DNA from: an uncultured Luminiphilus sp.
GTDB lineage: Bacteria; Pseudomonadota; Gammaproteobacteria; Pseudomonadales; Halieaceae
Length of the DNA: 64,000 nt
Direction: 5' to 3'
NCBI GenBank assembly: GCA_943787485.1
Contig: CALSMP010000009.1
Location: 1-64,000, forward strand
Shown here: positions 1-64,000 of the stretch, in pieces
How positions within the stretch are numbered: the stretch's first letter is position 1
How the letters are laid out: every line of letters starts with the position of its first letter
Notes under the pieces: model-generated
The model's input: only the letters and a program-made list of their open reading frames with translations
What the model was told of the DNA's origin: nothing
Databases searched by the model: none
Made by a program: the position numbers and the translations under genes

Positions 1-448
1 GTTCGTTAGCAACAGCTGCAAATCTTTCCTGCAAGAATCGCGCTTCGCAGATTAGTGTAACTGACCGCTCATGCTCACCCTCTAGGTAGTGCTCGGATTT
101 TTCGGTTCCAGGGGGGGAGAGCAATACCCCCATGGAATATCGCGTAATTTGATGTTCTTCTTCATCGGGAAGGCCCCACCCACTGAACCCTTCAAGACGA
201 AAGTGGAATTTGAGTGACCCATCGGATGTCAGCTTTAAGACTGCTTCTTTATGGCAGGTGATATCGCCAGTGACAAGCTGGAAGCCATCCGCTAGCTCAT
301 AAACCTCTCTGAACCCCTCAGCGTCTCCAAAAGTGGGCAGCACGCGGGTCGCTCCAGCACCCGAAAGGGGCTGTATCCCGCTAAGCTTGTAGTAAGCCTC
401 AAGCGCTTTTGGGTCAATATGCCAGTCTGCGGTGCCCGGTTTGCTCAT
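1..448 (-). CDS. AraC-like transcriptional regulator, N-terminal part (runs off the window)
   Basis: An open frame on the minus strand starts at an ATG (448) and continues past base 1, so only about 149 N-terminal residues are visible and the stop is outside. The visible part (start MSKPGTADWHID, later FHFRLEGFSGWG and RYSMGVLLSPPGT) resembles the sensor half of AraC/XylS regulators of the PchR kind. In that family the DNA-binding helix-turn-helix pair would lie in the missing C-terminal half, so the family call rests on the sensor part only. It is divergent from the GMC oxidoreductase/aldehyde dehydrogenase pair, which makes it the obvious candidate regulator of those genes. Confidence 0.6.
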   Translation of the reverse strand, partial: MSKPGTADWHIDPKALEAYYKLSGIQPLSGAGATRVLPTFGDAEGFREVYELADGFQLVTGDITCHKEAVLKLTSDGSLKFHFRLEGFSGWGLPDEEEHQITRYSMGVLLSPPGTEKSEHYLEGEHERSVTLICEARFLQERFAAVANE

Positions 449-466
449 AAACGTTTATCGACGCTG

Positions 467-518
467 TGCCAGAATTATGGGGCGTGCGGTTGTCGCTGTC
501 CTTGATATTGCCAGAATT
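467..518. promoter_or_regulatory. Direct repeat pair, candidate operator between AraC-like gene and GMC gene
   Basis: The 10-mer TGCCAGAATT occurs at 467-476 and again at 509-518, in the same orientation with starts 42 bp apart (four helical turns). It lies in the 247-bp divergent intergenic region. AraC-family regulators commonly bind direct repeats on one helix face, so these could be its half-sites. The binding itself is an inference. Confidence 0.35.
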
Positions 519-695
519 GTTACCAGCAGAAACGGTCATCTCACAATTTACCGATTGCGTCTACCGTTTTGGGGTGGTTTCAACAAATCCTTGGTCCCCC
601 GGCAAGCATGTTGCAAAACTAATCCTTGAGCTTTGCATAAGCTAGAAGGGGTAGGAGTGGTAATGTGTTGAGGTTCAGTGTTGGTGAGCCGAGAC

Positions 696-2303
696 ATGGA
701 AAGCAATTGGGATTTTATTGTTGTCGGGGGTGGATCGGCGGGCTGCGTGCTTGCCAGCCGCCTCTCTGAACATCCAGACATTCGAGTGCTTCTGTTAGAT
801 GCCGGCCGTGACGACAGGCATTTGTTCACCCGGGTGCCAGCCGGCCAGATGCAGGCCTTTCCTCGGGCCGATATGAATTGGCTATTCATGTCCGAGCCGG
901 ACCCCTCTCGTGAAAACCGAATCGATATATGGCCGGCGGGGAAAATTATTGGGGGAGGTAGCGCGATAAATGGCATGATGTTCGTTCGCGGGCATCAATC
1001 GGATTATGACGGATGGGCGGCTCAGGGAAATGAGGGCTGGGCTTATTCTGATGTCTTGTCCTTCTTTAAAAAAAGTGAGAGCAGTGAAGTAGGCGAGGTT
1101 AATGTAAGGGGTAAATCTGGGCCTCAGCGTGTCAGCAAGATCCGCATATCACATCCATTGACTGAAACTTTTATTGAGGCGGCAAAGGAAGTAGGCATTC
1201 CCTTCAATAAGGACCTAAATGGCGCCAGCCAAGAAGGGGTAGGTCATTGTCAGGCCAGCCAGTATAAGGGGCGACGGTTTAGCACGGCCGCGGCGTATCT
1301 CCGGGGCTTGAAACGCAGCAATCTTCGAATTGAGCTTGGTGCCCAGGTAACCAAAATCTTGTGTGATGAGGGCGGTGCAAACGGCGTTCTTTACCAGAGG
1401 GACGGCGAAGAGCATGAAGTCAGAGCCCGCAAGGGAGTCGTTTTGTCAGCGGGTGCTATGGTCTCTCCCAAGCTCCTCATGCTCTCAGGTATTGGCGACA
1501 GGCAGCATTTAGAGACCTTTGGTATCCCCTTGTACAAATCGTTAATCGGTGTTGGTAAGAATCTTCAGGAGCATCCGGTCGTGCGGCTAAGCTGCCACGT
1601 AAAAAATGCTAGAACGCTAACGAGCGATTTAAACAACCCAATTCGATCTTTTTTACACGGACTCGATTATGTGTTTCGTGGCCGCGGTGCTCTCGCGACC
1701 TGTATCGGTCATGCTCAGGCATTAGTTCATACCCGAGAGGGTCTCAACGCACCCAATGCGCAAATTATCTTTGCGCCACTGTCTTATGAGTTGACCGAAA
1801 ACGGCCCCACACCTTATCGAACACCGGCGGTTGGTGTGGGTATTGGTCTTTGTCGCACGCAAGCAAGAGGACAAATTACGTTGCGCTCAAGCGACCCACA
1901 GGATGCCCCCGTAATCAATCTGGAATTGCTAAGGCACAGCGACGATGTGGCTCAGCTGCGAGAAGCCATAAGGATCACGAGGAAAATTTTCGCGTCACGA
2001 GCTTTTGCGCCCTTCTATAAAGATGAGCGGGTTCCCGGAGCCGACTGCGATAGTGATGAAGCGCTCGATCGCTACATACGTGAGCAATCAGGCCTTATGT
2101 ATCACGCATGTGGTACGTGTAAGATGGGTAGTGATCAAGAGTCGGTTGTCGATGCCAGATTGCGGGTGCACGGCGTCAATAAATTGTGGGTCGCAGATGC
2201 GTCTATTTTCCCAACAGTACCGGCGGGAAATATCAATGCAAGTTGCATCATGGTGGGTGAGAAAGCTGCGACAATGATTCTTCAAGACTCGGAGGTTATA
2301 TGA
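696..2303 (+). CDS. GMC-family FAD-dependent alcohol/choline-type dehydrogenase
   Basis: A 535-residue flavoprotein of the glucose-methanol-choline oxidoreductase family, which oxidises alcohols to aldehydes. The FAD-binding motif GGGSAGCVLASRL sits at about residues 10-22. The C-terminal block HACGTCKMG (about residue 470) and PAGNINAS (about 511) carry the usual His/Asn pair of the active site. I prefer the ATG at 696, which starts directly before the Rossmann strand; a GTG at 678 is in frame and would add six residues. Its stop overlaps the start of the aldehyde dehydrogenase, so alcohol to aldehyde to acid oxidation by the pair is likely. The substrate is unknown. Confidence 0.9.
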   Translation: MESNWDFIVVGGGSAGCVLASRLSEHPDIRVLLLDAGRDDRHLFTRVPAGQMQAFPRADMNWLFMSEPDPSRENRIDIWPAGKIIGGGSAINGMMFVRGHQSDYDGWAAQGNEGWAYSDVLSFFKKSESSEVGEVNVRGKSGPQRVSKIRISHPLTETFIEAAKEVGIPFNKDLNGASQEGVGHCQASQYKGRRFSTAAAYLRGLKRSNLRIELGAQVTKILCDEGGANGVLYQRDGEEHEVRARKGVVLSAGAMVSPKLLMLSGIGDRQHLETFGIPLYKSLIGVGKNLQEHPVVRLSCHVKNARTLTSDLNNPIRSFLHGLDYVFRGRGALATCIGHAQALVHTREGLNAPNAQIIFAPLSYELTENGPTPYRTPAVGVGIGLCRTQARGQITLRSSDPQDAPVINLELLRHSDDVAQLREAIRITRKIFASRAFAPFYKDERVPGADCDSDEALDRYIREQSGLMYHACGTCKMGSDQESVVDARLRVHGVNKLWVADASIFPTVPAGNINASCIMVGEKAATMILQDSEVI

Positions 2304-3799
2304 ATTCTTCCGTTGGCCAAAAGTTATCCAAAGTGAGCGAGGTTGACGGGCGGCCTTTTATTGCTGGGGCCTTTGCGCCGGCCAGCGGTGCCCAGATTCA
2401 TTGCCATAATCCTGCAACAGGTCAAGTAGCGTTTACCTATACCGGTTGTTCGGGCGCCGAGGTCGACGCTGCCGTGGCTGCGGCCCGCAAAGTCCAAGAT
2501 GAAGTATGGTCGGAGTTTTCGCCCGGCGGGCGGAAACGACTCCTGATGGCCTTTGCCGATGCGATCATGGCCAGTTCGGATGCCCTGGCGGGGTTGGATT
2601 CGCTCGATATCGGGAAACCCCTCGGGGCGGCAACTGGTGAGGTCGCCATAGCAGCGGGTTTTATCCGGTATTACGCCGAGGCGATTGATAAAATAGTGAT
2701 GGGAGAAGTGCCTGCTTCAGGCGTCGGTATGACCGAGGTGCAGTATTTGCGGCCTCGGGGTGTGGTCGCAGCGATCATTCCTTGGAACTTTCCGCTCATA
2801 AACGCGTGTTTGAAGGTGGGTCCGGCTTTGGCGGCGGGCAATACCTGTGTTCTGAAACCCTCCGACATTTCGCCGCGCTCCGCTCTGCTAATGGCCCAAC
2901 TGGCCACTGACGCGGGTCTGCCCGCGGGTGTGCTAAACGTGGTCCCAGGTGATGCCGATACCGGTAGTGCTTTGATAGGCCATCCTGATGTCAACTTGGT
3001 GACATTCACCGGCTCTACCGCCACGGGTAAGCACATCATGCAGCACGTGGGTAATACGTGGATGAAGCCAATGTTGTTGGAGTGTGGAGGCAAGTCGCCA
3101 GAGATTGTGTTCGAGGGCGCCTCGGTGTTGGGTGTTGAGGCTATAGCGGCCAAGATTGTCGAGGGCGCTCTGTGGAATCAGGGTCAGGTATGTGTGGCGC
3201 GAACGAGGGTGCTCATTCAACAGTCGTTGTATGAGGACATGGCTCAAGCCGTTGTTGCCGCGGCCGCGGAAATTAAGCCGGGCTCACCCGCAGACCCCGC
3301 AACCCGATTTGGCCCTCTGGCAAGTGCCGTCCAATATCAGCGTGTATGTAACTTCATTGAAGAAGGCGTAGCAAGCGGTGTTCGAGTGCTTCTCGATGGG
3401 CGGGAGCCTGCCGGCGTCGACGCTGGTGGCTTTTACCTTGGGCCCACTGTCCTTGACCAAGTGCCATCGGAGAGTCGGCTTGCCCAAGAGGAAATTTTTG
3501 GGCCGGTTATCCTACTTACACCTTTCGCCGACGAGACGGAGGCTTTGGCGCTCGCCAATAACACCCCTTATGGACTGGCTGCCACGGTCTGGACTACCGA
3601 CGCGAGTCTTGGGCAGCGAATGGCGCGGCGGCTCAAGGCAGGCAAGGTACGTTTGGTTAGCTCCCTCGCGATGGTAGAGCCAGCAGGCTTCAATCACTCG
3701 GCTGAGCCCTGCGGGCAGTCAGGTTTTGGTGTTGAAGGAGGTTTAGAGGGAATGCGTAGCTATTTACGGCGGCAATCAGTGGAGCATTTGCACGGATAA
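2300..3799 (+). CDS. NAD(P)-dependent aldehyde dehydrogenase
   Basis: A 499-residue aldehyde dehydrogenase, a normal length for the superfamily. Visible motifs are the coenzyme loop IIPWNFPL, the general-base Glu in LLECGGKSP (about E260; the family more often has ELGGKSP) and the catalytic Cys in NQGQVCVAR (about C298). The ATG overlaps the GMC stop (ATGA) and has a good ribosome site (GGAGG) inside the upstream gene, so the two are translationally coupled. It probably oxidises the aldehyde made by the GMC enzyme. The stop abuts the convergent flavoprotein gene with no spacer. Confidence 0.93.
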   Translation: MNSSVGQKLSKVSEVDGRPFIAGAFAPASGAQIHCHNPATGQVAFTYTGCSGAEVDAAVAAARKVQDEVWSEFSPGGRKRLLMAFADAIMASSDALAGLDSLDIGKPLGAATGEVAIAAGFIRYYAEAIDKIVMGEVPASGVGMTEVQYLRPRGVVAAIIPWNFPLINACLKVGPALAAGNTCVLKPSDISPRSALLMAQLATDAGLPAGVLNVVPGDADTGSALIGHPDVNLVTFTGSTATGKHIMQHVGNTWMKPMLLECGGKSPEIVFEGASVLGVEAIAAKIVEGALWNQGQVCVARTRVLIQQSLYEDMAQAVVAAAAEIKPGSPADPATRFGPLASAVQYQRVCNFIEEGVASGVRVLLDGREPAGVDAGGFYLGPTVLDQVPSESRLAQEEIFGPVILLTPFADETEALALANNTPYGLAATVWTTDASLGQRMARRLKAGKVRLVSSLAMVEPAGFNHSAEPCGQSGFGVEGGLEGMRSYLRRQSVEHLHG

Positions 3800-5440
3800 T
3801 TAAGACATGCTCTTGCTGGGCCAGCCGTGAAACAAACCTTCACTATCGTAAAGCTCTCTCAACTGATTTAAGCGAACCCATGCCGAATCAGAGAAACACC
3901 GCCTAGGCGCTGAGGGATCATTAAACGCGTCCACTTCATTGATGTACTGGCCTTTCGAAAACGGCTGAAGCGCCTGTCGGGTGTCACCCAGCCAACCAAA
4001 GTTGGAGGCGTCATGAGTCCCCTCATCCCAGACCGTATAGGCGCCAACAAACGTCTGTCCGATGCGAGAAAACGCAGAGGTATCGCTAATCTTCTGGTTG
4101 ATTTTAGGCGAAATAACAAAGTGCGTTTTCGAAGAGGGCGCCTGTAAGATGCGTTCCCGCAGGACGTCAGACATGTCCCGAAGTTGGTCGGTCCAGATGG
4201 TATCGACCGCGTAACGACCGAAACCCAGGCCCATACTAGGATTTACGCTTTCAATAGACATGGATTGGAGCGTGGTTGGCTTGAATTCAATCGGCGCCAC
4301 TGCATGAGCGGTATTCGGGTGAGCGGCCAGCCGTTCCAGTAGTGAACGAGAATTGGCTTCAGATTGGGTGTAGGTGACGGCCCGGGCAATTGCCATTTTT
4401 CTTGCCTCAGGAGGCGTTTCTGACGTGGCCATTGGGTTATTGGCTAGCAGCATCATAAGCTCTGTGTCGGGAGGATTGGCATTGGCCCAGTCGCCCAACA
4501 GTTCAATCGCCAAATTCAGCTTGCCGATGGGAAAGATCGCGGCGGTCTCCATCACACTTTGTGGCTTTGCATGAAGCTTTAGCTTTAGCCGGGTGACCAC
4601 GCCCGGGAAGCCCATTCCAGCGCCCTTCAGAGCCCAAAAAAGATCCGGTTGCTCCTCGGCAGAAACGGTTAGAACTTGCCCGTTTGGGATGACTACCTCA
4701 GCCGCAACGATATTTTCGCAGCCAATAGCCCCCCAATTGTCGTGGTTGTATCCAATACCGCCTCCCATTAGAAAGCCACCCATGGGGACTGTTGCGCAAT
4801 GTGCTACGGGAAACGCCGCACCAAAGGGGTCGATTCCACGAAGCAGTTCGTAACTCCATATGGCGGGGTCAACCCAAGCAGTCTTTCCGTCATCAGAGAC
4901 TGAGAGTGTTTGAAGTTCACCCAAATCCAGCAGCAGGCCGCCTTCTCGAAGGAACGCCTCGCTGACATTATGCCCCCCCGATTTGACTGCGATCTTCCGT
5001 CGCTCACGGGCGCACTGTTTTACGATATCGGACACTTGATCGCGATGATCGGGCCGGACTATGACATCGGGATATCGTGGGGCCGTGTAAAGCTGCCATG
5101 CCATGGCGAGCCGCCAGCGTTCATAATCATCGTCTCCCCTAAGAACGCTCCTCCCGGGGTAAAGAGGCTGCGTGCTGGGGGAAAGGTCGGAATTTAGCGC
5201 TCGTGACAGCGGCGAGAGGGTTGCGGCTAGCGTTGCGGCAGCGCTTAGGAAGCCACGCCGCCGCCAAACACCTACCGCTGACTCGAAGGAGCTTTCAGCG
5301 GATGTTTTCTTCTCTCGGTTGGAACAACTCACAAGGTTGACTCCCATTTGCGCCAATAACGGCCTCCAACGTTGTTCAGGCGTTATAAAACTTTTATCGA
5401 CTTTAGCCAAGCGGTGCGTTGTCGGCATTCGCATTTTCAT
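3800..5440 (-). CDS. Tat-exported berberine-bridge-type FAD oxidoreductase
   Basis: A protein of up to 546 residues with a PCMH-type FAD-binding domain: KSGGHNVSEA contains the His (about residue 157) that commonly binds FAD covalently, and GGFLMGGGIG follows. A C-terminal BBE segment has the motif YINEVDAF. Before the FAD domain lies a twin-arginine signal (WRRRGFLSAAATLAA), so the protein is probably folded in the cytoplasm and exported. The annotated ATG gives a long n-region of about 58 residues; an ATG at 5347 is an alternative, and no ribosome site is decisive. It converges on the aldehyde dehydrogenase, sharing no intergenic base. It probably oxidises an alcohol or sugar-like substrate. 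Confidence 0.85.
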   Translation of the reverse strand: MKMRMPTTHRLAKVDKSFITPEQRWRPLLAQMGVNLVSCSNREKKTSAESSFESAVGVWRRRGFLSAAATLAATLSPLSRALNSDLSPSTQPLYPGRSVLRGDDDYERWRLAMAWQLYTAPRYPDVIVRPDHRDQVSDIVKQCARERRKIAVKSGGHNVSEAFLREGGLLLDLGELQTLSVSDDGKTAWVDPAIWSYELLRGIDPFGAAFPVAHCATVPMGGFLMGGGIGYNHDNWGAIGCENIVAAEVVIPNGQVLTVSAEEQPDLFWALKGAGMGFPGVVTRLKLKLHAKPQSVMETAAIFPIGKLNLAIELLGDWANANPPDTELMMLLANNPMATSETPPEARKMAIARAVTYTQSEANSRSLLERLAAHPNTAHAVAPIEFKPTTLQSMSIESVNPSMGLGFGRYAVDTIWTDQLRDMSDVLRERILQAPSSKTHFVISPKINQKISDTSAFSRIGQTFVGAYTVWDEGTHDASNFGWLGDTRQALQPFSKGQYINEVDAFNDPSAPRRCFSDSAWVRLNQLRELYDSEGLFHGWPSKSMS

Positions 5441-5527
5441 AGGTTAAAGTCTTTTTCTAATAAGAATGGCAAGCTCGCCGACTTCTATTCTGTTAAAGAT
5501 TCCTTAGTGAACTGAGGGGAATGACCT

Positions 5528-6034
5528 ATGGGAAGGCAATTTAACAATCTTGTCGAGCGGCTTGAATTCATCCGAATTGGTGTGGCGCTGTTTGTCATGG
5601 TAGTCGGTCAGACCCATGCCCAAGATCTTGCTGGCCAGGGCGAGGACTTTGCCTTGTTTTCTGACTTGGTGAGGGAGCGGTATGTACAACCCTTTGAATC
5701 GGGGCAATCGGACCAATGGGCAGCCGCATTCTCAGAGGATGCGATAGCGCTTCACAATCGGCGGCCACCCGATCGTGGCCGCTCTGCTATCGGCGCCTTC
5801 GCGCAAGTCGTTCATGAGTTGTTTGATCTCGCCGAATATGACGTTGTCGTCACCGATGTTCGCAGAAACGGGACATGGGCCTATACCGTGGGCACATATA
5901 CCAGCCGATTTTTAGCAAAGGCGGACGGAAGCGATGTTTTCGGCCGTGAACAGGGGAAGTTTGTGTTGTTATGGCAGTTGTCTCCAGAAGGGGAGTGGCA
6001 AATCATTCTGGACATGGGAAACAGTAATTCGTGA
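5528..6034 (+). CDS. Secreted SnoaL/NTF2-like protein
   Basis: A 168-residue protein. A hydrophobic segment (about residues 16-27, ending THAQ) suggests a signal peptide. The remainder has the NTF2/SnoaL-like pattern: an early helix with ERYVQPFESGQSDQWAAAF, then RGRSAIGAFAQ and the final strand KFVLLWQLSPEGEWQI. Members of this fold range from isomerases and hydrolases to ligand binders, so no reaction can be named. It is divergent from the flavoprotein gene and lies just upstream of the TonB-dependent receptor, suggesting a periplasmic role in handling the same substrate. Confidence 0.7.
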   Translation: MGRQFNNLVERLEFIRIGVALFVMVVGQTHAQDLAGQGEDFALFSDLVRERYVQPFESGQSDQWAAAFSEDAIALHNRRPPDRGRSAIGAFAQVVHELFDLAEYDVVVTDVRRNGTWAYTVGTYTSRFLAKADGSDVFGREQGKFVLLWQLSPEGEWQIILDMGNSNS

Positions 6035-6192
6035 CGTATTTTCGGCTTTCGCATAAGAGAATTTAGGGATTGGATAATTCTCGGAGCGCCGTGTGCACTA
6101 GTTTTGAGTTGGAAAGTAGGGAGAGGTAATAACTCGCCCGCTGGAGATGTACCGACTCAATAAGCGTTATACGACAACAGGTTGGGGCCTTT

Positions 6193-8469
6193 ATGAAAAA
6201 GAAATCATCGGCATTGCTAGCAACAGGGGTGGCGGCAGCGGTAATGAGTACCTCCACGTTAGCGGCGCAACTCGAAGAAGTCATTGTGACGGCGCAAAAG
6301 CGCGAGGAATCCATGCAGGATGTTCCAATCGCGGTTTCTGCAATTTCTGGTGAGCAAATCACAACAAGCGTAGTGATCGATGTTTTTGACCTACGCAGCG
6401 TTGTGCCATCGCTCGAAATCAGGGCGGTTGATCCGCCTTCGCAAGGCACGTCTTTTGCAATTAGGGGTCTCGGTACATCTGTGTTCAATATGGGTTTTGA
6501 GCCCAGCGTTGCCACTTTTGTGGACGGTGTATACCGCGCCCGTTCCGGGATTATCACGGGGTCAGATCTAGTCGATATTTCTCGCGTCGAGGTATTAAAA
6601 GGGCCTCAGGGATCTCTGTTTGGTAAAAACTCAACAGGGGGTGTTGTGGCGTTCCACACAAATGCACCTGAGTTGGGGCAGAGCAGTGGAGAAATCAGCC
6701 TAAGTTATGAGGAATACGATACGGTTAGAGCGCGAGGCTTTGTCAATCTGCCTATCGGAGAGAGTACGGCTGTTCGGCTAGCGGGCTCGTATGCTGACGG
6801 TGACGGTTGGCTGGAAAATGTTGCGACGGGTAACGATATTCACGATCGTGACCGATGGTATGTGCGCGGCCAATTACTGTTCGAGCCTAGCGACAACTTT
6901 AGCCTTCGAGTCATTGGGGATTATGCGGAACTCGACGAGACCTGTTGCACGCCCCTTCGATATCAAAATGACCCGAACACAGCGGCAGTGAATCGACCGA
7001 TAGCAGAATCGATAGGATCAACTATTGTTGATCCAGCCAATATTGATGATTTGAGAGTCGCACTTAACACCGACCCAATGCTTAAAGCTACCGATCAAGG
7101 CATCTCAGCAGAAATTAATTGGTCATTCGGTGGGGTTACGCTCACCTCGATATCAGCCTGGCGGGAATACGAGGACGAGAACTACAAGGATAATGACTTC
7201 ACGGGGGTCGATGTTCTTTACAGCAATCAAAATCTTCCTGAGGTATCAATGGCGTCGCAGGAGCTCCGGCTCTCTGGTTCTAATGACAAGCTTGATTGGA
7301 CGGTAGGCGCGTATTTTGCCAGTGAGGATATTAAATTACTCAATGAGTTTATTTGGGGGTCTCAGGGTGTCATTTTCTCGGGGGTCAAAGCGTACTCAGC
7401 TAACTTCGATCATTCGGGAGATACCCAGGCAGTATTTGCTCATGGAACACTTGACTTGACTGATCGGTTGTCCGTCACGGCGGGACTGCGTTATACCAAG
7501 GATGAGAAAGATGCGATCTTGGTGAATGACCACCCATTAGCGCCTGTACCTTTCCCTCCCTTTGCAATTCCCTCGGTGTTCCCGCTACCGGTAGTACATG
7601 ATTACCAAGCGAGTACGAGCGACAGCGCGACTACTGGCACGCTCAGCGTGCAGTACGACTTCGCGGAGGATGTGATGGGCTATGCTTCCTACAGCACCGG
7701 CTTTAAATCTGGGGGAATTAGCCTGACCCGTGATGCAGCGGGACCGTTTTTGGGTTTCACGCCCGCGGGCCCCATTGGGCCATTCCCGCCCGGGGATCCC
7801 ACATTTGATAAGGAAACGGCTGATAGCGTTGAGGTCGGCATAAAGTCGATCACCCTTGATGGTGCGCTTCGCTTAAATGCCGCCGCCTGGATCACCACCT
7901 TTGACGACCTGCAGGTACAGGTTCTCAACCCCGACGGTAACTTTATTGTTACGAACGTCGAAGGTGCCGAGTCCGCCGGCGTAGAAGTAGAGGGCGAGTG
8001 GGCTGTTACAGACCATTTGCGCCTGTCCGGTGCTATTCAGTACGTTGACGCGACGTACGATGATGACGTTGGTGGGCTGACCACGCCTGTTCCGGTTGGA
8101 GGCACTGATTTGCCCTACGTGTCTGATGTAACTGCCAATGCCGCATTTAGCTATGATGCGCCTATTGGGGAAAATCTACGATTCTTCCTGTCGGGTAATC
8201 TTTTTTATCGCGGTGATTATGAAGCCAACGGTGACACGGCATTTGGGTATGTGGCCGATGGATATACCCAATACAATGCCAGAATAGGTGTGGGCGGTGC
8301 AGGAGACACTTGGGATGTGGCGCTGTGGTGCAAGAATTGCGGCGATGAGCAGGCGATTCAGTCTCGCTTCCAGATCCCCTTCGACGGTGCAATCTTTTTC
8401 CCGTCGACGTCCTGGTCGCATGTCAACACGCCCAGAATTTGGGGTGTAACAGGTACGTATCGCTTCTGA
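6193..8469 (+). CDS. TonB-dependent outer-membrane receptor
   Basis: A 758-residue outer-membrane active transporter. It has a signal peptide (MKKKSSALLATGVAAAV, ending about residue 24), a TonB-box-like start EEVIVTAQKRE, a plug domain (PLSLEI-type region to about residue 150, with VEVLKGPQGSLFGKNSTGG) and a long beta-barrel ending in aromatic Phe (TGTYRF), as expected for insertion by Bam. The sequence resembles the large iron-complex/oligomer receptor group seen in alpha- and gammaproteobacteria that degrade aromatics or steroids, but the substrate cannot be read from sequence. It is flanked by two secreted NTF2-like proteins and is followed by an intrinsic terminator. Confidence 0.95.
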   Translation: MKKKSSALLATGVAAAVMSTSTLAAQLEEVIVTAQKREESMQDVPIAVSAISGEQITTSVVIDVFDLRSVVPSLEIRAVDPPSQGTSFAIRGLGTSVFNMGFEPSVATFVDGVYRARSGIITGSDLVDISRVEVLKGPQGSLFGKNSTGGVVAFHTNAPELGQSSGEISLSYEEYDTVRARGFVNLPIGESTAVRLAGSYADGDGWLENVATGNDIHDRDRWYVRGQLLFEPSDNFSLRVIGDYAELDETCCTPLRYQNDPNTAAVNRPIAESIGSTIVDPANIDDLRVALNTDPMLKATDQGISAEINWSFGGVTLTSISAWREYEDENYKDNDFTGVDVLYSNQNLPEVSMASQELRLSGSNDKLDWTVGAYFASEDIKLLNEFIWGSQGVIFSGVKAYSANFDHSGDTQAVFAHGTLDLTDRLSVTAGLRYTKDEKDAILVNDHPLAPVPFPPFAIPSVFPLPVVHDYQASTSDSATTGTLSVQYDFAEDVMGYASYSTGFKSGGISLTRDAAGPFLGFTPAGPIGPFPPGDPTFDKETADSVEVGIKSITLDGALRLNAAAWITTFDDLQVQVLNPDGNFIVTNVEGAESAGVEVEGEWAVTDHLRLSGAIQYVDATYDDDVGGLTTPVPVGGTDLPYVSDVTANAAFSYDAPIGENLRFFLSGNLFYRGDYEANGDTAFGYVADGYTQYNARIGVGGAGDTWDVALWCKNCGDEQAIQSRFQIPFDGAIFFPSTSWSHVNTPRIWGVTGTYRF

Positions 8470-8485
8470 AACAACGGTAATCTCG

Positions 8486-9448
8486 TTGTTAGCGCGTTGG
8501 AGAAAAAAGACTGCTGCGGTTGCAGCAGTCTTTTTTTTGACTCTTGTTTCGTGGCGACCTTGCTTGGGAGATGAGGCCGTTAGTCGGCTTGACCCTGCTG
8601 CCTGTGAGAGCAGTGCGGCTACTCGCCAACTGATGCTCGAGATGGATCGAGTTATCAACAGCGACGCGCCTTTGACTACCTACTTGGATCTATTTTCACC
8701 GAATATTGAGGCTTGGGGGTTGGTGCCAGAGCAAGCAGCTACTTGGCAAGGAGTGGAAAATCATTACAAGCCTGTGTTTGGGAATTTTGACCGCAGTATA
8801 TTGGTCTCTGACGAGGTTATTGTTGCAGGTCGCTTTGCCGCGCAACGATATCATGCGATGTTTTATTTGACTGGAGAGTTCGATGGTGTAAAGGCGAGGG
8901 AGAAGAAAACATTTATCAGAGGCTCCACGGTATTTGAATTCGATAACTCTGGTTTGATAAGGAAGCGATGGTCTGATCATGATCATCAATTTCGTCTGTC
9001 ACAGCTGCTTGATACACCCTCTGAAATAGAGAGGGAAACCGAACGATCCCGAGTGCTTTCGGGGCCAGGGTTAACAGCCCAAGAGATTCGAGACCGAATG
9101 AACTCGATGCAAAGAATTTTCAACCAAATGCAAAACCCGGAAAAGCGGCTGTCAGTGCTGAGCGCATTGCTGTCTGAGACGCTGCCGGAAAGACAGATCT
9201 GGATAGAAAAGCTCACGGCTTTCTTTGAGATCATGCCTGACGCACACTTGGCCTATGATGCGGTGGTTGCTGCTTGGTCAAGAGTGGGTATCCGCTGGCG
9301 AATCACAGGATCCATCAGGGGCGATCATGAGCTGTTTCCATACCGTAACCACCCCATTTCGCTTGCGGGCGAGACAGTTTTGGAAATTGATAGCAACGGA
9401 CGGATCGCTTCGATACATGAAGGATGTATCGTTTCGCGGAAAATTTGA
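8486..9448 (+). CDS. Secreted protein with two NTF2-like domains
   Basis: A protein of up to 320 residues that starts at a TTG without a clear ribosome site. The first residues (RWRKK then a hydrophobic run ending CLGDEA) form a good signal peptide. Two NTF2/SnoaL-like halves follow (about residues 45-170 and 200-315), each ending with an acidic beta-strand pattern such as STVFEFDNSGLI and ETVLEIDSNGRI. No function is recognised. The terminator hairpin lies inside the signal-peptide codons. Either the gene is read only when that hairpin is not formed, or the start is elsewhere; the next in-frame ATG (about 8632) would remove the signal peptide. Confidence 0.65.
   Translation: MLARWRKKTAAVAAVFFLTLVSWRPCLGDEAVSRLDPAACESSAATRQLMLEMDRVINSDAPLTTYLDLFSPNIEAWGLVPEQAATWQGVENHYKPVFGNFDRSILVSDEVIVAGRFAAQRYHAMFYLTGEFDGVKAREKKTFIRGSTVFEFDNSGLIRKRWSDHDHQFRLSQLLDTPSEIERETERSRVLSGPGLTAQEIRDRMNSMQRIFNQMQNPEKRLSVLSALLSETLPERQIWIEKLTAFFEIMPDAHLAYDAVVAAWSRVGIRWRITGSIRGDHELFPYRNHPISLAGETVLEIDSNGRIASIHEGCIVSRKI
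8503..8538 (+). terminator. Rho-independent terminator after the TonB receptor
   Basis: A perfect 10-bp stem (AGACTGCTGC / GCAGCAGTCT) with a GGTT loop is extended by A/T pairs and followed by eight T. It starts 34 bp after the receptor stop. It also lies inside the first codons of the next open frame, where it encodes the hydrophobic part of that protein's signal peptide. Confidence 0.85.
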
Positions 9449-9481
9449 ACAAGCATAATTTTTGGAAAGAAGTTTGCGCCC

Positions 9482-10825
9482 ATGACTAAAAACACCCAAG
9501 ACTCATCAAGCCTGACGCGCGCTGAGCTTTTAAGTTACTCCCTGCCTTCGGCGCCAACATCGATGCTGATGATGATGGTGATCGTCTATCTCGCGCCATT
9601 TTATGCTGCCGAAATGGGAATGGAGCTCGCAGCAGTTGGCGGCATATTTGCGTTGGCGCGTATCTGGGATGCTATTAGCGATCCGATAGTCGGAAATTTA
9701 TCCGACAAGACAAGAACAGTGTACGGCCGGCGAAAACCTTGGATCTTGTTGGGTACGCCCGCTCTAATGGTGTCACTCTACTTCTTATTGCAACCCCCTG
9801 AGGGAGTGGGCTTAAGTTACTTGGTCGTTGTAGCGATTGCTTTTTATCTCTCAATCACTGTCGTGCAAATACCCTATTTGTCCTGGGGCGCGGAACTCTC
9901 TCGGGATTATCAGGAGCGGATTCGAATCAACGGCTACCGAGAAGCCTTTACGATGATTGGTATTTTGCTGGTCGCTTCGGTTCCTCTTTTTTTCCTGCGG
10001 GGCAAAAATCCGACCGTCGCGGATATTGTCGAAGTCTTTACCTATGTGGTGCTGATTTTGCTTCCGCTCGCGGTGATACCTAGCTTGCTTTTTGCCCCTC
10101 AAGGAAATTTTAAAGAAACCCCAACCTTGAATTTACACAAAGCGGTTTTTGCTCTCAGGCGCAATAAGCCATTTTTGCGTCTTATGCTCGCGTCTTTGTT
10201 TATCTGGATCGGTGGCCACATCTACAACGCATCATCTCTTTTTTTGATGAAAGACGCGTTGGGATTTTCACCGAGCATGTTTTTGTGGTTCATGGTTGTG
10301 CAATACATTATGGCGTTGTTATTTATGCCTCTGGTGTTGCGCATAGGAGCACGTATAGGCAAGCATCGGGCTTTGATATGGATTGGGATGGCTTTTTTCC
10401 CGGTGCTGTGGCTCTATAATTTCGTAGAGCCGGCCAATGTGACACAGGTTGTCATTGTCTATGCGTTGAAAGGTATGGTGACGTCGGCAATTTGGATCAT
10501 GCCGCCAGCGATGGTGGCGGATACCGTCGAGTCAGGTCTCTTGGAAGATATTGGAGACGATACGGCGCTGTATATGTCGATTTACTTTTTCATCCAGAAG
10601 TTGGCTGCCGCTGTGGGAGTAGGTCTTGCATTACCGCTAGCGGCGAGTTTGGGTTTTGATCCGCAAGCCCCGGGGGGTGATACCTTTGGCATTCGATTTG
10701 TGGCCACGATGTTGCCGACGTTTATGGCCATTCCTGCGGTCTTTCTGCTGTTTCGGTATCCAATTGATGAACAACGTCACCGACAAATCAGGGAGGAACT
10801 CGAGGCCCGAGGTGAATTAGGATGA
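9482..10825 (+). CDS. MelB-type (GPH family) MFS symporter
   Basis: A 447-residue inner-membrane transporter with about 12 predicted membrane segments. The cation-site region ARIWDAISDPIVGNLSD and the following GRRKPWILLG are hallmarks of the glycoside-pentoside-hexuronide:cation symporter family (MelB-like). It probably imports, with Na+ or H+, a small product of the material taken up by the TonB receptor just upstream. Many family members in such clusters carry organic substrates other than sugars, so the substrate is left open. Confidence 0.88.
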   Translation: MTKNTQDSSSLTRAELLSYSLPSAPTSMLMMMVIVYLAPFYAAEMGMELAAVGGIFALARIWDAISDPIVGNLSDKTRTVYGRRKPWILLGTPALMVSLYFLLQPPEGVGLSYLVVVAIAFYLSITVVQIPYLSWGAELSRDYQERIRINGYREAFTMIGILLVASVPLFFLRGKNPTVADIVEVFTYVVLILLPLAVIPSLLFAPQGNFKETPTLNLHKAVFALRRNKPFLRLMLASLFIWIGGHIYNASSLFLMKDALGFSPSMFLWFMVVQYIMALLFMPLVLRIGARIGKHRALIWIGMAFFPVLWLYNFVEPANVTQVVIVYALKGMVTSAIWIMPPAMVADTVESGLLEDIGDDTALYMSIYFFIQKLAAAVGVGLALPLAASLGFDPQAPGGDTFGIRFVATMLPTFMAIPAVFLLFRYPIDEQRHRQIREELEARGELG

Positions 10826-10909
10826 AAACCAGGCGATGAACTCAATTGGGATGATGGGTGCTGCTTGGGTTCTCCCTGCAGGACTGTTTACAATCGGAGG
10901 CGACAGAGG

Positions 10910-12019
10910 ATGATCGATACCGCTGTACCCAACAGTGATTGGTACAGCAGCGATGCTGTATCGGCAAGCCAGCGCTTTAGCGCAGCTTGCACGGCGCGTT
11001 CGATCGCTGTTGAGGCCGCTGTTCACCCGCTACCCGATCCGCATGGGCGGCCCCTAAGCACCGACATTGCCTGGTTTGGCCCCGCGAATGCCAGTCGTTT
11101 ATTGGTGGTTGTGTCGGGTATGCACGGGCTGGAATGTTTGCCTGGATCGGCGATTCAGGTGGGCTGGATTGAGTCAGGTGCTCCCGACCACCTGCCAGCG
11201 GATACTGCGGTCTTGATGGTGCACCAAATCAACCCTTGGGGCTGTGCTTACCAGCGTCGCTTTAACGAGAACAACGTAGATTTAAACCGTAATTTTCTCG
11301 ATTTTTCAGAACCTCTACCATCCAATACGAAATATCCCACGGTACACGATGCGTTAAAGCCCGGTGGTGGGATGGGTGATTTTGGTGAGCAGGCGGGACC
11401 GTTTTTGGGCGGGCTGGTGGCCGAGCATGGGATTGAGGACACCATCGATTTGTTGATGGCCGGGCAGCATCAGTTTCCCGATGGTTTTGCCTATGGGGGA
11501 CAGGATGCCAGCTGGTCGCGGGCGTTACTGGAGCGCGTCGCAACGATCGACAAAGTCCTACGACGGCGCGTCTGCTATCTAGAGATACACTCAGGTCTGG
11601 GGCCCTATGGCTATGGTCAGCTCATATCGTTGCAGTTCGGCGCGGTACTTGCGCGCACACGACATTGGTTTGGTCAGTGGGTGTTTAACCCGCGAGCCGA
11701 TCGTAAGCCAGGGGAAGCGGGGCACCGAGAAGTTCCCGGCCATAGCGCTGATGGTTTCATGCGATTGTTTCCCGATGCCGAAGTAACCCCCGTCACCCTC
11801 GAGATGGGGACGTATTCTCCGCCAGAGACGCTAGCGCTACTGATGCGTGAGCATTGTCTTCACCAAGCTGCTGATGCGGCACCAGCGGGTGAGCTTGAAA
11901 TGGTGCGCAGTCAGCTGCAGGAAATGCATTGTCCTGCTGATCCTGAGTGGCGCGCCGCTAATTGGACCCGGGGAATGCAGGTGATTCGTCAGGCGCTGGC
12001 AGGGCTCAACGATGATTGA
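10910..12019 (+). CDS. DUF2817 / M14-like zinc carboxypeptidase family protein
   Basis: About 369 residues from the ATG at 10910, which has AGAGG just upstream; a longer TTG start at 10865 is less likely. The zinc site of the M14/aspartoacylase-like fold is visible: HGLE in SGMHGLECLPGSA gives His and Glu, HSGLGPYG gives the third ligand, and the Glu in VTLEMGTY fits the catalytic base. RRFNENNVDLNRNF is the conserved DUF2817 block. By family it should cleave an amide or peptide bond next to a carboxylate. It opens the nitrogen-compound cluster, and its stop overlaps the start of the PLP lyase. Confidence 0.8.
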   Translation: MIDTAVPNSDWYSSDAVSASQRFSAACTARSIAVEAAVHPLPDPHGRPLSTDIAWFGPANASRLLVVVSGMHGLECLPGSAIQVGWIESGAPDHLPADTAVLMVHQINPWGCAYQRRFNENNVDLNRNFLDFSEPLPSNTKYPTVHDALKPGGGMGDFGEQAGPFLGGLVAEHGIEDTIDLLMAGQHQFPDGFAYGGQDASWSRALLERVATIDKVLRRRVCYLEIHSGLGPYGYGQLISLQFGAVLARTRHWFGQWVFNPRADRKPGEAGHREVPGHSADGFMRLFPDAEVTPVTLEMGTYSPPETLALLMREHCLHQAADAAPAGELEMVRSQLQEMHCPADPEWRAANWTRGMQVIRQALAGLNDD

Positions 12020-13022
12020 TGACCGAATCATTCCGCCCGAGCTGGCATTGGAGCACCTGCGGGCGACGCGCGCGCGAGTGGCACCCTTTGTTGTGGAAAC
12101 CCCCAGCGTGCGCTGGCATTCAGGAGAGCTACTGTCGTTGTTGCCCGAGGAGACTGAAGTATGGGCGAAGCTGGAGTTATTTCAATGCGCAGGCACTTTC
12201 AAACCTCGTGGTGCGATGAATGTCATGTTGCATTTGGATGCTGCAGCGCGAGAACGGGGTGTGACTGCAGTTAGTGCGGGAAACCATGCGATTGCCACCG
12301 CTTTTTGTGCGCGGCAGCTGGGTATTGATGCCCAGGTATTCATGCCTAAATTTGCGCGTGCTTACCGCATTGCCAAGGCCCAGGCCTTGGGAGCTACGGT
12401 GGTTTTATGTGACACCCAAACGGAAATGTTTGAACGAGCCCAGGCCTTACAGCGCGAGCGCGGCAGAACCTTTATTCACCCGTTTGAAGGACCGCTGACG
12501 CTGCAAGGTAGTGCCGGTGTCGGGCTAGAAATTGCGGAACAGATGCCTGATCTCGATGCCATGATCGTACCCATTGGCGGAGGAGGATTGGCGGGAGGTG
12601 TCGCCGCGGCCTTGCGTCAATTGCGTCCAAACTTGGCTATTTATGGGGTCGAGCCCGAAGGAGCCAATATGATGTCGATGAGTATTGCCCAGGGTGGCGT
12701 CATGCAGCGTGAGCAGGTGAAGTCTATTGCTGACAGCCTGTGCCCCCCCCGCACCGAACCATTCAGCTTTAGTGTGTGTAATGCGTTGCTGGATGAGATC
12801 GTGCTTATTGATGACGAGGCACTGCTACGAGCTATGGCACTGATATTGTCCGATCTAAAGTTGGTGGTTGAGCCGGCGGCAGCGGCTTCACTGGCGGCTC
12901 TCTGCGGTCCCCTGCGTGACCGTCTGGCAGGTAAACGGGTTGGCACACTTTGCTGCGGTACCAATATTGCCAGTGAGGATTACCTAGCCCTCATGGCGAA
13001 TTCCATGAATACCTCACATTGA
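12012..13022 (+). CDS. PLP-dependent threonine/serine dehydratase-like lyase
   Basis: A 336-residue fold-type II PLP enzyme. The Schiff-base lysine lies in GTFKPRGAMN, the substrate loop is SAGNHAIATAF, and the phosphate cradle is GGGGLAGGV. There is no C-terminal ACT domain, as in catabolic TdcB-like or EutB-like enzymes. The usual reaction is beta-elimination of a hydroxy-amino acid to a 2-oxo acid and ammonia through an enamine/imine, which would make the nearby RidA useful. It overlaps the upstream gene by eight bases, so the two are coupled. The exact substrate is unknown. Confidence 0.87.
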   Translation: MIDDRIIPPELALEHLRATRARVAPFVVETPSVRWHSGELLSLLPEETEVWAKLELFQCAGTFKPRGAMNVMLHLDAAARERGVTAVSAGNHAIATAFCARQLGIDAQVFMPKFARAYRIAKAQALGATVVLCDTQTEMFERAQALQRERGRTFIHPFEGPLTLQGSAGVGLEIAEQMPDLDAMIVPIGGGGLAGGVAAALRQLRPNLAIYGVEPEGANMMSMSIAQGGVMQREQVKSIADSLCPPRTEPFSFSVCNALLDEIVLIDDEALLRAMALILSDLKLVVEPAAAASLAALCGPLRDRLAGKRVGTLCCGTNIASEDYLALMANSMNTSH

Positions 13023-13115
13023 ATAAGAAAAAGCACCGCGAGCATAAACAGTTAGGCCGTCGCTGTCCTAGCATATTCAAGTAGTCGAGAGGATAAATTC
13101 CAAAGCAGGGAGGCG

Positions 13116-14072
13116 ATGATGTCAGAGTTGTTCGTGGTGGCGGCTGTTCAGTGGGCACCCGAGGCCTTGAATCCAGCAGCCGGCGCCGACAAAGCCGCTG
13201 CGGCTATACGCGAGGCCAGTGCTGGCGGCGCGAAGCTTGTAGTCTTTCCCGAGTGCTGGTTGCAGGGTTATCCCTATTGGTCGGGGCTGAAGCCCAGCAG
13301 TGACGAGTATCAAGCCTGTCGGCGCCTAAGCTTTGAAGCATCCATTCAGATTGATTCGCCGGTGCTAAAACCTGTGCTGGAAGCAGCCAAAGACTGCCAG
13401 TGCACTGTTGTGCTGGGGGTGCAGGAACGATCTGGGGGAACCCTGTTTTGCACGCTCCTCTACATCAGCCCCGATGGAGACATCCTGGGAAGTCAGCGAA
13501 AATTGATACCGACCCAGGCCGAGCGACTGGTGTGGGGGCGGGGTGATGGCTCGGATATCCGTGCCTATGAAACCCCTGTGTGTAGATTAGGAGGCCTGAA
13601 CTGTTTTGAACATCAGATGGCGACTGCGCGACTGGCTTTATGTTCTCTTAACGTAGAGGTACATGCCGCCGCTTGGCCCGGGCACGCTTTCCTCAATCCC
13701 ATCATCGACGCATCGACTCGTCATCTGGCTCATGAAAACGCCTGCTTTGTGGTGGTAGCTCGTGAGATTATGTCGGCGGATCGTTTGTCATCGGAGTTGC
13801 CTGTTAGCGAGGAAAATGCCGGTCACTGGCATGCGCAGGGTGGTAGCGCGATTATCGCTCCCGGCGGTATGTATTTGGTTGAGCCGGTCTATGACGAAGA
13901 GACGATTATCATGGCGGAGATCAATCTTGCCGACATCTCTGTGCATAAATGGTTTTTCGATGGTACTGGGCATTACTCGCGTCCAGATGTGTTCCAACTG
14001 CATTGGGACAAGCGGCCCAAGCCGGCGGTCGCTGTGATCGACCATCAGATCCCGGTTCGAAAGGATGATTAA
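13116..14072 (+). CDS. Nitrilase-family carbon-nitrogen hydrolase
   Basis: About 318 residues with the Glu-Lys-Cys triad of the nitrilase superfamily: Glu in VVFPECWLQGYPYW, Lys in QRKLIPTQAERLVWG and Cys in GGLNCFEHQ. GLNCFEH matches the true nitrilase branch (nitrile to acid plus ammonia) more than the amidase branch. Two adjacent ATG codons (13116, 13119) follow GGGAGG; the second has the better spacing. Its end overlaps the diheme cytochrome gene (ATGATTAA), so it belongs to the same operon. The substrate is unknown; an aliphatic nitrile or cyano intermediate is possible. Confidence 0.9.
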   Translation: MMSELFVVAAVQWAPEALNPAAGADKAAAAIREASAGGAKLVVFPECWLQGYPYWSGLKPSSDEYQACRRLSFEASIQIDSPVLKPVLEAAKDCQCTVVLGVQERSGGTLFCTLLYISPDGDILGSQRKLIPTQAERLVWGRGDGSDIRAYETPVCRLGGLNCFEHQMATARLALCSLNVEVHAAAWPGHAFLNPIIDASTRHLAHENACFVVVAREIMSADRLSSELPVSEENAGHWHAQGGSAIIAPGGMYLVEPVYDEETIIMAEINLADISVHKWFFDGTGHYSRPDVFQLHWDKRPKPAVAVIDHQIPVRKDD

Positions 14073-14661
14073 GTCGAGCTCCTTAATGTGCCTGTTCCTG
14101 ACGGCCGTTATCACGTCTTTGGCTCTGGCAGAGGGTGAGCCACCGTCCGTATACATCGTCTGCGTCAGCTGTCACGGCGAAGAAGGAGAGGGCAGCCCTG
14201 TGATACCGGTACCCCCAATTGCCGGTCAGCATGCGGGGTATTTACGCGGGCAATTATTGGCGTTTCGCAGCGGTGATCGGGGTGATCACCTCGCTGACAC
14301 CTGGGGTCGGCAAATGGCGCTGATGACGAAGCCGTTGACCGATACCGATATTGACCGGCTGGCGCTTTTTCTCGCCGAGCAACCTCGTTGGGTGCGAGCG
14401 GAGCAACCACAGCTCTTAGAAGATAATGATAAGCGTGCCTGCATGACCTGCCACGATCCGGCTAATACGTCGGCCGAGTCAACTACTCCAATCATCGCAG
14501 GCATGCCGGAAGCCTATCTTTATAGGCAACTGGTGCATTACCGTGATGGTATTCGCTCTGCGTCGATAGATGGTGCGCCTAATCCCATGTCTGCACTCAT
14601 CACCACGGATATGACTGACCTGATGCTTCAGGAATTGGCGCGGTTTTTTTCGGGCCTCTAA
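14065..14661 (+). CDS. Diheme c-type cytochrome (cytochrome c4-like)
   Basis: A 198-residue periplasmic protein with a signal peptide ending near ALAEG and two haem-binding CxxCH motifs (CVSCH, CMTCH) in two similar halves. Each half has the distal Met region expected of class I cytochromes (RQMALM and NPMSALI). It is cytochrome c4-like in length. It overlaps the nitrilase gene, so an electron-transfer step, perhaps taking electrons from a periplasmic or membrane dehydrogenase, seems to belong to the pathway. The electron donor is not identified. Confidence 0.85.
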   Translation: MIKSSSLMCLFLTAVITSLALAEGEPPSVYIVCVSCHGEEGEGSPVIPVPPIAGQHAGYLRGQLLAFRSGDRGDHLADTWGRQMALMTKPLTDTDIDRLALFLAEQPRWVRAEQPQLLEDNDKRACMTCHDPANTSAESTTPIIAGMPEAYLYRQLVHYRDGIRSASIDGAPNPMSALITTDMTDLMLQELARFFSGL

Positions 14662-14697
14662 AACCCCCATGTAAATTAACTGACAAAGGAGTGCCGC

Positions 14698-15049
14698 ATG
14701 GCGTTGAAACCCCACTTTTCACCGGCAAAAAGGGCTGGTGACTTCATCTTTGTCTCGGGGCAATTGCCCTTTGATTCCGATATGAAAATTGTTGAGGGAG
14801 ATGTGGCGCGTCAGACCGAGGTCGTGATTGAACACATAAGCCGGGCTCTGGCGGGTGTGGGTGCAGAGCTAGGAGACGTGGTGAAAACTATGGTGTGGCT
14901 ATCTGATCCCGCGGATTTTTCCCGTCTTCAATGCGACCTATGCTCAATTTTTTACCGAGGGACCACCTGCTCGCGCAACGGTAGGTTCGTTTCTTATGGT
15001 CGAGGGTGCGCTTGTCGAGATCGAAGCCATTGCGCATAAACCCCTGTAA
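14698..15049 (+). CDS. ridA: RidA-family enamine/imine deaminase (frameshifted by one extra base)
   Basis: The first part (FIFVSGQLPFDSDM, TEVVIEHISRAL, VVKTMVWLSDPADFSR) is a clear RidA/YjgF protein. The frame then breaks near 14926. Removing one C there continues in the next frame with FNATYAQFFTEGPPARATVG and ends EAIAHKPL, giving 116 residues, a normal RidA length; the Arg of ARATVG is the conserved carboxylate-binding residue. The break is probably a sequence error. RidA hydrolyses reactive 2-aminoacrylate-type imines, which the PLP lyase in this operon could release. A good ribosome site (AAGGAG) precedes the ATG. Confidence 0.82.
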
Positions 15050-15060
15050 GCGGAGGCTTT

Positions 15061-17153
15061 ATGGAAGTTGCAGTTTTGGGTGGTGGGCACGGTTGCTATG
15101 CGGCGGCGGTGCATCTATCAGAGCAGGGTCATCGAGTGCGTTTTTGGCGTCGGGACCGTGCGGCCTTTGCGCCGGTTCTCGATTCGGGGGTAGTACGTGT
15201 CAAGGATTTCAGGGGCGAGCGCGATGTCAGCGTTGCCTTGCCGACCACCGATCTCGCAAACCGCGGTCGCAGGTGCCGAGCTCATTGTTATCCCTTTGCC
15301 ATCGCTTTCTCATGAAGCGCTGTCCGAGCAACTGGCCCCCGTATTGGAAGACGAGCAAGTGGTGTTTTTACCCCCGGGTACTTTCGGTTCTTTCTTGTTT
15401 GCACGGGCACTCAACCGGAGCGGCAATCTTGCCAAGGTGAGTTTTGCCGAAACCGGAACGCTGCCCTATCTGGCGCGTAAGCACGATAGCAACTTGGTAG
15501 TTATTAGTGGCTATGCCACCCCGCCTACCTACCGGTGTGTTTCCCGCCTGCAACAGCGAAGTGGCGTTGGCGACTATTGCCAAGGCGTATCCGGTCGAGC
15601 CCTGCTCGGATGCGTTGAGCGGAGCGTTGATGAACGCGGGGCCCATTATTCATCCACCTTTGATTTTGATGAATGCCGGTCCGCTTGAGCACTTTGATGC
15701 CTGGGATATTCACAATGAGGGCACCCAGCCGGCTATCCGACGGGTCACGGATGCCCTTGACGCTGAACGAATTGCCCTGCGCGAGGCGCTGGGTTACGGC
15801 GCGCCACATTTTCCGCTGCGTGATCATTACAACAAGGCGGGCGAGGGAGAGGAGTGGATGTACGGTCGTGCTGCCCACGAAAGACTGACCGATAGTGGTG
15901 ATTGGCGCGAAGATATCGACCTGAGGCAGCATCGTTATATGCTGGAGGACACTCGGTTGGGTTTGTCATTTCTGGTGTCAGTGGGGCGCTGGCTGGGGGT
16001 GCCGACGCCCGTGGCGGCGGGTTTGCTAAGTATTGCCACTCCCGTTGCAGAGCGTCCACTCTATGAAGAGGGTCGAACCCTGGAGTCCTTGGGACTCAGT
16101 GGCTATTCGCAGGATCAACTTCAAAACTTGCTGCAGCAGGGATTCAAGACCGCGGGTGACCCGCAGCAAACCATCGGTGTGCTGGGTGCGGGCCGTATGG
16201 GGCGAGGTATCGCACTGGCCTACGCGTTTGCCGGGGTTTCGGTGCGCATGGTTGATATGAAAGCGCGAAGCGCTGAGCAGTGGCAGCAGTTCCAGCAGAC
16301 CCTGGACAGAGAGTTAGCTTTGGACCTGGATTTTCTGGTGGATGTGGGACTTCTCGCAGCTGCAGACCGTGAGGTCGTGAGCGCAAAAATGTCATGCGTG
16401 CCTGCCGAGCAAGCCGCACGCGCGCTGGATGCGTGCGATATTGTTTATGAAGCCGTACCGGAGGTAAAGGACGCCAAGCGCGCGTGTTTTGATTTTGTTA
16501 ATCGCCAACTTCGCCAGGACGTGGTGGTGGCATCGACGACGTCTACATTTTTGGTAAGCGAGCTGGCGGCCATGGTGGAACACCCTGAGCGCTTTGTGAA
16601 TGCGCACTGGCTAAACCCGGCGCATTTGATACCACTGGTTGAGATTAGTCGCACGAATGACGTGGATCCTCTTGCCCTTGCCCGTTTGGAGGCGTCATTG
16701 CAAAGTATTGGCAAGATTTCGGTGGTTTGCTCGGCGTCACCAGGATACATCGTTCCGCGCATTCAAGCCTTGGCCATGAATGAAGCTGCGCGGCTAGTGG
16801 AAGAGGGCGTCGCCAGTGCCGAGGAGGTCGACCGGGCTATCAATGCTGGTTTCGGACCGCGCTTCGCTGTTTTGGGATTGCTCGAATTTATCGACTGGGG
16901 CGGCGGCGACATCCTTTACTATGCCTCCAACTATTTGGCAGAAAAAGTCGATGCCCGCTATCTGCCGCCAGCCATCGTCGAAAACAATATGCACGCCGGT
17001 CTCAATGGCGTGCGTGAGGGCCGTGGATTCTTCGACTATACCGGCATGGACACGGTGGTCTATCGCCAGAAACGTCTTCGGGAATTCGTCGAGTTATTAG
17101 GTCACCGCGGCCTGTTGCCGAGATTTGGCGCCGCAGCTGAGCTGCTTGGGTAG
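15061..17153 (+). CDS. Opine dehydrogenase / 3-hydroxyacyl-CoA dehydrogenase fusion (two frameshifts)
   Basis: After removing one extra base near 15262 and one near 15521, this is a single protein of about 696 residues. Residues 1 to about 360 form an octopine/nopaline-dehydrogenase-like enzyme: an N-terminal Rossmann motif VLGGGHGCYAAA, then PTGVFPACNSE and a helical domain with NAGPIIHPP. Residues about 368 to 690 form a 3-hydroxyacyl-CoA dehydrogenase with its own NAD motif VLGAGRMGRGIA and the catalytic-region NAHWLNPAHLIPLVE. The junction, about nine residues long, is in one uninterrupted frame, so the fusion is not created by the frame repairs. It sits between ridA and the amidase gene. 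The substrate is unknown. Confidence 0.78.
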
Positions 17154-17156
17154 CGC

Positions 17157-18560
17157 GTGAACATGGCGGCGTTAAAAGACAGCGGCATTTTAGCGCCATC
17201 GGTGGAACCGCTCTGCTGGCTGTCCGTCACGGGATTATTGACTGCTTACCGCCGAGGCGAAACCGACCCCGTGGCGGTCACGTCGGCATTGTTGGCGCGA
17301 ATTGAACGGCTTAATCCGACGCTTTCTGCTTTCGAATCTGTATTCGCTGAGCCTGCGTTGGTTGCCGCCCGCGCCTCTGCAGAACGCTGGGCCCGAGTGG
17401 CTCAATCCGATGACTCTGGGGTTCGGCCATTGGAAGGCGTGCCTGTGGCCATCAAGGACTTGTTGACTACTGTCGAGGGCCCTACCAGCGCAGGCACTGA
17501 TTTTCTTGCAGGCTATCTTTCGAGGAAAGACGCAGCTGTGGTGCGTCGCTTACGTGACGCGGGTGCGATTATATTGGGTAAAACAGCGATGACTGAAGGG
17601 GCGTTCGCGCAGCACCACCCCGCGCGTATTACTCCCGTCAATCCTTGGGCTCCCGACCGAAGCCCCGGTGTTTCATCATCTGGATCAGCCGTGGCAGTAG
17701 CTGCAGGCTTGTGCCCCATCGCCTTGGGCACTGACACCGGCGGCTCCATACGCTTTCCCTGTGGCAACAACCGACTGGTGGGGCTTAAGCCAACGGTGGC
17801 TACTTTCGACGAGGGAGGCTGCTTCCCTTTGTCCTCAGGGCTGGATCATATCGGCCCGATCGTTCGCTCGGTGCAAGATCTTGAGGTGGCCATGCTGGCC
17901 ATGGGTTGGAATCCCAAGCCCGTAAGCGTGACCTCTGGACGAGTGGCGGTTGATCGAAAACAGCTGTCGCAACGCTGTGATCCGAAGATTCGCAGTTTGC
18001 TTGAGGTCAATCTGGAGGGGCTAGAGCGGCTGGGCTACCAACTTGTGGATTACGATCTTGAGGCTGTGCAATGGCCACTGGCGATGGGGTGGCTGGATAG
18101 GGTGGGTGTGTCAGCCCTGCGTGAGCACCAGAAATTTCATGTGCGTCACGCGAAACAGTATGGGCCGGCCTTTAGTTGGTTGTTAGAACATGGCGAGCGT
18201 GTTACGACAGACCGGTTGCGCGAGCTGGAGCATATGAGTGCCGCCTGGAGTAGAGAGCTTGATCACCTGCTCTCTGGTGTCGATGCCTTGGTTTGCCCCG
18301 TCTCGGCCTATCCCAACCCGCCCTTGGGTAACTCGGGTGCCCCTCCATCACCGGAGGCTATAGCCAACTCGGTGTATTACACCGCGCCTTTTAATTTCTC
18401 GGGCCATCCGGCGTTGACGCTACCCATGGGGTTTGTCGATGGTGCACCTTCTGGATTTCAACTGATTGGCCAGAGCCATAACGAGGCAGGTCTGATTGCG
18501 TTGGGGCAACGCATTCAAGAAGCCCAGCCGTGGTCTGATCATCCGACAGAATTTGAGTGA
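17157..18560 (+). CDS. Amidase (amidase-signature family)
   Basis: About 467 residues. The Ser-cisSer-Lys triad of the amidase-signature family is visible: Lys in GVPVAIKDLL, the Gly/Ser-rich block SSSGSAVAVAAG, and the nucleophile Ser in TDTGGSIRFPCG. It hydrolyses an amide to a carboxylate and ammonia (or an amine). The GTG at 17157 is four bases after the fusion-gene stop; an ATG two codons later is equally possible. Within this operon it could act on an amide intermediate beside the nitrilase. It is not a GatA homologue by context. Confidence 0.88.
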   Translation: MNMAALKDSGILAPSVEPLCWLSVTGLLTAYRRGETDPVAVTSALLARIERLNPTLSAFESVFAEPALVAARASAERWARVAQSDDSGVRPLEGVPVAIKDLLTTVEGPTSAGTDFLAGYLSRKDAAVVRRLRDAGAIILGKTAMTEGAFAQHHPARITPVNPWAPDRSPGVSSSGSAVAVAAGLCPIALGTDTGGSIRFPCGNNRLVGLKPTVATFDEGGCFPLSSGLDHIGPIVRSVQDLEVAMLAMGWNPKPVSVTSGRVAVDRKQLSQRCDPKIRSLLEVNLEGLERLGYQLVDYDLEAVQWPLAMGWLDRVGVSALREHQKFHVRHAKQYGPAFSWLLEHGERVTTDRLRELEHMSAAWSRELDHLLSGVDALVCPVSAYPNPPLGNSGAPPSPEAIANSVYYTAPFNFSGHPALTLPMGFVDGAPSGFQLIGQSHNEAGLIALGQRIQEAQPWSDHPTEFE

Positions 18561-18563
18561 GCT

Positions 18564-20195
18564 ATGAAAGAGATGCTGACAGCAGCGCAGAGCATTGTTG
18601 ATCGATTAATTGATCACGGGGTGGATACTATTTTTGGTATTCCTGGCGCCCAGACATATGCGTTTTTTGATGCCTTAGCGCAGCGCAAATCCGACGTGCG
18701 TTTGGTGATTGCCCGCCACGAGCAGGGTGCGGCGTACATGGCCTACGGTTATGCCAAATCCACCGGAAAACCTGGGGTGTATTGCGTGGTGCCGGGCCCT
18801 GGGGTACTCAATACTACTGCCGCACTCGTCACGGCCCACAACGCCCCCGTTTTGTGTATCACGGGTCAGGTACCTAGCGAATTTCTGGGGGTCGGACACG
18901 GCATGCTCCATGAGTTGCCCGATCAGCTAAATACCCTGCGCACCTTAACTAAATGGGCCTCTCGCATCAATTATCCGGACGAAGCGGCCCAGTTGGTAGA
19001 TGAAGCGTTTCGGAATATGTTGTACGGACGCGTTCAACCCGTCGCGCTCGAAATTCCGATGGATGTGTTGGCGCAAACTGGTATGCCGGTGACTCTTCCC
19101 ACGGTAGCGCCACAGCCGCCGCTGCAGCCTGATCCTACGCGCGTCAAACGTGCTGTGGAGCTGATTAAGACCGCGCAGAAGCCAATGATTTACGTTGGAA
19201 GCGGTGCGGTGGGCGCGGCGGCGGAGATCCTCGAACTGGCCCGCAAGATTCAGGCACCGGTGGCCTCGTTCAGGGGAGGCCGCGGCATCGTGGGTGATGA
19301 TACCCCTTACGGCTTCAACTGCGCCTCGGGGTACAAGTACTACCCGGATATCGATCTCATGATTGGCATTGGCACACGATTAGAGTTGCCGGCGTTTCGC
19401 TGGCAGGCAGGGGTGGCGAATCATAATATGATTCGGATCGACACTGACCCTACCCAGTCAGTTCGACTTCGTGGTGATGTGGCGCTGGTCGCCGACGCTC
19501 AGTGCGCGACTTCGGCAATTTTGAATGGCTTGGGCGATTATGCATCGCCGGAACTCCGCGAGTCGCAGTTTGTTGAGATAAAAGCCGAGTCTCATCGGGA
19601 AATCCAGAAAATCCAGCCGCAGATGACCTACCTCAATATCATGCGCGAGGTGCTGCCACGGGAGACTTTTGTTGTTGAAGAAATTAGCCAGTTTGGCTTT
19701 GCCTCGTACTATGGCTTTGAGCTGTATGAGCCTCGCAAGTTGGTGACCTGCGGTTATCAAGGCAACTTAGGTCACGGTTTTCAAACTTCGCTGGGTGTGC
19801 GGGTGGCCCAGCCTGACTGCCCGGTAGTATCGATTACTGGGGATGGTGGTTTTATGTTCGGTGTGGGAGAGCTAGCTACCGCGGTTCAGCATCGCATTGG
19901 TGTGATCGTACTGGTGTTCAACAACAACGCCTATGGCAACGTTCGCCGGGATCAAGTTAATTTTTATGATGGTCGAGTGCATGGCTCGGAGCTGGTAAAT
20001 CCCGATTTTGTGGCCCTTGCACAAAGTTTTGGTGCGAGGGGCTACCGGTCAGAGTCACCGGAGCATTTTCGAGACCTGCTGGCACGTGCTCTCACAGAAA
20101 CCGCTGACGGGCCGGTGCTAATAGAAGTGCCGATTGAACGGGGTTCGGAGGCATCGCCCTTTGAGTTTATGATGCCCAACAACTATGGGCGATAG
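18564..20195 (+). CDS. Thiamine-diphosphate enzyme, acetolactate-synthase-like
   Basis: A 543-residue ThDP-dependent enzyme with the three domains of the acetolactate synthase/benzoylformate decarboxylase family. The catalytic Glu lies in ARHEQGAAYMA (about residue 52) and the ThDP/Mg motif is GDGGFMFGVGELATA to VFNNNAYGNV. No regulatory subunit gene is next to it, and the setting is catabolic, so a 2-oxo-acid decarboxylase or carboligase is more likely than the biosynthetic enzyme. It starts just after the amidase stop and ends the plus-strand operon. The convergent neighbour begins 11 bases on. Confidence 0.87.
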   Translation: MKEMLTAAQSIVDRLIDHGVDTIFGIPGAQTYAFFDALAQRKSDVRLVIARHEQGAAYMAYGYAKSTGKPGVYCVVPGPGVLNTTAALVTAHNAPVLCITGQVPSEFLGVGHGMLHELPDQLNTLRTLTKWASRINYPDEAAQLVDEAFRNMLYGRVQPVALEIPMDVLAQTGMPVTLPTVAPQPPLQPDPTRVKRAVELIKTAQKPMIYVGSGAVGAAAEILELARKIQAPVASFRGGRGIVGDDTPYGFNCASGYKYYPDIDLMIGIGTRLELPAFRWQAGVANHNMIRIDTDPTQSVRLRGDVALVADAQCATSAILNGLGDYASPELRESQFVEIKAESHREIQKIQPQMTYLNIMREVLPRETFVVEEISQFGFASYYGFELYEPRKLVTCGYQGNLGHGFQTSLGVRVAQPDCPVVSITGDGGFMFGVGELATAVQHRIGVIVLVFNNNAYGNVRRDQVNFYDGRVHGSELVNPDFVALAQSFGARGYRSESPEHFRDLLARALTETADGPVLIEVPIERGSEASPFEFMMPNNYGR

Positions 20196-20206
20196 CGACT
20201 AGCTGT

Positions 20207-21418
20207 TTAGTGTGGGATTTTCACTAATCCGATTCGGTTACTACTGCTCTGATGAATCAGCAGGTTCTTATCGGCTGTCACCCACACATGGCGAACGATG
20301 CCGATCCCGGATGGAATGGCCCAGCTTTGAAAAGTCTCGGTGGCCGGATCAAAACGCACTAACGCATCGGGTCGCATGCCCGACTCGTTATACCAAACTA
20401 CATCATCGATCACCGCAATCGCGTAGGGGTGGGACGATGGCCCGCTCGGGGAATCCCATTGTGTCACCGCCCCTGTTTCGGGATTGAGTCGGCCGATCTT
20501 GCCGAGTGACGAGTTGACGAACCAGATGGCGCCGTTGCTGGCAATATCGAGCCGGCGGATACGGGTGCGCTCATCGGGAATGTCGAAATAACGTATGGCG
20601 AGTGTCTCTGGATCGATTTCAGCAATCGCATTGGTGCCGTTGTGTGCCACATACAAGAGCCCGCTTTGGGCTACCTTGATGCCGTAGGGACGGGCGCGGG
20701 TTGCCACTTCTACCAGTTCGCCAGTCTTGGGATTCAGCTTACCGATCATGCCCGCATGCTGAGCGGTGAAATACAGCATGCCGTTGGGGTGGAACACACC
20801 GGTATGGGGGTCTTTTGACGTGGTCGGGAATATGGTGATGTCGCCGCTGATCGGATCGAGCCGTCCGATCGTGCTGTTGCTGTTCCCCGTGTACCAGATG
20901 TTACCCTCGTCGTCGGGTAGGATTGAGTGAGGTCTGGCGTCGGCGGGAAGCTGGAACTCTTCCATTTTGCCGGTCTCAGGATCAAGGCGCCCGGCGAGTG
21001 ACGCCCACATGCCGGTCCACCAGATACTGCCATCAGGCGCTTCAACCGGATCTCTCGAACGTTGCCCCAGTGTGGGCACCAGCCACTCAGTGATCTCGAT
21101 GTCAAAGTCGCCGGATATCAGTTTGGGCTTTTTCTCTGGGCGCGACGGAAAATGCGTCGCGAGATACTGACTAATGGTCGTTGCCTGGGCGTCGGGGAGG
21201 TCGATCATCGAGGCAATAAGGTAGCGCCAGGCCTCGGGACTGTCATATCCCTGCCCGCGCTCAATATAAGCGGTTGAGTGACACTCAGTGCAGACCATCT
21301 GGGTTAATGCCTTGCCCGGCCCTTCGGGTAACTCGGCCGTGCTTCGGGTGCTCAGCAGCAGCAAAGCCAAAAAATAAAACCCCTGGAAAGCCTTCACTCG
21401 AGTGCTGTTACGTTTCAT
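20207..21418 (-). CDS. Cytochrome c / streptogramin-lyase-like beta-propeller protein
   Basis: About 403 residues from the ATG at 21418, which has GAGG eight bases upstream; longer starts exist up to 21463. A signal peptide (start MKRNSTRVKAF) leads into a short segment with one haem motif CTECH and a cytochrome-like helix pair. From about residue 100 a repeated pattern of the type GRLDPETG...F..P.....PH.I..D..GNIWYT marks a Vgb (streptogramin B lyase)-like propeller with several blades. Such periplasmic propellers are often of unknown substrate. The haem suggests a redox role or an interaction with the diheme cytochrome encoded upstream. No antibiotic-lyase function is claimed. Confidence 0.8.
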   Translation of the reverse strand: MKRNSTRVKAFQGFYFLALLLLSTRSTAELPEGPGKALTQMVCTECHSTAYIERGQGYDSPEAWRYLIASMIDLPDAQATTISQYLATHFPSRPEKKPKLISGDFDIEITEWLVPTLGQRSRDPVEAPDGSIWWTGMWASLAGRLDPETGKMEEFQLPADARPHSILPDDEGNIWYTGNSNSTIGRLDPISGDITIFPTTSKDPHTGVFHPNGMLYFTAQHAGMIGKLNPKTGELVEVATRARPYGIKVAQSGLLYVAHNGTNAIAEIDPETLAIRYFDIPDERTRIRRLDIASNGAIWFVNSSLGKIGRLNPETGAVTQWDSPSGPSSHPYAIAVIDDVVWYNESGMRPDALVRFDPATETFQSWAIPSGIGIVRHVWVTADKNLLIHQSSSNRIGLVKIPH

Positions 21419-21570
21419 GCATCTGCCTCGTTTTTCACCCGTGACGTCTGTCGCCATCATCATACCCCAGCGTCAGTTCGATGCTGCAGCTTGGGTAATA
21501 CCCCTATCGTTTGCCAGTGGGATAAAAGGCGCTTAGTGTTGGGGGCTAATAGATCAGTGAGCGGCTTGCC

Positions 21571-22077
21571 ATGGCAGAGACAAAACGCGTGAACCCCCTC
21601 GATCGCTACGCGCGTGATTTGCCGCCCGGTAAGGTCACTTGGATCGGATTACGGCCCAAGCGGCGCGAACCGCTGAATGCGGTCGACAGCGTGTTGGCGG
21701 TGTCAGGGCATGGGCTTGAGGGCGATCATCGGATGACAAAAACCCCTGGCTCGGGACGACAGGTAACGCTCATTTCACAAGAGTTTATCGAACAGATCTC
21801 GGGATTCACCGGCATCACCCCGATCGACCCGGCCATCCTGAGGCGCAATATTGTTATTGCGGGAATCAATTTAAATGCGCTACGGCGACAGCGCTTTCGT
21901 GTCGGTGCGGCACTGTTTGAGGCCACTCAGCTTTGCCACCCCTGCGCGAGAATGGAGGAAGCCTTGGGCAAGGGGGGTGTTGCTGCCATGATTGGCCATG
22001 GCGGCTTGTGTGCGCGCATTTTGGAAGACGGCCTCATTCGCTTGGGCGACGCCGTTGTCCCCGCAATCGATAGTTAA
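21571..22077 (+). CDS. MOSC-domain protein
   Basis: A 168-residue cytoplasmic protein consisting of little more than a MOSC domain. VSGHGLEGDHR, SGRQVTLISQEF and the conserved Cys in QLCHPCARME are the visible family landmarks. MOSC proteins bind molybdenum cofactor or act in sulfur/molybdenum transfer and N-hydroxylated compound reduction (YiiM-like). It is divergent from the cytochrome/propeller gene. A role in the nitrogen-compound pathway is possible but not shown. Confidence 0.85.
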   Translation: MAETKRVNPLDRYARDLPPGKVTWIGLRPKRREPLNAVDSVLAVSGHGLEGDHRMTKTPGSGRQVTLISQEFIEQISGFTGITPIDPAILRRNIVIAGINLNALRRQRFRVGAALFEATQLCHPCARMEEALGKGGVAAMIGHGGLCARILEDGLIRLGDAVVPAIDS

Positions 22078-22095
22078 CTTGGGAGAATAACCGGC

Positions 22096-22791
22096 ATGAG
22101 TTCAGATCCAGCAGTTCACACCATCCAGTTTCGGGGTACGGGCGTCTTTAACCCCGAGACCCTGGCGGACGTTCATGAGCAACTGGATGCTGCCTTGGCC
22201 AATGAGAAGACCCAAGCGGTATTCCTGCGTGGTGAGGGCAAGAACTTTTCTCAAGGTTTGGACCTCGAGTACTTGTCGGCCCATCAGGAGATTTTTTCCC
22301 AGTTTGTCACTGACACCATGTTTTTGGCCGGACGGATGCTGGCCTTCCCCATGCCCATCGTGTCTCTAGTCAATGGCCACGCCTTTGGCTTGGGCGCCAT
22401 GATCGTGCTGGCATCAGATTACGCGGTGATGCGCAGCGACAGGGGTTTTTTCTGTTTACCGGAAATCGATATAGGCATGACGTTGACGGTGCGTATGAAT
22501 GCCTTGGTCCGTGCCCGGCTATCTCAGCGCGCGTTACGGGAGACGCTGTTGACCGGTGGGCGACTGACCGGTGAACAGGCGCGACAGCTGAACATTGTTG
22601 ATGCGGTGGGTGAAGACAGTGATCTTGAAGCGCTCGCTCTCCAGGTCGCCTCTCCCATGTTTGGTAAGCCGCGGGAGCAGCTCGCGGGCCTGAAATACGG
22701 CCTACATGAGAATCTGATTACCCTGATCTTCTCCGATGCCGATGACGCCGCCTATCAAGCGCCATCCCTGTGGCCCCGGGGTCAGGGATAG
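22096..22791 (+). CDS. Enoyl-CoA hydratase/isomerase family protein
   Basis: A 231-residue crotonase-fold protein. The first oxyanion-hole region GEGKNFSQGLDLEYL and the second NGHAFGLGAMIVLASDYAV are present. It ends short of the C-terminal helices seen in longer hydratases. It follows the MOSC gene by 18 bases with a GGGAG ribosome site, so the two are probably co-transcribed. The catalytic Glu positions are not the classical pair, so isomerase, hydrolase or another crotonase reaction remains possible. Confidence 0.83.
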   Translation: MSSDPAVHTIQFRGTGVFNPETLADVHEQLDAALANEKTQAVFLRGEGKNFSQGLDLEYLSAHQEIFSQFVTDTMFLAGRMLAFPMPIVSLVNGHAFGLGAMIVLASDYAVMRSDRGFFCLPEIDIGMTLTVRMNALVRARLSQRALRETLLTGGRLTGEQARQLNIVDAVGEDSDLEALALQVASPMFGKPREQLAGLKYGLHENLITLIFSDADDAAYQAPSLWPRGQG

Positions 22792-22923
22792 CGTAAAAGC
22801 CCGATTGCAGCGAATAACATGTGGCATAAAAAACTTTTCGGGCGCGACGGGTTATGGGCCGTCCAGTCGTAAAAGCAGTGAACCGAGCGGCACCTGCGGT
22901 CGGTAACCTACGAGGAATGTTAT

Positions 22924-23379
22924 ATGAACCAGCCAACCTGCTTTTCGAAAACTCTGACTGCCGCCGGCGCAGTACTGCTACTACTTCCAACCTTGTCATG
23001 GGCCCAGCCCAAGCCTGAGCGGGTCATCCAGCAGCTCGACACCGACGGTGACAAGCTCGTCAGTTATGAGGAATTTCAGCTCCCGCGACACCGAGGCGGA
23101 GATCGCTTTGAGGCGGCGGATGCCGACGGGGATGGCAATATCAGCCGCGCGGAAATGGAAGCTAAACTGGCCTCTCAGATTGAAGAAATGACCGCGAGAG
23201 CTATTGAGCGTTTTGAGGCGACGGATCTTGACGGTGATGGCTTTGTGACGCCGGAAGAAATTAAGCGCAGTGCATTTGACGCTATGGACGCGAACGACGA
23301 TGGCTATATCAGCGCCGATGAGCTCAGCGCAGCGCATCGAAAAAAACAAGAGCAGCATCGACATCGCCCGCAAGGCTAA
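22924..23379 (+). CDS. Secreted EF-hand calcium-binding protein
   Basis: 151 residues. The signal peptide ends near SWAQ (about residue 28). Four EF-hand loops follow: DTDGDKLVSYEE (39-50), DADGDGNISRAE (66-77), DLDGDGFVTPEE (101-112) and DANDDGYISADE (122-133), each with the acidic ligands and the terminal Glu. The tail is His/Lys/Gln-rich. It precedes an ECF sigma factor gene by 21 bases and probably serves as a periplasmic Ca2+ (or other metal) binder in that regulon. Confidence 0.87.
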   Translation: MNQPTCFSKTLTAAGAVLLLLPTLSWAQPKPERVIQQLDTDGDKLVSYEEFQLPRHRGGDRFEAADADGDGNISRAEMEAKLASQIEEMTARAIERFEATDLDGDGFVTPEEIKRSAFDAMDANDDGYISADELSAAHRKKQEQHRHRPQG

Positions 23380-23400
23380 GCGAAAGCGCGGTTTGGCGCG

Positions 23401-23916
23401 GTGAGTGATGAAGCCCAGCTTGTTGCGGCGGTAAGTACTGGCGACAGCCGGGCCTTTGAAGTGCTTGTCACGCGTCACCTGCCCGCCATAGAGGCCTATG
23501 CGCTGCGTTTCATGGGTGATCGCAGCGGGGCCCAAGATGTGACACAAGAGGTCATGCTAAAACTGTGGCAGCGCGCCGGCGACTACGATGCAACTAAAGC
23601 CAGAGTGACAACGTGGCTGCACCGACTGGCCCATAATACCGCCATTGATCACTTGCGACGGACTGCGAAATACACCGATGACAGCAGCTTAGCGGAGCCG
23701 GAGGCGGCCCCCCAGAACAGCGATGAATCCGAGGCGGTGAAAGCAGCGCTGGCGCACTTACCCATGAATCAGCGCAATGCGCTGGTGCTTACTTATTACC
23801 AGGATCTCTCCAACAAAGAAGCGGCCGAGATTATGGGCCTTGGCGTGCGTGCGCTCGAATCATTGCTGGTGCGGGCGCGAACAACGTTAAGAAAACAATT
23901 AGAGGCAGATCAGTGA
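23401..23916 (+). CDS. ECF-type RNA polymerase sigma factor
   Basis: 171 residues from a GTG start, with region 2 (DRSGAQDVTQEVMLKLW, then TWLHRLAHNTAIDHLR) and region 4 (ALAHLPMNQRNALVLTYYQ, then SNKEAAEIMGLGVRALESLL). It lacks regions 1.1 and 3, as extracytoplasmic-function sigma factors do. Its stop overlaps the GTG start of the next gene. With a membrane protein and a CpxP-like sensor downstream, it probably directs an envelope or metal-stress response. Confidence 0.92.
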   Translation: MSDEAQLVAAVSTGDSRAFEVLVTRHLPAIEAYALRFMGDRSGAQDVTQEVMLKLWQRAGDYDATKARVTTWLHRLAHNTAIDHLRRTAKYTDDSSLAEPEAAPQNSDESEAVKAALAHLPMNQRNALVLTYYQDLSNKEAAEIMGLGVRALESLLVRARTTLRKQLEADQ

Positions 23917-24413
23917 CTGACGAAGAAATCATCTCCCGAAGTACCGCGGAGGCCCTGTTGGGAGCCTACGGTGCCGATCCCAAGCGCTGGCCCGCTGAGT
24001 GGCGAGAGGCTCTTGACCGCGCCATCGCTTACCACGTAGGGCTCAAAGAACTCGTGGAGCAGCAGGCTGCACTTGACCGCGATCTGATTGCCTACAGCGT
24101 CACCCCCTCGATCACCGTAGACGACGTGATGGCGCGTGTTGGGGGCGCACAAGTGTCGAAGGCTGTGAGCAGCAGTGGCTGGCTCGAGGGGTTCCTTGAT
24201 TGGTTACTACCCTCGGACCAATTAGTGCTGTGGCGCGGTGCAACCGCGGCACTGGTCCCACTCTTTATAGGCCTGTGGTTGGGGTCAACAGATGTTGCAG
24301 TGCAGGAGCAGTGGTGGGGTGCGGAGCAGGTGCTCTTCAGCGCGGACTACGGGTTCGACGCCTATGAGCTCGATATAGATAGTTTGGACATCGAAGGAGA
24401 GGGCAATGACTAA
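23913..24413 (+). CDS. Probable anti-sigma factor, one membrane segment
   Basis: A 166-residue protein with a GTG start overlapping the sigma-factor stop. The N-terminal about 100 residues look cytoplasmic and carry AYGADPKRWPAEW, a motif I associate with short membrane proteins next to ECF sigma genes. One membrane span follows (about 109-125, ATAALVPLFIGLWLG), then an acidic periplasmic tail ending EGEGND. No zinc-binding HxxxCxxC motif is present. The anti-sigma role rests on position, topology and coupling. A direct family match is not certain. Confidence 0.62.
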   Translation: MTDEEIISRSTAEALLGAYGADPKRWPAEWREALDRAIAYHVGLKELVEQQAALDRDLIAYSVTPSITVDDVMARVGGAQVSKAVSSSGWLEGFLDWLLPSDQLVLWRGATAALVPLFIGLWLGSTDVAVQEQWWGAEQVLFSADYGFDAYELDIDSLDIEGEGND

Positions 24414-24864
24414 ACGTCACTGGCTTTACCTACTATTGGTTGCATCGGTAGCTATCAACTTATTGATTACCGGGGCCGTGTCGGCTCGATGGTTTTTAGG
24501 GCGTCAGCCCGAGCCACCGATGGCTTGGTCGGTACGCGACTTACCGCTGGCGACTCGCCAGCAGCTTCAACCGGTGTTTGAAGAGGCGATAACCACGTTG
24601 GTGCCGCTTCGCCGTTCCCTCCGTGAGCGAGAGCGTGAACTTGGCGTTGTGCTCCAAGGGAAAGACATTGATCCGGCGGCGCTGGAAGCGGCCTTGGCGT
24701 CCATGCGAAAAACCTCGGAGGCCTACCAACGTGAGATGCATCGACTTGCGCTGCAGGTGTTGCCCACGTTGACGCCCAAAGAACGTCGAATGGTGATGCA
24801 TCAGTTGATGCCAGATCGCGGTCGCCCCCCCAGACATCAGCGTCCAAGCGGGCCTCCGCGGTAA
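24406..24864 (+). CDS. CpxP/Spy-like periplasmic heavy-metal sensor family protein
   Basis: 152 residues. An N-terminal membrane anchor (about residues 5-28) leads to a periplasmic helical hairpin with ATRQQLQPVFEEAI, LRRSLRERERELG and LPTLTPKERRMVMHQL, the typical layout of LTxxQ/CnrX-like periplasmic metal sensors. The tail is Arg/Pro/His-rich. It overlaps the anti-sigma-like gene by eight bases. In the CnrYXH-type arrangement the sensor relays metal stress to the anti-sigma factor, and the same logic may apply here. Confidence 0.75.
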   Translation: MTKRHWLYLLLVASVAINLLITGAVSARWFLGRQPEPPMAWSVRDLPLATRQQLQPVFEEAITTLVPLRRSLRERERELGVVLQGKDIDPAALEAALASMRKTSEAYQREMHRLALQVLPTLTPKERRMVMHQLMPDRGRPPRHQRPSGPPR

Positions 24865-24906
24865 ATAAAGTCTCCGGTTCAGTAATGAATCACGTAACAT
24901 CCGCCC

Positions 24907-25677
24907 ATGGAACTGCTTCAGGCCACGCTTAACCTCGGAACTTTTGTCCTGCTTATGCTTGCGGTGCTCTTTGCTGCACTGATGCGGGCGTTTTCGGGTT
25001 TTGGGTTTGCCATGATGGCGGTGCCGGTGTTTTCCCTTTTCTTGCTGCCTGCCGATGCGGTTGTTTTAGCCGCGATACTCACTCTGTCGGTAAGCGCTAT
25101 TACTTATAAAGCTTGGTGGGGGCAGTTCGATGCGCGGGTTTTCCTGCCTATGCTTGGCGGCTCCGTGGTGGGCACGGCGATTGGTGTGCTATTTCTAACC
25201 ACGGCATCCACCACAGAATTTCAGCTCTGGATTGGCATTACCGTGGTGGTAGCGTGTGTCTTTGTAAGTCGCTTAAAACCTGGCGTTGGGGGGGAGGTAC
25301 GCTTTCTCCCCTCGGCTACCGGGGTAGCTTCAGGACTCATGAACGGTGCCTTTGCGATACCTGGCCCTCCGGTGATCGCCTACGCCATGATTTGCATTCC
25401 AGAACCCGCAAAGAGCCGGGCCTTTCTCATGGCGTTTTTCTTCGCGTCCAATGCAATTGCCTTTGGCATGTTTCTTAATGCGGGTGTAGTGACCACAACG
25501 CCACTGGTGTTACTGCTTATTGCGATGCCGGTCATGATCATGGGTGATCGTTTGGGGGCTTGGTTATTTCATCGTGTAGGCGGTGCGGCCTATCGCCCCG
25601 TCGCTTTCGTGGTGTCCATGGCGATAGGCGTCGCACTGATCGTGAAAGCGCTATGGTTCTCTGGTGGGACGCCCTAA
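24907..25677 (+). CDS. TauE/SafE (TSUP) family membrane permease
   Basis: A 256-residue polytopic inner-membrane protein with about seven or eight hydrophobic segments. The N-terminal FSGFGFAMMAVPVFSLFLLPADAVVLA and the second-half repeat GVASGLMNGAFAIPGPPVIAYAM are the inverted-repeat signatures of the TSUP family (sulfite, sulfonate or other organic anion transport). Its stop directly abuts the stop of convergent smpB. The substrate is unknown. Confidence 0.85.
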   Translation: MELLQATLNLGTFVLLMLAVLFAALMRAFSGFGFAMMAVPVFSLFLLPADAVVLAAILTLSVSAITYKAWWGQFDARVFLPMLGGSVVGTAIGVLFLTTASTTEFQLWIGITVVVACVFVSRLKPGVGGEVRFLPSATGVASGLMNGAFAIPGPPVIAYAMICIPEPAKSRAFLMAFFFASNAIAFGMFLNAGVVTTTPLVLLLIAMPVMIMGDRLGAWLFHRVGGAAYRPVAFVVSMAIGVALIVKALWFSGGTP

Positions 25678-26160
25678 CTACTGTTTCACGTTCGCTCGCA
25701 CGATGCGCGCTTTTTGTCGCTCCCAGTCTTTTGCCTTTTCTGTGTCGCGCTTATCGTGCTGTTTCTTGCCTGCGGCGATGCCGATTGACGCTTTAACCAG
25801 ATGGCCTTTCCAATAAAGGGCTAGACAAACGCAGGTCTGGCCTTTTTGCGAGACAGCCTCGTTAAGCTTTGCCAATTCCCGTTTGTTGAGCAGCAGCTTT
25901 CTGGAGCGCGTTGGCTCGGTGACAAAGTGGGTGGACACGGTCTCTAGTGGGGTGATTTGCGCGTTGAGTAAGAACGCTTCCCCATTTTTCATAAAGACGT
26001 AGGAATCAGTCAGCTGCGCACGTCCGGCGCGTAGGGATTTTACTTCCCAGCCCGAGAGCGAGATGCCGGCTTCAAAGGTCTCCAGTATGTGATAGTCGAA
26101 CCGGGCACGCTTGTTTTGCGCAATCGTATTGTCCGAGGTTTTCTTTTTAGATTTACTCAT
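25678..26160 (-). CDS. smpB: SsrA-binding protein SmpB
   Basis: 160 residues from the ATG at 26160; an ATG three codons earlier (26169) is possible. SmpB binds tmRNA and brings it to stalled ribosomes for trans-translation. Visible landmarks are [28 protein letters not shown] and the basic C-terminal tail [15 protein letters not shown], which enters the decoding site. It is convergent with the TSUP permease and divergent from the sodium symporter gene. smpB beside ratA-rnfH-bamE is the usual gammaproteobacterial order. Confidence 0.97.
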
Positions 26161-26202
26161 AGGGTGCATTATACGGGTCGAGGCAAGTAAGGATGTATTT
26201 TT

Positions 26203-27549
26203 GTGTTAGATGACAACGTACCCAAACCCTGGCAAGGGCAAACGACGCTAGTCTTTGCACTGGCCGCCGCGGCAATGGGCTTGGGTAATGTGCTTAGGCT
26301 GCCTTATTTAATTGGCGAGCACGGGGGAGCGCCTTTTTTCCTGACCTACGCTCTGACGGTGTTTTTGGTAGCGGCGCCCTTGCTTGCGGCTGAAGTTATG
26401 CTTGGCAGTCACGGTCGGGGTTCGCCGATTGGGGCGCTACGATGGGCCAGTGATCAGGCGGGAAGATCACACCTGTGGTCGTCGCTGGGTGCGGTGCAGG
26501 CATGCCTCGCCATGGTACTGCTGGCCTTGCTTGTGCTGCTGGCAAGCTGGATGCTAGAGCTCGCCCTGGTGATTAACCGATTGGAGCTCTCGGCGGCGAG
26601 TGCACTTGAGGTCTCCGATTATGTCGGTGAAATGATCCAGACAGGCAATGGTACCCTCCAATGGGCTCTGCTCGCCGGCGCCGTGTTGGCGGCAGCACTC
26701 GGGCCGCAATATGCCATGGCAGTTATCGGTTGGCTGGTGTTGCCCGCCATTGCGGTGGGGCTGCTTAGCTTGGTGCAGTACGCCGTGGATTTCGGCGATC
26801 TCGCGGCCACGGGACGCTTTCTATTTGCCTCAGACTACGCCGGTTTCACCCAGCGAGGCGTATTCGCCGGCATACTCAGCGGGTTGCTGACCGCCGGCGC
26901 TGGGTTGGGAATCGGAAGTTGCTTTGGCGCGCACGCCCCGCGCAATTTACCGCTACTGCGGTCGGTCATTGCGGCGTTAGTTCTTGACACCGCTGGCGTC
27001 ATTCTGATCGCGGTTGCGCTGATTCCATTACTGACTTCATCAAATGTGGTACCGAATCAGGGATTGGGGTTTCTCTTTATCGGCGTGCCTTATGCCTTCG
27101 CTAACTTACCCTTGGGAGAGATCTATGGGGCCATCTTTTTTGGCGTCGCGGCGCTTGCCTGTTTTGCCACCATTGTGGCGTTGATGGAGCCCGCCATCAT
27201 GGTTTTGCGTCGTGAGTTGGGCCTGTCCAGAACCATCGCCGCGTTGCTGACGGGCGGTGTGACCTTTCTATTGGTATGGCTACTGCCGTTATTTCAGTCG
27301 GTGACGGCGTGGGGGAGCTGGGTCGTTGATGCCAGCGTGATGGCCGTGATGCTGCTGTTGGCGCTCTTTGTCGGTTGGCGTCTGCCGAGGCCGGTGGTTC
27401 GAGGGGAGATGTATCGTGAACCTGCCTGGCTTTTTCTGCTCTGGTGGTACCTCTTGCGCTTTGTTGTGCCTCTTATCCTCTTGGTGGCACTGTGCCTCAG
27501 TGTATTTGCGGCACCGTCTGGCGGCCCGGAAACGGCCATCCTGAGGTAG
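26203..27549 (+). CDS. Neurotransmitter:sodium symporter (SNF) family transporter
   Basis: A 448-residue membrane protein. The first segments [18 protein letters not shown] and [12 protein letters not shown] match the LeuT-type sodium and substrate site region (GxGNxxRxP). About 11 or 12 membrane segments are evident. The GTG start has AAGGAT upstream; an ATG just before is in a different frame. Family members import amino acids or related solutes with Na+. It lies between smpB and ratA, a position where an SNF transporter is often found in marine gammaproteobacteria as far as I recall. Confidence 0.88.
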
Positions 27550-27558
27550 GATTCATGC

Positions 27559-28002
27559 ATGACAGCGATTGATCGTAGTGCGCTACTTCCCTATGCCGCC
27601 GAGAAACTTTATGACTTGGTCGCCGATATTGAGGCCTATCCCCAGTTTTTGACGGGCTGTGCGGGTTCGGAGATTCTGTCTCGTGACGACACAACGGTGA
27701 CGGCACGCTTGTCCCTCGCCCGCGCGGGCTTGAGTCAAAGCTTCGTGACGCGCAATATCATGACACCCCACGAGCAGATAGAGCTGACCCTAGTGGATGG
27801 CCCCTTTGAACAATTTGCCGGGCGTTGGCACTTTAAGTCTCTGGCGCCAGAGGCATGTAAAGTTTCGCTATCGCTGGTCTTTGAGTTACGCAGCGGCTTG
27901 ATCGGTGCCGCTGCGGGCCGCTTGTTTGATCGGGTGGCGCTGGATATGGTGGACGCAGTGGTCAGGCGTGCGGAGTCAGTTTATGGAAAGGCATCCCTAT
28001 GA
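27559..28002 (+). CDS. ratA: RatA / COQ10-type START-domain protein
   Basis: 147 residues of the polyketide-cyclase/START family (SAVLLPYAAEKLYDLVADIEAYP-type start, later GPFEQFAGRWHF). E. coli RatA inhibits 70S ribosome association, and mitochondrial COQ10 relatives bind ubiquinone; the sequence does not separate these roles. It starts nine bases after the symporter stop and overlaps rnfH (ATGA), the standard ratA-rnfH pair. Confidence 0.93.
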   Translation: MTAIDRSALLPYAAEKLYDLVADIEAYPQFLTGCAGSEILSRDDTTVTARLSLARAGLSQSFVTRNIMTPHEQIELTLVDGPFEQFAGRWHFKSLAPEACKVSLSLVFELRSGLIGAAAGRLFDRVALDMVDAVVRRAESVYGKASL

Positions 28003-28313
28003 GCGAGCTTATTAACGTCGAAGTCGCCTACGCGCTCCCCGACAAACAGCTGATTAAGGCCTTGGAGGTCCCCGTCGGGACCAGCGCGATCGATGCCGTC
28101 AGGCTCTCGGGGATCGATGGGGACTTTGACGATTTGACCCTGGAACCGACTCTGCAGGTGGGTATCTTCGGCAAGGCGATCAAGGCTGATCAACCCCTTC
28201 AGGCAGGGGATAGGGTTGAAATTTATCGACCGCTGCAGGTGGATCCCAAGGAGGTGAGAAAACGGCGAGCGGCCGAGGCAAAGGAACGACGTGCCGCGGA
28301 AGAGGGCCCTTAA
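27999..28313 (+). CDS. rnfH: RnfH/RatB ubiquitin-fold protein
   Basis: 104 residues of the UPF0125/RnfH beta-grasp family: INVEVAYALPDKQ, LQVGIFGKAIKADQPLQAGDRVEIYRPL and a basic tail rich in Arg/Lys/Glu. The function is not well defined. It overlaps ratA by four bases. Its TAA stop lies in the same TTAA as the stop of convergent bamE. Confidence 0.93.
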   Translation: MSELINVEVAYALPDKQLIKALEVPVGTSAIDAVRLSGIDGDFDDLTLEPTLQVGIFGKAIKADQPLQAGDRVEIYRPLQVDPKEVRKRRAAEAKERRAAEEGP

Positions 28314-28696
28314 GCTTCCTCGCTGGCTTCTTCGTCAGCATTCTTTTGTGATTCCCAGTCAGGCGCGTCTGCGCCTTCTACCTCCACCAGCCGATCCCCG
28401 TCAAAAATAACGGTGAGTCGACTCTCGGCAAGGGTTTCCGAGCCGTTGCGATTTAGGTAGCGGTAATCCCAGCGATTGTCGTTAAACGTATCTTCTATGA
28501 GCGGGGTCCCCATCACGAACCTAACCTGCCGCCGGGTCATGCCGGGTTTGAGCTGCTCGATCATCTCTGGGGTGACGATATTGCCTTGCTCAACATCGAT
28601 GCGATAGACACCGGGGAAACCAAAATTCCCGCATCCGGACAGGGTTAAAGCAAGCCAGACGAGGGCCGCGAAAAGAGAAAATCGGCGACAGAGCAT
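28310..28696 (-). CDS. bamE: Outer-membrane assembly lipoprotein BamE
   Basis: 128 residues. A lipoprotein signal peptide ends with the lipobox LSGC (Cys about residue 22). The mature part has the SmpA/OmlA fold landmarks YRIDVEQGNIV, LKPGMTRRQVRFVMGTPL and WDYRY. BamE is a small subunit of the Bam beta-barrel assembly complex. It is divergent from fur, as in many gammaproteobacteria. The acidic tail (EEASEEA) is longer than in E. coli. Confidence 0.95.
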   Translation of the reverse strand: MLCRRFSLFAALVWLALTLSGCGNFGFPGVYRIDVEQGNIVTPEMIEQLKPGMTRRQVRFVMGTPLIEDTFNDNRWDYRYLNRNGSETLAESRLTVIFDGDRLVEVEGADAPDWESQKNADEEASEEA

Positions 28697-28766
28697 GAGC
28701 CTTGGGTTCCACAGCTACACGAAGGCTGTCATGATACCGCAGATTGTCCCTGAGTGAGAGCTACCC

Positions 28767-29180
28767 ATGCCCAGTGAAAATGTCGAGTTACGGCGAGCAG
28801 GACTCAAAGTCACGCTGCCCAGAATCAAAATACTGCAGATTCTGGAGGCCACGGCCGCCAGCGCGGAGCATTTGAGCGCCGAAGACGTCTACCAGCGCCT
28901 GCGTGACATGGGTGAAGATGTGGGATTGGCGACGGTCTATCGGGTGCTTACGCAATTCGAAACAGCGGAACTTGTGACCCGCCATAATTTCGAGGGGGGC
29001 CACTCGGTGTTCGAGCTGTCTTCGGACGATCATCACGATCATATGGTTGATGTCGATACCAATGAGGTCATTGAATTTTTTGACGAGGTTATCGAAAAAC
29101 GCCAGCACGAACTCGCCAACGAGCGGGGTTTTGAAATCATCGACCACTCGTTAGTGCTGTACGTCAGGAAGCGCGACTGA
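28767..29180 (+). CDS. fur: Ferric uptake regulator Fur (cysteine-free)
   Basis: 137 residues. A winged-helix DNA-binding domain (LRRAGLKVTLPRIKIL, VGLATVYRVLTQFE) is followed by the dimerisation domain with the metal-binding cluster DDHHDHMVDVD and ERGFEIIDHSLVLYVRK. Unlike E. coli Fur there is no CxxC pair after HHDH (VDVDT instead), and the protein contains no cysteine at all, so the structural Cys4 zinc site is absent. Regulatory Fe site ligands are kept. It is divergent from bamE, the normal position. Confidence 0.96.
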   Translation: MPSENVELRRAGLKVTLPRIKILQILEATAASAEHLSAEDVYQRLRDMGEDVGLATVYRVLTQFETAELVTRHNFEGGHSVFELSSDDHHDHMVDVDTNEVIEFFDEVIEKRQHELANERGFEIIDHSLVLYVRKRD

Positions 29181-29228
29181 CTACCCATACAGCGGTTAGG
29201 TAGCCAAGGCGCCGCCGATTCAATCGCC

Positions 29229-30881
29229 CTAGGACGCTTCGAGAATCTCTTTGGCGTGACTGCGGGTGTTTTCTGTGATTTTAAGGCCCCCAAGCATGCG
29301 GGCAATTTCCTCCACTCGGTCGCCCGCGGTGAGCACCTCGAGAGTAGTGGATACGCTTTTATCGTCCCCGGATTTACTTACCCGCAGCTGCTGATGACCC
29401 TTGGCGGCGACCTGGGGTAGGTGGGTGACGCACAGCACCTGTGCGCGTTCAGATAACGATCTAAGCAGGGAGCCCACGACCTCCGCGACGGCGCCACCAA
29501 TACCCACGTCGACCTCGTCAAAGATCATGGTCGGCGCGGTTACGCTATCCGCCGCGGCCACTTGCAAGGCTAGGCTGATGCGCGATAACTCGCCGCCCGA
29601 GGCAATCTTGGCAAGAGGACCGGGGCTGCTTCCGGGGTTGGTGCTGATCAGAAAGCTAACCGATTCGGCGCCAGCGGGATGAACAGCGTCATCACGTACG
29701 GTGAGGTCAATGACAAACTGACAGCGCTCCATGGCGAGGGAGCCGAGTATTACCATCACCCGCTCGGCCAATCTTTTCGCTGCTTTTTTACGGGCATTGG
29801 ACAGTTTCTTGGCGGTGGCTTGGTAATGCGACAGGCTGTCTGCAATGGTGCCTTCTAGGGTCTCGAGTTGGGCATCGTCCGCCTGCAGTTCTTCCAGTTC
29901 AGCCGTCAATCGCTCCTGTAGCTCATGAGCCTGCTCGGGCATCACCCGATGTTTCCGCGCAAGGTCGTAAATCTGTTCAAGCCGGCGGCTCACTTCAGAG
30001 AGTCGGCCCGGGTCCAACTCGAGCTTGTCGCTGTAGTGATCGAGCTCGCGTCTCGCCTCATCGAGCTGAATTTCAGCACTGGCCAACATGTCACGGACGT
30101 TTTGGACTTGCTCGCCCTCATGGCGCGCATCATTCATGAGCTGCTTCAGTTTGACGAGCTGCTCGGCGAGTGATTCACAGCCCTCGGCACAGGCCCCCGC
30201 ACTTTCCAGCAGAAAGCCGGCATTACTCAGCTGGCGTTGCTCGGTCTCGAGGTCGAGGAGTTCATTCTCCCCCAGACCGAGCTCCTCGATCTCTCCTACC
30301 TGGTAAAGCAAAAGTTCTCGCTTGGCGTGATCCTCTGCGCTTCGATTTTTCAGTCGCTCCAGCTTGGCGCTGAGATCCAGATACTGCTGAGCATGTGTCG
30401 CGACCTCCGCGGCCAACTCGGTGGCACCGGCGTAATCATCCAAAAGTATTCTCTGGCTGCCTCTGCGTAGCAGAGATTGATGCGCGTGCTGTGAGTGTAT
30501 GTCGACCAACTTCTCGCCCAGTTCGGCGCAGTCCGCCAAGGTAGCTGGCGTGCCGTTGATAAAGGCCTTGGAGCGGCCGTCGGCGCCCACAACTCGGCGC
30601 AACAGGCAGTCGCGATCCCCTGAATCTAGCTCTCTTTCTTCGAGCCAGTGGATCGCGTCCGGAATCTGTTCAAGATCAAAGGTGGCGGTGATATCGGCGC
30701 GCTTGGCGCCAGGCTTTACCGCGCGGGCATCGGCACGATCGCCCACACAGAGTCCCAGAGCGTCCAACATGATGGATTTTCCCGCCCCGGTTTCGCCCGT
30801 AATCGCTGTCATCCCGGCCTCCAGATCGAGGTCGAGGGACTCAACAATGGCGTAATCGCGAATAACGATTTGTTTGAGCAT
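29229..30881 (-). CDS. recN: DNA repair ATPase RecN
   Basis: 550 residues, an SMC-like double-strand-break repair protein. The Walker A motif GETGAGKS lies at about residue 30, a long coiled-coil region fills the middle, and Walker B TMIFDEVDVGIGG with the signature SGGELSRISLALQ lies near the C-terminus. Its length equals that of E. coli RecN. It is divergent from hrcA. nadK, often found beside recN, is not here. A stretch overlapping the start holds no visible LexA box that I can defend. Confidence 0.96.
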   Translation of the reverse strand: MLKQIVIRDYAIVESLDLDLEAGMTAITGETGAGKSIMLDALGLCVGDRADARAVKPGAKRADITATFDLEQIPDAIHWLEERELDSGDRDCLLRRVVGADGRSKAFINGTPATLADCAELGEKLVDIHSQHAHQSLLRRGSQRILLDDYAGATELAAEVATHAQQYLDLSAKLERLKNRSAEDHAKRELLLYQVGEIEELGLGENELLDLETEQRQLSNAGFLLESAGACAEGCESLAEQLVKLKQLMNDARHEGEQVQNVRDMLASAEIQLDEARRELDHYSDKLELDPGRLSEVSRRLEQIYDLARKHRVMPEQAHELQERLTAELEELQADDAQLETLEGTIADSLSHYQATAKKLSNARKKAAKRLAERVMVILGSLAMERCQFVIDLTVRDDAVHPAGAESVSFLISTNPGSSPGPLAKIASGGELSRISLALQVAAADSVTAPTMIFDEVDVGIGGAVAEVVGSLLRSLSERAQVLCVTHLPQVAAKGHQQLRVSKSGDDKSVSTTLEVLTAGDRVEEIARMLGGLKITENTRSHAKEILEAS

Positions 30882-31005
30882 GAGTCTTCCCGGGACTTTC
30901 CTCTCTTATAGCGTACTCTGTTCGGTGGTGGAAAGATCTTAAGCAGTTCTTTGTCCGCCACGCCCGCTGTGGTAATAATGGGGTTCCCAGACCTACAGGG
31001 CCACC

Positions 31006-32040
31006 ATGACCGACGATAAGCTCTCAACTCGCGCCACAGACCTGCTAAGGACCCTCGTGGAGATGCATATCCGGGATGGACAACCCGTAGGGTCCAAGAC
31101 CTTGCACGCACAGACTCAGCTTACCGTCAGCCCCGCCACCATCCGCAACATTATGGCTGACCTGGAAGACAGAGGGCTCCTCGCTTCCCCACATACGTCC
31201 GCCGGGCGGATTCCAACCGCACTGGGTTATCGCTTTTTCGTGGATTCGCTGCTGCAGGTTCAGCCCATGCAAGAGCAGGCGATATCCGCCCTTCGCGAGG
31301 AGCTCAACCCGAATCGTAGCGCCAAAGACTTGGTGCAATCGGCGTCGTCCCTGTTAGCACAAATCACGTCGCAAGCGGGTATTGTGACAGTGCCGCGCCC
31401 CGAGATGAATCAGCTCCGTCAGGTCGAATTCCTGCCCCTTTCAGAGAATAGAGTTCTGGTGATTCTGGTAGTGAATGAGCGCGAGGTACAGAATCGGGTG
31501 ATCGAGCTGACCCGGCCGCTGACCGAGGACCAACTTAAGGCGGCAGCAGATTTGATCAACCAGCGCTACGCGGGTGCCGATCTTGGCGAGGTAAAAGCCC
31601 GCCTGGTGCAGGAAATGGCCGAGGCCCGTGCCCGCATTGATGAATACATGGCTGCAGCGCTGGAACTCGCGAATCGCGCCCTCGAGGATGAAGAGGAGCG
31701 TCAGGAATACGTGGTTGCCGGGGAGAGCTTTTTGTTGGGCCAGGCGGCGCCGGAGGATATGAGCAAGCTCAGAGAACTGTTTGATGCGTTCGAGCGCAAG
31801 CGGGATCTACTCGAGCTCCTGGAGCGCTCCTACCGTGCCCAGGGGGTGCAAATCTTTATTGGCGAGGAAGCCGGCTACGACGTATTTGGCGATTATTCTG
31901 TGGTGACCGCACCCTATGCTCAGGGCAGCCGCACCCTGGGTGTCCTCGGCGTCATAGGCCCTACGCGCATGGCCTACGAACGGGTTATTCCCATGGTAGA
32001 CGTGACCGCCAGGATGCTGAGCGCAGCACTCTCCCGCTAA
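31006..32040 (+). CDS. hrcA: Heat-shock transcriptional repressor HrcA
   Basis: 344 residues. The N-terminal winged helix (RATDLLRTLVEMHIRDGQPVG, VSPATIRNIMADLE, SPHTSAGRIPT) and the GAF-like core are those of HrcA, which represses groESL/dnaK by binding CIRCE operators with GroE help. It precedes grpE-dnaK-dnaJ, as in bacteria that combine HrcA with sigma-32. I find no CIRCE inverted repeat (TTAGCACTC-N9-GAGTGCTAA) near this operon. Confidence 0.95.
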   Translation: MTDDKLSTRATDLLRTLVEMHIRDGQPVGSKTLHAQTQLTVSPATIRNIMADLEDRGLLASPHTSAGRIPTALGYRFFVDSLLQVQPMQEQAISALREELNPNRSAKDLVQSASSLLAQITSQAGIVTVPRPEMNQLRQVEFLPLSENRVLVILVVNEREVQNRVIELTRPLTEDQLKAAADLINQRYAGADLGEVKARLVQEMAEARARIDEYMAAALELANRALEDEEERQEYVVAGESFLLGQAAPEDMSKLRELFDAFERKRDLLELLERSYRAQGVQIFIGEEAGYDVFGDYSVVTAPYAQGSRTLGVLGVIGPTRMAYERVIPMVDVTARMLSAALSR

Positions 32041-32067
32041 AAGGGCTGTTACCCCACCAAAAAGTGG

Positions 32068-32096
32068 GTTGAAAAAGCTGTCTACAGCCCCCAATT
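32068..32096 (+). promoter_or_regulatory. Candidate sigma-32 promoter of grpE
   Basis: GTTGAAA (32068-32074) and CCCCAATT (32089-32096) are separated by 14 bp. The heat-shock sigma-32 consensus is CTTGAAA and CCCCATNT with a 13-15 bp gap; each box differs at one position. It lies about 80 bases before the grpE ATG. Confidence 0.55.
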
Positions 32097-32174
32097 CCCC
32101 CTCAGAGACCGGAAGCGCTCGCTCGGCGAGGCGCCTGCCGATGTATCAGCAGCTATCAATCGAGGAAAAATTCG

Positions 32175-32764
32175 ATGGCGGAGCAGAAGCCAGAGCATAA
32201 CGACGATCCCACGGAAACGCAGTCGACCACTCCCGCCGAGGAGGAGCAGGTGGAAGTTACCGAGGCAGCCACCGCGCCTGAGGACGCAGAGCTCACCTTG
32301 GAAGAAGAAGTGGAGCGACTTGAGGCCGACCTCGCCGAGGCCAAAGACGCGGCGTTGCGGGCGCAGGCCGATGCAGCAAATGTGCAACGGCGTGCCGAGC
32401 AGGACGTGGAAAAAGCGCGCAAGTTTGCGCTGGAGCGTTTTTGCAATGAGTTGCTGCCCGTGGTGGATAACCTCGAACGCGCGCTGGAAGCGGCCGAGGC
32501 TGACGAGGAGATTCTCAAGCCTATAACGGAAGGCGTGGAGCTCACGCTCAAAAGCTTTCTGGATGCGTTGCAGAAGCTTCAGTATCGAGCCGGTATCCCC
32601 GCAGGGTGAGCCCTTTGATCCTCAGTTGCAGCAGGCCATGACGCATGGTGCAGAACGGTGAGGTAGAACCCAACACAGTCATCGCTGTCATGCAGAAGGG
32701 GTACACCCTGAACGGGCGCCTGGTGCGGCCGGCGATGGTGATGGTGAGCAAGAGCCCCGCGTAA
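32175..32764 (+). CDS. grpE: Nucleotide exchange factor GrpE (frameshifted by two extra bases)
   Basis: The acidic N-terminal part and long helix ([18 protein letters not shown]) are GrpE. The frame breaks at 32577 and again at 32644, each repaired by removing one C; the read-through then gives [20 protein letters not shown] and [20 protein letters not shown], the conserved GrpE C-terminus, for 195 residues. GrpE releases ADP from DnaK. An essential-type gene broken this way with an otherwise perfect C-terminus points to sequence error. An ATG with GAGG upstream starts it. Confidence 0.9.
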
Positions 32765-32774
32765 ACGCCGCGCC

Positions 32775-32802
32775 CTTGAAATCGGTCCGAAAGGGCCAAT
32801 AT
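32775..32802 (+). promoter_or_regulatory. Candidate sigma-32 promoter of dnaK
   Basis: CTTGAAA (32775-32781) matches the sigma-32 -35 box exactly, and GCCAATAT (32795-32802) fits CCCCATNT at most positions with a 13-bp gap. It lies between the grpE stop and the dnaK ATG. Confidence 0.55.
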
Positions 32803-32804
32803 AG

Positions 32805-34813
<2,009 letters not shown>

Positions 34814-34817
34814 TTGC

Positions 34818-34844
34818 GTGGCCCATAGCGAAGCTGTGGGCCAC
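34818..34844 (+). terminator. Possible weak terminator after dnaK
   Basis: A 12-bp stem (arms 34818-34829 and 34833-34844, one T-G wobble pair) with a GAA loop begins five bases after the dnaK stop. The downstream tail TTATTC is only partly T-rich, so it may act as a transcript stabiliser or a weak terminator. Confidence 0.45.
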
Positions 34845-34885
34845 TTATTCACCGCCCGGGGCCGGGTGTAACGTGATAAGTTCAG

Positions 34886-34915
34886 CGCGGGCTCACAAGG
34901 CCCGCGTATTTTTTT
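34886..34915 (+). terminator. Rho-independent terminator between dnaK and dnaJ
   Basis: The stem CGCGGGC / GCCCGCG (34886-34892 with 34900-34906) is followed by TATTTTTTT. It is a strong intrinsic terminator by form, so dnaJ probably depends on read-through or its own start. Confidence 0.8.
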
Positions 34916-34951
34916 AAAGGACGTTCGTCGTCCAAGGCAGGCTGGAGAACC

Positions 34952-37754
<2,803 letters not shown>

Positions 37755-37998
37755 CAGCCCCATCGCAAGCCAGAGTAACCGCTGACCTGGTCAGCGCATT
37801 CGTCGCTGCGGCACCGGCAGGCAGTGATTCCTGGGAGGGGCCTTATTTAGCCCCCCAGAGCAGTTTGCCAGTGCCAATTTCAAAGGAGGCTTGCAATACG
37901 CCGTCAACTTCCCTACATTCCGTAGCGTAGAAAAACATACTCAAGGTTCAAAAGCGGCTTCCTTTGTCGTTAGCCGCGCTAGATAAATCGAGGTTGTT

Positions 37999-39177
37999 AT
38001 GGATATTTCTTTTGCACAAGAAGATTTGGCGTTTCGTGATGAGGTGCGAGCGTTTTTCGATGAGCAGTTCGATGACGAGTTAGTGTCGCGCCTTCGATCG
38101 GAGAATTTTAAGGAAGCTATCGTTGACTGGCAGCAGCGCCTCTATAAAAAGGGGTGGATCGCCGCCAACTGGCCAGTCGAGTACGGTGGTACGGGCTGGA
38201 CACCCACACAAAAATACATTTATGAATCAGAGCGGTCCGCCCGCGGTATCCCGGGGGTTATTCCCTTCGGCATCGGGATGGTGGGTCCGATGATTTATCA
38301 GTTCGGCACGCCGGAGCAAAAAGAAAAATTCCTCCCAGGTATTCTCAACAGCGAAGTTTGGTGGTGTCAGGGCTACTCCGAGCCGGGTGCGGGTTCCGAT
38401 CTTGCATCACTCAAGACCAAGGCCGAGTTGGACGGCGATCACTATGTTATCAACGGCGCCAAAATTTGGACCTCCTACGCCCAGTATGCCGACTGGATTT
38501 TTGTTCTGGTGCGAACCAGTAATGAGGGTAAAAAACAGGAAGGCATCACCTTTATCTTGGTGGACATGAAGTCTGAGGGAATCAAGGTGAATCCCATCAT
38601 CGGCATCGACAACGAGCACAACCTCAACGAAGTTGAGTTCAACAACGTACGTGTACCCGCCGAGAACGTTGTCGGCGAGGTCAACAAGGGATGGACGGTA
38701 GCTAAAGCATTGCTCGCTCACGAGCGGACCGGTATTGCCGACGTGGCACAGTCCAAGCGCAATATCCGGTTGATCAAGGAAGCCGCGGCCAAGGAGATCA
38801 ACGGGGGCAGACCTCTGATCGAGGATCCTGGTTTTCAGGCTCGCATCGCGGACCTAGAAATCGAGATTATGGCCTTAGAATTTACGGATCTGCGGACCAT
38901 CGCCGCTATGGCCGCAGGCGGCTTTCCTGGGCCTGAATCTTCCATGCTAAAGATCAAAGGGACCGAGCTCCAACAGGCAACTCAAGAATTACGAATGGAA
39001 CTCGCCGCCTACTATCAGGGCGTATTGCCGAAGTATATGAGTGAAGAAGACCTTGGCCATAGCTTCGGTCCGGAGGCGCGCGTGTCGTATATGTATGGCC
39101 GTGCATCCACCATTTACGGCGGCTCCAATGAAGTTCAGCGCAACATTATTGCCAAGTATGTGCTTGGCCTAGAGTAA
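37999..39177 (+). CDS. Acyl-CoA dehydrogenase, larger partner of a pair
   Basis: 392 residues. FAD-binding and catalytic landmarks include WWCQGYSEPGAGSDLASL and YGRASTIYGGSNEVQRNI. At the position of the medium-chain enzyme's catalytic Glu (IYEGT) there is Gly (IYGGS); a Glu in LLAHERTGIA could serve instead, as in isovaleryl-type and steroid enzymes. It is followed after 18 bases by a second dehydrogenase, which suggests an alpha2beta2 complex. The 244 bp before it hold no gene that I can support. Confidence 0.88.
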   Translation: MDISFAQEDLAFRDEVRAFFDEQFDDELVSRLRSENFKEAIVDWQQRLYKKGWIAANWPVEYGGTGWTPTQKYIYESERSARGIPGVIPFGIGMVGPMIYQFGTPEQKEKFLPGILNSEVWWCQGYSEPGAGSDLASLKTKAELDGDHYVINGAKIWTSYAQYADWIFVLVRTSNEGKKQEGITFILVDMKSEGIKVNPIIGIDNEHNLNEVEFNNVRVPAENVVGEVNKGWTVAKALLAHERTGIADVAQSKRNIRLIKEAAAKEINGGRPLIEDPGFQARIADLEIEIMALEFTDLRTIAAMAAGGFPGPESSMLKIKGTELQQATQELRMELAAYYQGVLPKYMSEEDLGHSFGPEARVSYMYGRASTIYGGSNEVQRNIIAKYVLGLE

Positions 39178-39195
39178 TAGACGGGACAGAACAGC

Positions 39196-40335
39196 ATGAA
39201 TTTTGATCTTACTGAAGAACAGCAAATGATTCGGGACTCTATCGCCCGTTTTGTTCAGGATGATTACGACTGGGATACGCGGCGAGCCATCGCTGCTTCC
39301 GATAGCGGTATGAGTGACAAGGCCTGGTCAACGTTTGCCGAACTTGGCTGGCTCTCCATTCCCTTCTCCGAGGAAGACGGTGGTTTTGGCGGCAATATCG
39401 TCGACACCATGGTGATCATGGAGGAGATTGGAAAAGGCCTGATTATTGAGCCCTATTTTCCGACGGTGGTATTGCTAGGCGGTCTGTTAAAGCGCGCAGG
39501 AAACGAAGCTCAGCGTAGTGCGCTCGTTCCCGGCATTATTGATGGCAGCGTTTTGGGGGCATTTGCTTACCTTGAGCGCCAGAGTCGTTTTGAAATTGCT
39601 GACTGCCTCACCACAGCGAGTTCCGAGGGCGATAGCTACACGATCAACGGCGAAAAAACAGTGGTCTTCAATGGAATGAACGCTAACAAGATTGCTGTGT
39701 TGGCCAGAACGTCGGGATCCCAGAGCGATCGTGACGGGCTTTCCTTGTTTATCGTGGATGCCGACGCAGAGGGCGTTTCGCGGATTGAAGTGCCCATGAT
39801 GGACGGTCAGCGCTGTGCGAATATTCGATTCAACAACGTCAAGGTATCAGCTGACATGCGGCTGGGTGCCGAGGGTGGCGCGATGGAGACTGTTGAGTGT
39901 CTCGTGCGCGAGGCCATTATCGCGCAGTGTGCCGAGGCCGTTGGTTGCATGGGGACCCTCAACGCAAAGACCTTGGAATACACCAAGACCCGCGAGCAAT
40001 TTGGCACGGCGATTGGTTCTTTCCAGTCACTGCAGCATCGTATGGTTGATACTATGATTGCTTACGAGCAAGCCAAATCACTGTTGTTCAAGGCGGTCTG
40101 TGAGTTTAAGGAAGATCCGGTGAGTGCTGATTTGACAGTCAATGCGCTCAAGGTGCTGATCGATCGAAATGGCAAGCGCGTTTACGGTGAGGCAATCCAG
40201 ATGCACGGCGGTATGGGTATTACCGACGAGCTTGATATTGGACACTACGCCAAGCGGCTGATGATGATCATTACGACCTTCGGCGACGCTACGTATCATC
40301 GCGCTCAGTACGCCGCGAAGGCCTACGCTGCGTAG
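39196..40335 (+). CDS. Acyl-CoA dehydrogenase, smaller partner of a pair
   Basis: 379 residues. It has the fold landmarks LTEEQQMIRDSIARF and QMHGGMGITDELDIGHYAKR, but the usual catalytic-Glu segment near the C-terminus reads TTFGDATYHRA. In the actinobacterial steroid enzymes (FadE28/29 type) two unequal subunits of this kind form one heteromer with a single set of catalytic residues. The gene is unmistakably paired with the upstream one and is followed by an intrinsic terminator, so the two form a short operon. The substrate is unknown. Confidence 0.87.
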   Translation: MNFDLTEEQQMIRDSIARFVQDDYDWDTRRAIAASDSGMSDKAWSTFAELGWLSIPFSEEDGGFGGNIVDTMVIMEEIGKGLIIEPYFPTVVLLGGLLKRAGNEAQRSALVPGIIDGSVLGAFAYLERQSRFEIADCLTTASSEGDSYTINGEKTVVFNGMNANKIAVLARTSGSQSDRDGLSLFIVDADAEGVSRIEVPMMDGQRCANIRFNNVKVSADMRLGAEGGAMETVECLVREAIIAQCAEAVGCMGTLNAKTLEYTKTREQFGTAIGSFQSLQHRMVDTMIAYEQAKSLLFKAVCEFKEDPVSADLTVNALKVLIDRNGKRVYGEAIQMHGGMGITDELDIGHYAKRLMMIITTFGDATYHRAQYAAKAYAA

Positions 40336-40354
40336 TCGATGTGGAGTGCTCAAG

Positions 40355-40377
40355 ACCCGCCGTCTGGCGGGTTTTTT
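40355..40377 (+). terminator. Rho-independent terminator of the acyl-CoA dehydrogenase pair
   Basis: The 7-bp stem ACCCGCC / GGCGGGT with a GTCT loop is followed directly by a run of T (TTTTTTG). It begins 20 bases after the second dehydrogenase stop. Confidence 0.85.
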
Positions 40378-40466
40378 GTACCCGATATGAACGTCAGCGC
40401 TTGTGCGATAAACTCGCGGGCCGATCATGCCTCCTCTATGGGGGCTTCAGACCCTGAGAGCAGGCA

Positions 40467-42212
40467 GTGGATAAGCAGACTCGTCTCGCCAGAACTATCT
40501 TAAACGGCTTCGCCGCGTACTTTGCCGAGTTTGAAAACATCACGCTCGCTGCCCGAACTCGCTTTGAGAATGCCGAATGGCAGTTGATGCACGTTGCTTC
40601 CACGCGTCGTATCGCGCTTTATAAAGAAAAAGTTCTCGAGACCCTCGAATTCGCGACTTATATCGCGGGGGATCAGCTTACCGATTTTGGCTTCTGGACG
40701 GGGACCCGGGCGGTTTACGCCGAGTTAGTGCGGGGGATGACGAACTTTGAGATTGCTGAGACGTTTTATAACTCCATTTACAACGCGGTGTTTGGCCATC
40801 GCCGTATTCGGGATGATCATGCGTTCGTTTTCTCTCCCCAGGGGGATATGCCGCCAGTCGATGTGAGCAAGGTGGTGGTGCGGTTTACTCGCCGGGGAGG
40901 GCTTTCGGGAGCTTTTAATGACCTGCTTTCCTATTATCGGTTGTCGATACCCTTTGAAGATCAGGCCCGAGATGTCGCCAATATCGTGGCCGCGATCGAA
41001 AAGCACTTAGGCAGTGACTTTGATCTCGCGAGTCCCGGGCTCGAAATACAGATGCTTGAGCATCACTTTTATCGAAACAAAGCGGTGTACATCGTAGGTC
41101 GCATTGTTGCGGGTCGTCAGCAGATGCCCATTGTATTGCCCTTGCTGCACAACAATGATGAGGATGATCCGAAGGTATACATCGATACGATTCTATTTGG
41201 TTCCGATCGGGTGAGCTTGCTGTTCAGTTTTACCCGGACGTATTTCATGGTCGATGCATCGATACCTTCCCAGTATGTTTTGTTTCTGCAGCAGCTGATG
41301 CCCAAGAAGGATACCTCAGAGATTTATAGCGCCATCGGGCATCATCGGCACGGCAAGACCTTTTATTACCGAACTGCCTACAGGCACATGCAGGCAACTG
41401 AAGATGAATTTATTGTTGCTCCCGGTATCAAGGGAATGGTGATGACCGTGTTCACGTTGCCGTCCTACGAGTTCGTATTCAAAATAATTAAGGACCGTTT
41501 TACACCGCCTAAAGACATGACCCATGAGGCGGTTAGGAGTAAGTACGACTTGGTGAAACGCTGGGATCGCGCCGGACGTATGGCGGATACCCAGGAGTTT
41601 TCAAATCTGGTGTTTGATCGTGCCCGCTTTTCCGAAGAGCTTATGGCGGAGCTTTTGGCAACCTGTCCGTCACAGATTCACACTAGCGGTACCGCACTTA
41701 TCATCAAGCATTGCTACGTTGAGCGGCGTATGACCCCGCTTAATCTTTACCTTCAGGAGGCCTCTGATGACGACGTAGAGGCTGTTATGGACGATTACGG
41801 TAAATCGATTAAGGAGCTGGCGGCGGCAAACATCTTCCCCGGCGATATGCTGCTGAAGAATTTTGGCGTGACCCGACACGGGCGCGTCGTGTTTTATGAC
41901 TACGATGAAATTCAGCCGCTTCTCGAGTGCAAGTTCAGGCGCATACCGCCCCCCAGAGATGAGTATGAGGAAATGTCAGGGCAACCTTGGTACTCGGTAG
42001 GCCCCAACGACGTTTTTCCTGAAGAGTTCAGGCTGTTTTTCTCGGGAAACCAACGGGCTCGGAACGCATTCGATGCGCTCCACAGTGATATTTATGACGC
42101 GGAGTTCTGGACCGGGTTGCAAGACCGTATTCGCTCGGGGCACGTTGAGGACTTTTTCCCTTATCCCAAGAGGATTCGCTTTTCCTATTCTCAAACACAG
42201 GCATCAGCATAA
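40467..42212 (+). CDS. aceK: Isocitrate dehydrogenase kinase/phosphatase
   Basis: 581 residues from a GTG start, near the length of E. coli AceK (578). AceK phosphorylates and inactivates isocitrate dehydrogenase to direct carbon to the glyoxylate shunt, and also reverses the reaction. Motifs visible are SRRIALYKEKV-type N-terminus, TDFGFWTGTRAVYAELV and the Mg-binding VVFYDYDEIQPL. aceB/aceA are not adjacent. The stop TAA overlaps the ATG of the following histidine phosphatase. Confidence 0.95.
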   Translation: MDKQTRLARTILNGFAAYFAEFENITLAARTRFENAEWQLMHVASTRRIALYKEKVLETLEFATYIAGDQLTDFGFWTGTRAVYAELVRGMTNFEIAETFYNSIYNAVFGHRRIRDDHAFVFSPQGDMPPVDVSKVVVRFTRRGGLSGAFNDLLSYYRLSIPFEDQARDVANIVAAIEKHLGSDFDLASPGLEIQMLEHHFYRNKAVYIVGRIVAGRQQMPIVLPLLHNNDEDDPKVYIDTILFGSDRVSLLFSFTRTYFMVDASIPSQYVLFLQQLMPKKDTSEIYSAIGHHRHGKTFYYRTAYRHMQATEDEFIVAPGIKGMVMTVFTLPSYEFVFKIIKDRFTPPKDMTHEAVRSKYDLVKRWDRAGRMADTQEFSNLVFDRARFSEELMAELLATCPSQIHTSGTALIIKHCYVERRMTPLNLYLQEASDDDVEAVMDDYGKSIKELAAANIFPGDMLLKNFGVTRHGRVVFYDYDEIQPLLECKFRRIPPPRDEYEEMSGQPWYSVGPNDVFPEEFRLFFSGNQRARNAFDALHSDIYDAEFWTGLQDRIRSGHVEDFFPYPKRIRFSYSQTQASA

Positions 42213-42919
42213 TGGCTTCGATTTACCTGATTCGGCACGGACAGGCTTCTTTCGGCGCAGAGAACTACGATCAGCTCTCCACCCTCGGGCAGCGCCAAGC
42301 CGACATAACGGGCCAGTACCTTGAAGAGATTGGACTTGCCATTGATGTCGCCTATAGCGGGAGCCTATCCCGGCAGCGAGAGACCGCGGAGCGGGTCATG
42401 GCGGGGCTTGGCTTTGGCGAGCCAATCCTAACCGATGAGCGCTTCAATGAGGTGGACAATGATGAGCAGGTGCGCGCGCTGTTGCCCGGGCTCGCGACTG
42501 GTGACGAAGCTCTCGCGGAGATTGCCGGACGCGGGATGAAGTCGAGTAAAGATTACCAGAAGATCATTGCCGCGGTATTCAACGCGTGGGTCCATCCGGA
42601 CTGCGCTGCAACGGGCATCACCCCATGGTCGAACTACCGAGATGGGGTAGAGGCGGCGCTTCGAAATATTATCGCCACCGTCGGAAGTGGCAAGAACACT
42701 GCGGTCTTTACCTCAGGAGGAACGATTGCGACGGCAGTGGGTTTGGTGACTGGCGCGGCGCACTCCGGGTTCTATCAGTTTTATGAGCCAGTCATGAATT
42801 GCTCTATCACGCGGTTCATCTACTCGGGTTCGCGTATTTCCCTGTCGAATTTTAATGACACGGCGCATTTGGCGTTGCTAGGCGCCCAGCTGGGCGAGTC
42901 ACTGGTGACCTATCGATGA
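42212..42919 (+). CDS. Histidine phosphatase family protein with an altered second histidine
   Basis: 235 residues. The phosphoacceptor motif LIRHGQASF near the N-terminus defines the branch-1 histidine phosphatase superfamily. The second conserved block, usually SHGG, reads TSGGTIATA, so the second catalytic His appears replaced by Ser. Function is therefore uncertain: it may dephosphorylate a small metabolite, or be a weak or non-catalytic member. It overlaps aceK and the next phosphatase by one to four bases. Confidence 0.75.
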   Translation: MASIYLIRHGQASFGAENYDQLSTLGQRQADITGQYLEEIGLAIDVAYSGSLSRQRETAERVMAGLGFGEPILTDERFNEVDNDEQVRALLPGLATGDEALAEIAGRGMKSSKDYQKIIAAVFNAWVHPDCAATGITPWSNYRDGVEAALRNIIATVGSGKNTAVFTSGGTIATAVGLVTGAAHSGFYQFYEPVMNCSITRFIYSGSRISLSNFNDTAHLALLGAQLGESLVTYR

Positions 42920-43467
42920 CGTCTATATGGTTGGTGCGGCATGGTGAGGCCGCCGCGAAGTGGGCTGAGCACCCCGATCCGGGTCTGAGCGAGCTGGGTC
43001 AGCAGCAGGCCATGGCCGCAGCCGATCAGTTGGAGCGCTTGATGCCCCCGCAGGTTGCGTTGGTGAGTAGCCCCAAAGCACGAGCCATGGAGACCGCTGC
43101 GCCTCTTCAACAACGACTGGGTGCGCCGCTTGATATCAATGAGGCGTTTATTGAAATTCAGGCGCCGGTGCCCCTTGAGGATCGTCAGAACTGGCTCAGG
43201 GCGTTTATGAATCAGGGTTGGTCAGATCAGGAAGATGTGCTCTGGCAGTGGCGTGAGGGTATTGTGAACGGCTTGTTGGCATTGCAGCAGCCGACCATCG
43301 TCTTTACGCATTTTCTGGTCATCAATGCTGTGATAGCCCACATTCGGGGTGATGACCGAACCCTGCAGGTGTGGCCCGATAATGGGTCTGTGCACGAGTT
43401 GGTGCTTGTGCAGGGTGCGTTGAAAGTGGTGACTATCGGTCAGGAAATGGCGACGGTTGTTACCTGA
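42916..43467 (+). CDS. Histidine phosphatase / phosphoglycerate-mutase-like protein
   Basis: 183 residues with LVRHGEAAAKW, the typical GLSELGQQQA block and a second-His region VFTHFLVINAVIA. It is co-translated with the preceding gene (ATGA). It resembles the SixA/CobC-like small phosphatases; the substrate is unknown. The TGA stop directly abuts the stop of convergent tesB. Confidence 0.83.
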   Translation: MTSIWLVRHGEAAAKWAEHPDPGLSELGQQQAMAAADQLERLMPPQVALVSSPKARAMETAAPLQQRLGAPLDINEAFIEIQAPVPLEDRQNWLRAFMNQGWSDQEDVLWQWREGIVNGLLALQQPTIVFTHFLVINAVIAHIRGDDRTLQVWPDNGSVHELVLVQGALKVVTIGQEMATVVT

Positions 43468-44286
43468 TCATCGGGTTTTTGGGCGCACTAGGGCTTCTTG
43501 TGTGGTGGAGGCGAGCAGTCGACCTTCACGATTCCACAGTTGGCCACGGTTAAAGCCCCGGGCATTGCCCGCCCAGGGGCTGTCGCATTCGTAGAGAATG
43601 TAATCACTGATATCGGGAATCTCGTGAAACCAAATTGCATGATCGAGACTGGCAACAACGTGGTTGATGTCCCAGTCCTCGAGTCCCTGCGGGTAAAAAC
43701 TTGTCCCCAGTAGCGCGCAGTCGCTAATTAGAGCCAGTCCTGCTTGGTGGATGCGCGCATCGCTGACCAGATCACCCCGTACCTTGAACCAGTTCTGTTG
43801 CTTCTCTTGGGGCTGACTGCTCCTCTGGGTAATTCGCACGCGATCGATCTGGTACATGTCGCTGAAGCTTGGATATGTGAAGCCCTTTAGGCTGTCATCG
43901 ACCTCTTCGGGAAAGGGTACCTTGGGCATGGATTGGCTGTGGGTAAAGCCGTCTTCAGTGACTTGATAGCTAATGGAGGTATTAAAAATCGCGGCGCCTT
44001 TCTGACGGGCCACCACGCGTCGAGTCGCAAAGGATCGGCCATCGCGTATTGGGTCCACTTCGAACTCGATCGGGGTGGTTGGATCGCCACCCCGTAAGAA
44101 GTAAGCGTGCATGGAATGTGCGAGCAGAGGCCCCTCTACGGTTGCGTTGGCCGCGAGCAAACACTGCGCCAAGACCTGGCCACCAAAAATCCTGCCCTGG
44201 GGTTGCGGGCTCTGGCCGCGAAACCAACAGCGACCAACCTGCTCAGGCTGGATTAAGTCAATAACGTCTTGAAAACTATCCACCAT
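43468..44286 (-). CDS. tesB: Acyl-CoA thioesterase II
   Basis: 272 residues with a double hot-dog fold: FRGQSPQPQGRIFGGQVLAQ near the N-terminus, then the second domain ending ARGFNRGQLWNREGRLLASTTQEALVR. TesB hydrolyses medium- and long-chain acyl-CoA. It lies downstream of the tandem TetR gene on the same strand (24 bases apart) and is plausibly regulated with it. The stop codon touches that of the convergent phosphatase. Confidence 0.93.
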   Translation of the reverse strand: MVDSFQDVIDLIQPEQVGRCWFRGQSPQPQGRIFGGQVLAQCLLAANATVEGPLLAHSMHAYFLRGGDPTTPIEFEVDPIRDGRSFATRRVVARQKGAAIFNTSISYQVTEDGFTHSQSMPKVPFPEEVDDSLKGFTYPSFSDMYQIDRVRITQRSSQPQEKQQNWFKVRGDLVSDARIHQAGLALISDCALLGTSFYPQGLEDWDINHVVASLDHAIWFHEIPDISDYILYECDSPWAGNARGFNRGQLWNREGRLLASTTQEALVRPKTR

Positions 44287-44310
44287 GGATCTCCTGCGAG
44301 GCGGGGGGTC

Positions 44311-45606
44311 TTAGGTTTTGGCAAGGCCAAAGAAGAACACGTCGAAGTAATCGATAGCGGCAGCATCAATATCGTCAAGCTTGCGCCAGCTCCCGATGTC
44401 CATTGACGCATTAATAGCGCCTTGCAACATGTTTTGCGTGACATCGATATTGACTGCTCGCATGCTGCCTTCCTGCTGGCCTTGTTCGATGAAGCGATGA
44501 ATAAAGCTATTGGCCGTATCAGTGCGGGCCAGAATGCGCCGTCTGATGGGTGGCGGCAGAGCGGTAATGGTGTTGTACCGAATCAGTGGACCGAGGTCTG
44601 AATTTTGTATCCCGAAAATACGTCGGCAAGCCTCATCGAGTTTTTCGGCGGGCCCCATGTTCTTGGCCGTGATTTCCTCAGAAAGAGCCTCCAGCTGGTC
44701 CAGGGAAAAGTCATAGCACTGGGTTAGCAGCGATTCTTTGTTGGTGAAGTGATAGTAGAACGCTCCTTTGGACACCTGTAGATACTCGGCGATCTCATCG
44801 AGAGACGTACCGTTAAAGCCCTTCATGTTAAAAAATCGGGTACCGGCCTTGAAGAACGCCTCTTGTTTCAGTCGGTTTTGCGCCTCCCGATCAAATCCGC
44901 GTGCGCTAATGCCGGCCTCGCTTGGAAGAGCAGCTGTGCCTGGTACGTACTGATATGGCTTGGCTAGTAGTCCGTGGGTGACGATATCTTTGACGGCCTC
45001 GCTTGCTTGGGCTGCCGCCGTCTGAGGCATCTCGTATAACCAATAAAACGACCAGTCCAACGCGCCAATGAGTGCACGGGTGGTTGAGGTAGAGTGGCAT
45101 TCTCTAATGACCTTCTGCTCGATTCCGTCGCGAATGTAACCACGGACCCGCTTGAACATATCTAGATACTCGGGAATCAACGCGTCTCGATGCTTTTCTT
45201 TGAGGGAAGCGACTTCGAGGGGGGCCGCAAAGTAATCATCATCGCCGGCGAGCGCCCGTAATATGGTGTCGATGTGGGCCTGCATAAACAGGATGACCCG
45301 CTCTAGCGGATGATCGGTTGTAGCCTCAATGCGACTCAGGTTTTTGTGCGCGTGTTTGAGGGATGCGTCGTAACACTGGAAGATCAAGTCTTCCTTAGTT
45401 TTTACGTAATAATAGAGGCTGGTCTTGGTCAGCCCAAGCTTTTCGGCCACGTCGCTAAGGGTCGTTGAGCGTGCTCCCTTGGTATTAAACAGCTTGGCTG
45501 CGCGTGACAGAATGGCGCCGTGTTTGGCCTCATGCTGGATACCACGATTAAAAGGGGAGCCGCTGTCTGACGGGGGAGTCACGGTGCAATAATTCTCAAA
45601 ATTCAA
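44311..45606 (-). CDS. Double TetR-type regulator (two tandem TetR units)
   Basis: 431 residues, about twice the usual TetR length. Two helix-turn-helix domains are visible: one near residue 45 (LSDVAEKLGLTKTSLYYYVKTKEDL) and one near 255 (LDEIAEYLQVSKGAFYYHFTNKESLL), each followed by a helical ligand domain. It was probably formed by duplication or fusion, so one chain might act as a pseudo-dimer. The TTG start is weak; a GTG at 45582 is an alternative. It is divergent from an enoyl-CoA hydratase gene and precedes tesB, so it probably senses an acyl-CoA or fatty acid. Confidence 0.85.
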   Translation of the reverse strand: MNFENYCTVTPPSDSGSPFNRGIQHEAKHGAILSRAAKLFNTKGARSTTLSDVAEKLGLTKTSLYYYVKTKEDLIFQCYDASLKHAHKNLSRIEATTDHPLERVILFMQAHIDTILRALAGDDDYFAAPLEVASLKEKHRDALIPEYLDMFKRVRGYIRDGIEQKVIRECHSTSTTRALIGALDWSFYWLYEMPQTAAAQASEAVKDIVTHGLLAKPYQYVPGTAALPSEAGISARGFDREAQNRLKQEAFFKAGTRFFNMKGFNGTSLDEIAEYLQVSKGAFYYHFTNKESLLTQCYDFSLDQLEALSEEITAKNMGPAEKLDEACRRIFGIQNSDLGPLIRYNTITALPPPIRRRILARTDTANSFIHRFIEQGQQEGSMRAVNIDVTQNMLQGAINASMDIGSWRKLDDIDAAAIDYFDVFFFGLAKT

Positions 45607-45615
45607 TTTTTTGAA
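45602..45615. promoter_or_regulatory. Candidate operator at the tetR/enoyl-CoA hydratase divergent region
   Basis: TTCAA-TTTT-TTGAA is a perfect inverted repeat of 5-bp arms. It covers the annotated TTG start of the double TetR gene and lies about 100 bases upstream of the hydratase ATG. It could be the regulator's own operator; this is an inference from symmetry and position. Confidence 0.3.
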
Positions 45616-45714
45616 CTTTAAGTATTTTTTTTGTCCGTGTCCATGAGGTTCGGAATTACGCCCAAAATTTCAATGTGTGCGACACTTCGGCAGACCCAAA
45701 AGGAATCGAATGAC

Positions 45715-46467
45715 ATGAGCGCTACCATCCTGTTTGAGCAGCATCAAGGCGTTGCGAGGATCAGCTTCAACCGCGCCGACAAGCACAACGCGCTGGGTCA
45801 TCAGGAGCTGGCCGGCATTGAGGCCGCGCTCGATTCCCTAGATGAAACCGCGCGGGTTGTCATATTGGCCTCGCAGAGCGGGCGGACCTTTTGTGCTGGC
45901 GCTGATTTACAGCAGATCAATAATGGCGAGCTGAGTGGTGAGCGATTCCAGGCGATGACTAATCGGATCGCCGCGCTGCCGATCCCAACCCTGTGCGTTA
46001 TCAATGGCAATATTTTTGGGGGCGGCGTGGAGCTGGCCGTGTCCTGCGATTTTCGTGTAGCGGCCGATGACGTCATGATGCGAGTGCCGGCCGCCGCGAT
46101 TGGGTTGTGCTATCCGATTGATGGTATTGAGCGCTTGGTCAAACGCCTCGGTGTGGCCCTCGCTAAACGCATTCTGGTAGCTGCCGAGGAGTTCTCTGCG
46201 GCTGACATGAAATCCCTAGGTATTCTCGCTTGGACGGCACCAGCCTCAGAGTTGATGCTGTCTGCCAGCCAGTTTGCCGAGCAGCTCGCTTCCCAGGCTC
46301 CGCTAGCAGTGCGGGCCATGTTGCAAGTTATCGATCAAGTGGAACAAGGTCAGCTGGACCGGTCCGAGGCGGATCGCCTGGTGGCTTTATGTGCCGGTTC
46401 GGCGGATTTGAAGGAAGGCCTGTTGGCGCAGCGTGAGCGCCGAGCGCCGCACTTTACGGGCGAGTGA
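45715..46467 (+). CDS. Enoyl-CoA hydratase/isomerase
   Basis: 250 residues from the ATG at 45715, chosen because AAGGA lies nine bases upstream; a longer in-frame start at 45631 would put non-crotonase residues first. Crotonase landmarks are FCAGADLQQINNG (oxyanion hole 1) and GGGVELAVSCDFRVAADD (oxyanion hole 2). The residues at the two classical catalytic Glu positions are not both clear from reading. It is divergent from the double TetR regulator. Confidence 0.87.
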   Translation: MSATILFEQHQGVARISFNRADKHNALGHQELAGIEAALDSLDETARVVILASQSGRTFCAGADLQQINNGELSGERFQAMTNRIAALPIPTLCVINGNIFGGGVELAVSCDFRVAADDVMMRVPAAAIGLCYPIDGIERLVKRLGVALAKRILVAAEEFSAADMKSLGILAWTAPASELMLSASQFAEQLASQAPLAVRAMLQVIDQVEQGQLDRSEADRLVALCAGSADLKEGLLAQRERRAPHFTGE

Positions 46468-46515
46468 CACCACAGGCGATTGTATGACCAGGATTTGATT
46501 ACTGGGTCTCTGCGC

Positions 46516-49500
46516 TTAGATTGTGGGTAAGGCGTTAATGACCTGGTCGAGCATTTCCGTGATTGAGTCGTAATCAGCCTGTGAGAGCGTGCTGCTACCG
46601 GCCTTGGCTGCCTGCTCAATGTTACCCAGTAGGTTGGATAGCTGCTCGGCGCCGATGTTAGAGGTCATACTTTTGAGAGCGTGAGCGGCTTGACGCAGGG
46701 CCGGATAGTCTTCTCTGCCAATCAGTGCTTTGAGCTGCTCGGTATGTTCGGGTAGCTGGGTCAAAAAGGCGGTAACGACCTGCTGGATTAGCACATCGCC
46801 TTTTGCTGGATTAATCGCTCTGATGTTGTCGAGCGCTTTGACATTTAGAACCGCCAAGCTTTCGTCGACACTCGCAGCAGGCTGGTGGGGAACGTCCTGA
46901 CTCGAAGAGTCAGATTTTTGTACTTGCTGCCGCGCTTGCAAAAGGGCAGCGATACGCGTCGTTAATTCGTCGATTTCAAACGGTTTGGTCATGAACTCAT
47001 CCATACCGCAGTCAATCGCCCGACGAAACTCCTGCTCTCTCGCGGCAGCAGTGAGCGCCATGATGGGGGTCCGGTCTCGTCCTTGAGCAGCCTCAAGCTC
47101 CCGAATCTGGATCGTGGCGTCGAAGCCATCCATCACCGGCATTTGACAGTCCATCAGCACGAGGTCAATCGCCTGTTCACGAAAAAGATCAACGGCTTCT
47201 TTACCATTCTCGGCAATAACAGGCGTAAGCCCCATGCTATTTATCGCCTCGGTGACCAAGATTTGATTGACCTTGTTGTCTTCAGCTACCAGAACCAAGC
47301 CGGTCTCCGGGGTAAAGGTTGTGCTTACCTTTACACTGACGGGGAGGTGAGAGCAGGCTTCCAGCAGGTTGGTCAGCGTAACCGGCCGGTGCAAACCGAC
47401 CCAGGGCCCGCTGCCAAGCCGTGGCGACAAACTTCGGATGGAGGTGGCTAGCACCAGAGGCGTGGATGTCAGGGTCTCTTCGAAATAATCTAGGTCAGCC
47501 CGGTCTAATAATTCATCAGCAATCACTGCCGCGAAGGAGCGGTGGATTGCTTCATCCGCCTGCGCCAGCCTGACGACACGGTAGCCCACGATATCAGCGT
47601 GCGCGTTCACGCTCTCCATCAGCACGTCATCGGCAGTCAAGAGCGCCAGTTCGCCACGGGTAGAGGTCGACCGAGACTCCAACTCGTCCAAAGGCAATGT
47701 GACCGACACACGGGTTCCTTGGCCTGACTCGCCATCCGAGATCTTTAAGTCGCCACCCATTAACCGGGCAAAATTACGGCAAATGGTGAGGCCTAAGCCC
47801 GTCCCGCCGTACTGTCGGGTGGTGCTGGCATCGACCTGCGTGAATTTTTCAAAAACACGCTCTTTGGCTTCCGCTGGAATGCCAACACCCGTGTCGTCTA
47901 CGGAGAAGGTGAGTTGGTTATCGCTGGATTTGCCCACCCGCACGATAATACGACCGGCTTCTGTGAACTTAATCGCGTTGCCAATAAGATTCGTAACAAT
48001 CTGGCGTATTTTTTGGGAATCACCCAGATAGCTATTGGCCAACGCGCTACTTGGAATGAAGTCGAGTTTGAGACCTTTTCGCTGTGCGGGCTCACCCTGC
48101 AGATAGCATACTTCGTCCACCATCCCGACAAGATCGAACTCAGCGTGTTCGATCTCTACGCGATCGGCTTCGATTTTCGCAAGGTCGAGGACCTCGTTAA
48201 TTAAATGCAGGAGCGTTTTGCCGCTGTTTAGCGCCGCACGTGCAAACCGCTTTTGTTGTGGTGTGATATCGGTTTTGAGCAAAAGCTCATTCATGCCAAT
48301 CATGCCATGCAACGGCGTCCGAATTTCGTGACTCATGACCGCTAGAAACTCAGATTTTGCTAGGTTAGCCGCCTCAGCATCCTGTGTCGCTAGCTCCAAT
48401 TCGCTGGTGCGCTCTCGCACCCGAAGGGCCAGCTCTTGTTCTCTCAGCAGAGCTTGCTTGAGATTGCGCTGGTAAAAAAGAACGATCAACCCAATAACCA
48501 GAACAGCCAGAGCGATGTAGCCAGCATAAGCAGCCGGTGAGTTCCACCACGGCGGGTGTACCACGACGGGCATGCGCAGACCCTCATAGTTCCAGCCACT
48601 CAAAACACCTTTGGCGGCGACTTCCAAGACGTAATCACCCGCGGGCAGCGTTGTGAGGCTGACGGTGCGCTCATTACCTCGGTATATCCACTCGTCGCCG
48701 AGCCCCCTGATACGATATTGATACTCTATTTCTTCAGGAGCGACATACTCGGCGCCAAAGAATTCGACAGTAGCAATTTTGTCCTCGTAGTTGAGATCGA
48801 GCACATAGTTCTGCAGATCCTGAGGAAAGGGAAGAAAGGAATCCATGACCTTGATGGCGGAGAGGCCGATTTGGATTGGTGGTGAAAATAAATCTATAGG
48901 CCGGTCTGCGATCACTGACACACCTCGAAAGCCGCCAAAGAAAATTGTTCCGGCATTGCTTCGGGCTGAAGATCCTACAATAAACTCGCTGTTGTTTGCG
49001 CCAAATTTGTTTGTGAAGTGTTTTGCCTGCGAAAGATTGAAATCAATTTGCGACAAGCCTTCGTTATGAGATATCCAGTAGAAGCCACTGGCGCTCCTGT
49101 GAATCCCCATTATTGAACGACTAGGAATCTGATATGCAGCAGTTATATTGCTAACGTTGATTATTTCTAAGTTCTGATCACGGATCGCTTCGAATAAGCC
49201 GGATTGATAGGTTCCAACAAGAAGCGAATTGCTGTCGCCGGAGCTAATTTCTATTGGGTTTAAAGAGACTTCTGGATCGCTGCGAATCGTTGCGAAGTGC
49301 GTAAACCCTGTGTCAACAAGATTAGAAAAATCCTGGCTGAGTTTTGCTACTCCTGATTCGTTGGCTATCAGATAGCCACCATCAGCGTCTTCATGAAGAG
49401 CAAATATCTTGTCGCTAATACCGCTATTTTGTATCGCCCTGAATGTTCTGATTACGTCCCCAGCTGGATTGATAATCGATAAACCCCCGCCAAAGGTGCC

Positions 49501-50874
49501 GACAATCAAATGCCGACTCTGGGTAAGTAGCAGTGATGTAATTGCATCACTGTGCAAACCATCTTGAGAGCTGCTATCTGACTTCACTTTTTCTAATTCG
49601 TTACTAAAAATTTCGAGCTTATAAAGCCCTCCTTCAAACGTACCTATCCATGCGATGTCGTTGGTAGCGGTCACAGCCATTGCGACCGGGTCTTTCAAGC
49701 CCGGGTGAGTAAACTGGTTGACGTGTTGAAATTTTGATTCGCCAGCTCTTCTGTATGAAACGCCTTGATCAGTGGCTAGCCACAACGTACCGTCGTCGGA
49801 AATATGAATGCCGTTAACTGTGTCACTATTGAGATTGGTATTGGCCTGGCTGATTGTATAGCCAACACTTTTTCTGGCTTGAGCAAGCCCTTGCAAAGTA
49901 CCTATCCAATAGGTGCCATCGCTACTCTTATCGATACTGTAAATTGGAACATCCTGCAGGCCGCTGTTGAAGTCTGCGTATGTCTGGAAAGATCGTCCGC
50001 CGTCATTGGTTACGGCTAGGCCTTTTCCTGTTCCAACCCATGTGTAATCTGAATCATGGAAGATCTGGGATATGTTATTCGAGGGCAGGTCGCCCGCATT
50101 GGGTCCAGACGTGATTTGTCTGACTGATTGATCATGACGGTCGACTACAAAAATCCCTGCATTTAAAGTCGCAATCCAAATCTCAGTCTCTGTCGCAGAC
50201 ATCGAGTAAACATCAGCATTTGCAGTTTCTGGCAGCGTGAATACGTTCTCTAAGAGAGCATTAGAGTTAGAGGCGTCCAGCCTATATAACCCCCGGCCGG
50301 AAATTAAAATGAGAGTGCTCTCCTCGTAAGCGAGGATGTCAACCACTCTCGCCCCAGAGGGAAATAGATCTTTTTGAAATCGAGTTTCCCTGAACTCTCC
50401 TGTTTCGTGGTTATAAATAGATATTCCATCATTTAGACCAACGTAAAGCCTTCCTTCAATGTCGATATCGAATGATTGGGGAGATATTTTTCGGCTCAAA
50501 AAAGGCTCGGGAGTTGAGAACGTTTTTCGCTCCCTGTCGAAGATTTGTATTGAGGTGCTGGTAGCAACCCAAATTTCTCCGCTCTTGCCCTGCTTTACCC
50601 CCAACAATGAACCGGTTGCTAGGCTTTCGGGTACACCTAAGTTCGGCAGATATTTTTCTACTCTTTTGCCGTCATAGACATTTAAGCCCTCTTGTGTGGA
50701 GAACCACATCATCCCGGTTTTATCCTGGAAGGACTCGGTTACCACAATTTGGGATAGCCTAGTGCCTACAGGTGAGGGCCAAAAGGTAAGATTGGGGCCG
50801 ATATCTGCAGACCCCAATGCAGGAATTAGGAGCACTAAGAATGCCAAACCTGACGCAATTAGAGACTGTCTCAT
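46516..50874 (-). CDS. Hybrid histidine kinase with propeller sensor, receiver and Hpt
   Basis: 1452 residues. The signal peptide is followed by a periplasmic two-propeller sensor with many Reg_prop repeats of the kind [17 protein letters not shown] and [12 protein letters not shown] (about residues 30-650), then a Y_Y_Y domain ([15 protein letters not shown], about 715). A membrane helix lies at about 778-798. HisKA follows, with phosphoacceptor His in MSHEIRTP (about 847), then the ATPase domain ([30 protein letters not shown]). A degenerate receiver-like stretch (about 1080-1180) has no clear Asp, then a true receiver follows (VAEDN, Asp in [13 protein letters not shown] about 1241), and an Hpt domain with His in AHALKSM (about 1395). 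This is the Bacteroidetes-like architecture of polysaccharide-sensing kinases; the ligand is unknown. No DNA-binding output is present. Confidence 0.92.
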
Positions 50875-50937
50875 GTTGGGCGCGCTAGATAGATGTAGAC
50901 GTTATGAGATTACACGTAAGCTATCGATAAGCCAAAA

Positions 50938-50961
50938 AAAAGACCCTTTTGAGGGTCTTTT
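50938..50961 (-). terminator. Rho-independent terminator of the small repeat-protein gene
   Basis: Read on the minus strand, the stem AAAAGACCC / GGGTCTTTT with a six-base loop is followed by T residues (eight in a row). It sits 45 bases after the stop of the repeat-protein gene and upstream of the kinase start, so the kinase needs its own promoter. Confidence 0.82.
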
Positions 50962-51005
50962 GTTTTTCAGGTTTAGTTGCTTTTACTAACCGCTAATATT
51001 ATGTG

Positions 51006-51447
51006 TTATCGGATTATCCATCTTGACGCAGCTTGATTTGCGTCGCTTCTGATAATCCACCTTGATGCAGCCTGATTAACATCGCTACGTATAATCCATC
51101 TCGAAGCAGCTTGACCTACATCGCTGCGAATCATCCAGCGCGTAGCCTGTCTGCCCAGCATCTGCACCGACCTCAATCGCAGCCGTGCGGCTGTTTGCCT
51201 CAGATGCAGGGTGGCTGGCCCAGCGAAAGCCGGATTGTCGTCTAGCATCCGTGCTGTTGACTACCGGCCCGGTCGGGGCGTTTTTGCTGTTCCACTTGAA
51301 GTTGTTGTAGTCGTTTTGCTCTTGAATCGCGCCAGCTACGTTGCTCACGGCAGACATGGCACCGCGTAGCTGCCCATCGGCTGAAACGGGGGCCGCTACC
51401 AGCGCCAAAGAAATTGCTAAACCAGAGATAACCGTATTCATTTTCAT
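51006..51447 (-). CDS. Small secreted protein with 13-residue tandem repeats (one extra base)
   Basis: The ATG at 51447 has GGAAGG eight bases upstream. The first frame encodes a signal peptide (MKMNTVISGLAISLALVAAP, cleaved near VSADG), then a segment with NNFKWNSKNAPTG and SGFRWASHPASEANS. A neighbouring frame encodes RWMIRSDVGQAAS, RWIIRSDVNQAAS, RWIIRSDANQAAS, RWIIR, stop. The two frames join if one base near 51150 is extra; this gives one 146-residue protein and keeps the 13-residue spacing across the join (ADAGQQAT followed by RW). In the repeat frame nearly all differences between copies are synonymous, which supports translation there. No family is recognised. A surface or self-assembling role is possible but only suggested. 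Confidence 0.62.
51013..51168 (-). repeat. 39-bp tandem repeat, four copies, coding
   Basis: Copies begin at 51013, 51052, 51091 and 51130 (plus-strand left ends), exactly 39 bp apart; the fourth is more divergent. Read on the minus strand each copy encodes 13 residues close to RWIIRSDVNQAAS. Between the three well-conserved copies the codon differences are almost all at third positions, apart from Val/Ala and Asn/Gly changes at two adjacent sites. Confidence 0.85.
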
Positions 51448-51571
51448 TGTATGCACCTTCCTATCATTCCAAGTTTATGGGCCGCTCCATGCGGCACGAA
51501 TCTGAAAGCGTGCATCCGTGACGCTGTGAGATCATCCTAGGGGGAACGTCAGAAGGACTACATCGGCCACC

Positions 51572-51588
51572 CTACCCACATGGGGTAG
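51572..51588. promoter_or_regulatory. Inverted repeat upstream of the repeat-protein gene, candidate operator
   Basis: CTACCC-ACATG-GGGTAG is a perfect inverted repeat with 6-bp arms and a 5-bp spacer, about 125 bases upstream of the repeat-protein ATG in a 181-bp gene-free stretch. No binding protein is named; a dimeric regulator such as a LuxR-type response regulator would suit the symmetry. Confidence 0.35.
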
Positions 51589-51628
51589 TAATGTTGGTGG
51601 GCGTTTAATAAAACTTAAATATTTTCAG

Positions 51629-53572
51629 TTATTGCGCGTTTTCTGGGCTGAGCGCCCGAATTTTCTGGGCTTCTGCCTCGTAAACTGCCGCCCAATCGAA
51701 GGGCACTCCGTCGGCCTGGGGGCTATCTTTTGCCGGATCCAGTCGCTCTAAATGTGCTTTCACCCCCCAGCGTCGGTCTTCACTAAAACCCGAGGCGGCC
51801 TCCAAGGGCGAGAGCATACTGCTTAGATTTGGCAACATCGGGTCACCGGCAACATTGCGAATAGCCGGGCCCTCCAGCTGCTCCTCCCCCCTGGCGGCGG
51901 CGCGGATATCTTGTCCCACCCCATCGCATTGCGTTTCCCCCAGCGTGAGTGCTCGCGCCGCATTCACGCTGCCGGCTCCCTGTAGAAAAGGGCTATAGGC
52001 GAGTCGGCCATCACGGGCGATAGCGGGCTCCGCGCTAGTAAGCATTAAACACTTTATCTCGTCGTTGCTGAGGTCCGGTTTTGCGCTTAGCAGTAAAGCA
52101 GCAATCCCGGAGACAACGGCGGCGCTTTGCGAGCTGCCCGTGGACACGAACTCTCCTCCGGCCAGCAGGTAGTTTGGATTTTCTCTCGCCAAGGTCGAAT
52201 CAGGGGGGATCAACCCCGTCATGTGGCCACCCGGTGCCAACAAGTCGGGCTTGATGTGGCCCATGGGGGTTGGCCCTCTGGAGGAAAAATTTGGGATGTA
52301 GTCATCGCGGCGATCCTCCGGTGTCCAGCTGTCCGTGAGCGCACCTACGGTAATGACGTAGGGATTGTTTCCCGGAGAACCAATTGTTTGCCAGTCCGGG
52401 CCATCGTTGCCGGCGGCAACCACGACTGTGATACCCGCTTGCCAAGCTTTGAGGACGGCTTGATTCATCGGGTCATCCCAGTAAGCAAACCTCGGTGTGG
52501 CCGTCAGCGACAGATTGAGTACCCGAATATTCAGAGGTTTTGCGTGATCAATCACCCACTGAATGCCGCGGATAATATCGAGAAAATCACCGTCCCCCTG
52601 GGGTGTCACAGCGGTGACTGGAATTAGCTGCACGTCGGGTGCAATACCCTTGAACCCCGATCCCCCCACGCGCGTCACGGGCTCGCTGTTTGCGATAATG
52701 CTGGCCATGTGGGACCCATGTCCCCCTTTGTCCTCAAGCGGCCCTGGCTCATCTGGGTTGATGGCATTGTATTGCGCAGGCACACGCAAATTTCCGTCTG
52801 TTCCCCGAGTGAGGGCCGGGTGGTCCCACAGGCCTGAATCAATAATTGCGACACCGATACCCGCCCCGGTGATGCCCGAGCGGTGTAGAAGGTCAGCCCC
52901 TACATAGCGGGTGTAATAAAAGTCGCTGCCGTTGTGTTCGTATGCGGGTAACAGTGTGACGTCACACAGAGATGTCTTCACTACAAGGTCGATCTGGTTC
53001 TGAGTCGGTGAGTTCAGGGAGTTGTCAAACGCAAGCGTAAGGGTGGACAGGCCGGGTGGCAGCACAGCGTCGGTGATCAGTGACTCAGACGTCACAGCAG
53101 CTCCAAGGATCGCCGTCCCGCCCGAGGAAGCTGCGCTCCCAAGCGTGGCTCGCGCACGGCCCCAGTCCAGTGGCCAACTTCCAAGAAAACTATTGAGCGT
53201 TACCGTTGAGTCGGTGAAATTGTGTATCCGCCAGCTAAGGCTTTGCGTCGTAAAGGAGGCCTGAACGTCACCTGCGATGGCACATTCACGCTGTTCGGGA
53301 GGTTGTGTTGGATTGAAGTCCTCCACTAATCGCTGAACAGCGGTAGAGGCTCGCAAGGGTTCCAGCATGTCGGCGGCTATCTCGCCACCGATGCCGTTTA
53401 CCAGGGGGAGCGTGTGGGTCAGGCGGCCCTGCACGGACGACAGGGCTTCACGCAGGGCCTCAGCATCTTGGCCCTGCAGTAATACCTGAACCCTGCTTTC
53501 CTGCGCGTCACTGGTTGCAGCCGCCAGGAGTAGGGTGCTCCATAACAATGGGATTACGACGAACACTTTCAC
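51629..53572 (-). CDS. Secreted subtilisin-like serine peptidase (S8)
   Basis: 647 residues. A signal peptide (MKVFVVIPLLWSTLLLAAAT) is followed by a propeptide-like region with an N-terminal I9-type pattern (VQVLLQGQDAEALREALSSVQGRL). The S8 catalytic residues are intact: Asp in VAIIDSGLWDHP (about 244), His in KGGHGSHMASII (about 284) and Ser in STGSSQSAAVVSGIAA (about 481), where the usual GTS reads GSS. The oxyanion Asn lies in AAGNDGPDW. An additional C-terminal extension of about 100 residues lacks a recognised domain. It is exported and lies next to the small secreted repeat protein. Confidence 0.92.
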   Translation of the reverse strand: MKVFVVIPLLWSTLLLAAATSDAQESRVQVLLQGQDAEALREALSSVQGRLTHTLPLVNGIGGEIAADMLEPLRASTAVQRLVEDFNPTQPPEQRECAIAGDVQASFTTQSLSWRIHNFTDSTVTLNSFLGSWPLDWGRARATLGSAASSGGTAILGAAVTSESLITDAVLPPGLSTLTLAFDNSLNSPTQNQIDLVVKTSLCDVTLLPAYEHNGSDFYYTRYVGADLLHRSGITGAGIGVAIIDSGLWDHPALTRGTDGNLRVPAQYNAINPDEPGPLEDKGGHGSHMASIIANSEPVTRVGGSGFKGIAPDVQLIPVTAVTPQGDGDFLDIIRGIQWVIDHAKPLNIRVLNLSLTATPRFAYWDDPMNQAVLKAWQAGITVVVAAGNDGPDWQTIGSPGNNPYVITVGALTDSWTPEDRRDDYIPNFSSRGPTPMGHIKPDLLAPGGHMTGLIPPDSTLARENPNYLLAGGEFVSTGSSQSAAVVSGIAALLLSAKPDLSNDEIKCLMLTSAEPAIARDGRLAYSPFLQGAGSVNAARALTLGETQCDGVGQDIRAAARGEEQLEGPAIRNVAGDPMLPNLSSMLSPLEAASGFSEDRRWGVKAHLERLDPAKDSPQADGVPFDWAAVYEAEAQKIRALSPENAQ

Positions 53573-53577
53573 AGCAC

Positions 53578-55392
53578 CTAATTGGCGGTTGATGTCGCCG
53601 CAGTGGAAATATCGTAGCTCACTTCTTGCAGCGCCTTGAGTTCTTCAACCAATACCGGCTTTGAATACAGATAGCCCTGAAGGCTGTCGCAGGCGTTTTG
53701 AATCAACAACTGCGCCTGTTCCTGTGTTTCTACGCCCTCGGCAATTACCTTTATACCGAGCGCTTGCCCCAATCGAAGGATCGCCTTAACAATGCCATCG
53801 CCATGCTCGGTACCTGTTCGCGAAATAAACGCCCGATCAATCTTAAGCGTGTCGATTGGAAAATCCTGCAAGTAACTTAGGGATGAGTAGCCGGTACCAA
53901 AGTCATCAATGGCAAGTCGGAAGCCTTTGGATTTCAGAGCACTGAGCTTGGTAAGGCTGTCAGCCGCATCTGACATGACCACCCCCTCTGTTAACTCCAG
54001 TTCGATGGTCCGCTTGGCAGACAGCGTGCCCAGCATTTCGCCAAGCATCTCGACAAAATTAGATTGCGTAAATTGTAAGGGCGACAGGTTAATACCGATG
54101 GTCCAATTCAGCGGGAAAGCCGCTTCGTGTTGCGCGACATCCTGACTGATGCGCCGAACAATCCAGTTACCCAAAGCAATAATCTGCCCACTTCCCTCAG
54201 CAATATCGACAAACTTATCCGGCGGAATCATACCGAGATCTGGGTGTTGCCACCGGACCAGTGCCTCGACCCCTTCAATTTTGCCGGTGGACGCCTGTAT
54301 CTGCGGCTGATACATCATGAATAGTTGGTCCCCAGATATTAGGGCCGTGTTGAGGTCGTTTTCGAGCACTAGCCGCTCTTGAGTGTCGTCGGCCAGTGAC
54401 GTGTCATAGCGACGGAAATGGCATCGGCCGATTTTTTGCGACGCCCGAAGAGCCAGACCCGCTTCACGCACTAGCTCTTCACTCGTGGCGCTATCAGCAG
54501 CACGCGATGTGACACCAATATTCGGTGATAGCAGAAGCTGATAGTGGGTCAGCACTACTGGGTCATCGAGGATATCCAAGACAATTTGTGCCAGAGCATC
54601 CAGGCGTTGATCGTTCGCATTTCGAACGACTATGCTGAACTCGCTACCACCGGTGCGCATCAAGTCAATGGTTTCATCAGCTGGGGGACTGGTCTGCACA
54701 TTGGCATCAACGGCGAAAGAGGTGGGAGCCTCCTTCGCCAAACCGTCCTTCACGCCGCGCGCGATCGCATTAAGTATTTGATCGCCGGCATCATGTCCCA
54801 GTGAATCGTTAATACGCTTGAAATGATCAATGCTGAGCAGGAGCAAGCCTACTGTAGCCGTCTCCATCCTGTTTGGCCCGGTATTGCGTGACATATGTTC
54901 GAGGAAACTCGATCGGTTGGGAAGACCTGTGAGTTGGTCGTGATAAGCGAGATATTCCAGGTCAGCTTCCCTCGCTTGCAGGGCTGTGAAGTCGGCGGCG
55001 GAGCGCAACATGTAACGCACGTCTCGCGACAATAGCGACCAGTTTATGGGCTTTGTTTTGTACTGAGTTGCTCCCGATTGAAACCCCTCGTCAATCGAGT
55101 CGCGATCATCCGCACCAGTAGCAATAAGAATCGGCACGTTCTCGCCCTGAGGCAGCTGGCGAATCCTCGCACACACCTCAAAGCCATTCAGGTTGGGCAT
55201 TTCGATGTCTAGAAAGATCAGGTCTGGCAGGTCCCGTAGAAAAGATTCTACGGCTTGCAGACCATCGGCCGCCTCAGTCACTTTCATGCCGGCTTCTTCA
55301 AGGCATTCCTTCGCGAGCAGCCGCACCATGGGATCGTCGTCACAGACGAGGATAGTGGGCGGCTTTGATTCTGCTGACGTCACTGCAGACAT
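53578..55392 (-). CDS. Response regulator with GGDEF and EAL domains
   Basis: 604 residues. Receiver: VCDDDPMVRLLAKE and the phosphoacceptor Asp in DLIFLDIEMPN. Next comes a GGDEF domain in which the signature reads GGSEF (about residue 246), so cyclase activity is doubtful. Then an EAL domain (EGVEALVRWQHPDLG, DDFGTGYSSLSYL) keeps the core metal-binding residues, so c-di-GMP hydrolysis is the likely output, perhaps with GTP-binding control by the GGDEF domain. It is five bases downstream of nothing on its own strand; the subtilase gene follows it six bases after its stop, so the pair may be one operon. Confidence 0.9.
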   Translation of the reverse strand: MSAVTSAESKPPTILVCDDDPMVRLLAKECLEEAGMKVTEAADGLQAVESFLRDLPDLIFLDIEMPNLNGFEVCARIRQLPQGENVPILIATGADDRDSIDEGFQSGATQYKTKPINWSLLSRDVRYMLRSAADFTALQAREADLEYLAYHDQLTGLPNRSSFLEHMSRNTGPNRMETATVGLLLLSIDHFKRINDSLGHDAGDQILNAIARGVKDGLAKEAPTSFAVDANVQTSPPADETIDLMRTGGSEFSIVVRNANDQRLDALAQIVLDILDDPVVLTHYQLLLSPNIGVTSRAADSATSEELVREAGLALRASQKIGRCHFRRYDTSLADDTQERLVLENDLNTALISGDQLFMMYQPQIQASTGKIEGVEALVRWQHPDLGMIPPDKFVDIAEGSGQIIALGNWIVRRISQDVAQHEAAFPLNWTIGINLSPLQFTQSNFVEMLGEMLGTLSAKRTIELELTEGVVMSDAADSLTKLSALKSKGFRLAIDDFGTGYSSLSYLQDFPIDTLKIDRAFISRTGTEHGDGIVKAILRLGQALGIKVIAEGVETQEQAQLLIQNACDSLQGYLYSKPVLVEELKALQEVSYDISTAATSTAN

Positions 55393-55485
55393 GATCGTGT
55401 AAACCCGAGTCCTTGGGATAACCTTAGGTTAGCACCTTACTCTCCCTACAACACCCTAGTCTTATCACAATACCGGCGGTGGGTC

Positions 55486-55512
55486 TTGCAACTCGTCACT
55501 TTGTGCTAGTAT
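55486..55512 (+). promoter_or_regulatory. Candidate promoter of nadA
   Basis: TTGCAA (55486-55491) and TAGTAT (55507-55512) are 15 bp apart, and the -10 box is preceded by TGC, an extended -10. If used, transcription starts near 55520, downstream of the GTG at 55479, which supports the ATG at 55545 as the nadA start. Confidence 0.4.
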
Positions 55513-55544
55513 TTTCGGCCGTTTTCACTGCGGTCACGCCGGTC

Positions 55545-56621
55545 ATGTCTATCGCCGAAGACAAGCTAGTCAAAATTCGCGAACAGGTTACGCAGCACCT
55601 GAACACCGCGCAGAGCACGAGCCTGAGCGAGGCCGATCGCGCCCTTTTGGCAGCGCGTATTCGTGAAGCCTTGGTCCGCGAAAATGCCGTCATTGTCGCG
55701 CACTATTACACAGCACCGGAAATACAGGCCTTGGCAGAGGCCACCGGCGGCTGCGTTTCGGATTCCCTGGAGATGGCGCGATTCGGACGCGACCATCCAG
55801 CGGACACGCTGATTGTCGCGGGTGTTCGTTTCATGGGTGAGACCGCCAAAATATTGACGCCCCATAAACGCGTCCTGATGCCCGATCTTGAAGCAACCTG
55901 CTCGCTCGACCTCGGTTGTCCTGCTGAGGAGTTTTCTCAGTTCTGTGATGCCCACCCAGACCGGGAAGTCGTCGTGTACGCCAACACTTCTGCAGCGGTT
56001 AAGGCCCGCGCAGATTGGGTGGTGACCTCCAGTATTGCGCTTGATGTGGCAGAACATTTGGCAGATGAGGGCAAGAAGATTATCTGGGCGCCTGACCGAC
56101 ACCTGGGTGCCTACGTCCAGCGCGAGACCGGTGCTGATGTCTTGATGTGGGATGGTGCCTGTATCGTGCATGAGGAATTCAAGGCACGCGGTGTGGCAGA
56201 TTTAAAACGCGTCTACCCCGATGCGGCGGTGCTCGTGCACCCGGAGTCTCCCGCCTCGGTGATCGAGTTGGCAGATCGGGTGGGTTCCACCACGCAAATC
56301 ATTAATGCGGCCAAATCGATGGCCAACCAGCAGTTTATTGTTGCCACCGACCAGGGCATTTTTTACAAGTTGCAACAGGCGGCCCCCGACAAGCAGTTCA
56401 TCATTGCTCCTACCGCCGGTGAAGGGGCGACCTGCCGCAGTTGCGCGAATTGTCCGTGGATGGCAATGAATGATCTGCAACGGCTAGCGTCGGTCTTTGA
56501 ACGCTCGGAGGACAATGAAATTCACGTTGATCCTGGTCTCGGTGAGGCGGCCATGAAGCCTCTCGATCGCATGCTTAACTTTGCGGCGACGCTGAATAAC
56601 GGTGTTATTAGCGGTCGCTGA
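55545..56621 (+). CDS. nadA: Quinolinate synthase A
   Basis: 358 residues from the ATG at 55545, a normal length for the long NadA form (E. coli 347). NadA makes quinolinate from iminoaspartate and dihydroxyacetone phosphate with a [4Fe-4S] cluster. Visible landmarks are [29 protein letters not shown] and the Cys-containing blocks [16 protein letters not shown] and [21 protein letters not shown] at 55479 would add 22 hydrophobic residues but is upstream of the putative promoter. It is transcribed divergently from the GGDEF-EAL gene. Confidence 0.95.
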
Positions 56622-56634
56622 TCGACGTGCTGGA

Positions 56635-56682
56635 CTTAGCCTTTATCAAATTTAGCCTTTATCCGATTTAGCCCTTGTCCAG
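56635..56682 (-). repeat. 16-bp tandem repeat, three copies, covering the bepA 3' end
   Basis: The units at 56635, 56651 and 56667 (cttagcctttatcaaa, tttagcctttatccga, tttagcccttgtccag) are 16 bp long. On the minus strand each contains a TAA (56636, 56652, 56668), so bepA is followed by stop codons in all three frames, because 16 is not a multiple of three. Confidence 0.8.
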
Positions 56683-58149
56683 TGCGGCGCGCATATCGAT
56701 GATTTGGCTGAGACGTTCGTTGATCTGTGCTGAACGAGTGAAGTCATCACCCACGAGCTGCAGAGCATAACTTAATTGCCGCTGTGCGGCGTCGAGATTA
56801 CCCACCAAAATAAAGTACTCCGCTCGCGATTGGTGCAAGCCAATGATGTTGCCACTGAGCCCTTGCACTTCCGCCAGCAGGTACCAGAGACCCGGATCAT
56901 TGGGCTTTTGGCGCGACTGTCCTATCAACACTTCTTCGGCTAGATGTGGTTCACCAGCCTGCTGCAATGCGTGGGCATATGCCATGGTCAGGGGATGATT
57001 GCCAGGCGAAACGCGCAGCCGTCGCTCTAATTTTTGAGCGGCGAGACTCGCCTTACCGCCGGCGATCGCGATGTCGGCGTCAGCCAGCACATACTCGATA
57101 CGCTGCTCGTTATCCGCCCAAATATCATCCAACGCCAACGCGGCCTCTTGGGGTCTGCCGGCTTTGGCTAGCGCCAAAGCCAGACCGTAAATCGCCGCTT
57201 CCCTTGACCTCGGATTACCGTCTAACTCATTTTTAAACATGGTGACGGCTTCTTCAGGGGTATCCGCCAGCGACACTGCAACCCTCGCCCGCATCAACTG
57301 ATACTGCAGGCTGACCGGTCGGATTCGCTTGGGATACTGCATTGCACGGGTTCGGGTGTCGGCGATTCGTTTTTCTGACAATGGGTGGGTGCGGAGAAAT
57401 TCGGGGAGGCGGTTCGCGCTACTGTAACGGGTAGACGCCAGCATGCGCTCAAACATTGCGGGAGCGGCATAGGGATCTAGCCCCGCCTCATAGAGCAGGC
57501 GTAATCCAACACGATCTGCCTCGGCTTCGTTGGCACGGCTGTAGCGGAGCTGTTGATCCTGTAACGCGGCTTGAGTGGCGGTCATGGCAGCGAGACCTGC
57601 ATCGGTGCCGGCCGTGGCCGCCAGCAAAATTCCGGCGAGCAGCCCCGCAATATTGAGCGGCGACTGGCTTTGCGAAAGCTCGACCCCCCGTGAAAAGTGG
57701 CGCTGGGAAAGGTGGGCAATTTCATGGGCCATGACGGTTGCAAACTCATCCTCGGTTTGCGCGTATTGGAATAGCCCGGTGTGCACGCCGATGACACCTC
57801 CTGGCACAGCAAAGGCATTGATATTGGGGTTATCGACGATGACCAGCTCAATGCGGCGATCCTTAAGATCGCTATGGGTTACCAGATCAAAAACGATGGA
57901 CTCCAAGTAGCCGTAGAGGAGCGGGTCATTGACCGTGGGTGCTTGGCGTCGAAACGCTTTCAGCCAGCTTTGGCCCAGGTTGTACTCAAACTCTGAGGAA
58001 AACAGACTGGTACTGGACTCCCCCAGATTGGGAATTTTTAGATCCTCGGTGACGCCGTGGCTATGGTGGGGAATCAGCAGTGCGGCAGCCAACACCAACC
58101 CAGCCAAAATGGTGGGGTTCAAGGCCTTAACTGGTGTTTTAGGTAGCAT
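56668..58149 (-). CDS. bepA: Periplasmic zinc metalloprotease/chaperone BepA (M48)
   Basis: 493 residues. The signal peptide is followed by an M48 peptidase domain with zinc motif HEIAH (about residue 141, in MAHEIAHLSQRHF), and the third ligand Glu in EAEADRVGLRL. TPR-like helices fill the C-terminal half (GLALALAKAGRPQEAALAL, YAHALQQAGEPHLAEEV). BepA (YfgC) repairs or degrades stalled LptD and BamA in the periplasm. The length matches E. coli BepA (487). The C-terminus lies inside a 16-bp triple repeat. It is divergent from tusA. Confidence 0.93.
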   Translation of the reverse strand: MLPKTPVKALNPTILAGLVLAAALLIPHHSHGVTEDLKIPNLGESSTSLFSSEFEYNLGQSWLKAFRRQAPTVNDPLLYGYLESIVFDLVTHSDLKDRRIELVIVDNPNINAFAVPGGVIGVHTGLFQYAQTEDEFATVMAHEIAHLSQRHFSRGVELSQSQSPLNIAGLLAGILLAATAGTDAGLAAMTATQAALQDQQLRYSRANEAEADRVGLRLLYEAGLDPYAAPAMFERMLASTRYSSANRLPEFLRTHPLSEKRIADTRTRAMQYPKRIRPVSLQYQLMRARVAVSLADTPEEAVTMFKNELDGNPRSREAAIYGLALALAKAGRPQEAALALDDIWADNEQRIEYVLADADIAIAGGKASLAAQKLERRLRVSPGNHPLTMAYAHALQQAGEPHLAEEVLIGQSRQKPNDPGLWYLLAEVQGLSGNIIGLHQSRAEYFILVGNLDAAQRQLSYALQLVGDDFTRSAQINERLSQIIDMRAALDKG

Positions 58150-58286
58150 GCTCGCACTTTATCGCAACTGAAGGGGAAGTGATGACAAGAATAAACTGAT
58201 GTTTGGTAAATATTCAGGATCTATCCAGTCTTGAGGGGCAAGGCGGTATACTAGCCGACCAAGCGATGGACCCTGCCTCGACACTC

Positions 58287-58523
58287 ATGAGCAAAGCAGC
58301 CCCCCACAAACACATTGACGCCCGCGGTCAGCAGTGCCCAATGCCCCTGCTTATGGCCAAGCGGGGCCTGCGCGAGTTGGAGTCGGGGATGGTGCTTGAG
58401 CTTATCGCGACTGATCCCGGTTCCGAGCGAGACTTCCGATCTCTCGAGAGGTTGGGGGGCCATCGGGTGGAGACGGAAGTGTCCGACGACGGCATTTATT
58501 GCCACCGAATTACCAAGGCTTAG
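58287..58523 (+). CDS. tusA: TusA/SirA-like sulfur carrier protein
   Basis: 78 residues, a typical TusA length, starting at the ATG at 58287; an in-frame ATG at 58266 is possible. The persulfide Cys lies in HIDARGQQCPMPLLMAK, the family hallmark. TusA relays sulfur from IscS for tRNA 2-thiouridine synthesis and other sulfur transfer. Its gene sits between bepA and perM, a frequent arrangement in gammaproteobacteria; the perM ATG follows its stop by two bases. Confidence 0.9.
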   Translation: MSKAAPHKHIDARGQQCPMPLLMAKRGLRELESGMVLELIATDPGSERDFRSLERLGGHRVETEVSDDGIYCHRITKA

Positions 58524-58525
58524 AC

Positions 58526-59591
58526 ATGCTAAACGTCCTGAAAAAGTGGTATCACCGGTATCTGAATGAAGAAGAGTCAATCCTTCTGCTCGCTCTACTA
58601 GTGACCGGTCTTGTCATCCTTCTTTCTGTGGGGGATATCCTCACGCCCGTTTTTTGTGGCCGTTATTTTGGCGTATCTCATGCAGGGTATCGCCAATCAG
58701 CTGCAAGATTGGGGGCTTTCAGCACGACTCAGCGTTGGCTGTGCTATGGCGCTTTTTATCAGTTCTTTTTTTGGTGTATTGCTGGGCTTATTGCCTCTCG
58801 TGTGGCGCCAGCTCGTCAGTTTGGCCAAGGAGGCCCCCGCGATGGTGGAGCAGGGGCGCGAGGCGCTATCGGTATTACCCCAAAGTTACCCGTCACTTGT
58901 CAGCCAGCAGCAGATCAATCAAATGATGAATGCTATCCAGGGCGAAATGGCCGAGTTTGGACAGATCGTGGTCGCCAAGGGCTTTAGCAGCATCCCCGTG
59001 TTACTCGCCTTGATGGTGTACATGGTGCTGATTCCACTGCTGGTGTTCTTTTTGTTGAAAGACCGAGAAAAAATTGTGCGTTGGGGCACCGCTTTCCTTC
59101 CTGCACAACGGCCTTTGCTGAATTCGATCTGGGCGCAAATGAACCGCCAGTTTGCTAACTATGCCCGCGGCAAAGTCATCGAGATTATCGTCGTGGGCAT
59201 TGTTAGCTATGCCACCTTCAAAGTCTTTGGGATGAATTATGCTGCGCTGTTGGGACTGCTCGTTGGGCTCTCGGTGATCATTCCCTACATCGGTGCTGCG
59301 CTGGTCACAGTGCCTGTGCTGATGGTGGCGTTTTTTCAGTGGGGCCTGACCAATGATTTTTATTGGGTGTTTTTTGCCTACGGAATTATTCAGGCACTTG
59401 ATGGCAATGTGCTGGTGCCTTTGCTCTTCAGCGAGGCGGTCAATCTGCATCCGGTCGCTATCATCGTTGCGGTCCTGTTTTTTGGCGGTATCTGGGGCGT
59501 TTGGGGTGTCTTTTTTGCGATTCCTCTGGCGACCTTGGTTAGTGCGATTGTGAGTGCTTGGCCATCGCGCGGCATGGAACCTACGGCCTAA
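58526..59591 (+). CDS. perM: PerM/AI-2E family transporter (frameshifted by one extra base)
   Basis: The N-terminus (MLNVLKKWYHRYLNEEESI, a hydrophobic segment, then SVGDILTP) is in one frame and the rest, from FFVAVILAYLMQGI, in another. Removing one base near 58649 joins them into 354 residues, a normal AI-2E exporter-family length. Later membrane segments and VGLSVIIPYIGAALV are family landmarks. The substrate is not known, despite the family's AI-2 name. The break is most likely a sequence error of the same type as in dnaK and grpE. Confidence 0.88.
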
Positions 59592-59667
59592 GAAACGGTC
59601 CAACGCCCCCGTATTTGTAAGTGTTTTTTGATGTAGAACATCCAGATGTTATCTATCGGAGGAAGTG

Positions 59668-62571
59668 ATGAGCGTACGCTCGCGACATTATTCGCACGTG
59701 GTTAAAGCCCTTGGAGCAGCTTGTGTTGTTGTTATTGGCACGTTGACCGGATGTGTGGAACACCAAGCAACGGGGCAATTCAAGGGGCGCGGCGTAGCTT
59801 CGGGAATCGTGCAGAGCCCTAATGATAGCCGTGAATATCGAGCGGTTCGGCTGGATAACGGAATTGACGTGTTGCTGGTGTCCGATCCAGCGGTAGAGAA
59901 ATCAGCAGCGGCCCTCAGTGTTGGTGTCGGCTTGATGTTTGACCCTATGGCCTACCAAGGCATGGCGCACTTTCTCGAGCACATGTTGTTTATGGGTACC
60001 GAGGCCTACCCCGATATCGATGGCTACATGAGCTATATCAATGAGAACGGTGGCTCGAGGAATGCCTACACGTGGCTTGATATTACCAACTACATGTTCG
60101 AGATTAAAAACAGTGCTTATGAGGGCGCGCTCGATCGATTCTCCCACTTCTTCAAAACTCCCTTGCTCGACCCCGAGTACATAGAAAAGGAAAAAAATGC
60201 GGTCAACGCAGAGTGGTCTATGCGGCGAGAAATGGACTACTTCGGCATGTTTAAGTTAGGCCGAAGCTTTATGGGAGACCACCCGGGAAATCGATTTCTG
60301 ATCGGCAATTTGGAGAGCCTTGCCGATAAGGAAGGATCCACGCTGCACGAGGCCACGCTCGATTTCTATGATCGTTACTACGGCGCGGACATCATGAAAG
60401 TGGCGATGGTCAGTGATCAGAGTCTGGATCAAATGGAGGCGCTGGCGACTCGCTACTTCGCCGACATACCGGTTAAAGGTATCGAAAAGCCCTCAGTGAC
60501 AACACCGCTGAATTTTGAGGAGGCCGCCGGTAAGTTGGTTCGCTACGTGCCTTTGGAAGATCAACGCCTGTTGCAGCTCGACTTTTTTATCGACGCTAAC
60601 AACAATCAGTTTCGCGTAAAGCCAAATCGCTACCTGTCCTATATCTTGGGATCAGAGATGCCCAATACGCCGGCTAGCCGATTGAAGGAGTTGGGATGGG
60701 CTAGCGGTCTGATGACGACTGCGTCACCCAACGGTTACGGCAATTACGGCACCTTCAGCATTCAAGTGGATTTGACCGAGGCCGGTATGGCGCACCGTGA
60801 AGAAATTACCAATATGCTCATGGGTTACCTTGAGGTGTTGCGTAAGACAGGCATCGACGATCGTTATTCGCAAGAATTGAACACATCGCTCAACAACCAA
60901 TTCCGTTTTCTGGAAAAGATCAACGACTTTTCCTACGTGTCCTCACTTGCGGCATCCATGCAAAATTACCCCATCGAGAACGTGATCAATGCGCCCTTCC
61001 TATTTGATGGATTTGATGCGAATGCGGTCAACGGCGTGTTGGCACAATTGGTGCCCGAGCGCATGAACGTCTGGTACGTTTCCAAAGACGAGCCGGCGAC
61101 GGAGGAAATGCATTTTTACGCAGGCCGATATGCGGTAGAGCCCTTGCGCCTCGCACCGGTAGAAGATCAAGTGACGCTTGCCAATGACAACGGTCTGGGC
61201 CTACCGAGCTTAAACACCCTGCTGCCGGAATCTTTCGAAGTAGAACACGGGCCCATAACACCGCAGAAACTGGTAGCAACCGACGATTTGGAAATTTGGC
61301 TGCAGGGCAGCGAAGCGTTCCCCGAACAGCCTAAGGGTTTTACCCAGCTCTACCTCAATACCGATTCGCGCACAGCGGATGCCTCTGCCGAGGTAATGTA
61401 TGCGCTGTGGACGGACCTATACAACCTCAGTCAAACAACGCTGTTTACGGAGGCGGGTATCGCCGGCATGAACGTGGGGGCTTCATCTGGCTTTGGCCTT
61501 CGGCTGACATTATCGGGGTTCACCGACAAGCAGCCCGAGTTGCTCCAGCGTGCGGTAGCAGCACTGCGCATCAAGCCTACCGAGCGTGAGCTTGAACAAG
61601 CGGTCGATCGGTACTTGCGGAGGCTAGATAATGCGCGGTTCGGATTCGCGGTCAGGCAGTTATTCCCCGCGGTGCAACGGCTAACCCAGACGGGCCAGTT
61701 TGATCGCGAGAGCCTGGTCGAGGCGGCCAAAGCGGTCACGCAAGAGTCCTTGGCGCAATTTATGGCAGGCGAGTTGGCCGGCGCTTACACACGCCTCTAC
61801 CTCTTTGGAAATTACACCCAGTCTTACGCTGACGAGCTTGCTGAGATGTTGAGTGTCGCCATACCCGCCAGTGGGAACAATGGCTATCAGCGGCCGGCGG
61901 TATACGCGCCCAAGCCTGGTACCCGTCTGGTATATCAGGAAGCGTTGCCTATCGAGGATTTGGGTATGCTCTATCTGTTTGCGGCACCTGAAGCGACCAT
62001 TGAAAATTTGGCTCGGGGTGAATTGGTCAGCGCCCATCTTTCGAGTCGCGCCTTTAACCAGTTGCGCACGGAAGAGCAGCTTGGTTATGCGGCCGGGGGC
62101 TTTGCTACTGAGCTTGGCGACCATCCGATGCTCGGGCTCTATATCCAAACCCCTGTCAAAGCGCCGGTAGAGATGCTTGCCCGCTTTGACGCGTATCGTT
62201 CTGAGTTTGCTGAAGATATGGAGGCTTTGACCAACGAGGATTTCAGCAGAATCAAAGCGGGTGTCATCACTACCCTTACCGAACCACCGAAGAACCTTTC
62301 CGACGAGGCGGCTCCCTTTATAAGTGATTGGACGCGAGAGCGTTACGACTTCGATACCCGAGCCCGGCTCATCGCTGCTGTCGAGACGGTGACCTTGCAG
62401 GAGGCGAGGGCCTACTACCGCGACACCATGCTGGCAGAGGACAGCGGGCGAATTTTGATTCAGCTCAAAGGAACCACGTTTGCCGAGGCACCCTTCGCCA
62501 CGCTGCCCGAAGCGGTGGTGGTTGAGGATGTGGGTGCGTTTCACCGTCAAATGCCGACGCAAAAGAGGTGA
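59668..62571 (+). CDS. M16 family zinc peptidase, lipoprotein (protease III-like)
   Basis: 967 residues from the ATG at 59668, which has GGAGGAAG directly upstream. A lipoprotein signal ends in LTGC (Cys about residue 29). The inverted zinc motif HFLEH (MAHFLEHMLFMGTE) lies at about residue 101, with the downstream Glu expected near VNAEWSMRREMDYF. Four M16 repeats fill the length, as in insulysin/pitrilysin (E. coli PtrA is 962 residues). It would degrade peptides at the periplasmic or outer-membrane face. It is followed by a strong hairpin. Confidence 0.94.
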   Translation: MSVRSRHYSHVVKALGAACVVVIGTLTGCVEHQATGQFKGRGVASGIVQSPNDSREYRAVRLDNGIDVLLVSDPAVEKSAAALSVGVGLMFDPMAYQGMAHFLEHMLFMGTEAYPDIDGYMSYINENGGSRNAYTWLDITNYMFEIKNSAYEGALDRFSHFFKTPLLDPEYIEKEKNAVNAEWSMRREMDYFGMFKLGRSFMGDHPGNRFLIGNLESLADKEGSTLHEATLDFYDRYYGADIMKVAMVSDQSLDQMEALATRYFADIPVKGIEKPSVTTPLNFEEAAGKLVRYVPLEDQRLLQLDFFIDANNNQFRVKPNRYLSYILGSEMPNTPASRLKELGWASGLMTTASPNGYGNYGTFSIQVDLTEAGMAHREEITNMLMGYLEVLRKTGIDDRYSQELNTSLNNQFRFLEKINDFSYVSSLAASMQNYPIENVINAPFLFDGFDANAVNGVLAQLVPERMNVWYVSKDEPATEEMHFYAGRYAVEPLRLAPVEDQVTLANDNGLGLPSLNTLLPESFEVEHGPITPQKLVATDDLEIWLQGSEAFPEQPKGFTQLYLNTDSRTADASAEVMYALWTDLYNLSQTTLFTEAGIAGMNVGASSGFGLRLTLSGFTDKQPELLQRAVAALRIKPTERELEQAVDRYLRRLDNARFGFAVRQLFPAVQRLTQTGQFDRESLVEAAKAVTQESLAQFMAGELAGAYTRLYLFGNYTQSYADELAEMLSVAIPASGNNGYQRPAVYAPKPGTRLVYQEALPIEDLGMLYLFAAPEATIENLARGELVSAHLSSRAFNQLRTEEQLGYAAGGFATELGDHPMLGLYIQTPVKAPVEMLARFDAYRSEFAEDMEALTNEDFSRIKAGVITTLTEPPKNLSDEAAPFISDWTRERYDFDTRARLIAAVETVTLQEARAYYRDTMLAEDSGRILIQLKGTTFAEAPFATLPEAVVVEDVGAFHRQMPTQKR

Positions 62572-62585
62572 CTAACGATTAGCAA

Positions 62586-62617
62586 TTCCCGCTGGCGTAT
62601 CCCGTCGCCAGCGGGAA
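62586..62617 (+). other. Perfect 12-bp hairpin after the M16 gene
   Basis: TTCCCGCTGGCG and CGCCAGCGGGAA pair over 12 bp with an 8-base loop. The bases after it (CGGTAGCC) are not T-rich, so it may protect the transcript's 3' end rather than terminate by itself. Confidence 0.6.
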
Positions 62618-62629
62618 CGGTAGCCCCGA

Positions 62630-62663
62630 GCCCCTGATTTTTGAGAAGAAGGGGCATTTTTTT
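62630..62663 (+). terminator. Rho-independent terminator between the M16 gene and aceE
   Basis: The stem GCCCCT / AGGGGC (62630-62635 with 62650-62655), with a 14-base loop, is followed by ATTTTTTT. It is a plausible intrinsic terminator for the M16 transcript. Confidence 0.7.
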
Positions 62664-62672
62664 GCATTTATA

Positions 62673-62763
62673 ATAGTTCTAAAAAGGAATTGAATGGCAA
62701 ATAGGGCTAAAATTATTTAAATTTCGAGCTCAACCAAAGAAAAATATAGTTCTAAAAAGGAAT
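62673..62763 (+). promoter_or_regulatory. 18-bp direct repeat pair upstream of aceE, candidate operators
   Basis: ATAGTTCTAAAAAGGAAT occurs at 62673-62690 and, identically, at 62746-62763, with starts 73 bp apart (about seven helical turns). Each carries the inverted ends TTC and GAA (TTC-TAAAAAG-GAA). They lie in the A/T-rich stretch before aceE and could bind a regulator or loop DNA. The sequence does not resemble the E. coli PdhR site. Confidence 0.45.
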
Positions 62764-62766
62764 CTA

Positions 62767-62825
62767 TTTAGGTTTTGGTGCAAATAGAGCAGCCTAAAGG
62801 CGGCAAATACCGCCGCGTTTGCCGC
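62767..62825 (+). promoter_or_regulatory. Leader region of aceE with alternative hairpins
   Basis: TTTAGG (62767-62772) pairs with CCTAAA (62793-62798). Downstream, GCGGCAAA (62800-62807) can pair with TTTGCCGC (62818-62825), or instead GGCGG (62799-62803) with CCGCC (62810-62814). The last two foldings share bases and exclude each other, an attenuator- or switch-like layout. The region lies 32 bases before the aceE ATG. No known riboswitch class is recognised. Confidence 0.35.
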
Positions 62826-62856
62826 TTAGCGCTCAAGAATTGGGGGATAGAGGTCG

Positions 62857-64000
62857 ATGATAGAAACAGCAGTTGACGCTCAAGAGCGTCAGGAATGGCT
62901 TGATGCCCTTGATGCCGTGGTGCGTCATGGTGGTATTCAGGCCGGTGGTGAGATCGTCAGCTCGCTGGCACAGCATGCCGAGAATTCGGGTGTTCCGCTT
63001 CCTCAAGCCATCACGACCCCATTTCGCAACACCATCCCCCCCGAGCAACAACGTCCCATGCCCGGTGACCTGTTTATGGAGCGGCGGATCCGATCCTTGA
63101 TCCGTTGGAATGCGATGGCGATGGTCATGCGCGCCAATGACAACGAGGACGGTCTTGGCGGGCACATCTCAAGCTTCTCCTCCAGCGCCACCCTCTACGA
63201 CATAGGAATGAACCATTTTTTTCGGGGTACCGAGAATGGTCATCCCGGTGACCTCGTTTTTTATCAAGGCCACAGCGCCCCCGGAATGTATGCGCGGTCT
63301 TTCCTTGAGGGGCACATAAGTGAAGAGCAGCTCACCAATTTTCGTCGGGAAGTCGATGGCAACGGCCTGAGCTCCTACCCTCATCCGTGGCTGATGCCTA
63401 ACTACTGGCAGTTTCCCACGGTTTCGATGGGGCTGGGTCCGATCCAGGCAATTTACCAAGCACACGTCATGAAATATCAGCAAAACAGAGGTTTGGTAGA
63501 TCATCGCGATCGCAAAATCTGGTGCTTCATGGGCGACGGTGAATGCGATGAACCGGAATCACTGGGTGCGATTGCGCTGGCAGGGCGCGAGGGTCTGGGT
63601 AACCTCCACTTTGTGATCAACTGCAACTTGCAGCGCCTCGATGGCCCCGTTAGAGGAAACGGCAAGATCATTCAGGAACTCGAGGGCGTTTTTCGGGGCG
63701 CGGGTTGGAACGTGATTAAAGTGATTTGGGGTCGTAAGTGGGACCCGCTGCTGGAGCGCGATAAGAGCGGCTTATTGCAGAAACGCATGGACGAAGTCTG
63801 CGATGGCGAGTTGCAAAACTTTAAATATAACGGGGGCGCCTACACTCGAGAACATTTTTTCGGCAAATATCCCGAGACGCTGGAATTGGTCAAAGACCTG
63901 AGTGACGAAGACATCATGTACCTAAATCGGGGCGGTCATGATCCTTACAAGGTGTACGCCGCTTATGCGGCTGCTTGCGAGGAAACCCAGCGTCCCACGG
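62857..64000 (+). CDS. aceE: Pyruvate dehydrogenase E1 component (partial, 5' part)
   Basis: About 381 residues are visible; the gene continues beyond base 64000. It is the homodimeric-type E1 of the pyruvate dehydrogenase complex (ThDP-dependent decarboxylation of pyruvate and transfer to lipoyl groups). Landmarks are DNEDGLGGHISSFSS, GHSAPGMYARSFLEG and the ThDP-Mg motif GDGECDEPES. The ATG at 62857 follows AGAGG. The gene has a long regulatory-looking leader. Confidence 0.97.
   Translation, partial: MIETAVDAQERQEWLDALDAVVRHGGIQAGGEIVSSLAQHAENSGVPLPQAITTPFRNTIPPEQQRPMPGDLFMERRIRSLIRWNAMAMVMRANDNEDGLGGHISSFSSSATLYDIGMNHFFRGTENGHPGDLVFYQGHSAPGMYARSFLEGHISEEQLTNFRREVDGNGLSSYPHPWLMPNYWQFPTVSMGLGPIQAIYQAHVMKYQQNRGLVDHRDRKIWCFMGDGECDEPESLGAIALAGREGLGNLHFVINCNLQRLDGPVRGNGKIIQELEGVFRGAGWNVIKVIWGRKWDPLLERDKSGLLQKRMDEVCDGELQNFKYNGGAYTREHFFGKYPETLELVKDLSDEDIMYLNRGGHDPYKVYAAYAAACEETQRPT

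Follow-up and report, generated by a model that had tools for sequence, protein, structure and literature searches.

A tryptophan-repeat array, a secreted subtilase and a propeller kinase in marine Halieaceae: what looks like a signalling or surface module

The locus described here resembles parts of several known systems. In fungi, kexin-processed repeat proteins and the yeast alpha-factor precursors likewise combine a signal peptide, tandem near-identical units, a subtilase and a dedicated downstream receptor. Curli (CsgA, with a repeat unit of about 22 residues) and other repeat amyloids are also secreted, have short predicted strands with a conserved glutamine and aromatic residues, and stand in a c-di-GMP context. 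The LapG/LapD circuit of adhesin release brings together a secreted protease, an extracellular protein and c-di-GMP, the same three kinds of component as here. Bacteroides hybrid two-component systems, which carry a C-terminal AraC DNA-binding output, share with the kinase at this locus a Reg_prop and Y_Y_Y sensor on a histidine kinase core. For most marine propeller sensor kinases and GGDEF-EAL enzymes, we know of no input. The Pseudomonas subtilase SprP, a secreted S8 protease described as having pleiotropic effects and an additional domain (PMC3937732), is comparable in kind to the subtilase considered below.

We analysed a stretch of 64,000 nucleotides (the window) from contig CALSMP010000009.1 of an uncultured Luminiphilus sp. 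(assembly GCA_943787485.1). The features around the repeat gene are as follows.

45631 to 46467, plus strand: enoyl-CoA hydratase (ECH) family gene, the conserved opposite flank of the module
46516 to 50874, minus strand: hybrid sensor kinase (Reg_prop propeller, Y_Y_Y, HisKA, HATPase, receiver, Hpt)
50938 to 50961, matched on both strands: terminator-like hairpin between the repeat gene and the kinase gene
51006 to 51248, minus strand: open reading frame of the repeat frame, its C-terminal part made of 13-residue units (compare the one-frame homologues)
51010 to 51137, minus strand: 39-bp tandem array, three full units and a divergent first unit
51085 to 51456, minus strand: open reading frame of the signal-peptide frame, Met at 51447 (compare the alignment with relatives)
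51572 to 51588, no strand: CTACCC-N5-GGGTAG, a palindromic operator-like site ahead of the repeat gene
51629 to 53572, minus strand: secreted subtilase (Peptidase_S8) whose C-terminal tail carries one RRWGVKAHLER motif
53578 to 55392, minus strand: response regulator-GGDEF-EAL, GGDEF motif unrecognisable, EAL motifs kept
55479 to 56621, plus strand: nadA, a conserved flank of the module

The repeat gene in the window

TRF reported a 39-bp period at 51010-51137 (3.3 copies, score 130), and a second repeat search agreed (three 50-nt copies at a spacing of 39), so the tandem repeat described by the first-pass annotation is real. Its four copies are not equal, as there are three full units behind a divergent first unit (...QATRWMIR). 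The coding strand of the array is the minus strand, and the repeat frame ends in ...SDVGQAASRWIIR SDVNQAASRWIIR SDANQAASRWIIR-stop, the last unit closing as RWIIR-stop and the array ending exactly at a unit end. The unit length of 13 residues stood, but the phase read back from the stop, SDVNQAASRWIIR, is better than the RWIIRSDVNQAAS first given. Differences between the copies are mostly synonymous in this frame, as had been claimed: when the three full units are compared in pairs, 19 of 23 codon changes are synonymous, compared with only 1/21 and 0/19 in the other two minus-strand frames, and the base differences number 4, 4 and 19 at codon positions 1, 2 and 3.

The signal peptide (MKMNTVISGLAISLALVAAPVSA) was correctly placed out of frame with the array, in ORF 51456-51085 versus 51248-51006. 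Its frame reads MKMNTVISGLAISLALVAAPVSADGQLRGAMSAVSNVAGA..., includes an RGAMSAVSNVA segment and runs through two F[KR]W units before it is lost upstream of the array itself. There is no further stop inside either piece. Since relatives carry signal peptide, FRW-type units and array in a single frame, the two frames are best taken as pieces of one gene, again as first proposed. The window copy is broken or mis-sequenced, whether by a real recent mutation or an assembly error, and given the frame split the repeat protein may be non-functional in this strain. As a family trait, a programmed frameshift is unneeded (single frame in 19/19 intact relatives); the window strain itself may have one. 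A chance or non-coding repeat was rejected, as the unit differences of 19 genomes are concentrated at codon position 3 and whole ORFs exist.

Homologues and the conserved neighbourhood

The initial homologue search covered 58 related genomes and genome contigs. The homologues share a layout within one open frame: a signal peptide (signal-like N-termini were judged by eye), the segment RGA[VIM]TA[VI]S[NH]VA, two FRW-type units and the array. One such contig match came from Marine gamma proteobacterium HTCC2080, which has been grouped with Luminiphilus in the NOR5-1B subclade of Halieaceae (PMC10100682); the assignment of the holders' family to Halieaceae follows from this grouping. A profile search of 57 genomes of the genus gave 10 matches, or 9 after G002 was dropped (E 7.5e-4, three stops, no array ORF), and the same search in 390 genomes of the order gave 17, or 16 after G351 was dropped (E 1.1e-5, two stops, no array). 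Two of these 16 belong to the genus and the remaining 14 to other genera of its family, giving 23 holders in total (9 of the genus and 14 others), all from HTCC2080's family, Halieaceae. Class-wide, at E <= 1e-6, the window's own genome was the sole match to the repeat profile among 369.

The array is intact, in one frame and on a single contig, in 19 of the 23 holders; the others are the window (frame break), G004 (two contigs), G060 (N) and G133 (contig edge). Homologues with a variable copy number of the 39-bp unit, for which the first-pass annotation had suggested searching, were thus found, with 4-13 units per intact array and the repeats coded in a single open frame in all 19. Within a genome, unit identity is 76-99%; between genomes it averages 51% (first unit of each array excluded). 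Third codon positions differ in 12-56% of unit comparisons and first plus second positions in 0-19%, an excess which indicates that the units were held alike as protein while silent sites drifted. Non-synonymous divergence between copies had been named as a finding that would speak against the coding reading; inside genomes the differences lie mostly at silent positions, whereas between genera the unit does differ. The main per-genome consensus is [NS]x[AS][DE]Q[AS][GA][YFS][KR]W[GIV][IL][RK], with Q5 and W10 in 19/19 genomes and an R or K closing the consensus of each. The stop falls exactly at a unit end in 18/19 intact arrays (G077 adds 6 residues), and the array tails of G004 and G060 do not stop at a unit end. 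The array of G008 (L048 2715-3572) has 13 units that alternate between NDAGQAAS and SDxNQAAS, a super-period of 26 residues. Assemblies break inside or beside the array (contig ends in G006, G009, G276, G405, G133 and G004), from which we expect this family to be under-reported in draft genomes.

Searches of Pfam, NCBIfam and PDB by sequence gave no convincing match to the repeat protein. A PDB match to lysostaphin (phmmer E 2e-6; profile 0.0034) was judged compositional; lysostaphin has short repeats of its own, which are unrelated. For the G008 protein, matches above the curated Pfam cut-off to RVT_3 (31.2 vs 21.6 bits) and SPP1_Dit (25.5 vs 25) were considered repeat artefacts, because no single stretch passes alone and the HTCC2080 protein matches neither, and its NCBIfam matches were all below cut-off. 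The original description of an unrecognised secreted repeat protein, with its protein sequence under selection, is supported by these results.

The neighbours named alongside it (subtilase, hybrid sensor kinase, c-di-GMP enzyme) were also correctly identified, and this neighbourhood is conserved in relatives as a module of response regulator-GGDEF-EAL, subtilase, repeat protein and propeller (Reg_prop/Y_Y_Y) hybrid kinase. Within the genus, subtilase, regulator and kinase flank the repeat gene wherever the contig extends, the kinase in 9/9 genomes. Across these loci nadA is 77-80% and the M48 peptidase 72-84% identical, compared with 40-68% for subtilase, kinase and regulator. In the other genera the subtilase adjoins the array in 14/14 loci, followed by the regulator in 14/14, and the kinase is present in 12 of the 13 evaluable loci. 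L127 is cut and was not evaluable for the kinase; its regulator is present (43% identity). L138, from G257, has subtilase and array, with a DUF3604 gene in the kinase's place. A further propeller-kinase-like gene and a further GGDEF-EAL-like gene are present in many of these loci, and an ApbE gene in some; the Pfam check of these additions covered L128. There an ApbE-family gene (18284-19216) closes the extended module, and ORFs of 308-318 aa lie at the ApbE position in L129, L132, L133, L134, L135, L137 and L140. In the window itself, one ORF at 44311-45606 has two stretches matching a TetR N-terminal domain, and a 16-bp tandem repeat (2.4 copies) lies at 56636-56673, between nadA and the M48 peptidase gene.

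The position of the module, near nadA and the ECH gene, is constant in loci reaching them. A mobile element or phage cassette was rejected: the search found no relative in viral contigs and one weak plasmid match (E 7e-4), whose neighbourhood holds no part of the module. A defence island was rejected as well. In PADLOC the subtilase fits a generic subtilase model (96.6 bits) and matches IetS models partially (24-40 bits), and the other four proteins scanned match nothing.

Array and subtilase occur together. An orthologous subtilase (at least 673 bits; four S8 matches at 229-252 bits were excluded as other subtilases) was found in 11 of the 57 genus genomes, 9 of which are all of the repeat-gene holders. 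In the remaining two, G006 and G009, the contig runs on for about 160 and 125 bases beyond the stop of the subtilase gene and then ends. Among the 390 genomes of the order, a subtilase at E <= 1e-100 was found in 18, namely the 16 repeat-gene holders and two genomes of family f40, G276 and G405. The N-terminus of the subtilase is signal-like, and its S8 catalytic motifs are conserved. The kinase has a hydrophobic segment at its N-terminus and another near residue 780, which predicts a propeller outside the cytoplasm. The GGDEF motif is kept in 8/10 sequences compared and, by pattern match, unrecognisable in the window; as the EAL motifs are intact, the window regulator may act only as a phosphodiesterase.

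The repeat gene had been credited with a terminator of its own and an inverted-repeat operator, and both have counterparts in our analysis, a hairpin at 50938-50961 (both strands) and the operator-like site at 51572-51588. The pattern ACCC-N2-6-GGGT lies between subtilase and repeat gene in 20/23 genomes, the window included (G297, G371 and G190 are without it), compared with a mean of 0.55 and a maximum of 3 in 200 shuffles. With one mismatch allowed, each of four genomes has two matches to TACCCCAWNTGGGTA. The exact sequence occurs once per genome in G000, G015 and G008, always at the repeat gene, and not in G077, where the operator-like site has one mismatch to it. A reversed-pattern control gave 2, 1, 1 and 6 in these four genomes, so the exact site alone is informative. 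A consensus scan found no sigma-70-type promoter.

Arrays fused to the subtilase, and structure prediction

The f40 subtilases, those of G276 and G405 among them, carry the tryptophan array within their own polypeptide, at the C-terminus. A search of this family found the subtilase in 16 of 81 genomes (E <= 1e-40), and a motif array is present on it in 12/12 genomes inspected (G808, G820, G830 and G861 were left out of this inspection). The motifs include GYIWNL with a six-residue spacer, GYIWNM, GFIWNL, GLLWTY, GTVWDY and GTYWQQ. Tryptophans are mostly 12 or 6 residues apart (13 in stretches of two arrays), and W-V-x-x-E closes 8/8 f40 proteins reaching a stop. All seven loci extending past the gene have a propeller-sensor match nearby, which is the next gene in most (divergent in L191, further along in L192), and six of the seven have a GGDEF-EAL-type match. 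Pfam identified Reg_prop, Y_Y_Y, PAS and HisKA_2 in the L187 and L189 sensors, and REC-PAS-GGDEF-EAL in L187. As the array is fused to the protease in f40, the link between the two is stronger than adjacency. A similar motif, W-G-[VI], is present singly in the C-terminal tail of 22/22 aligned Halieaceae subtilases, and we infer that it may be a remnant of the array.

The subtilases of L167, L173, L185, L187, L188 and L190 carry large tryptophan-motif arrays, GYIWNL-like at the C-terminus (up to 34 tryptophans) and LARYLWDEE-like at the N-terminus. Next to the fused subtilase, most of the loci L162 and L185-L192 encode a response regulator of about 970 aa with a sigma-54 activator domain (checked by Pfam in L187). 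This sigma-54-type regulator may control the fused subtilase.

Beyond the order, 3 of the 369 class genomes, besides our own, gave subtilase matches. A subtilase with five DAYLWF units lies beside a Reg_prop-Y_Y_Y-GGDEF protein in L205, and one with three GDPWGGGY units beside a divergent Reg_prop-Y_Y_Y-GGDEF-EAL protein in L207. L206 (G458) has nine GYLWNN units; the 14 kb read there contain no sensor, and on the other side the contig ends. Across Halieaceae, f40, L205 and L207, protease, tryptophan array, propeller sensor and c-di-GMP enzyme are thus repeatedly found as partners, in several gene arrangements and with a motif spacing of 13, 12 or 6 residues across genomes.

The first-pass annotation suggested that the repeats could form a stacked or fibril-like structure, which the predictions do not support. 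An AlphaFold model of the single HTCC2080 sequence (mean pLDDT 50.8) is disordered except for the array (about 62-75). The array alone was modelled with one short strand per unit (pLDDT 71.7, pTM 0.65), although a single-sequence prediction of a near-perfect repeat may invent solenoids. Foldseek found no match at E <= 0.001; the weak matches include several beta-solenoids, with the CsgA fibril at rank 4 (E 2.9). The constant spacing of the motifs (13 in Halieaceae, mostly 12 or 6 in f40) suggests something other than free linkers, yet a single fixed solenoid is hard to reconcile with periods that change between families. The wider claim of a small uncharacterised surface or matrix system stands in part, as a conserved module with its own operator-like site, and not as to a fibril.

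Interpretation and comparison with known systems

We propose that the array is a former subtilase tail, now split off and acting as the partner of that protease, and that the pair would form the extracellular input of a propeller-kinase c-di-GMP pathway, a proposal that we consider about equally likely to hold or to fail. The repeat gene would be the C-terminal tail of an f40-type protease, here a separate gene, and secreted subtilase and secreted array together would make up the extracellular input arm. The propeller (Reg_prop/Y_Y_Y) kinase would read the state of the array (present, bound or protease-cut) and hand phosphate to the response regulator-GGDEF-EAL, upon which c-di-GMP would change. 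Gene family, array, secretion signals, domain content, co-occurrence, fusion, operator-like site and recurrent c-di-GMP partner were read directly from the sequences. This proposal draws on the presence of the subtilase in all 9 genus holders and all 16 in the order, on the fusion in G276, G405 and the 12/12 inspected f40 genomes, on the adjacency of kinase and regulator, on the fusions of the propeller sensor with GGDEF (L205) or GGDEF-EAL (L207), and on the exact operator pattern, found once, at the repeat gene, in 3/4 genomes. The signal-like subtilase N-terminus, the outward propeller and the modest array models are likewise consistent with a signalling module that has a protease-array extracellular arm, within which the array may be a tether, a polymer or a source of peptides. 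From these data we infer contact between array and protease, reading of both by the sensor, the direction of the split and the sign of the output. Several observations run against the proposal: G257 (L138) has subtilase and array with the kinase missing beside them, and the sensor is missing in the stretch read in L206. The co-divergence of unit and sensor (0 of 2000 permutations; partial r 0.66) is no stronger than that of the control, unit versus response regulator (0.70), and we did not use it as evidence, as the control is as strong and the samples inside each clade are tiny (6 and 7 genomes). A merely co-regulated matrix operon would also be expected to show genetic linkage.

Other explanations share much of this evidence. 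The array could be a multi-copy peptide precursor that the subtilase, or another protease, would cut into near-identical 13-residue peptides, serving as a genus-specific signal for the propeller kinase. With the consensus ending in R or K and 18/19 arrays stopping there, cleavage would leave a last unit no different from the others; the units are alike inside a genome and divergent between genomes, a secreted protease and a sensor kinase adjoin the array, and fungal alpha-pheromone precursors are described as having 1 to 16 peptides of 9-24 residues (PMC6339444). However, 18/19 consensuses have a single R or K between units in place of a dibasic KR, RR or KK (G257 has RR), the fused f40 arrays are without the basic residue and end in W-V-x-x-E, the constant spacing suggests structure instead of linkers to be cut up, and the subtilase is without a kexin-type P domain (Peptidase_S8 alone was found by Pfam in the window and HTCC2080 subtilases). 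We regard such a precursor as unlikely, if well short of negligible. If the array were instead a structural surface or matrix protein (adhesive, sticker-and-spacer or an amyloid-like beta-stack), the sensor and c-di-GMP enzyme would regulate its expression only. Each unit consensus has an amphipathic, strand-like core with the invariant tryptophan at its centre; this core, the AlphaFold model of the array, the beta-solenoids and CsgA fibril among the non-significant matches and the c-di-GMP enzyme at the locus all fit such a role, but the solenoid may be a product of single-sequence prediction, there is no match to Curlin or another amyloid family, no secretion genes were recognised beside the array, and a matrix role alone leaves the f40 fusion unexplained; we find this reading distinctly unlikely.

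The fusion, the strict co-occurrence of array and subtilase and the similar single motif in all 22 subtilase tails would be expected if the array served the protease only, as its anchor, chaperone or inhibitor, outside any signalling. That role needs neither propeller sensor nor c-di-GMP enzyme, yet both recur by the protease in two families, and sensor and c-di-GMP domains are fused together in two genomes beyond the order, so we hold it to be highly improbable. That the gene in the window genome is merely a decaying pseudogene, as its two frames in the assembly and the unrecognisable GGDEF motif of the adjacent enzyme might suggest, is almost certainly wrong: the third-position bias persists in the units after the break, neither piece has another stop, the operator-like site is intact, and the pattern fits a very recent break or an assembly error.

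The proposal of an extracellular input has a bolder form, possible but put forward only tentatively, in which this would be a new bacterial input device: the secreted tryptophan array, borne on its own subtilase or paired with it, would act as a multi-copy ligand or tripwire, its cut or folded state being read by a propeller sensor that controls c-di-GMP (in some genomes as a single polypeptide), and the genus-divergent motif would make the signalling kin-specific. In any case, the locus looks like an undescribed signalling or surface module in a marine bacterium and its relatives. In two families it offers a candidate input encoded beside its sensor, as it does, next to a fused sensor, in two genomes from other parts of the class; it permits a direct test of whether a secreted, protease-linked repeat array switches c-di-GMP; and it points to a repeat protein family outside the convincing reach of Pfam, NCBIfam and PDB. 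Searches of the open literature showed no description of a tryptophan array in such a module. As far as these searches show, the parts are of known kinds and their combination with the tryptophan array is undescribed.

Each of the known systems differs from the module in its own way. The Bacteroides hybrid systems differ in output: the window kinase has receiver and Hpt domains instead of an AraC output domain, with a separate GGDEF-EAL regulator, and no polysaccharide genes were found among the immediate neighbours checked. For SprP, compared by description only, the available text mentions no tryptophan array or propeller sensor (PMC3937732). The anti-phage S8 systems (IetS) are set apart by both profile and partner gene. 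The Curlin repeat profile had no Pfam match in the two window pieces or the HTCC2080 and G008 proteins, and no CsgG-type or csgEFG-type genes are among the neighbours (RR-GGDEF-EAL, subtilase, kinase, nadA, ECH); the array also differs from curli in its unit of 13 residues and in having a protease as its partner. In contrast to the LapG/LapD circuit, the protease of the module is an S8 enzyme and not a LapG-type cysteine protease, its array is short and repetitive, and no LapD-type receptor was found among the module genes checked. With the kexin-processed repeat proteins the array shares a signal-like segment and at least three near-identical units (4-13 in all 19 intact arrays). They differ from the module in that cleavage is hypothetical here, and the module is bacterial, with an array that in f40 is fused to its protease and a putative receptor that is a propeller histidine kinase.
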